Shown in pieces: positions 1-32,756 of a DNA stretch of 32,756 bases. The position numbers and the translations under genes are program-made. Position 1 is the first letter of the stretch. Every line of letters begins with the position of its first letter. The notes beneath the pieces are model-generated. The model had not been told where the DNA came from. It did no database searches and saw nothing but the letters and a program-made list of their open reading frames with translations. Origin of the DNA: Candidatus Roseilinea mizusawaensis (lineage in GTDB: Bacteria; Chloroflexota; Anaerolineae; J036; Brachytrichaceae); assembly GCA_016841965.1 (NCBI GenBank), contig JAEANN010000051.1:1-32756 (forward strand). Reading direction: 5' to 3'.

Positions 1-64
1 CGCCGGCCGTTTCGTCGCGTTCTTTGTTTGTCCGCTGGTACTATTTCTCCTTGGCTAGCTGATA

Positions 65-155
65 GTTCTTAGTTCGCATTTATGAGTTCTGAGAGCTGAG
101 TTCTGAGTGCTGAGTGCTGAGCGCTGAGTGCTGAGTGGAGAGTGCTGAGTGGAGA
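65..155. repeat. Array of 13 heptanucleotide repeats upstream of purH
   Basis: Thirteen consecutive 7-bp units in perfect phase, consensus GTGCTGA/GTTCTGA. The first three units (65-85) are degenerate, the next ten are close copies such as GTGCTGA, GCGCTGA and GTGGAGA. There is no spacer between units, so this is a short tandemly repeated repetitive sequence (STRR-like) and not a CRISPR. No gene is visible in 1-241; the rest of the stretch holds the repeats and the purH promoter. Confidence 0.85.
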
Positions 156-225
156 GATGCGGGGCGCCTTGACACCTTGACGCCATGTCAGCTCCTTAGC
201 CCCTCAGCCGGTCATCCTGTCACCT

Positions 226-231
226 TATAAT
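226..231 (+). promoter_or_regulatory. Candidate -10 box of purH (near-leaderless)
   Basis: A perfect TATAAT lies 10 nt before the purH ATG. No clear -35 hexamer is visible 16-18 bp upstream (the bases at 203-208 are ctcagc). With usual spacing transcription would start around 237-240, leaving a 5' UTR of only a few nucleotides. No Shine-Dalgarno sequence precedes the ATG, which fits a leaderless or nearly leaderless mRNA. Confidence 0.5.
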
Positions 232-241
232 CGGTGCCACT

Positions 242-1774
242 ATGAAAGCGCTTCTCTCAGTGTCCGATAAGACCAACCTCACAGAATTCGCCGCCGGCTT
301 GATCGCTCATCATGTTGAGCTGGTGGCCAGCGGCGGCACGGCCCGCGTCCTGAAAGCTGCCGGCCTGCCGGTCACAACTGTTGAAGAGTTGACGCATTCC
401 CCCGAAGTGTTGGACGGACGGGTGAAGACGCTGCATCCGGTGATCCATGCCGGCATTCTGGCCCGAGATTCTGATAACGATCGATCCGACCTTGAGAAGA
501 TTGGGGCCAGCATGATCGATCTGGTTGTCGTCAACCTGTACCCCTTTCAAAAAACGGTGGCCCAGAAGTATGTCACGCTGGCCGATGCGATTGAGAACAT
601 CGATATCGGTGGCGTAGCCCTGATTCGGGCTGCCGCCAAGAACTACCAGCGTGTGGCCGTGGTGTGCGATCCGTGCGACTACGACCTGGTGCTGCGCGAC
701 ATCGCTCAACACGGTTTTGTCTCGCTCCAGACGCGCGAGGTGCTGGCGCTGAAGGCATTTTCGCACACGGCTGCTTATGATGCTGCCATCCGTGACTATC
801 TGCTTGGCATGCAGTCCCCCAGCTCGCCGCTGATCATGCTGACCCTGCATCAGGTTCAGGAGCTGCGCTATGGCGAGAACCCGCACCAACAGGCTGTGCT
901 CTACAGCTACAACAATGCCTGTGAGGGGCCGCTAGGCGGCAAGGTCTTGCAGGGCAAGGAGCTGTCTTACAACAATCTGCTTGACCTCGACGCGGCCTGG
1001 CGGGCTGTTGCGCAGTTCAAAGCGCAGCCGAGTGTGGTCATCGTCAAGCATCTCAGCCCGTCCGGTATCGCCTCTGCGTCTGAACTGCCGGCGGCATTCC
1101 GCGCTGCCTATGCCTGCGATCCCACCTCTGCGTTTGGGGGTGTTGTTGCCGCGAATACCACGATCGATCTGGCTACCGTCGAAGCAATGGGCGATCTGTT
1201 CATCGAGTGCATCGCAGCCCTGGGCTTCACCGATGAGGCGCTGGCCAGGTTGGCCCGCCGCAAGAATTGCCGGCTGCTCGAAATGCCTAATCTCGATATC
1301 GAGCCGGAGTACGAACTGCGCAGCATTTTGCGCGGCGTGTTGCGTCAGCAGGTGGACAAGGGCGACCCTGCCCAAACGGAGTGGCGAACTGTGACCAAAA
1401 CTGCGCCAACCGACGATCAGATGCGCTTGCTGCAATTTGCCTGGGTGGCTACGCAGCACGTGAAGAGCAACGCTATCGTATTTGCCAAAGAGTCCAATGG
1501 CGTGCTGGCGACTGTTGGCATTGGCGGTGGGCAACCCAATCGCGTGGATTGCGTGCGCATGGCGGCGGCACGCGCCGGTAAACACGCCAAGGGCGCAGTG
1601 ATGGCCAGCGACGCTTTCTTCCCCTTTGCCGATAGCATCAGAGAAGCTGCTGCTGCCGGTATTGTGGCCATTGTTCAGCCGGGCGGCTCGGTGCGCGATC
1701 AGGAAGTGATTGCCGCCGCAGACGACGCCGGCATAGCCATGCTTTTCACCGGCGTGCGCCACTTCAGGCATTGA
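242..1774 (+). CDS. purH: Bifunctional AICAR formyltransferase / IMP cyclohydrolase
   Basis: Catalyses the last two steps of de novo IMP synthesis in the cytosol: formylation of AICAR with 10-formyl-THF, then ring closure to IMP. The 510 residues match the family length. The N-terminal MGS-like cyclohydrolase domain (about 1-195) starts with the typical ALLSVSDKT and has the SGGTA phosphate loop near residue 30. The transformylase domain (about 196-510) has LRYGENPHQ at 208-216 and the catalytic Lys-His pair at 269-270. The usual KHxNPCG motif reads KHLSPSG here, so the Asn and Cys are replaced while Lys-His is kept. The start is fixed by the conserved N-terminus. It is followed by guaB, giving two purine genes in a row, but each seems to have its own -10 box. 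Confidence 0.97.
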   Translation: MKALLSVSDKTNLTEFAAGLIAHHVELVASGGTARVLKAAGLPVTTVEELTHSPEVLDGRVKTLHPVIHAGILARDSDNDRSDLEKIGASMIDLVVVNLYPFQKTVAQKYVTLADAIENIDIGGVALIRAAAKNYQRVAVVCDPCDYDLVLRDIAQHGFVSLQTREVLALKAFSHTAAYDAAIRDYLLGMQSPSSPLIMLTLHQVQELRYGENPHQQAVLYSYNNACEGPLGGKVLQGKELSYNNLLDLDAAWRAVAQFKAQPSVVIVKHLSPSGIASASELPAAFRAAYACDPTSAFGGVVAANTTIDLATVEAMGDLFIECIAALGFTDEALARLARRKNCRLLEMPNLDIEPEYELRSILRGVLRQQVDKGDPAQTEWRTVTKTAPTDDQMRLLQFAWVATQHVKSNAIVFAKESNGVLATVGIGGGQPNRVDCVRMAAARAGKHAKGAVMASDAFFPFADSIREAAAAGIVAIVQPGGSVRDQEVIAAADDAGIAMLFTGVRHFRH

Positions 1775-1821
1775 TGCCATACGGGGCGCCTCTCACCATG
1801 TGGCCGAATTGAGAGGGCAGC

Positions 1822-1827
1822 TACAAT
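1822..1827 (+). promoter_or_regulatory. Candidate -10 box of guaB
   Basis: TACAAT, about 66 nt upstream of the preferred guaB start, in the purH-guaB gap. No convincing -35 is present at 16-18 bp. A weak inverted repeat (CCTCTCA at 1790-1796, TGAGAGG at 1809-1815) lies just upstream and might be a purH terminator or an operator; it has no T-tract. Confidence 0.3.
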
Positions 1828-1893
1828 CAGCGCAACGGCAAATGTGTGATGCCGGCTCTCATTGCCGTGTATTTCACGATCAGCAGGAGACCC

Positions 1894-3351
1894 ATGCAGA
1901 TTCCGGAAGCTCTGACTTTTGACGACGTGCTGCTCGCGCCCGGCTACACCGAGGTGTTACCCAATGAAGTCAACGTATGCGCCCGCCTCACCAAAGACAT
2001 CACCCTGAACATTCCGTTGCTCAGCGCGGCCATGGACACCGTGACCGAGGCGCGCATGGCGATTGCGCTGGCGCGCGAGGGCGGGCTGGGCGTTATTCAT
2101 CGCAACATGTCCATCGACCGGCAGGCTGAGGAGGTGGACAAAGTCAAACGTAGCGAGAGCGGCATGATTGTCGATCCGATCACCCTGCCGCCCGAGGCAA
2201 CTATCGCCGAAGCCGAAGCCATCATGCAACGCTATCGCATCAGTGGCGTGCCCATCACACGCGATCAAGTGCTGGTGGGTATCCTCACCAACCGCGATAT
2301 TCGCTTTGTGGAGCCGGAGGATTTCAACCGCCCTGTCAGCGAGTACATGACCAGCGGCGATTTGATCACGGCGCCGGTTGGCACCACGTTGGCCGAAGCC
2401 AAGGCGATTCTGGCCCGCCACCGCATCGAGAAGCTGCCGTTGGTGGATGCCGCGGGGCATCTCAAGGGCCTCATCACGGTCAAAGACATTCAGAAAAAAC
2501 GCGAGTATCCCAACGCCGCCCTGGACATGCGCGGCCGACTGTTGTGCGCAGCAGCGATTGGGGTGGGTGACCCTGCCGTGGATCGCGCTCGCGCGCTTAT
2601 CGACGCCGGCGTCGATGTGATTGTCATCGACACGGCGCACGGCCATTCCAAAAGCGTGCTGGAAACCATCCCGCGCGTCAAGCGGCTGGGCAGTGTGTGC
2701 GTGGCAGCCGGCAATGTCGTGACGGGCGAAGGGGTGGCAGACCTGGCCCGCGCTGGCGCCGATGCGGTGAAGGTGGGCGTGGGCGCCGGCAGCATCTGCA
2801 CAACCCGTGTGGTGGCCGGAGCCGGCATGCCGCAAATTACGGCCATCTTTCATTGCGCTGAGGCGGCTGCGAAATATGACATCCCGCTCATCGCGGACGG
2901 CGGTATGCGCTATAGCGGCGACATCGTCAAAGCGCTGGCTGCCGGCGCCTCTACCGTCATGTTGGGCAGCTTGTTTGCCGGCCTGGACGAGTCGCCCGGC
3001 GAGGTCGTGCTCTATGAAGGCCGGCGCTTCAAAGACTATCGCGGAATGGGGTCGCTGGGCGCGATGCAGGGCGCCGGGCGCGATCGCTATGGATCGGGGC
3101 AGGTCAGCGGCAAGACTGTGCCCGAAGGCATTGAAGGTCGCGTGCCTTATAAGGGCAACCTGCACGATTACGTGTATCAGATGGTGGGTGGGTTGCGCAG
3201 CGGCATGGGCTACGTCGGCGCGCGCAGCCTCGACGAATTGCGCCAGAAAGCCAACTTTGTGCGCGTCTCGCACGCCGGCTTGATCGAGAGCCATCCCCAC
3301 GATATCATCATCACCAAAGAAGCGCCAAACTACTATTTGCAGGGCAGTTAG
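1894..3351 (+). CDS. guaB: Inosine-5'-monophosphate dehydrogenase
   Basis: NAD-dependent oxidation of IMP to XMP, the committed step of GMP synthesis. The start chosen is the ATG at 1894, preceded by AGGAGA and giving the canonical N-terminus with LTFDDVLL; the upstream ATG at 1846 would add 16 non-conserved residues. The 485 residues form a TIM barrel interrupted by two CBS domains (about residues 92-202, seen as ISGVPI and IEKLPLVD repeats). The catalytic loop is GAGSICTTR with Cys302; typical enzymes have GPGSICTTR, so Pro is Ala here. The flap region contains the conserved RYGSGQ. It lies 119 nt after purH on the same strand. Confidence 0.97.
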
Positions 3352-3413
3352 CCCAAGTGCATGCCCGTTGTCTGATGCGTGCAGGCGGTGTTGTGCACGG
3401 CGCTTTTCGCCAT

Positions 3414-3455
3414 TTGCACCTTGACCTCTGACCACTGCCTACTGACTACTTTTAA
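3414..3455. repeat. Six in-phase heptamers before the KDG kinase gene
   Basis: Six contiguous 7-bp units (ttgcacc, ttgacct, ctgacca, ctgccta, ctgacta, cttttaa), directly before the AGGAG ribosome-binding site of the next gene. The units diverge more than those upstream of purH, but the 7-bp periodicity is clear in the central ones. Confidence 0.55.
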
Positions 3456-3467
3456 CAGGAGCAACTC

Positions 3468-4499
3468 ATGAAAACCTTTGTCACCTTCGGCGAGATCATG
3501 CTGCGGCTCTCGCCCCCTCCTTTTTATCGCATTGTGCACACGCGCAGCTTCGACGTAACTTTCGGCGGGGCCGAAGCCAATGTCGCCGTCTCGCTGGCGC
3601 AGTTTGGATTGCCGGTGCAGTTTGTGACGCGCCTGCCCAAGAACGATGTGGCCGATCTATGCGTAAATTCGTTGCGCGCGCTGGGCGTCGGCACACAACA
3701 CATCGTGCGCGGCGGCGACCGGCTCGGTATCTACTATCTGGAGTTCGGTGCGGCGCAGCGTGGCAGCAAGGTGATCTATGACCGCGCCCACTCGGCCATT
3801 GCCACCATGAAGCCGGGCACCATCGACTGGAAGACCGTGTTTGCCGGCGCCGGCTGGTTCCATTGGACGGGTATCACGCCGGCCATCTCTGAGAGCGCCG
3901 CGCAGTGCTGTCTAGAGGCAATCAAAGCCGCCAAGGAGATGGGCGTCACTGTTTCGGCCGACCTGAACTATCGTGCCAACCTCTGGAAATGGGGCAAGAA
4001 GGCCAGCGAGGTCATGCCGGAGATGGTGGCTTTGTGCGATCTGGCGATTGGCAACGAGGAAGATGCCGAGATGGTGTTCGGCATCAAAGCGCCGGATACA
4101 GACGTGAAGGCCGGCAAAGTCAGCGCCGACGCCTACATCTATGTGTGCGAGCAACTCAACAAACGCTTCCCCAGCCTCAAGCAGATTGCGGTGACCTTGC
4201 GCGGCTCCATTTCAGCCAGTCACAACACCTGGAGCGGCCTGTTCTGGGACAACGGCGTGGTTTACACCGCTCCCACCTATGACATCGAGCATATTGTTGA
4301 TCGCGTGGGCGGCGGCGATAGCTTCATGGGAGCGCTCTTGTACGGCCTGCACACCTATCCCGACAAGCAGCAGGCGCTTGACTTTGCCGTGGCTGCTTCG
4401 TGCCTGAAGCACAGCATCATGGGCGACTTCAATATGGTGACGGTGGCCGAAGTTGAAAAGCTGATGCAAGGTGACGCCTCCGGGCGCGTCAGCCGATAG
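3468..4499 (+). CDS. kdgK: 2-dehydro-3-deoxygluconate kinase (PfkB family)
   Basis: Predicted to phosphorylate 2-keto-3-deoxygluconate to KDPG with ATP. The 343-residue protein begins with the PfkB pattern VTFGEIMLRLSPP and has the sugar-binding FGGAEANVAVSLA at about residues 32-44. The C-terminal signature VGGGDSFMGALL carries the catalytic base Asp284 and the anion hole. A good AGGAG lies 7 nt before the ATG. Next comes a KDPG aldolase on the same strand, which supports KDG over fructokinase or ribokinase specificity. Substrate is an inference from family resemblance plus neighbour; no uronate transporter or dehydratase is nearby. Confidence 0.9.
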   Translation: MKTFVTFGEIMLRLSPPPFYRIVHTRSFDVTFGGAEANVAVSLAQFGLPVQFVTRLPKNDVADLCVNSLRALGVGTQHIVRGGDRLGIYYLEFGAAQRGSKVIYDRAHSAIATMKPGTIDWKTVFAGAGWFHWTGITPAISESAAQCCLEAIKAAKEMGVTVSADLNYRANLWKWGKKASEVMPEMVALCDLAIGNEEDAEMVFGIKAPDTDVKAGKVSADAYIYVCEQLNKRFPSLKQIAVTLRGSISASHNTWSGLFWDNGVVYTAPTYDIEHIVDRVGGGDSFMGALLYGLHTYPDKQQALDFAVAASCLKHSIMGDFNMVTVAEVEKLMQGDASGRVSR

Positions 4500-4602
4500 G
4501 CATTCTGAACCACAAAGATCAAAAGAGCACAAACGAATCTGAAAAGGTCATCAGACCTGTGCTCAGGTCCGCGTCTTCGCGGCTGTGTCAGAGAGGTAGC
4601 CA

Positions 4603-5262
4603 ATGGCAAAGTTTGATCGTCTCACGGTTTACAACACCATCGTTGGCGCCGGCCTGGTGCCGTTGTTCTACAGTGGCGACCTTACCGAGGCCAAAGCGGT
4701 GGCAGCAGCCTGCGTCGAAGGCGGCGCGCCGGTGCTCGAATTTACCAACCGGGGCGAGAAGGCCCTCAGTGTGTTCAGCGAACTGGTGAGCGCCAGTCCA
4801 AAACTCATTCTGGGGGTAGGCTCGGTGATGGATGCGCCGACTGCGGCCTTGTTCATCGCCCACGGCGCGAGCTTTGTGGTCGGGCCGGTGTTCAATCCCG
4901 AAGTGGCCCGGCTGTGCAATCGGCGCAAGATTGCATATCTGCCCGGCTGCGGCACGGTCAGCGAAATCTCAGCCGCCGAAGAGATGGGAGCTGAGATCGT
5001 CAAAGTCTTCCCCGGCGAATCTATCGGCGGGCCGGGCTTCATCAAGGCTGTGCTTGGCCCCATGCCCTGGTCGCGCCTGATGCCGACCGGCGGCGTCGAG
5101 GCCACAGCCGAAAGCATTGGGGCATGGATCAAGGCCGGCGCTGTGGCGGTGGGCCTGGGAAGCGGATTGATTCGCAAAGACTGGCTGGCTGCCAAAAACT
5201 ACGACGCGATCCGTGACGGTGTGAAACAGTGCCTGGCCTGGGTGGCCGAGGCGCGCAAGTGA
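4603..5262 (+). CDS. eda: 2-dehydro-3-deoxyphosphogluconate (KDPG) aldolase
   Basis: Cleaves KDPG to pyruvate and glyceraldehyde-3-phosphate, completing the pathway begun by the upstream kinase. The 219-residue class I aldolase has the catalytic Glu46 in LEFTNRG and the Schiff-base Lys134 in IVKVFPGE (the enterobacterial enzyme reads KFFPAE). The phosphate-binding region is MPTGGVEAT near 160-168. An AGAGGT lies 6 nt before the ATG. The 103-nt gap after kdgK contains two small hairpins (AGGTC/GACCT and CCGCG/CGCGG). The pair most likely forms one transcription unit. Some family members act on KDPGal, so the exact stereochemistry is open. Confidence 0.9.
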   Translation: MAKFDRLTVYNTIVGAGLVPLFYSGDLTEAKAVAAACVEGGAPVLEFTNRGEKALSVFSELVSASPKLILGVGSVMDAPTAALFIAHGASFVVGPVFNPEVARLCNRRKIAYLPGCGTVSEISAAEEMGAEIVKVFPGESIGGPGFIKAVLGPMPWSRLMPTGGVEATAESIGAWIKAGAVAVGLGSGLIRKDWLAAKNYDAIRDGVKQCLAWVAEARK

Positions 5263-5318
5263 GCCGCTAACAGGTCGCCGGACGAAAGGTCACAGGTCGC
5301 GGGTTGCAGCCGACGAAC

Positions 5319-5354
5319 GATGTCGCCCGGCTTTTCCACGCTCGGGGCGACATC
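5319..5354. terminator. Hairpin between convergent genes, likely bidirectional terminator
   Basis: Inverted repeat GATGTCGCCC (5319-5328) and GGGCGACATC (5345-5354) with a 16-nt loop. It sits between the KDPG aldolase end and the minus-strand gene that stops at 5355. It lacks a long T-tract, so efficiency is uncertain. Confidence 0.6.
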
Positions 5355-6458
5355 TTATTGTCGGCAGGCGCTGGAGATCAGCTCGCCGCTGAATTCGCGC
5401 ACGTAATACTGCCCCGCTTCCTCTACCATGATGTACGAGTAATCGCGCGTTTCACACAACGAGCGGTTGGTGCGTGGATTGGTGTACCGCCAATACTCGC
5501 GGGATAGCGCCGTTGCCGTCTGGTCGCCCACAGCGACTACCGCCGGCGCGCGCACGTATTGCAGATCAACCTCGATCGGGTCGCCCGTGGCCAGGTTGAC
5601 GCCCAGCCGTTGCAGCAATGTGCGGTTGGCAAAGTTGACCACAATCTGATAGGCCGGCGGACGCCAGTATTGGCGCAGGTCATTCGACGTGACCTTGCCC
5701 TGGTAGAAGTCCAGCAACTGGCGATTTATGGTGATGACTGTCTGTGCTGCCGGATGAGATTCGCTAAGGGTAGGCGTTGGCTCGATGTTGACCGCCGGCA
5801 GTTCCATCGCAGGCGGCGCGCCGCCTGCGATGGATTGCAGCTCGGTGAGCGCGCCGGATGCCGTGATGCCTGTCTCTTCCGCAGCAGTGATTGTCTCGGC
5901 TGTCGTAATTTGTGGGGCGGCTTGGGCAGCAGAAGTGGGGGATGGCACGGCATTTGTCTCGGCGTTAGGGCCGGCCGGCCGGGGCTGGGCAATCGTCAGC
6001 ACAGCCACAAGCACCACCAGCGCCGCCACGATGACGCCAATCGTTCTAATGCGCGCGGGAATACTCGCCAGCAAGCCACGCGTCTCACCTTCTTCAGACC
6101 TTCTATCTGGGGCCGGCTTGATGTGTGTTGGCCGGCCTTGCGGCGCGGAGGCCGGCTCGACTGAAGAGACTGCGGAGGTGACTGCGGACGTGACCACAGT
6201 CTGACTGTCGCCCGAGGTAGGGCGAGACGGTTCGTCCTTGAATGCTTCTGGGCGCAATGCGCGCACCCGTGCGGCCAGACTGGGCAGCAGGTTACGCGCG
6301 CGCGCGGCCTCGATCATTGCGCGGGTTTTGCCGAACACACCGAGGCCGCCGAGTTCGTCGAAGTTCAATCCCAGCTCTGCGCACAGTGCTCGCAGATCAG
6401 CCTCGCTCAGCGCCTCGACCATCACCTCGCGCAGTTTTCGGATAGCCTCTTCGTTCAT
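5355..6458 (-). CDS. Death-fold effector-associated domain (EAD-like) membrane protein with an extracytoplasmic domain
   Basis: 367 residues in three parts. Residues 1-70 are a compact helical domain (LREVMVEALSEADLRALCAEL, then LGGLGVFGKTRAMIEAARAR, then RVRALRP) that resembles the effector-associated (EAD, death-like) domains of bacterial conflict and signalling proteins. A polar linker leads to one transmembrane helix (about 138-157). Outside lies a Thr/Pro/Ala-rich stretch (160-235) and a C-terminal domain (about 238-367) of the NTF2/IMS-like size and alpha+beta pattern. The topology should be EAD inside, C-terminus outside. EAD domains usually pair with an effector carrying the same domain elsewhere in the genome; no such partner is in this window. 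A GGGG lies before the ATG. The assignment rests on pattern recognition only. The gene carries a perfect palindrome at 5803-5834. Confidence 0.65.
   Translation of the reverse strand: MNEEAIRKLREVMVEALSEADLRALCAELGLNFDELGGLGVFGKTRAMIEAARARNLLPSLAARVRALRPEAFKDEPSRPTSGDSQTVVTSAVTSAVSSVEPASAPQGRPTHIKPAPDRRSEEGETRGLLASIPARIRTIGVIVAALVVLVAVLTIAQPRPAGPNAETNAVPSPTSAAQAAPQITTAETITAAEETGITASGALTELQSIAGGAPPAMELPAVNIEPTPTLSESHPAAQTVITINRQLLDFYQGKVTSNDLRQYWRPPAYQIVVNFANRTLLQRLGVNLATGDPIEVDLQYVRAPAVVAVGDQTATALSREYWRYTNPRTNRSLCETRDYSYIMVEEAGQYYVREFSGELISSACRQ
5803..5834. repeat. Perfect 32-bp palindrome inside the EAD-protein gene
   Basis: Every base from 5803 to 5834 pairs with its mirror around the centre 5818/5819 (outer arm TCCATCGCAGGCGGCG). 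It encodes residues 209-219 of the minus-strand protein, SIAGGAPPAME, within the low-complexity extracytoplasmic linker. Confidence 0.9.
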
Positions 6459-6629
6459 CTTTACCCCGCTTCGCAGCTATCTGCCACTCTGCGCTCAAAG
6501 GCTGCGTCCTCGCGGGCGGCCCAACTGCAAGACGTGGGCTTTACCGGTCTGCAGCGCCAGGTGTCCAGCCTGTCGCAGCGTCGGCCTTTCTTGATCATTG
6601 CGCCCATCGCTTTCGTCGGCCACCTGCCA

Positions 6630-8192
6630 TCACAACGGAATATTGCCGTGCTTCTTGGGCGGATTGGTGTCGCGTTTGTTCTGCAGCATCTCTAGAGCGT
6701 TGATCAGTCGTGGGCGGGTCTCGCTCGGCTCGATGATGTCATCGATGTGCCCATAGGCGGCGGCGACGTAGGGATTGGCGAAGTCATCTTTGTACTGCTG
6801 CACCAGTTCGGCTTTGCGCGCGGCCGGGTCGCTGGCGGCCGCAATTTCGCGTTTGTAGATGATATTGACTGCCCCATCTGGCCCCATCACCGCTAGCTCG
6901 GCAGAGGGCCACGCCAGCACCAGATCGCCGCGCGTCGCGCGCGGGCTCATCACACAATACGCGCCGCCATAGGCTTTGCGTGTGATCACGTTGATCTTGG
7001 GGACGGTTGCCTCGCAATAGGCATACAGCAATTTTGCACCGGCGCGGATGATGCCGCCGTGCTCCTGGCTGACGCCGGGCATGAACCCCGGCACATCCTC
7101 GAACGTGATGATCGGGATATTGAAGCAATCGCAGAAACGAACAAAGCGCGCGGCCTTTTCGCTGGCTTTGATGTCGAGCACGCCGGCCAGCACCTGCGGC
7201 TGGTTGGCGACGATGCCGATGCTGTGGCCTCCTAGCCGCGCGAAGCCGACGATGATGTTGGTGGCGAAATGCTCGTGGATTTCGAAAAGTCGCCCATCGT
7301 CCACCACGCTGTGGATAATTGCCTTCATGTCGTAGGGCTTGTTCGGGTTGTCCGGCACGATGCTGTCCAGCACGGCGTCAGTCCGCAGCGGGTCATCTTT
7401 GCTCGGCACAAATGGCGGCTCTTCCATGTTGTTGGATGGCAGATAGCCCAGCAACATGCGCATTAGAAACAGACAATCCCCTTCGCTTTCGGCGGCAACG
7501 TGCGCCACGCCGCTTTCCGTGTTGTGGACAAGCGCCCCGCCCAGCTCCTCGAACGATACATCCTCGTGAGTCACCGCGCGCACCACATCCGGCCCGGTGA
7601 CGAACATGTGGCTGGTGTTCTTCACCATGAAGATGAAATCGGTCAGCGCCGGCGAGTAGACAGCCCCGCCCGCGCACGGCCCCATGATCGCGCTGAGTTG
7701 TGGCACGACTCCGCTGGCCATTGTGTTGCGCAGGAAGATGTCGGCGTAGCCCACCAGTGACAGCATACCCTCCTGAATGCGCGCGCCGCCAGAGTCGTTG
7801 ATGCCGATGATCGGCGCGCCGTTCTTAAGGGCCATGTCTTGCACTTTCACAATCTTGGCTGCGTGGGCCTGTCCCAGGCTGCCGCCCATCACGGTAAAGT
7901 CCTGAGAATACACGTACACCAATCGCCCGTCGATGGTGCCCCAGCCTGTCACCACGCCGTCGGTCAGTGTGGGGCGGGCCGGCTGCGGGCCGGCAGCGGG
8001 CCGGTTCGTCACGAATGCGTCGATCTCTCGGAATGATCCTTTGTCCAAGAGCAGTTCGATGCGTTCGCGCGCGGTGAGTCTGCCCTTGGCGTGATGTGCG
8101 GCAATTTTGTCTGCGCCGCCACCGAGTTGTGTTTCTGCCCGCAAAGTGCGCAGTCGCTCAGTTCTGGGATCGATTGATTGGTTGTTGGCCAT
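6630..8192 (-). CDS. pccB: Acyl-CoA carboxylase carboxyltransferase (beta) subunit, propionyl-CoA carboxylase type
   Basis: Transfers the carboxyl group from biotin to an acyl-CoA, probably propionyl-CoA (also possibly acetyl- or methylcrotonyl-CoA), in the cytosol. The 520 residues match PccB length. The crotonase-type halves are visible: [19 protein letters not shown] near the start, [13 protein letters not shown] and [20 protein letters not shown] in the N-half, and [29 protein letters not shown] plus [10 protein letters not shown] in the C-half, where the two oxyanion Gly-Gly pairs lie. No biotin carboxylase or biotin carrier gene is adjacent, so the partner alpha subunit must be elsewhere. 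The ATG has no clear ribosome-binding site. The 170-nt gap downstream (6459-6629) shows no gene. Confidence 0.95.
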
Positions 8193-8301
8193 GCGTTGTT
8201 TGTCTCTGGGTATGTATGGTTTAAGCAGTGAATCGCGCGCCGCAGATCATAGCGGTGTGAAGCCCTCAGATTTTACAGATGGCGCTTTCTGTCTGGTGCG
8301 T

Positions 8302-8742
8302 TCAGCGATCCATCCTCGTGTTACCTGTCGTCTTGTTTTCGCTGCGCCGGGCCAGTGCCAGGCCGGCTGCTAGTGCGGCGAACGATGCAGCCGTAAGTAT
8401 CGCACGAAAGCCGGCCGTCTCTGTTGCTTCACTCGATCGCGCAAAAACAAGCTGATTCAGCCAGAGATTGGCCTGATAGAGCGTCATTACGCTCAGGCTC
8501 ATTGCGACGCGCCATGCCGGGCGCAGCCAGACAACCAACAGGTTGGCGCCGAATGCGACACACCAGCCGGCGCTGATGGCGGTTACATAGTAGGGTGACA
8601 TGGCGCTGGGCAGCGCGGCCAGTTCACGCGCCTGGGCGATTGCTATCCCCGCTCGCGCCAAGTTCTCCAAGCAGAACCAGGCGATCACCAGCGAAAGCAA
8701 CCGGGGCCAACGATAGCTCGACATGCCCGCCGCGATGCTCAT
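8302..8742 (-). CDS. Small four-helix membrane protein, unknown function
   Basis: 146 residues with about four hydrophobic segments (near 13-33, 52-72, 79-97 and 108-130) and a basic C-terminal tail. I do not recognise a family. The ATG overlaps the stop of the FAD oxidoreductase gene upstream by 4 nt (8739-8742), so the two are translationally coupled and form an operon. The coupling suggests a shared context but not a function. Confidence 0.7.
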   Translation of the reverse strand: MSIAAGMSSYRWPRLLSLVIAWFCLENLARAGIAIAQARELAALPSAMSPYYVTAISAGWCVAFGANLLVVWLRPAWRVAMSLSVMTLYQANLWLNQLVFARSSEATETAGFRAILTAASFAALAAGLALARRSENKTTGNTRMDR

Positions 8743-9785
8743 GCCTTGCGAGGTCGCAATGCCAAGTCAATCACCTGTTCGGCGATCACCGGCGCCCACG
8801 CCAGACCAAATCTGCCAGGGGCCAAGGCATAGAAGACGTTGCCTGCAGAGGAACGCTGATTGCCGGACAGGCTTCCGATCAGCGGGCTGCCATCGTGTGA
8901 AGTAATGCCCACCGCTGACATCCATAGCTCGGTTTCGGCGAGCAAGTCCGGCATGTGCCTGTTTAAGTAGGCCCGCGCATCATGGGCAGGGTCGTCGGTG
9001 CTGCGGCTGTTCCAACGCCACGCCCCAACCCATACCCGCATATCGGCTGTTTGCGTCGCTACAAGCCGCCCGCCGTCAACCACAACCGGCGCGGACGCGC
9101 ACGCCATCGCCTTTGGCTGTGGCTGAGATCGCCACACTGATCCGCGCACCACTTGCATTGAGTCTGCCAGGTATGGCGACAAAAGCCCGGTATAAGCGCC
9201 AGTAGCCAGAACAACGGCGCCGGCCCTCACCGAATAGCCCGGCGCAAGCGCCATGACATGCCTGTGCACGCGTTCTAGCTTTTGGATTTCCACGTGCTGT
9301 TTGACCAGAATGTTGGGCTGTTGCAAGAGTCGTGTGGTCAACAGGACCGGGTCAATCAGCATGCTGTTGGCGATGCGCAGGCCGCCGCCAAATCCGGCGG
9401 GCACCACGCTTGGATCGGTCTCCCATGTCGCATCCAGGCCGTCGGCCTGAAGTTCGGCAACCAGCCCGCGCAGGGCGTCGGCGTCATCAGGGCGGCTGGC
9501 GACGTGCAAGGCGCCGACCAGACGTGGCTTCAGATGGTGTTGCTGGGCCAGGCCGGCCAGCATTTGCACGCCGCGCATCGTCTGCTGGCGATGCGCGCGC
9601 TGAAGACTGGGCGTGGCCAGGCCGGGAGCATGTCGCGTGGCGCCACTCCCAATAGCCTGAGCATCAACTACGGACACATTTAGTCCGTTTTCGGCAAATT
9701 GACGAGCGATCAGTGCGCCGAGGATGCCGGCGCCAATCACCAGCACTTCGGTATCATGATCCACAGGGCCGTTGTAGGCTGCCAT
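8739..9785 (-). CDS. FAD-dependent oxidoreductase, DAO family
   Basis: 348 residues starting with a Rossmann motif VLVIGAGILGALIARQFAENG (GxGxxG) followed by an acidic VVDA at the end of beta2, as in the glycine/D-amino-acid/sarcosine oxidase superfamily. The C-terminal part has a second FAD signature (VFYALAPGRFGLAWAPVIAEQVIDLAL) and the substrate region VGITSHDGSPLIGSL. Such enzymes oxidise amines or amino acids using FAD; the substrate cannot be read from the sequence. No covalent-FAD cysteine motif is obvious. It overlaps the small membrane protein gene by 4 nt. The ATG has no clear Shine-Dalgarno. Confidence 0.85.
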   Translation of the reverse strand: MAAYNGPVDHDTEVLVIGAGILGALIARQFAENGLNVSVVDAQAIGSGATRHAPGLATPSLQRAHRQQTMRGVQMLAGLAQQHHLKPRLVGALHVASRPDDADALRGLVAELQADGLDATWETDPSVVPAGFGGGLRIANSMLIDPVLLTTRLLQQPNILVKQHVEIQKLERVHRHVMALAPGYSVRAGAVVLATGAYTGLLSPYLADSMQVVRGSVWRSQPQPKAMACASAPVVVDGGRLVATQTADMRVWVGAWRWNSRSTDDPAHDARAYLNRHMPDLLAETELWMSAVGITSHDGSPLIGSLSGNQRSSAGNVFYALAPGRFGLAWAPVIAEQVIDLALRPRKA

Positions 9786-9821
9786 AGCGTGGGTGCGTTG
9801 CCGTGTTGGGTGGCTGGCGGG

Positions 9822-10502
9822 TTATTTGCCAGTCGCTTTGCGCGTGGTCGATTTTTGCGATGTCGCTTTCTTGGCGCCTGGCTTGGAGCGTGTTGCTTTG
9901 GACGTCCGGCCGCTTTGCTTGGCTGTCGAAGCAGAAGCCTTTTTGTTGTCGGTCGCTTTTGCCGTGCTCCGTTTGTGGGGAGTGATCTGGCTGGCAGCCC
10001 TGCTGGCAGGAAGGTTGCCGGCCGGGGTGTTGCGCGTCGGCGAGATCGATTTCAGATACTCCAGCACTTCCTGTGCATGCCCATCGGGTGTTACTTTAGG
10101 CCACACTTTCTCAATACGCCCATCCGGACCGACCACGAAAGTGCTGCGCTGCACGCCCATGTATTTCTTGCCATACATGCTTTTCTCGACCCATACGCCA
10201 ACCGCTTCGATCAGTTTGTGGTCTGGGTCTGCCAGCAGCGGGAAATTCAGCGCGTGTTTGGCGATGAACTTTTGATGCGCAGTTAAATCATCCGGGCTGA
10301 CGCCGTATACCGGCGTGGCTATCTCGTTGAAATGGGGAAGATTGTCACGGAAATTGCACGCCTCTGTTGTGCAGCCGGGGGTGTCGTCCTTCGGGTAGAA
10401 GTAAAGCACGTAGCGCTTGCCGCGCAGGGACATCGAACTGACTTCGTCTCCCTCAGTAGAGGCCAGCGCAAACTCTGGGATCGGATCGCCTATCTGTAAC
10501 AT
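9822..10502 (-). CDS. BCP-type peroxiredoxin with a basic histone-H1-like tail
   Basis: Thioredoxin-dependent peroxidase. The start is the ATG at 10502, with GGAGGT 7 nt upstream; an ATG 24 nt earlier lacks a site. Of 226 residues, the first ~153 are a complete bacterioferritin-comigratory-type peroxiredoxin with YPKDDTPGCTTEACNF: peroxidatic Cys44 and the resolving Cys49 five residues on, as in atypical 2-Cys BCPs. Residues 155-226 are an added tail made almost only of Lys, Ala, Thr, Ser and Arg with AK, KAT and SKPGAKK repeats, like histone H1 or HU tails. Family members normally end at about 155. The tail could bind DNA, RNA or an acidic surface. Confidence 0.93.
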   Translation of the reverse strand: MLQIGDPIPEFALASTEGDEVSSMSLRGKRYVLYFYPKDDTPGCTTEACNFRDNLPHFNEIATPVYGVSPDDLTAHQKFIAKHALNFPLLADPDHKLIEAVGVWVEKSMYGKKYMGVQRSTFVVGPDGRIEKVWPKVTPDGHAQEVLEYLKSISPTRNTPAGNLPASRAASQITPHKRSTAKATDNKKASASTAKQSGRTSKATRSKPGAKKATSQKSTTRKATGK

Positions 10503-10554
10503 CGTTTGCACCTCCAAATGCAACAAAAACTCGATTGACTATGCCAGATGCAGT

Positions 10555-10577
10555 GAGTCAGCGCCCGGCGCTGACTC
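10555..10577. terminator. Perfect 10-bp hairpin between the DUF697-like gene and the peroxiredoxin gene
   Basis: GAGTCAGCGC (10555-10564) and GCGCTGACTC (10568-10577) with a 3-nt loop, immediately after the stop of the DUF697-like gene. No T-tract follows on the minus strand, so it may be a weak terminator, an RNA-stability hairpin or an operator for the peroxiredoxin gene. Confidence 0.5.
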
Positions 10578-10580
10578 TTG

Positions 10581-11621
10581 CTACGCAGAGCGTCGCTTTC
10601 TTTGGGGTCGTTTTTTGAGCAATGTCTGAGCCATGTTGCGTGCACGCACCAGCGCTGATTGATAAGCCTGTCGCAGCTCGTCTTCGCTCAGTCGTTCGCC
10701 GGTCGCGCACCAGCGATAGATGGCTTCGCCTATGGCAAACGTGCCTGCAAATGCGATGGCCGTTTTCGGCAGCATACCCCAGCCGGGAACTAGCCCGACA
10801 AGTGTGCGAGCAAGCTGCCGGAATACAAAGCCGCTCCCTACCACTGCCGCGAGCTGCGGCATGATGTGTTTGAAATCGGCTGTCAGTCCCATCGCCAGAG
10901 CAATCTTGTAAGCCATGATCGCCTGATTTTTGGTCAGTACCACCATGTCGGCTACATTGAGCGGCAGCGTGGCGATCGGTACAAGTTCGGCCAGACCGGT
11001 GCTTGCGCTGTATACAGCATTGGCGATAGCAGTCTCCTCGATCAGACTACGCGCTGTCTGTTCGCGCAAGGCCGGCAGATGGCGAGCCAATGCCAGGGCG
11101 TCCACAATTTTGGCGGCGCGGATGGCGGCCGTGAGTTGCCGAGTGGCCCGGTCATCATCGAGGGTGTGGCCGGCGTCGCCCAGGGTGTGCAAAGATACCG
11201 ATGCAGCGGGTAGCCACTGTTGACGCAGCAACGGCAGCGCACCAGGCGATTGGACGAAGCACACCAACGCCGGAGTGTTTGCGCGCTCCAACTGGCGCAC
11301 AAACTGCACCTCAGCGGCATTATCGCGGTCTTCGCGCGTGATCAAGATGGCCAGCCGGCCAAACGCCGGCCGAGCCAGCGCCTCTTCGAGCGTCGATACC
11401 TCGACAGCGCGGACAGATGGAATGTCGTGGGGGCGCGGGCCGCGATAGAGCAACGAGGCGACATGCTGCGCCAACGGCGCGTCGCGGCTGATGAAGGAAA
11501 TCAGGAAGGGCTGCTCGGCTGCTTCACGAAGGGGGCGAACGTCCACCTCACCCAGGACATCGGCGATGCTCTTGAGAGCGCCCAGGGATGAAAATGATCC
11601 GGAGGCTGACCTTCCTGGCAT
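10581..11621 (-). CDS. DUF697/YcjF-like protein without a GTPase core
   Basis: 346 residues, using the ATG at 11621 (a GTG at 11630 is the alternative). The N-terminal half (about 35-165) is alpha/beta, with hydrophobic strands FLISFISRD, RLAILITRE and ALVCFVQS that look like a G-domain-type fold, but no GxxxxGKS P-loop is present. The C-terminal half has helical, partly hydrophobic segments (IATLPLNVADMVVLTKNQAIMAYKIALAMG and TAIAFAGTFAIGEAIYRW) typical of the DUF697 region found after Era-like GTPases and in YcjF. The end is strongly basic (KKRPQRKRR). DUF697 proteins are linked to membrane stress or GTPase partners. Function is unknown. tatA lies just upstream on the same strand. Confidence 0.6.
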   Translation of the reverse strand: MPGRSASGSFSSLGALKSIADVLGEVDVRPLREAAEQPFLISFISRDAPLAQHVASLLYRGPRPHDIPSVRAVEVSTLEEALARPAFGRLAILITREDRDNAAEVQFVRQLERANTPALVCFVQSPGALPLLRQQWLPAASVSLHTLGDAGHTLDDDRATRQLTAAIRAAKIVDALALARHLPALREQTARSLIEETAIANAVYSASTGLAELVPIATLPLNVADMVVLTKNQAIMAYKIALAMGLTADFKHIMPQLAAVVGSGFVFRQLARTLVGLVPGWGMLPKTAIAFAGTFAIGEAIYRWCATGERLSEDELRQAYQSALVRARNMAQTLLKKRPQRKRRSA

Positions 11622-11638
11622 GCAGGTCACTCAAGGAT

Positions 11639-11671
11639 GGGCGCTGCCGGTATTGAGAACGCAGCGCGCCC
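11639..11671. terminator. GC-rich hairpin downstream of tatA
   Basis: GGGCGCTGC (11639-11647) pairs with GCAGCGCGCCC (11661-11671) with a 2-nt bulge and a 13-nt loop, between the tatA stop and the next minus-strand gene. There is no T-tract, so read-through is likely. Confidence 0.35.
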
Positions 11672-11692
11672 GTCTTTGCCGGGGTGTGCTGT

Positions 11693-11902
11693 TTACGCGG
11701 CTGTCTTGCTCTCGTCTTTGGTTTCTGTCTTTTGTGCAGACTTGTCTGCCGGTTTGTCGGTAGACTCCTCTTGAACTGCTTTGCGGAATTCCTTGATGCC
11801 GCGCCCCAGCTCGCCGCCAATGCGCCCAATGCGCCCGACGCCGAACAAGAGGACAACGATTAGCAGAATGATGACAACCTCAAGCGGGCCTAGATGTGGC
11901 AT
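11693..11902 (-). CDS. tatA: Twin-arginine translocase subunit TatA/E
   Basis: Pore-forming subunit of the Tat export system for folded proteins in the cytoplasmic membrane. The start is the ATG at 11902, preceded by GGAGAA; a longer frame to 11998 would add an unrelated basic segment. The 69 residues have the standard plan: short N-terminus with LGPLEVV, one TM helix (IILLIVVLLF), the hinge FG, an amphipathic helix (GGELGRGIKEFRKAV) and a charged Lys/Glu/Asp tail. The usual FGxxKLPEL reads FGVGRIGRIGGEL, a variant seen in some lineages. tatC is not in the window. Confidence 0.93.
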   Translation of the reverse strand: MPHLGPLEVVIILLIVVLLFGVGRIGRIGGELGRGIKEFRKAVQEESTDKPADKSAQKTETKDESKTAA

Positions 11903-12069
11903 ATCTGTCTTCTCCTTACGTTCAATCTTACACCGGATTTTGGCCGGCCCAACGAATGAGCGGGATCGGCGCGAAAGCGGGCGTCTTCCATGGCGCATCT
12001 GCTGGGAGCCAAAGGCCGGGCTTCCTTATTCTACACACGCCGGGTGTGCGCACAGTTGGCGAGCGGCAT

Positions 12070-12927
12070 TCAGGCGATTGCCAGCGCGACAACCAGCATG
12101 ACTGCCATCAGCCACCACTGGGCATTGCGCACAACCGGCTGGCTCTGAAGCAGAAATTGGGGCAGCCAGAGGAGCGTCACCGCAAATACGCCTACGGAGT
12201 GGCGCATGACGATCAACAGCAACAGCACGATCGCTTGCCCGGCGTTCCACGTGCGCACATCCCATCGCCCCGAGACGGCGCCGGCATAGGTGATGCCAAA
12301 CCCCACAGCCGCAATAACAATCTGCAACGTGAGCGGCCTGAAGATGACAAAGCCCAGCAACAGCGGTAGGCTCATCTCCACAAGCGCGCGCAGCATTGGG
12401 CTGGGGCGTCCATTGCCCCGGCACAGGGCCAGCCCGATCTGTGACAGCGCCAACGCGAGAATGGTCAACAGAATTGCCGGCGCCCCCAGGATCATTGCCA
12501 GCGCCAGGGCGATGATGCTGGCCAGAATGGCGCTCGCCAGCGTGCTGCCATGCGACGGCAAAAAATCCTCGGCGAGCCATGCACGAAACTGGCCCAGGAT
12601 GATGGATGCGTGAGCGGCCGGCGATCCCGGCTGGGTGTAGGGCAGTCGAATGACCGGTTGCCCTGCCGTCCACGCCCACCAGCGCGCCAGCGGCTCATCC
12701 CATTTGACGCCGGCCAGCGCGGCCCATAGTGTTGTCCAGATGCCTTCGGCCAAGATCAGGGCTACAGCCACTTGTGCAACGCTCTGGCCACTCCACATAA
12801 ACGCGCCGGACGCCACAACGCCGCACAACACCGCCCAGGCCGGCCCTAACCAGGCGCCGCCCCGCCGCCATTGTGCTGTCAGCCTGACGATTGGCTCGAA
12901 TGTTTGAGGCGTAGGTGTGGCGCTCAT
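12070..12927 (-). CDS. Polytopic membrane protein, unknown function
   Basis: 285 residues from the ATG at 12927 (an ATG at 12978 would add 17 residues but has no site). After a short cytoplasmic N-terminus it has about eight hydrophobic segments, including AVLCGVVASGAFMW, ILASIIALALAMILGAPAILL, LPLLLGFVIFRPL, IVIAAVGFGITYAGAV, IVLLLLIVMRHSVGVFAVTLLWL and LMAVMLVVALAIA. No catalytic motif or family could be recognised. A terminator-like hairpin from the upstream ctpA lies before it, so it probably has its own promoter. The 167-nt stretch between it and tatA (11903-12069) shows no gene. Confidence 0.7.
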   Translation of the reverse strand: MSATPTPQTFEPIVRLTAQWRRGGAWLGPAWAVLCGVVASGAFMWSGQSVAQVAVALILAEGIWTTLWAALAGVKWDEPLARWWAWTAGQPVIRLPYTQPGSPAAHASIILGQFRAWLAEDFLPSHGSTLASAILASIIALALAMILGAPAILLTILALALSQIGLALCRGNGRPSPMLRALVEMSLPLLLGFVIFRPLTLQIVIAAVGFGITYAGAVSGRWDVRTWNAGQAIVLLLLIVMRHSVGVFAVTLLWLPQFLLQSQPVVRNAQWWLMAVMLVVALAIA

Positions 12928-12966
12928 TGCCTGCAAGCGTATCACACAGCCAGAGAACGACAAAAC

Positions 12967-13012
12967 GCAAGCTGCCAATCCTCATGCCCTCATTCAGGGA
13001 TTGGCAGCTTGC
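12967..13012 (-). terminator. Intrinsic-type terminator after ctpA
   Basis: Perfect 15-bp inverted repeat (GCAAGCTGCCAATCC at 12967-12981, its complement at 12998-13012), 16-nt loop. On the minus strand it lies 12 nt after the ctpA stop and is followed by GTTTTG. This is the strongest hairpin in this part of the window. Confidence 0.75.
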
Positions 13013-13024
13013 GTGTGCACATGA

Positions 13025-14332
13025 CTATCGTCGCGGTGATACAGTCGGGAAGGGGGTTGGGGCCGGCTCTTTGCCGCTGAGCAGATACTCTACTGCCGCG
13101 TCGAGCTGCGGGTCGCGCCCTTGCAGCGCGTCTTCATTGCTCATCGGCACTATGTAGTCCGGCTTGATGCCCATTTGGTGAATGGCGCGATTCTTGGGGG
13201 TATACCAGCGCTGAATGGTGATGCGCAACTGGCCGCCGTTCGGAAGGCTCTGAGGCAATTGCACTGATCCTTTGCCGAAAGTCTGTTCGCCGATGATCGT
13301 GGCGCGGTTGTAATCCTGAATTGCGCCGGCCAGCACTTCTGCTGCGCTGGCCGATGCCGCATTGACCAGCACCACCATCGGAATATCTTGCGCAATGCCA
13401 CGATTGGTCGTGCTCTTGCGTTCCTCGTTGCCTTTGTTGTCGCGCTGAATGATGAAGACGCCATCTTTCAGAAAGATGTCGCCGACTTCCACAGCCTGGC
13501 TGAGCAGCCCGCCCGGGTTGTCGCGCAGATCAAGGATCAAGCCGCTGGGGTTATTTCTCAGCAGTTCTCTCAGTTGTGTGGTGAGCTGGGCGCTGGCCTG
13601 CGCGCTGAAGTCGAACAGGCTGACGTAGGCGATTTTGCCGTCGCCGACCATTTTGCTCGTGACGAGCGGGATGTTGATGCGGTCGCGCACCAGTGACAGG
13701 TCGAACGGTTTCGGAACATCTGCACGGCGCAGGGTGAGGGTGACCGTTGTGCCTTTTGGCCCACGCACTAGCGCTGCAACCTCATAGGTGCTCAAGCCGC
13801 TTACCGGCGTGCCGTCGACAGCCTCGATCAGGTCGCCCGGCAACACGCCGCCCTTTTGCGCCGGCGCGCCGTCGAATGTGCGCACGATCTGCACACCGCC
13901 GCCGGTTACCTGGCGCAACGTCGCGCCAATGCCCTCGAATGTGCCGCTGGCGTCATCTTCCAGAATCTTGGCGTAACGTGGCTCGACGTAGGCCGTGAAG
14001 GGATCGCCCAGCGCCGCCACCATGCCGCGAATTGCGCCGTCGGTCAGTTTGTCACTATTCGGCATTTCGCCGTACCACTGGCTGCGCAGCCGGCGCAGCA
14101 CATCGTTCATCAGCGCCGTGTCTACGCCAGATGGCCGGCCTTGTTCGGCATCTGCATTTGGCGCCGACAGCGGCTCGACCGCTGATGGCGCAGTCAAGGC
14201 GAATTCGCCGGAGGTCGCTACGCCCACACCGAGGCCGGCCACGAAAATCAGGCCGCCTGTGAAAACGCCCAACAGCCCTAGAAGGACCATCTTCAGAATC
14301 CCTGAGCCTGACCCTTGCTGTTGTGTCTGCAT
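13025..14332 (-). CDS. ctpA: C-terminal processing protease, S41 family, membrane-anchored
   Basis: Serine protease of the CtpA/Tsp family that trims or degrades envelope proteins. Start at 14332 (AGAGG 6 nt upstream; the ORF extends to 14362). Of 435 residues, about 12-38 form an uncleaved signal anchor, followed by an S41 N-terminal helical region, a PDZ domain (about 128-205, FEGIGATL onward) and the catalytic domain. The Ser-Lys dyad is visible: NAASASAAE with Ser329 and TFGKGSVQ with Lys354. The tail is Pro/Thr-rich. It directly follows a second S41 gene (92-nt gap, same strand), giving a tandem pair. Confidence 0.93.
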   Translation of the reverse strand: MQTQQQGSGSGILKMVLLGLLGVFTGGLIFVAGLGVGVATSGEFALTAPSAVEPLSAPNADAEQGRPSGVDTALMNDVLRRLRSQWYGEMPNSDKLTDGAIRGMVAALGDPFTAYVEPRYAKILEDDASGTFEGIGATLRQVTGGGVQIVRTFDGAPAQKGGVLPGDLIEAVDGTPVSGLSTYEVAALVRGPKGTTVTLTLRRADVPKPFDLSLVRDRINIPLVTSKMVGDGKIAYVSLFDFSAQASAQLTTQLRELLRNNPSGLILDLRDNPGGLLSQAVEVGDIFLKDGVFIIQRDNKGNEERKSTTNRGIAQDIPMVVLVNAASASAAEVLAGAIQDYNRATIIGEQTFGKGSVQLPQSLPNGGQLRITIQRWYTPKNRAIHQMGIKPDYIVPMSNEDALQGRDPQLDAAVEYLLSGKEPAPTPFPTVSPRR

Positions 14333-14424
14333 TTCGAACCTCTTACTCCTTGTGTTTCGCAACGTTAAACTTTTCCGGGGCCTTCACGCAGCGCCCCAAG
14401 TCTGAGAACACGTCTAACTGCACG

Positions 14425-15660
14425 CTATTTGCTCGCTGCCGATTTTGCCCGCAGATCGGCCAGTGCGCGCTCCAGTTGCGAGTCAATGCCTCTTTCGGCC
14501 TCGCCCTCGGCGCGATACGCTTCGATGTCTGGTTGAAGCCCCACGCCGTCGATCGCGCGCGCATTTGGCGTGAGCCATCTGGCTGAAGTGACGTGGATTG
14601 ACGATCCGTCGCTCAAGTCGAACAGCAACTGAACCGATCCCTTGCCGTAAGTCTTTTCGCCGATCAGCCTGGCGCGGCCATGATCCTGTAGCGCGCCGGC
14701 CACGATCTCCGAAGCGCTCGCTGTGTTGCGATTGACCAGAACTGACAACGAAGCGCGTTGCGCCAGCCCGCCACCGATAACGGGATGTGTCACCGTGATG
14801 ATGCTGCCGTCTGTCTGATTGCGTTTCTGTTCGATCAACACATTGCCGCTGCTCAAAAACTGACTGGCCACCTCTATTGCCGAGGCAAGCAAGCCTCCGC
14901 CATTGTCGCGCAGGTCAATGAGATATGCCTGAGAGCCTGCGCTTTGTAGCTCGGTGATGGCCTGTTTGACTTCGCTGCCGGTGCGCTCGGTGAACTGGCG
15001 GATGCTGATGTAGCCGATCACGGTTTGATTGGGGGCCGTGTCTGAAATAACGCGCCAGTCCACCGAGGGAATCTCGATCAGCGCCCGAGTAATTGCAAAG
15101 TCGATCAGCCGGCCGGCCCGGTTGACGGTGATGCGCACCACCGTCCCCACCTCGCCGCGCACGCGCGCAGCAATATCTTCAAAGGGTGCGCCGTTGGAAA
15201 AGTTGATCCCATCGACGGCAACCAGAATGTCGCCGGCCTGTACGCCGGCCTTTTCTGCCGGCGAGTTGCGGCGCGGCGTCAGAATGACGCGCCCCGCTTC
15301 GTCGATGCGGATATCCACGCCAATGCCGCCAAACTGGCCGCGCAGATGATCGCGCTCGATGGCTCTGGGTTGCGGCTCGACAAACACCGTCCAACGGTCG
15401 TTAAGCGTAGCCAGCATGCCGCGAATTGCCCCGTAATTGCGAATCGTGTCGCTTGGCACCTCGCCGATGAAGCTTTCGCGCACTCGGCCCCATGCCTCGT
15501 CGAGCAGCCGATATTCCGGCGCATGGATGGTCACCCGGTTTGCTGCGCCCGGAACCAGGCGCGATCGCGCCAGCCAGCCGGCCCCAAACACCACACTGCT
15601 CCAGGCCAGCAGCATCATGATCAGTGCAAACCGACGAAAGTTCAACATACGCGTATCCAT
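14425..15660 (-). CDS. Second S41 C-terminal processing protease, paralogue of the adjacent ctpA
   Basis: 411 residues with the same plan: an N-terminal signal anchor (about 10-30), a PDZ domain (about 107-185) and a catalytic domain with Ser315 in NTASASE and Lys340 in KTYGKGSVQ. RDNGGGLL, the conserved turn, is intact (RDNPGGLL in the neighbour). Overall it is clearly diverged from the downstream copy, so the duplication is old. The ATG at 15660 is used; the ATG at 15648 is also possible. It is transcribed divergently from the polyamine operon. Confidence 0.92.
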   Translation of the reverse strand: MDTRMLNFRRFALIMMLLAWSSVVFGAGWLARSRLVPGAANRVTIHAPEYRLLDEAWGRVRESFIGEVPSDTIRNYGAIRGMLATLNDRWTVFVEPQPRAIERDHLRGQFGGIGVDIRIDEAGRVILTPRRNSPAEKAGVQAGDILVAVDGINFSNGAPFEDIAARVRGEVGTVVRITVNRAGRLIDFAITRALIEIPSVDWRVISDTAPNQTVIGYISIRQFTERTGSEVKQAITELQSAGSQAYLIDLRDNGGGLLASAIEVASQFLSSGNVLIEQKRNQTDGSIITVTHPVIGGGLAQRASLSVLVNRNTASASEIVAGALQDHGRARLIGEKTYGKGSVQLLFDLSDGSSIHVTSARWLTPNARAIDGVGLQPDIEAYRAEGEAERGIDSQLERALADLRAKSAASK

Positions 15661-15971
15661 CCGAAGCGGCGATCTTGTAAACGCCTAATCAACCGCGAAT
15701 CTGCGCGCGAAACACGGGCCGGCAAAGGGGATGACAGTGGAGTCAGCCTGCGTTGTCACGGTAATCGCCAATCTGCCGCACATTCTAACGTGACGCTGCC
15801 CCTGCCATTTACGTTACAATCTGCCGCGCAAAGGCGCAAGCCGCGTGCAGTGCGTCCGCGTGCAAAGCAGGAGAAAATCACCCGCGAGCTACCGACCACA
15901 CGGATTGGCCCGCTCGCTGTTGGCAGTGCCTTGTATCGTCTGAGAATTTTGAAGCAAAGGAGTATTCAAAG
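15661..15971. other. Divergent intergenic region between S41 protease and polyamine operon
   Basis: 311 bp without a gene. It should hold the promoters of both directions. An 11-bp direct repeat (CAATCTGCCGC at 15769-15779 and 15817-15827) and an inverted repeat (TAACGT at 15786-15791, ACGTTA at 15811-15816) surround the candidate plus-strand promoter and could be regulator sites. Nothing else could be recognised. Confidence 0.5.
15791..15820 (+). promoter_or_regulatory. Candidate promoter of the polyamine operon
   Basis: TGACGC (15791-15796), 18 bp, then TACAAT (15815-15820), about 150 nt upstream of the arginine decarboxylase start. The -35 is a weak match and the -10 a good one. It lies inside the inverted-repeat pair TAACGT/ACGTTA. 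Confidence 0.35.
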
Positions 15972-16517
15972 ATGCGATTCGTCCCACGCAAGTTGTTTCT
16001 GACGCGCGGTGTTGGCGTTCATCCGGCCAAGCTGACCAGCTTTGAAATGGCGCTGCGCAACGCCGACATTGCCCACCTCAACATTGTCCGCGTGTCGTCG
16101 ATCTTTCCCCCCGGCTGCCGGATTGTGTCCAAAGAAGAAGGCCTGCCTGCGCTGGAGCCGGGCGAGGTGACGTTCTGCGTGGTCGCGGAGATGTCCACCA
16201 ACGAGCCGGGCCGGCGCATCGCCGCTTCCATCGGCGTCGCCATTCCCTCTGACCCCAGCAAATACGGTTATCTCTCCGAGCATCATGCCTATGGCCAGAC
16301 CGAGAAGGAGGCCGGCGACTTCGCGGAAGACTTGGCCGCTGGCATGCTGGCTACGGTGCTGGGCGTGCCCTTCGACCTTGACCGCGACTACAACGAGCGC
16401 CGTGAGCAATATCGCGTCGGCGGTTTGATCGTCGATTCGACCAGCATGACCATTACCGCCACCGGCGACGAGCAGGGACGGTGGACGACTGTCGTGGCTG
16501 CTGCCGTCCTGATCTGA
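15972..16517 (+). CDS. pdaD: Pyruvoyl-dependent arginine decarboxylase
   Basis: Decarboxylates arginine to agmatine with a self-made pyruvoyl group. The 181 residues match the archaeal-type enzyme rather than the large PLP-dependent SpeA. The self-cleavage site is visible: [11 protein letters not shown], where cleavage between Ser42 and Ser43 would give a 42-residue beta chain and an alpha chain starting with pyruvate. Further conserved parts are EPGE near 62-65, the ASIGVAIP strand and the [11 protein letters not shown] segment that builds the active site. AAAGGAG precedes the ATG. It is first in an operon with a homospermidine/deoxyhypusine synthase-like gene and agmatinase. Confidence 0.94.
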
Positions 16518-16554
16518 GGCCGGCTGCTGTAACCTTAAAAACGGATCGGCCCCC

Positions 16555-17652
16555 ATGACTTACGGACGCAAGCTCGCTCCCGACCGCATCACTGCCGGCC
16601 TGACTGTGGACCGGCTGGTTGACGAATTTTTCCTGGCTTACAACGCTGCGCGCCTGCGCGAGGCGTGCCAGTTAATCGCGCGCAAGCTGCTCCAGCCGGA
16701 TGTCACCGTTGGCGTCACCCTGTCGGGCGCCTTGACGCCGACCGGCATCGGCTACGCGGCGCTTGTGCCGTTGATCGAAGCCGGCTTTATCGATTGGATC
16801 GTCTCCACCGGCGCCAATCTCTATCACGACATGCACCGCTCGCTCGGCTTCGAGTTGTTCCAAACTTCCCCTTTTGTCGATGACGTGGCATTGCGCGACC
16901 AGAAAATCATCCGCATCTACGACATCGTGTTCGACCAGGATGTGCTGCTGAAGTCCGACGCTTTTCTGCGTCGCTGCATCGAACAGCCCGAGTTTCAACG
17001 CCGCATGAGCACTGCCGAACTGCATTACCGGCTGGGGCGTTACACCCAGGCGCGCGAGCAGGCGCTGGGCGGCGCCTACAAGTCTGTGCTGACGGCGGCC
17101 TATGAATGTGGCGTGCCGGTGTACACATCCAGCCCTGGCGACTCAACCATCGGCATGAACGTCGCGGCGCTGCGGCTGGCCGGCATGCAGGTTGGCTTCG
17201 ATCCCGAACTCGACGTGAACGAGACTGCTGCCATCGTGTACGACGCCAAGCATGCCGGCGGCAAGAGCGGCGTCATTATCTTTGGCGGCGGCAGCCCGAA
17301 GAACTTCATTTTGCAGACCGAGCCGCAAATCCAGGAAATCCTCGGCATCCCAGAGCGCGGACACGATTACTTTGTGCAGTTCACCGATGCCCGCCCCGAT
17401 ACCGGCGGCCTGTCCGGCGCGACGCCCCAAGAAGCCGTGACGTGGGGCAAAGTGGATCCCGATCAGTTGCCCGACACGGTGGTGTGCTACACAGACTCGA
17501 CGATCGCGTTGCCCATTCTGGCTGCCTACCTGCTGGCAAAGCGCGCCCCGCGCCCTCTGAAGCGCTTGTACGACCGGCGCGAGGCGCTGGTTGCTGCGCT
17601 CAGGTCTGCCTATGACCAATATCGCCCTGCCGACCCGGATGCCGGTTTTTAA
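16555..17652 (+). CDS. Deoxyhypusine synthase-like protein (probable homospermidine or related polyamine synthase)
   Basis: 365 residues of the DHS fold. The NAD-binding segments are present ([32 protein letters not shown]) and the aminobutyl-accepting lysine is kept as Lys249 in FGGGSPKNF, followed by [22 protein letters not shown]. Bacteria lack eIF5A, the substrate of true deoxyhypusine synthase, and several bacterial members of this family make homospermidine instead. Its place between arginine decarboxylase and agmatinase, which together make putrescine, supports an aminobutyl transfer from one polyamine to another. The product is an inference. The start at 16555 lies 37 nt after pdaD with no strong ribosome-binding site. 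Confidence 0.85.
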
Positions 17653-17740
17653 GGTTTGTAAAGTTCTCAGTTGTTCAGGTGCTTAACGTTATTCAGGTTC
17701 TCAGTGACCGGCAAACCTTACCAACCCGGTGTATTGCGCC

Positions 17741-17805
17741 GCGAGGACGCGGCGCGAAGACGCGGCGCGAAGACGCGGCGCGAGGACGCGGCGCGAGGAC
17801 GCGGC
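17741..17805. repeat. Five copies of a 13-bp tandem repeat before agmatinase
   Basis: Five contiguous units of GCGARGACGCGGC (R is A or G; order G, A, A, G, G), with a partial sixth copy. They lie in the 209-bp gap between the DHS-like gene and speB. The reading frame stays open through them, but nothing suggests that they are translated. The flanks carry matching TTGGTAAGG nonamers on the minus strand (near 17714 and 17823). Confidence 0.9.
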
Positions 17806-17861
17806 GCGAAGCGCGTCTGATCAACCTTACCAACCCTATCAACCTGACTCATTCTTCTTCC

Positions 17862-18767
17862 ATGTCCCAGTACACCTTCCTGCCTCCCGAAAACTTCCTC
17901 GGCCTCGACGCTGAGCACACTGCCTACGAAACCAGCCAGGCTGTTGTCGTCCCCATCCCATTTGAGGCTACGGTGAGCTACATGGGCGGCACAAAAAACG
18001 GCCCGCGCGCCATCATTCAGGCTTCCACGCAAATTGAACTGTACGACCGTGACTTTCGCGGCGAGCCGGCCCTTGACTATGGCGTGCATACGCTGCCCTA
18101 TCTTGCCCTGGGTCATAGCACGATCGAAGCCGCGCTGGAGAGCATCGCCGCAGCCGTTGCCGACCATGCGCGCGCCGGCAAACTCGTTGTGGGCCTGGGC
18201 GGTGAGCACACCGTGTCGGTTGGGGTGGGGCGTGGTCTGGCGGCTGTTCACGGCACGCCCCTCCTTACCGTGCAGATTGACGCGCACGCCGATCTGCGCG
18301 ATGAGTTTGAAGGCTCGCGCTACAGCCATGCCTGCGCAGCCCGCCGGCTGCTCGAACTTGGGCCGGTGATTCAACTGGGCATTCGTTCGCTGGCGCGCGA
18401 AGAGGCTGAATTGATTGACGCCGTCACCGACCAGGGCGACACGCTGCGCACATTCTTTGCAGAGGATATCCACGCCGGGCCGGCCTATCTGGCCACGCTT
18501 GCGCAGTGGGTGCGCGGTCGCAAAACTTTCCTCACCATCGACGCAGATTGCTTTGATCCGGCCTATGTGCCGGCTACCGGCACGCCAGAGCCGGGTGGCC
18601 TTACCTGGCAGCAGGTTATGGCCATTGTGCGCACCGTGGCCCGCAACGCCAATGTGGTCGGGTTTGATGTGGTGGAGCTGGCTCCGCACCCCGGCATGCA
18701 CTCGGCCGATTTTCTGATCGCAAAACTGGTTTACAAGACGATCAGCGAGATCATGGCTGCGCGCAAG

Positions 18768-18773
<6 letters not shown>
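17862..18773 (+). CDS. speB: Agmatinase (ureohydrolase family)
   Basis: Hydrolyses agmatine to putrescine and urea using two Mn ions. The start is the ATG at 17862, giving 303 residues and a typical N-terminus; the open frame extends upstream to 17679 but that part is repeat-encoded and basic. Metal ligands are visible: His116 in GGEHTVS (usually GGDHS), Asp140, His142 and Asp144 in QIDAHADLRD, and Asp227 and Asp229 in TIDADCFDP. TPEPGGLTW is the conserved loop that follows. With pdaD it completes the arginine-agmatine-putrescine route. Its last 6 nt overlap the 3' end of the convergent Clp gene. No clear ribosome-binding site is seen. Confidence 0.93.
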
Positions 18774-21032
<2,259 letters not shown>

Positions 21033-21047
21033 TGTACGCGCCGGCGC

Positions 21048-22622
21048 TCAGGTTAGCGCATATTCGATCGAGTCGGCCAGCGCCTGCCAGGATGCGTCGA
21101 CGATATTGGTCGAGCAGCCGACCGTAGTCCACGTGCGGCCGCCGCAGCGCGTGTCGATGGTGACGCGCGTGGTGGCGGCCGTGGCGTTGTTGCTGTCGAG
21201 GATGCGCACCTTATAGTCGGCCAGCCGCACTTCGGCCAGTTGCGGGTAATGCGGCAGCAGCGCCTTGCGCAGCGCGCGGTCGAGCGCGTTTACCGGCCCG
21301 TCGCCCTCGGCGGCGGTGTGGGCAATCTCTTCGCCGCCATTGCGCACGCGCACCTTGACGTTGGCTTCGGCCAGCAGGCCGCGCCCCTGGCGGTTTTCGA
21401 CCACGACCAGAAAATCAATCAACTCAAATGGCGGCGTGTAGCCTTTCTGCGCGCGCCGCAGCATTAGTTCGACCGATGCTTCGGCGCCCTCGAAGTAGAA
21501 GCCCCGGCTCTCAAGCTCTTTGATCTGTTGCAGCACTTTGCGCGCCTCTTCTTTGCCGACATCCAGGCCGAATTCGCGCGCCTTGTACTGGATGTTGCCG
21601 CGCCCGCTCAGCTCGCTGACCAGCACGCGCTTGCTGTTGCCGACTCGGGCCGGGTCGATGTGCTGGTACGACTCCTCGACCTTGAGGATGGCTGCCACGT
21701 GGATGCCGCCCTTGTGGGCGAATGCGGCGTGGCCGGTGTAGGGCGCGCGGATGTTGGGCGCCTGGTTTGCCATCTCGGCCACGTAGTGCGACAACTCAGT
21801 CAATCTGCGCAATTGCGCGTCGCTGACGCACTCATCGCCCATTTTTAACTTCAGGTTAGCGATGGTGGGGATCAGGTCGCAATTGCCCACGCGCTCGCCA
21901 TAGCCGTTGATGGTGCCCTGGACTTGTGTGCAGCCGGCCCGCACCGCTTCGAGCGCGTTGGCCACAGCTAGGCCGGCGTCGTTGTGTGTGTGAATCCCGA
22001 ACCGAACGATGGACTGCGGGCGCTCTTCGCGCAGTCTATCAACGGTGAGTCGGACGATTTCAGCCACTTCCCACGGCATTGTGCCGCCATTGGTGTCGCA
22101 CAGCACCAGCCAGTCTGCGCCGGCATCCACAGCGGCGCGCAGTGTGGCCAGCGCATATTCCCGATCCAGCTTAAAGCCGTCGAAATAGTGCTCGGCGTCG
22201 TGCATCACCTCTTTGCCGTGCGCCTTGAAGTAAGCCACGCTGTCGCGGATCATGTCGAGGTTTTCTTCGAGCGTTGTTTCGAGCACATGTTTGACGTGCA
22301 GCGTGCTGGTCTTGGCAACCATAGTCACGACCGGCGTCTGGGCATCGTGCAGCATTTTGATCTGGGCGTCGCTTTCGCATGCGACGCCGGCTTTGCGTGT
22401 GCTGCCAAACGCCGCCAGACGAGCGCCTTTGAAGCCCAGGGCTTTGGCGCGGGCGAAGAATTCGGCGTCTTTGGGGTTGCTGCCCGGCCAACCCCCCTCA
22501 ATGTAATGCACGCCGAATTCATCCAGCCGGCGGGCAATGCGCAACTTGTCTTCGACCGACAGGTTGATCCCTTCGCCCTGGGCGCCGTCGCGCAGCGTAG
22601 TGTCGTATAACGCGGTAGTCAT
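21048..22622 (-). CDS. cimA: (R)-citramalate synthase
   Basis: Condenses acetyl-CoA and pyruvate to citramalate, opening the pyruvate route to 2-oxobutyrate and isoleucine. The start is the ATG at 22622, with AGGAGG upstream; the ORF frame reaches 22685. The 524 residues begin with LYDTTLRDGAQGEGINLSVEDKLRIA and contain the TIM-barrel metal motif GIHTHNDAGLAVAN and the C-terminal LeuA-type allosteric domain (about 400-524), as expected for CimA with isoleucine feedback. The GAQGEG motif distinguishes it from LeuA (GEQSPG) encoded nearby. Its leader contains an Ile-coding short ORF and a terminator, suggesting attenuation. Confidence 0.92.
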   Translation of the reverse strand: MTTALYDTTLRDGAQGEGINLSVEDKLRIARRLDEFGVHYIEGGWPGSNPKDAEFFARAKALGFKGARLAAFGSTRKAGVACESDAQIKMLHDAQTPVVTMVAKTSTLHVKHVLETTLEENLDMIRDSVAYFKAHGKEVMHDAEHYFDGFKLDREYALATLRAAVDAGADWLVLCDTNGGTMPWEVAEIVRLTVDRLREERPQSIVRFGIHTHNDAGLAVANALEAVRAGCTQVQGTINGYGERVGNCDLIPTIANLKLKMGDECVSDAQLRRLTELSHYVAEMANQAPNIRAPYTGHAAFAHKGGIHVAAILKVEESYQHIDPARVGNSKRVLVSELSGRGNIQYKAREFGLDVGKEEARKVLQQIKELESRGFYFEGAEASVELMLRRAQKGYTPPFELIDFLVVVENRQGRGLLAEANVKVRVRNGGEEIAHTAAEGDGPVNALDRALRKALLPHYPQLAEVRLADYKVRILDSNNATAATTRVTIDTRCGGRTWTTVGCSTNIVDASWQALADSIEYALT

Positions 22623-22642
22623 TGTCTCTTTTGTCCTCCTGG

Positions 22643-22680
22643 AAAAACAGCGAGAGCCTTCCGGGTTCGGGAAGGCTCTC
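22643..22680 (-). terminator. Terminator in the cimA leader (likely attenuator)
   Basis: On the minus strand GAGAGCCTTCC, a 7-nt loop and GGAAGGCTCTC (arms at 22670-22680 and 22652-22662), then a T5 run at 22643-22647. It stands just before the AGGAGG of cimA and after the promoter, so transcription must read through it conditionally to reach cimA. Confidence 0.7.
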
Positions 22681-22711
22681 CACAATCAAACGATAGCGAT
22701 ATCTGGACGTG

Positions 22712-22798
22712 TCAGCCAGTCACCCTCGACCCATGTGCCCAGACTCGCGCCCCGGCGCATACCGGGCCGCGAGTCGAACTAATCGCGATCGTAATCAT
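22712..22798 (-). CDS. Candidate leader peptide of cimA
   Basis: 28-codon ORF in the cimA leader, with Ile at codons 2, 4 and 6 (start MITIAISSTRG). It begins 34 nt after the predicted transcription start and ends 31 nt before the terminator. A strong hairpin (ACTCGCG 22743-22749 and CGCGAGT 22768-22774, plus internal CCCGG/CCGGG) lies within codons 9-19. CimA makes an isoleucine precursor, so Ile codons fit an attenuation mechanism. Only three Ile codons are present and no good Shine-Dalgarno precedes the ATG, so chance cannot be excluded. Confidence 0.45.
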   Translation of the reverse strand: MITIAISSTRGPVCAGARVWAHGSRVTG

Positions 22799-22838
22799 GT
22801 GGCCAAAAGCCGGGCTGACTGGCGTCATGCTGAGCGGT

Positions 22839-22866
22839 AGTTTATCCAGGCCGGGCGAACTGTCAA
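22839..22866 (-). promoter_or_regulatory. cimA promoter
   Basis: TTGACA (22861-22866), 16 bp, TAAACT (22839-22844), reading on the minus strand. The -35 is perfect and the -10 matches 4 of 6. It overlaps the stop of the upstream gene (22863), so cimA and clp have their own start site inside the larger cluster. Confidence 0.6.
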
Positions 22867-23426
22867 CCCGGCGCAGGGGTGGGCTGTTCGCCGGCCATCT
22901 TCTCCAGCAGCGCAAAATTGCGTTTGATGCGCTCTGGGTCGCGCTTCAGGCTCTCGCGTTCGATGCGCGGCAGAATGTTCTCGAAGGCTGCTCTCAGTTC
23001 GTCCAGCGTGATCTGTCCACCGCGCAGCATGGCCAACACATCTTGAAAGTCGCCCTCGCGTCCGCGCTCGATCTTGCTAAGCGCGGTGCTGTACAGGTCG
23101 AAGTGGAACACGTCCACCAACCCAAAGCGTCCCACATGTTTGGCGCGCTCTTTCCAGCCGGCCGGCAGGGGGATGAAGTCGCCCGGCGAGGCCAGCTCTA
23201 CATTCACCTGCATCTCGTCTTTGAGTTTGCGCAGCACATGTGTGAATTCGGCGTCGTGCTCGTCGGCCACTTCGTAGCTGATGTCGATGTCCAGCGACTG
23301 CTCGCGCAGTCCTTCATAGACCAGTGTGGTGCCGCCGACTAGATACAGCCGGGCCGGATGGTGAAACTCCATGCCCAGCTTGACGAGGAAATAATGCACG
23401 CGCAGCCGATCGATGGGTGGACGCAT
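22863..23426 (-). CDS. DUF6036-like nucleotidyltransferase, possible toxin of a pair
   Basis: 187 residues from the ATG at 23426 (the frame extends to 23585 but that part overlaps the upstream gene). The N-terminus reads ARLYLVGGTTLVYEGLREQSLDIDI: the GG followed by DxD (Asp46, Asp48) of the minimal nucleotidyltransferase fold, as in DUF6036 and AbiEii-like proteins. The third acidic residue may lie in VDVFHFDLYS near 114-124. Its C-terminal part is helical. It follows a 186-residue gene by 44 nt, a two-gene arrangement like nucleotidyltransferase toxin-antitoxin modules. The gene is on the same strand as leuD and cimA but unrelated in function. The family call is by motif only. Confidence 0.7.
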   Translation of the reverse strand: MRPPIDRLRVHYFLVKLGMEFHHPARLYLVGGTTLVYEGLREQSLDIDISYEVADEHDAEFTHVLRKLKDEMQVNVELASPGDFIPLPAGWKERAKHVGRFGLVDVFHFDLYSTALSKIERGREGDFQDVLAMLRGGQITLDELRAAFENILPRIERESLKRDPERIKRNFALLEKMAGEQPTPAPG

Positions 23427-23470
23427 GGAGAGAATCCTAAAGCGTAAGCGACCAAACGTAAAGGCCGGCG

Positions 23471-24031
23471 TTATGAGTTGTGGCCGTTGAGCGGCAACAG
23501 CGATTCGGGGCCGCACGGCTGGTTCATCAGCAACTCGATCACTTGTTCGTAGGACGACCAATCGTTGTAAAGGCTGTCTTCGCACAGCCGGTGCAATCCG
23601 TGTTTGCCGTGCATGTCATCTGGGCTGGGCAGGGCAGCGCCGATGGGGCTGTCCTGTGCTGAAGTGAATCGCTCGGCAATCAGCGGCTGCTCGCCAAAGT
23701 GCATCTGCAGGCGTGTCCGCCACATCCGTTGCAGGTACATCGCCGCAAGGTACTGTTTGCGCAACTCGCGCCGGCCTGCTTCGGGCAACGTCGCCTGAAC
23801 TGTCGCTGCGCAGTCGGCCAGTTCTGGGTGGGCCAGCAACAACGCTGCCAGGGCGAACCGCAGCCGCGCGTTGCGTGATTGCGCCAGGCCGGCGATCAAT
23901 GCTTCGTCGCTCAGGGGGCGTTCGTCACCATGTGGCGTCGGCGCCAGGTAGCACACGCCGCGCGCGTGCAGGCCGGCCACCAGATCGTCGCGCTCTGGAG
24001 TTTCTGGCGCGACGTTTGTTGGCTTGTTCAT
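23471..24031 (-). CDS. Hypothetical protein, partner of the nucleotidyltransferase
   Basis: 186 residues, mostly helical (LRFALAALLLAHPELADCAATVQATL, then RRELRKQYLAAMYLQRMWRTRLQMHFG), with no domain I recognise. AGGGG precedes the ATG. It is the first gene of a pair with the DUF6036-like nucleotidyltransferase. A role as substrate-recognition partner or antitoxin is possible but inferred only from position. Confidence 0.65.
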   Translation of the reverse strand: MNKPTNVAPETPERDDLVAGLHARGVCYLAPTPHGDERPLSDEALIAGLAQSRNARLRFALAALLLAHPELADCAATVQATLPEAGRRELRKQYLAAMYLQRMWRTRLQMHFGEQPLIAERFTSAQDSPIGAALPSPDDMHGKHGLHRLCEDSLYNDWSSYEQVIELLMNQPCGPESLLPLNGHNS

Positions 24032-24059
24032 GCGCCCCTATCCGTCATTGTTCGTCATT

Positions 24060-24101
24060 GCAACAAGCACGTCGCAACAAGCACGTCGCAACAAGCATGT
24101 C
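24060..24101. repeat. Three copies of a 14-bp tandem repeat
   Basis: GCAACAAGCACGTC, three contiguous copies with one substitution (C to T) in the third, in the 113-bp gap between leuD and the 186-residue gene. The unit is twice 7 bp, and the region just before it (24043-24059) also contains CGTCATTG twice. Confidence 0.9.
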
Positions 24102-24144
24102 ATCTGGCTCGAACGCGGTTTACGTGGTTCAAGCGCCGGCCTAG

Positions 24145-24735
24145 CTATCCCTCGTGTATCCGCTCAAACGCCTCAATCTTGTCGCGCAGGTTCAACACAT
24201 AGCCGATCTCGTCCACGCCGTTGAGCAGGCACGTCTTCGAGAAATGGTCGATCGAAAATGCTACGCGCCGGCCATCGGGCAGCGTCACGGTTTGTGCTGC
24301 CAGGTCTATGGCGAGTGTCGTGTTGGGATCTTCTTGCACCAGGCTGAACAGTTGCTGATGGGTGTCTTTGTCGACAACGATGGGCAGCAAGCCGTTCTTG
24401 AGCGAATTGTTGCGAAAGATGTCGGCAAATGAGGTGCTGATGACCGCGCGGAAACCATAGCCCACCAGCGCCCAAGGGGCGTGCTCGCGCGAGGAGCCGC
24501 ACCCGAAGTTGTCGCCGGCCAGTAGAATCTGTCGGCCTTGCATCTCCGGCCGGTTCAGGACGAAGTCGGCGCGCGGTGAGCCGTCGGCGTCGTAACGCCA
24601 GTCGGCGAACAGATTGTCTCCCAACCCCTTTTTGTCTGTCACTTTCAGGAAGCGGGCCGGGATGATCTGGTCGGTGTCCACATTCTCGTTGGGCAGCGGG
24701 ACAATTTTGCTGGTTAGGGTGGTGAATTGATTCAT
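24145..24735 (-). CDS. leuD: 3-isopropylmalate dehydratase small subunit
   Basis: Small swivelling subunit of isopropylmalate isomerase, which converts 2- to 3-isopropylmalate in leucine synthesis and also citramalate-derived intermediates on the isoleucine route. The 196 residues have the typical N-terminus ([21 protein letters not shown]) and the conserved [17 protein letters not shown]. It pairs with LeuC upstream on the same strand across a 146-bp gap. The ATG has no clear ribosome-binding site. Confidence 0.95.
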
Positions 24736-24770
24736 GGTGGTTCAGATGTGCAAAGCGCAGGCCGAATGTC

Positions 24771-24814
24771 GCTTATGCGCCGCTTATGCGCCGCTTATGC
24801 GCCGCTTATGCGCC
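24771..24814. repeat. Four copies of an 11-bp tandem repeat between leuC and leuD
   Basis: GCTTATGCGCC, four perfect contiguous copies. They occupy the leuC-leuD gap, 36 nt upstream of the leuD start. Confidence 0.95.
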
Positions 24815-24881
24815 TTCTCGTGGCGCGCGCTTGCCGGGCAGAAGTCGCGCGTGGGGTTGATCGACAGCTTATGATGGGCGA

Positions 24882-26291
24882 TCATTGTATCAACGTACGG
24901 GGGTCGGCGACTGCGCCGGCTACTGCGCTGGCTGCGGCGGTGAGCGGGCTGGCCAGGAAGGTGCGACCGCCTTTGCCCTGCCGGCCCTCGAAATTGCGAT
25001 TGCTGGTGCTGACGGCGTATTGTCCCGGCGCGAGCTGGTCGCCGTTCATGGCGATGCACATGCTGCAGCCGGCCTCGCGCCACTCCGCGCCGGCCTCCTT
25101 GAAGATGCGGTCTAGCCCTTCGGCCTCGGCCTGTCGTTTCACCTGCGCCGAACCGGGCACCACCATCGCGCGCACGCGCGGGTTGACCTTGCGTCCTTTC
25201 AGCACACTGGCTGCCAGTCGCAAGTCGGTAATGCGCGAGTTCGTGCAACTGCCGATGAACACCACGTCAATCGGCTGCCCCAGCAGCGGCTGGTTTGGCT
25301 TCAGGTCCATGTAGGCCAGGGCCTTGCTCAGCGCGTTGCGTGCGCTCAGGTCGGGCGTCTTTGCCGGGTCAGGCACGCGCCCGGTAATGCCGATGCCCAT
25401 GCCGGGGTTGGTGCCAAAGGTGACCATTGGCTCCAGCGCGCCGGCGTCGAGTGTAAGCGTGGCATCGTAGCGTGCGCCGGGGTCGCTGGGCAACGTGCGC
25501 CAGCGCGCCAGGGCTTTGTCCCAGGCCGGCCCTTTGGGGGCATATTCGCGGCCTGCCATGTACTCAAACGTGGTGTCGTCGGGGGCGATCAGGCCGGCGC
25601 GTGCGCCGCCCTCGATGCTCATGTTGCAAATGGTCATGCGCTCTTCCATGCTCAGCCGGCGGATGGCCGCGCCGGTGTACTCGAAGACATGGCCGGTGCC
25701 GGCGCCCACACCATAGCGGGCAATCAGCGCCAGAATGATGTCTTTGGCGGTCACACCTTTCTGCAAAACGCCGTCGATCTGCACTTGCATGGTCTTCGGT
25801 TTGCGCTGCAACAGGCATTGCGTTGCTAGCACCATTTCGACCTCGCTGGTGCCGATGCCAAAGGCCAGCGCGCCAAATGCGCCGTGTGTGCTGGTGTGGC
25901 TGTCGCCGCACACAATCGTCATGCCGGGCTGGGTCAGGCCCAGCTCTGGCCCAATCACATGCACGATGCCCATCTTGTCCGGTGCGCTATGCAGGCCGTA
26001 AAGTGTCACCCCGAATTCAGCGCAGTTTTTCTCCAACTGGGCGATTTGCTTCGCTGCCAGCTCGTCCAGGATCGGCAAGTCGCGCGGGGTTGTTGGGATG
26101 CCGTGATCCATCGTGGCGAAGGTGCGGTCGGGGCGCCGGACGCGGATGCCGCGCGTGCGCAGCCCGTCGAACGCCTGCGGAGATGTCACCTCGTGCACCA
26201 GATGCAGGTCGATGTAGAGAACAGCCGGGCTGTCCGGCTCTTGCGCCACCACGTGCGCGTTCCAGATCTTTTCAAATAAAGTTTGGGACAT
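24882..26291 (-). CDS. leuC: 3-isopropylmalate dehydratase large subunit
   Basis: Large, [4Fe-4S]-carrying subunit of isopropylmalate isomerase. The start is the ATG at 26291, giving 469 residues, the usual length; the open frame runs further upstream without homology. Conserved segments are [14 protein letters not shown], the cluster ligands FIGSCTNSR and GCSMCIAMN, and the aconitase-type [18 protein letters not shown] precedes the start. It partners with LeuD downstream and follows a small membrane protein gene by 38 nt. Confidence 0.96.
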
Positions 26292-26329
26292 CAGTTCTGA
26301 AATCCTCTTGAGTGATGTCTGTGTAATGT

Positions 26330-26815
26330 CTATGATTGCCCTTGCCCAAGCACCATGCCCAGGGCGATGCGGAGGGCCAGGATGGCCGCCCATGTGCCCA
26401 CGAAAATGGCGACGCAGAGCGCTGCACGCATCGCGGCCGGCCGGGGAGAGCGCATGATGACCAGGTTGAAGAAGAACGCGATAAACGAGATGATGAACGA
26501 ATCCAGGCCGAGGAAGAACACGCCCGGCAGCAAGGGCAGCCCGGCGACTATCCATTCCCACGATTTCATCGGGGGCGCAAGTTGCACCCAGTCCTCGTTG
26601 TACCAGACCAGCGGCACCAGGTCCAGAAAGCTGGAGCGCACTTCCAGCACGCCGCCTTTGATCTGGTAAAACGTTCCGGCGGCGCCGCGCGCACCCCGAT
26701 GTGAGGGACTGACCGGCTTGCCGTCGGCGTACACCTTGACCTTGCCGCTGAACAGCGCGCGGTCGATTACCACATTCACCTTGAACGGCGCGGGGGTCTG
26801 GAACGAGTACTGCAT
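26330..26815 (-). CDS. Membrane protein of unknown function inside the leu cluster
   Basis: 161 residues. The N-terminal half is soluble and beta-rich ([23 protein letters not shown] and [15 protein letters not shown]), followed by about three hydrophobic segments ([56 protein letters not shown]). I do not recognise a family. It is co-directional between leuA and leuC and likely co-transcribed. No known role in amino acid synthesis is suggested by the sequence. Confidence 0.65.
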
Positions 26816-26893
26816 GATGTCAATCTTAATCGAATCGCCGGCTGCTCGTGGGCACGTTCGGCGCCGGGCAGAGACAACGGGGGTCTCTAGGAG

Positions 26894-28450
26894 CTACGAG
26901 CGGGCGCGCACGCGGCGCAAGCCTTTGTTCACGGCAGCCAAGAAGGCGCGACCGCTGGCAACCAACGTGTCGGTGTCGGCGCTGCGCCCGCTGAACACGT
27001 GCTTCTTGCCTTCGCCGTTGGCCATTTCGACCCGGATGGTGACGTCGGCGACGGCGTCGATGCCTTCGGTCACGGCGTGGACGTGGAACTCGGTCAGCTT
27101 GGCATTGGCGCCGGTGATGCGGTTGATGCAGTTGCAGATGGCGTCGACAGGGCCGTTGCCCAGCGCTGCGTCGGCGTGCACTTCGCCTTCCTCATCGAGA
27201 AGACGCACGCTGGCTACGGGCGAGCTGCCGGTGCCGCTGGTCACATTGATGCTGTCGAGTTTATACACCTCGTTCAGCGTCTCGAACTGGTCGGCCACGA
27301 TCGCTTCCAAGTCGGCGTCGGTGACGACCTTTTTCTTGTCGCAGAGTGCTTTGAAGCGTTCGAACGCTTTGTCCAGCTCTTCGCGCGACAGCTCGTAGCC
27401 CATCGTCTTCAGCCGGTCAGAGAAGGCATGTCGGCCGCTGTGCTTGCCCAGCACCAGATTGGAGGCGTTCCAGCCCACAGTCTCTGGCCGCATGATTTCG
27501 TAGGTGAGCGGGTTTTTCAGCATCCCGTCTTGGTGAATGCCGGCTTCGTGCGCGAAGGCGTTTGCGCCGACGATGGCTTTGTTCGGTTGAACGGAGATGG
27601 AGGTCAGTGCGCTGACCATCTTGCTGGTGCGCACCAGTTGTGTGGTGTCGATGTTCGTGCGCAAGCCATAGAAAGCCTTGCGCGTGTGCAAGGCCATCAC
27701 CACTTCTTCCAGCGAGGTGTTGCCGGCTCGTTCGCCGATGCCGTTGATGGTCACCTCGGCCTGCCGCACACCGGCCTCGATGCCGGCCAGCGTGTTGGCC
27801 ACGGCCAGCCCCAGGTCGTCGTGGCAGTGCGCCGACAGGATGACTTGATCTGCCCCCGGCACGTTCTTCAGGATACCCTCGATCATGCGACGGTATTCGG
27901 TCGGCGTGCAGTACCCCACCGTATCGGGGATGTTCAGTGTAGTGGCGCCGGCCTGAATCGCCACGGCCAGCACCTGCCACAGGAATTCCGGATCGCTGCG
28001 CCCGGCATCCTCTGGCGAGAACTCAACGTCTTGACACAGGCTGCGCGCATAAGCCACTGCCTCGCCCACGCGCTCGATGCATTCGTTGCGCGAGATGCGC
28101 AGCTTGTGTTCCAGGTGGATGTCGCTGGTGGCCAGAAAAGTGTGAATGCGCGGTTTTTTGGCCCACTGCACTGCGCCCCAAGCGCGGTCGATGTCGGTTT
28201 TGTTGGCGCGCGCCAGTCCGGCGATGGTTGGCGCATTGTCGAGTGTGCCGACTTCCTGCGCGATGCGCGTGACTGCCTCGAAGTCGCCGGGTGAGGCGAT
28301 GGGGAAGCCGGCCTCGATGATGTCCACGCCCAGCCGGTGAAGCTGCCGGGCGATTTCCAGTTTCTCTGCCAGATTCAGCGTGGCGCCGGGCGATTGCTCC
28401 CCGTCGCGCAACGTCGTGTCGAATATTAAAACGGTGTTCTTGTCGCTCAT
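26894..28450 (-). CDS. leuA: 2-isopropylmalate synthase
   Basis: Condenses acetyl-CoA with 2-oxoisovalerate, the first committed step of leucine synthesis. The 518 residues start [19 protein letters not shown], with the [20 protein letters not shown] metal/catalytic region and the NERAGN-like [18 protein letters not shown]. The C-terminal allosteric domain (about 395-518) is present, so leucine feedback inhibition is expected. AGAGG lies 6 nt before the ATG. It follows ilvC by 82 nt, with a hairpin in the gap. Confidence 0.96.
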
Positions 28451-28487
28451 AATTGCCTCTGCGGATTGTATTCCCGTGCCTGGAACT

Positions 28488-28516
28488 AAAAGTCCGCACC
28501 TGCGGGGGTGCGGACT
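28488..28516 (-). terminator. Hairpin between ilvC and leuA
   Basis: On the minus strand AGTCCGCACC, 6-nt loop and GGTGCGGACT (arms 28507-28516 and 28491-28500), followed by a short T run. A partial terminator or processing hairpin that could lower leuA expression relative to ilvBNC. Confidence 0.6.
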
Positions 28517-28532
28517 GTTGCATTTGCTTGGC

Positions 28533-29555
28533 TTACGCGCCGCCTTGCCCCGGGTTGACTTCCTTCGGATTAAGCCATGGCATCATGCGTCGAAGCTGCG
28601 CGCCCACTTTTTCGATCTGGTGCTGGCTGTCGCGCTGGCGCATGGCCGTGAAGTTGGGCCGGCCTTTCGCGTTCTCGTCGATCCATTCCTCGGCAAACGC
28701 GCCGCTCTGGATTTCGGACAAGATGCGCTTCATCTCTTGCTTGGTCTGCTCGGTCACGATGCGGGGGCCGCTGACATAGTCGCCGTACTCGGCGGTATCG
28801 CTGATCGAGTAGCGCATGTAGTTCAGCCCACCCTGATAGAACAGGTCGACGATTAGCTTCAACTCGTGCATGCATTCGAAGTAAGCCACTTCGGGCTGAT
28901 AGCCGGCTTCGACCAGCGTCTCGAACGCGGCCTTCACCAGGTGGGAAACGCCGCCGCACAACACCACCTGCTCGCCGAACAGGTCGGTCTCGGTCTCCTC
29001 GGCGAAGGTGGTTTCGATAACGCCGGCGCGTGTGCCGCCGATGCCTTTGGCGTAGGCCAGCGCGTTGGCTTTGGCGTCGCCGCTGGCGTCCTGATGCACC
29101 GCGACCAGGCACGGCGTGCCCTGGCCCGATTGGTACGTTTCGCGCACGCGATGCCCCGGCGCCTTGGGGGCAACCATGCTGACATCTACGCCGGCGGGCG
29201 GCACGATCTGCCCAAAGCGAATGTTGAAGCCGTGCGCGAACATCAGCGTTTTGCCCGGCGTCATGTGCGGCGCGATATGCTCACGATACACGGCTGCCGC
29301 TGGCACATCGGGCACCAGCATCATGATGAAGTCGCCGGCTTTGGCTGCATCGGCGATGTTCATGACGGTGAGGCCGGCGCTTTTAGCCTTCTCCACGCTC
29401 TTGCTGCTTGGCGGGAGGCCCACCACCACGTTGACGCCGCTATCTTTCAGATTTTGTGCGTGCGCGTGGCCCTGGCTGCCGAACCCGATGATGGCCACAG
29501 TCTTGCCGGCCAACAAATCCAGATTTGCGTCCTGGTCATAGTAAACAGTTGCCAT
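28533..29555 (-). CDS. ilvC: Ketol-acid reductoisomerase (class I)
   Basis: Isomerises and reduces acetolactate or acetohydroxybutyrate with NAD(P)H in valine, leucine and isoleucine synthesis. The 340 residues match the short class I form. The Rossmann motif [20 protein letters not shown] is followed by the cofactor loop GLPPSSKS, whose serines indicate NADPH preference. The knotted C-terminal domain has [14 protein letters not shown] (metal ligands) and [17 protein letters not shown] lies 13 nt before the ATG, a rather long spacing. Confidence 0.97.
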
Positions 29556-29654
29556 GTGCGTTTGGAACTCCTGTGTTCAGTCTGCGGTCAGTATGGCGGC
29601 GATTCTAGCGCCACAATTCAATCGCGCGGGCCAGACGGACCCGTGCGGTGTTGG

Positions 29655-30266
29655 TCAGGTGTGACGGCCTTTGCCATTGGCGCTAACCGTCGCGCCATCG
29701 AAGGAGGCAATCGGAACCTCGACTGCTTCGTGTGCCTGGGCCATGCGGGTTGTGCCGCGCCCCATGGCGATACGCCCTGTGCGCACTACTTCCATGATCC
29801 CGTAATCGCCCAGCACGTGCAGTATGGCGTCGATCTTGGTCTCGTCGCCGGTCACCTCCACGATCAGCGAGTCCTTTGACACATCCACCACGTCACTCTT
29901 GTATATATCGGCGATCTGTTTGATCTCGCTGCGCTGCTGGGCATTGCTTGTGCGCACTTTGATCAGCGCCATCTCGCGGATCACAGCCGGCACGTTGGTC
30001 AGGTCTTGCACGTCGATGACGTTGATCAGCTTGTACAGATTGCTTTCCACCAGCGCCGCGCTGGTCTTGCTGGCGTCCACGACGATGGTCATGCGCGAAA
30101 TGGCCGGGTCGTCTGTTGTGCCGACGGCCAGGCTGTCAATGTTGTAGTTGCGCCGGCGAAACAGGCTGGCGACGCGATTCAAGACGCCGGGCTTGTTCTC
30201 CACCAGTGCCACCAATGTGTGCTTCTGCTTGTTTTGGCGGGCTGCTGCGGCATGATCGATTAGCAT
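29655..30266 (-). CDS. ilvN: Acetolactate synthase small (regulatory) subunit
   Basis: Regulatory partner of IlvB, giving valine feedback sensitivity. The 203 residues have the N-terminal ACT domain (HTLVALVENKPGVLNRVASLFRRRNYNIDSLAVG) and the second ACT-like half (SLIVEVTGDETKIDAILHVLGDYGIMEVVRTGRIAMGRG). An AGGAG lies close to the ATG (4-nt spacing). Upstream of it is a tandem of two 11-bp units, TTGACTTGTTC and TTGACTTGTTA (30275-30296). The 99-nt ilvC-ilvN gap holds nothing clear. Confidence 0.95.
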   Translation of the reverse strand: MLIDHAAAARQNKQKHTLVALVENKPGVLNRVASLFRRRNYNIDSLAVGTTDDPAISRMTIVVDASKTSAALVESNLYKLINVIDVQDLTNVPAVIREMALIKVRTSNAQQRSEIKQIADIYKSDVVDVSKDSLIVEVTGDETKIDAILHVLGDYGIMEVVRTGRIAMGRGTTRMAQAHEAVEVPIASFDGATVSANGKGRHT

Positions 30267-30295
30267 GGCTCTCCTTGACTTGTTCTTGACTTGTT

Positions 30296-30352
30296 AAAGT
30301 TGGTCAGGTTGATTAAGCTTGGTACGGTTCGTCACGTTGGCCAGGTTCGGCT
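30296..30352. repeat. Degenerate nonamer repeats, consensus TTGGTMAGG
   Basis: Units of about 9 bp: TTGGTCAGG, TTGATTAAG, TTGGTACGG, TTCGTCACG, TTGGCCAGG. The same family on the opposite strand flanks the 13-bp array before speB (17714-17722 and 17823-17850). They overlap the end of the gene remnant between ilvN and ilvB. Confidence 0.6.
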
Positions 30353-30506
30353 TCGTCGCGAAGGGCGCGGCTCTGGTTGGCATTCTCAGGCAGATACCAC
30401 ATGAAATTGCTGATTTGACGGCTACTGTCAACGGATATACCCGCCGGGCCATTTCACGCGCCGTCTGCCAGGCCTCAATCTGCTTCAAGCGTTCGATGCT
30501 TGTCAC
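30313..30506 (-). pseudogene. Remnant of a four-helix-bundle (S23-type) protein gene
   Basis: From a GTG at 30506 the frame reads SIERLKQIEAWQTAREMARR, the typical first helix of the four-helix-bundle/23S intervening-sequence protein family (usually about 120 residues). After about residue 27 the homology moves to another frame, which reads SSRQISNFMWYLPENANQ, similar to the family's C-terminal end, and stops at 30313. The middle helices are missing. This is best explained by an internal deletion with a frameshift. It lies between ilvB and ilvN. Confidence 0.6.
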
Positions 30507-30561
30507 GCTGGCGCTTCCCAGAACCCTGAAACCTTGCGAACCTTAAGCACTTTAAAGAGCG

Positions 30562-32295
30562 TTATTTGACTGTCTCGAATCCGGTTCCTAACGCGGCGGG
30601 CTGTCGGCGCACCATCTCGTTCAACGCCTTGCCCGGCATCACCATTGGGAACACGTTCGTCTCGTTCTCAACCACGAACTCGCACAGCACAGGCCCGTTA
30701 TGTGCGCGGGCGCGCGCGATGATGTCGCGCGTCTCCTGCATGGTTGTCGCCCGCAAGCCCAACATGCCATAGGCATCGGCTAGTTTTTGAAAATCGGGCG
30801 TCCACATCTGGGTGGCCGAGTAACGCTTGTCGTGCATCAACTCTTGCCACTGTCGCACCATGCCCAGGTAGTTATTGTTGATGATGGCGATCTTGATGTT
30901 CAGGCCTTCTTGCATGATGGTGGCCAGTTCGGGGATGCTCATTTGAAAGCCGCCGTCGCCGGCGATAGCCCAGATTTCCTCGTCGGGGCGGGCAAAGCGG
31001 GCGCCAATGGCGGCCGGCGTTGCGAAGCCCATCGTGCCCAGACCGCCGCTGGTGAGCAACTGGTTGCGCCGCGTGTGCTGAAAGTATTGCGTCTCCCACA
31101 TCTGGTGCTGCCCGACGTCGGTGGCAATCGTGCAATTGCCGCCGGTCGCCTCCCAAATTGCCCGGATCACCTGCGGCGCAAGCAACAGATTCTCCGGCAG
31201 CTCCTGGTTGATCACATCGTGGGCTTGGGTATCCATGCGCCATTCGTTGATTTGCGTCATCCAGGCGTCGTGTGTGCGCTTGGCCACCAGCGGGGTCAGG
31301 TCGCGCAGCACATCCTTCACACTGCCCACAATCCCTACGTCGGCCGGCACGTTCTTGTTGATTTCGGCAGCGTCGATATCCACGTGAATGACGCGCGCGT
31401 TCTTGGCGTATTGCGACAGGTTGCCGGTAACGCGGTCGTCGAAGCGCATGCCCAGGGCGATCAACAAGTCGGCATTGGCGATGGCCTGGTTGACATAGGC
31501 TTCGCCGTGCATACCCATCATGCGTAGGTTTAGCGGATGATCTTCGCTCAGCACGCCAATGCCCAGCAGGGTGGTGGCGACCGGAATGCCGGTCTTGTTG
31601 ACGAACTCGCACAGCTCGTCATGCGCTTTGCCGTGCTTGATACCCTGGCCGGCCAGAATCACCGGACGCCTGGCGTTGTCGATCAGATTGGCAGCGGCGC
31701 GCAGCAGAGCCGGTATGTCCTGCCGGCGCATCGGCTTGATGGCCCGGTAGCCGCGCATACGCACGCTGGTCACGGGTGAATATTCGGTCGATTTCTGTTG
31801 CGCGTCTTTGCAGATGTCGATCAGCACTGGCCCAGGCCGGCCGCTGCGGGCAATGTAGAACGCTTCGGCGATCACCTGAGCAATCTCATCGACGTTCATT
31901 ACCAGATAGTTGTGCTTGGTGACCGGAAGTGTGACCCCGGTGACGTCTGTCTCCTGAAAAGCGTCACTGCCCACCAGGTGCGAGGCAACCTGGCCGGTGA
32001 TGGCGACGATGGGCGAGGAATCCATCATGGCATTGGCCAGGCCGGTGACGAGGTTCGTTGCGCCCGGCCCGCTGGTCGCCATGCACACGCCCACCTTGCC
32101 GCTGGCGCGGGCGTAGCCATCGGCTGCCAGGGCCGCATTCTCTTCGTGCCGCACAAGCACGTGATGAACGCGATCCTGGTAGTCGTATAGCGCATCGTAG
32201 GTGGGCAGAATCGCCCCGCCGGGGTAACCGAAAACGACTTCGACCCCCTGCTGGATCAGTGATTCCCAGATAATCTGTGCTCCGCTCAGTTTCAT
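30562..32295 (-). CDS. ilvB: Acetolactate synthase large (catalytic) subunit
   Basis: ThDP-dependent synthesis of acetolactate and acetohydroxybutyrate, first common step of branched-chain amino acid synthesis. The ATG at 32295 is preferred because AGGAG lies 7 nt before it; the ATG at 32301 is only 1 nt from the AGGAG. The 577 residues have the typical FGYPGGAILPTYDAL, the catalytic Glu in VRHEENAALAADGYAR, the FAD-region loops and the C-terminal ThDP motif IAGDGGFQMSIPELATIMQEGLNIKIAIINNN. It is the first structural gene after the attenuator leader. Confidence 0.97.
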   Translation of the reverse strand: MKLSGAQIIWESLIQQGVEVVFGYPGGAILPTYDALYDYQDRVHHVLVRHEENAALAADGYARASGKVGVCMATSGPGATNLVTGLANAMMDSSPIVAITGQVASHLVGSDAFQETDVTGVTLPVTKHNYLVMNVDEIAQVIAEAFYIARSGRPGPVLIDICKDAQQKSTEYSPVTSVRMRGYRAIKPMRRQDIPALLRAAANLIDNARRPVILAGQGIKHGKAHDELCEFVNKTGIPVATTLLGIGVLSEDHPLNLRMMGMHGEAYVNQAIANADLLIALGMRFDDRVTGNLSQYAKNARVIHVDIDAAEINKNVPADVGIVGSVKDVLRDLTPLVAKRTHDAWMTQINEWRMDTQAHDVINQELPENLLLAPQVIRAIWEATGGNCTIATDVGQHQMWETQYFQHTRRNQLLTSGGLGTMGFATPAAIGARFARPDEEIWAIAGDGGFQMSIPELATIMQEGLNIKIAIINNNYLGMVRQWQELMHDKRYSATQMWTPDFQKLADAYGMLGLRATTMQETRDIIARARAHNGPVLCEFVVENETNVFPMVMPGKALNEMVRRQPAALGTGFETVK

Positions 32296-32308
32296 GGTCA
32301 TGCTCCTT

Positions 32309-32338
32309 ATCGTTCTTAATCGTTCTCAATCGTTCTTG
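32309..32338. repeat. Three copies of a 10-bp tandem repeat before ilvB
   Basis: ATCGTTCTTA, ATCGTTCTCA, ATCGTTCTTG, contiguous, between the leader terminator and the ilvB ribosome-binding site. Confidence 0.85.
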
Positions 32339-32390
32339 TGTTTTGCTTGTATCTTGTCGGACGTCTTGGAACCTGGATGAGTGAATCAAC

Positions 32391-32420
32391 AAAAAAGCCT
32401 TCCGTCTAGGAAGGCTTTTT
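32391..32420 (-). terminator. Intrinsic terminator in the ilvB leader (attenuator)
   Basis: On the minus strand AAAAAGCCTTCC (32409-32420), loop TAGAC, GGAAGGCTTTTT (32392-32403) with a T-tract. It lies after the ilvB promoter and leader peptide but about 90 nt before ilvB, so it must be conditional. Its A-rich 5' arm also makes it a fair terminator for the plus strand. Confidence 0.85.
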
Positions 32421-32500
32421 ATGTGCAAGTCGTGCGCGTCTATTACTACGAGACCGCCGTCCTAAACGGTTTAAGCTCCCGTCCACTAAGGACCAGGAGC
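32402..32500 (-). promoter_or_regulatory. Pause hairpin and antiterminator of the ilvB attenuator
   Basis: A hairpin in the coding part of the leader (GCTCC-TG-GTCC, loop TTAGT, GGAC-G-GGAGC; 32475-32500) covers codons 14-23. Next, CCGTTTAGGA (32460-32469) can pair over 10 bp, with one G-U, with TCCTAGACGG (32402-32411), which is the terminator loop plus part of both arms. The two structures exclude each other. A ribosome at the leader stop would cover 32460-32469 and let the terminator form. Confidence 0.65.
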
Positions 32501-32541
32501 AAGCTAACGACGACGATCGCAATAATCGACAACGAACGCAT
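32446..32541 (-). CDS. ilvB leader peptide (branched-chain amino acid attenuator)
   Basis: 31-codon ORF between promoter and terminator. Residues 6-18 read IIAIVVVSLLLVL: eleven of thirteen are Ile, Val or Leu. It ends with three consecutive stops (TAG TAA TAG, 32440-32448), a precise release point. The product is expected to have no function of its own; translation speed senses charged Ile, Val and Leu tRNAs. The ORF begins 37 nt after the predicted transcription start; its Shine-Dalgarno is weak. A signal-anchor-like peptide is the alternative reading, but position and flanking structures argue for a leader. Confidence 0.8.
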   Translation of the reverse strand: MRSLSIIAIVVVSLLLVLSGRELKPFRTAVS

Positions 32542-32584
32542 GTCAATAACCGAACCGCGCTGTGCGTTGATTAAGATGGCCGTG

Positions 32585-32613
32585 TTTATACCCGACGGTC
32601 AAAGGATTGTCAA
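32585..32613 (-). promoter_or_regulatory. Strong sigma-70-type promoter of the ilv-leu operon
   Basis: TTGACA (32608-32613), exactly 17 bp, TATAAA (32585-32590) on the minus strand. It is the best promoter match in the window; transcription should start near 32578, giving a leader of about 285 nt before ilvB. Confidence 0.85.
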
Positions 32614-32686
32614 GCGCTGAAGCGGCCTTGGGGTGTAGCGCAGAAATGTGGGCGACTTTTTCTGCAGCGAGGGCAAAATAAGGGGC

Positions 32687-32756
32687 ATGAAGACATCAAC
32701 CGTAACCAGCTACGCACAGCGGCGCGAGCAGTTCCTGGCCCTGGCCGCCCAAGCCT
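32687..32756 (+). CDS. Start of a truncated ORF at the window edge
   Basis: An ATG after an AAGGGG opens a frame of 23 codons to the window end (MKTSTVTSYAQRREQFLALAAQA). It is divergent from the ilvB promoter. The charged, helical start does not allow a family call. Confidence 0.45.
   Translation, partial: MKTSTVTSYAQRREQFLALAAQA

Follow-up and report, generated by a model that had tools for sequence, protein, structure and literature searches.

In Escherichia coli, the ilvGMEDA operon (leader ilvL) and the leuABCD operon (leader leuL) are controlled by the interplay of a stalled ribosome, an antiterminator, and a terminator, with a multivalent leader for isoleucine, valine, and leucine. 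The Chloroflexota ilvB leader described here would follow the same switch logic, but it differs from these leaders in phylum, sequence, and operon, and it has no clear Shine-Dalgarno sequence. The ilvBNC operon of Corynebacterium (the ilvB-II motif; IlvL, MTIIRLVVVTARRLP) likewise carries an Ile/Val/Leu-rich leader before ilvB with three competing hairpins, and whose leader is translated without a ribosome binding site, as is assumed for the Chloroflexota leader (PMC10272879, PMC11857589). The Chloroflexota leader is nevertheless twice as long and has no Rfam match, its coding part contains the antiterminator strand, an extra hairpin covers its last control codons, and its operon continues to leuACD. 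The ilvB-OMG and Leptospira ilvB motifs are further RNA motifs found before ilvB that have been reinterpreted as leader-peptide attenuators (PMC10272879); in the window and, one tRNA apart, in 20 related loci no Rfam family scores above its cut-off, although Rfam may not hold both of these motifs.

At the time of a 2010 survey, leader peptides were known only from Proteobacteria and Actinobacteria, to which that survey added Firmicutes (PMC2965389), and Leptospira and others followed later (PMC10272879). We found no earlier report of a leader-peptide attenuator in Chloroflexota in the literature searched, which lay mostly outside subscription journals, and the attenuator has apparently been undescribed in this phylum until now. 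Most documented cases of the mechanism come from Proteobacteria, Actinobacteria, and some Firmicutes; it would be widespread in Chloroflexota as well.

In this study, we examine the region upstream of ilvB in a window of 32,756 nucleotides, the whole stretch of DNA analysed. By its anatomy and evolution, the ilvB leader is a genuine and conserved attenuator of ordinary predicted mechanism, and it is one of a set whose predicted amino acid specificities differ.

Architecture of the ilvB leader

The window comes from a Chloroflexota MAG of the Anaerolineae, among the relatives of Candidatus Roseilinea, and a sequence search returned Anaerolineae MAGs, Candidatus Roseilinea included, as the sources of the nearest ilvB sequences. 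Its minus strand, which carries all of the leader features given below, encodes ilvB (acetolactate synthase large subunit; 30562..32301), preceded by a Shine-Dalgarno sequence AAGGAG that was read by eye (32303-32308) and followed 3′ by ilvN, ilvC, leuA, leuC, and leuD (24145..30266). All six genes were identified by family models, in agreement with the operon ilvBNC-leuACD named in an earlier interpretation of this DNA made without database searches (the sequence-only reading).

The leader promoter comprises a TTGACA -35 box (32608..32613) and a TATAAA -10 box (32585..32590) with a 17-nt spacer, and matches the consensus at 11 of 12 positions; an automated scan reported no promoter here because it required the second hexamer to end in T. 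TTGACA and TATAAA are retained in the ilvB leaders of most relatives. Positions 32631-32756, the final 126 bases of the window, form the terminal part of a multi-copy ISKra4-like element, and 17 bp separate its end from the downstream -35 box. Copies of this element occupy 12 places in the genome, mostly 16-17 bp ahead of -35 boxes, with a tRNA gene and the trpE T-box among the sites; 8 of the 12 are accompanied by a promoter matching at least 9 of 12 consensus positions whose -35 box lies at 15-17 bp from the element end, compared with a random-site rate of 0.00055. The transposase pieces give a weak ISKra4 match, far under the curated cut-off. ISKra4-group elements have a documented preference for sites 15-17 bp ahead of sigma-A promoters (PMC3942029), so the fixed distance between repeat and promoter is a property already described rather than a new one. 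The insertion next to the -35 box is thus evidence for the leader promoter that does not rely on the promoter sequence itself.

Downstream of the promoter, a leader ORF of 31 codons plus a stop (32446..32541) encodes MRSLSIIAIVVVSLLLVLSGRELKPFRTAVS and ends in three consecutive stop codons, TAG TAA TAG. In the Roseilinea genome this ORF has no Shine-Dalgarno sequence, and its predicted 5′ UTR is about 37 nt. Codons 6-18 (IIAIVVVSLLLVL; 32488..32526), at which 11 of the 13 residues are Ile, Val, or Leu, are the putative control codons and double as the 5′ strand of a 1:2 pairing. A pause-type hairpin, P1 (32475..32500; -16.4 kcal/mol), spans the last of these codons and shows covariation. The antiterminator pairs a 5′ strand, CCGTTTAGGA (32460..32469), which lies within the ORF at codons 25-28, with a 3′ strand, TCCTAGACGG (32402..32411), over 10 bp with one G-U (-14.3 kcal/mol). 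The latter strand is common to the intrinsic terminator (32392..32420; a 12-bp stem, then a T-run), in which it extends from within the left arm through the loop into the beginning of the right arm. As a whole, the 175-nt leader folds 4.8 standard deviations better than its dinucleotide shuffles (z -4.8). The sequence-only reading had described a near-perfect promoter, a 31-codon ORF with this Ile/Val/Leu content, a triple stop, a hairpin over the sensing codons, a 10-bp antiterminator pairing, and an intrinsic terminator ahead of ilvB, and every one of these elements was recovered, the ORF by translation.

Conservation and covariation among relatives

A genome search yielded 27 other genomes of the same family, and a homologous leader was present in every one of the 25 family genomes with an identified ilvB, the Roseilinea genome included. 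The leader peptides of these 25 genomes follow the pattern LVVV..I..LLVLS..E..FR.A or a near variant of it. A detector that looked for an ORF rich in Ile, Val, and Leu together with a terminator and an antiterminator pairing gave scores of 45 or more, its threshold, for 57 of the 144 regions upstream of ilvB, which is not a tally of independent cases because the loci include same-species duplicates, and for no dinucleotide shuffle (of 2,880) or reverse complement (of 144). Region 2 gave stronger pairing with the native terminator (mean 25.9) than with a swapped one (17.9). The shuffles, reverse complements, and swaps together rule out a chance pairing as the origin of the antiterminator.

In an alignment of 33 sequences, the paired fraction was 91.7% for P1 plus antiterminator, where both sides had changed in 7 pairs, and 98.8% for the terminator, where they had in 6. 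None of 500 shuffles matched the observed covariation score for P1, antiterminator, and terminator, and RNAalifold recovered P1 and the terminator unaided. The sequence-only reading had looked to aligned relatives for support of its proposal that the operon is regulated through translation of a leader peptide; in the relatives the ORF is retained together with its Ile/Val/Leu run, the antiterminator pairing and the terminator persist through compensatory changes, and this conservation supports the proposal.

A covariance model of the leader matched 64 of the 98 relatives at E<=1e-5 and 73 of them at 0.01; across the phylum it matched 66 of 301 genomes at 0.01. These E-values are approximate, and some of the searched genomes had contributed to the model. 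Many of the matches precede ilvD, the head of an operon that holds ilvB (L256-L258). The notion that the attenuator is absent in most other Anaerolineae was consequently dropped, since many negatives of the ilvB scan have it before ilvD, some 1.5-2 kb upstream. A weak match before a DAHP synthase gene (L261) fails the detector and is probably false.

The leader ATG in a series of relatives (L092-L113) is often only about 13-20 nt past the -10 box and lacks a Shine-Dalgarno sequence, and leaderless translation of these leaders, by analogy with C. glutamicum ilvL, is therefore likely. Several further features were observed among the loci. Tandem pairs of model matches, possibly double attenuators, occur in two genomes (G030:C512:2020-2433 and G161:C4:107522-108538). 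Distant families (L114-L118) have a second terminator-like hairpin between the attenuator and ilvB. Close ilvB relatives at about 60% identity occur without the attenuator in genomes of the Sorangium and Opitutaceae type (L022, L024, L053, L085), and gene transfer is a possible explanation for them.

Proposed switch and competing explanations

The leader very probably acts as a transcription attenuator driven by ribosome position. It combines an ORF of control codons with an intrinsic terminator and with an antiterminator that covaries and is mutually exclusive with the terminator, and the spacing is suitable as judged from distances and folding. In the proposed mechanism, RNA polymerase would start at about 32578, and the 31-codon leader, assumed to be translated, would be entered by a ribosome. 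When charged Ile-, Val-, or Leu-tRNA is scarce, the ribosome would stall at codons 6-18 and leave the strand 32469-32460 exposed, which would then pair with 32411-32402, preclude the terminator, and allow transcription of ilvBNC-leuACD. With ample amino acids the ribosome would reach the stop codons and cover 32469-32460, so that the terminator would form and transcription would end. Stalling, amino acid response, and termination in the cell are what we infer from this arrangement, and the codons suggest a response to all three branched-chain amino acids, as the sequence-only reading had proposed.

The geometry is consistent with such a switch. In the median, 16 nt separate the last control codon from the antiterminator strand, and 17 nt lie between that strand and the stop codon; thus, a ribosome at the control codons would free the strand and one at the stop would cover it. 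In folds that assumed a ribosome to cover 12 nt beyond its A site, the RNA outside the ribosome formed the antiterminator (-23.5 kcal/mol) when the ribosome stood at codons 14-18, and lacked it when the ribosome stood at codon 23 or at the stop. In the absence of a ribosome, a long 1:2 hairpin, the candidate protector that would promote termination when the leader is not translated, formed in the full transcript, and none in a partial transcript.

Codon choice in the leaders is also distinctive. The leucine codons CTT and CTC make up 63% in leaders versus 22% in ilvB of the same genome (leader higher in 35 of 35 loci), and the valine codons GTT and GTC make up 89% versus 39% (33 of 35 loci). 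RNA stems could account for part of this bias; CTT in the P1 loop, however, is unpaired there. A preference for CTY and GTY would fit attenuators that use codons whose tRNAs discharge first, and one study reportedly deals with codon sensitivity.

This codon bias also bears on whether the ORF might instead encode a small functional membrane peptide, with the terminator serving ordinary constitutive or protein-controlled attenuation. The conserved stretch is indeed strongly hydrophobic and resembles a membrane helix, but the C-terminal residues track the RNA pairing (FR occurs with the strand GTTTAGG, VGR with GTTGGGAG), the ORF stops before region 2 in some relatives (L112, L113), and the cimA leaders are Ile-rich instead, all of which makes a membrane peptide highly improbable. 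We attach just as little credence to a riboswitch or T-box that would govern the terminator and leave the ORF incidental. Although T-boxes occur in the Roseilinea genome and a ppGpp riboswitch controls ilv genes in some other bacteria (PMC10272879), the six T-box matches of this genome sit before synthetase genes and trpE, the window contains no Rfam family above cut-off, only one tRNA was found in 20 related loci, and both the ORF and its control codons are conserved in frame. The T-box covariance model gave no match upstream of the ilvB operon, and for the Rfam families Thr_leader and Phe_leader the best score on the right strand was 23.8 bits against a cut-off of 55, carried by the terminator.

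Translation-dependent control of a kind other than the classical switch, such as Rho-dependent termination or coupling, has a precedent at ilvB of Streptomyces: in Streptomyces coelicolor, a similar ilvB leader was unresponsive to mutation of its control codons (PMC1262725). This caution extends to the Chloroflexota ilvB leader. Such control would nonetheless have no need of the strong intrinsic terminator and covarying antiterminator seen here, and we consider it very unlikely, which leaves attenuation by ribosome position as the preferred reading.

A wider set of predicted amino acid attenuators

The same strand of the window contains a predicted second attenuator, biased toward isoleucine, at 22652-22866. 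It precedes cimA (21048..22622; TIGR00977), which encodes citramalate synthase, the first step of isoleucine synthesis from pyruvate, and consists of a promoter, TTGACA-16-TAAACT (22839..22866), a leader ORF encoding MTPVSPAFGHMITIAISSTRGPVCAGARVWAHGSRVTG and closed by a stop codon, with Ile at codons 12, 14, and 16 (22712..22828), a hairpin GACTCGCG...CGCGAGTC (22742..22775), and a terminator (22652..22680). An ORF with at least 3 Ile per 12 codons was found before a terminator in 26 of 26 family genomes, as compared to 10 of 2,600 shuffles, and a leader with at least 5 Ile in 15 of the 26, as compared to no shuffles. The cimA leaders show covariation in the hairpin, antiterminator, and terminator, and the Roseilinea copy is among the weakest of the family. 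Between leuD and cimA lies a 186-aa ORF (23471-24031, minus strand) that has no NCBIfam or Pfam match.

Elsewhere, matches to the covariance model precede leuS (L249, with a Leu-rich leader), ilvE (L263), and leuA (L244); the names ilvD, leuS, ilvE, and leuA rest on translated gene starts rather than on family models. Mixed Ile/Val/Leu codons characterise the ilvD and ilvE leaders, and this gene-by-gene specificity, with Ile before cimA and Leu before leuS, speaks for attenuation by ribosome position. The six T-box matches of the Roseilinea genome (L223-L228), three of them strong yet just below the curated cut-off, lie before a class I (Ile/Val/Leu/Met) synthetase gene, trpE, serS, a Trp/Tyr synthetase gene, thrS, and leuS. 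With T-boxes before synthetase genes and trpE and attenuators in the same genome, the two would therefore share the work, and one lineage can split amino acid control between two sensing systems. We lean slightly toward the broader view that Chloroflexota possess an old attenuator network (Ile/Val/Leu at ilvB, ilvD, and ilvE; Ile at cimA; Leu at leuS and leuA) beside T-boxes, in which leaders start without a Shine-Dalgarno sequence and control codons are chosen for NNY-reading isoacceptors. The leaders offer many natural variants for testing the evolution of leader codons and amino acid specificity, and they indicate unannotated small genes that the covariance model can be used to annotate.

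Palindromes were noted at some of these promoters. One, CCTGTCTGACAGG, was set aside as irrelevant to the Roseilinea genome, being missing from its own ilvB promoter. The form CCTGTCTGAYAGG, which the Roseilinea genome lacks at ilvB, lies just 5′ of the ilvB -35 box in many relatives (L092, L096-L098, L111, and others) and upstream of cimA in one relative (G007:C1:204295), and is possibly the operator of a shared regulator.
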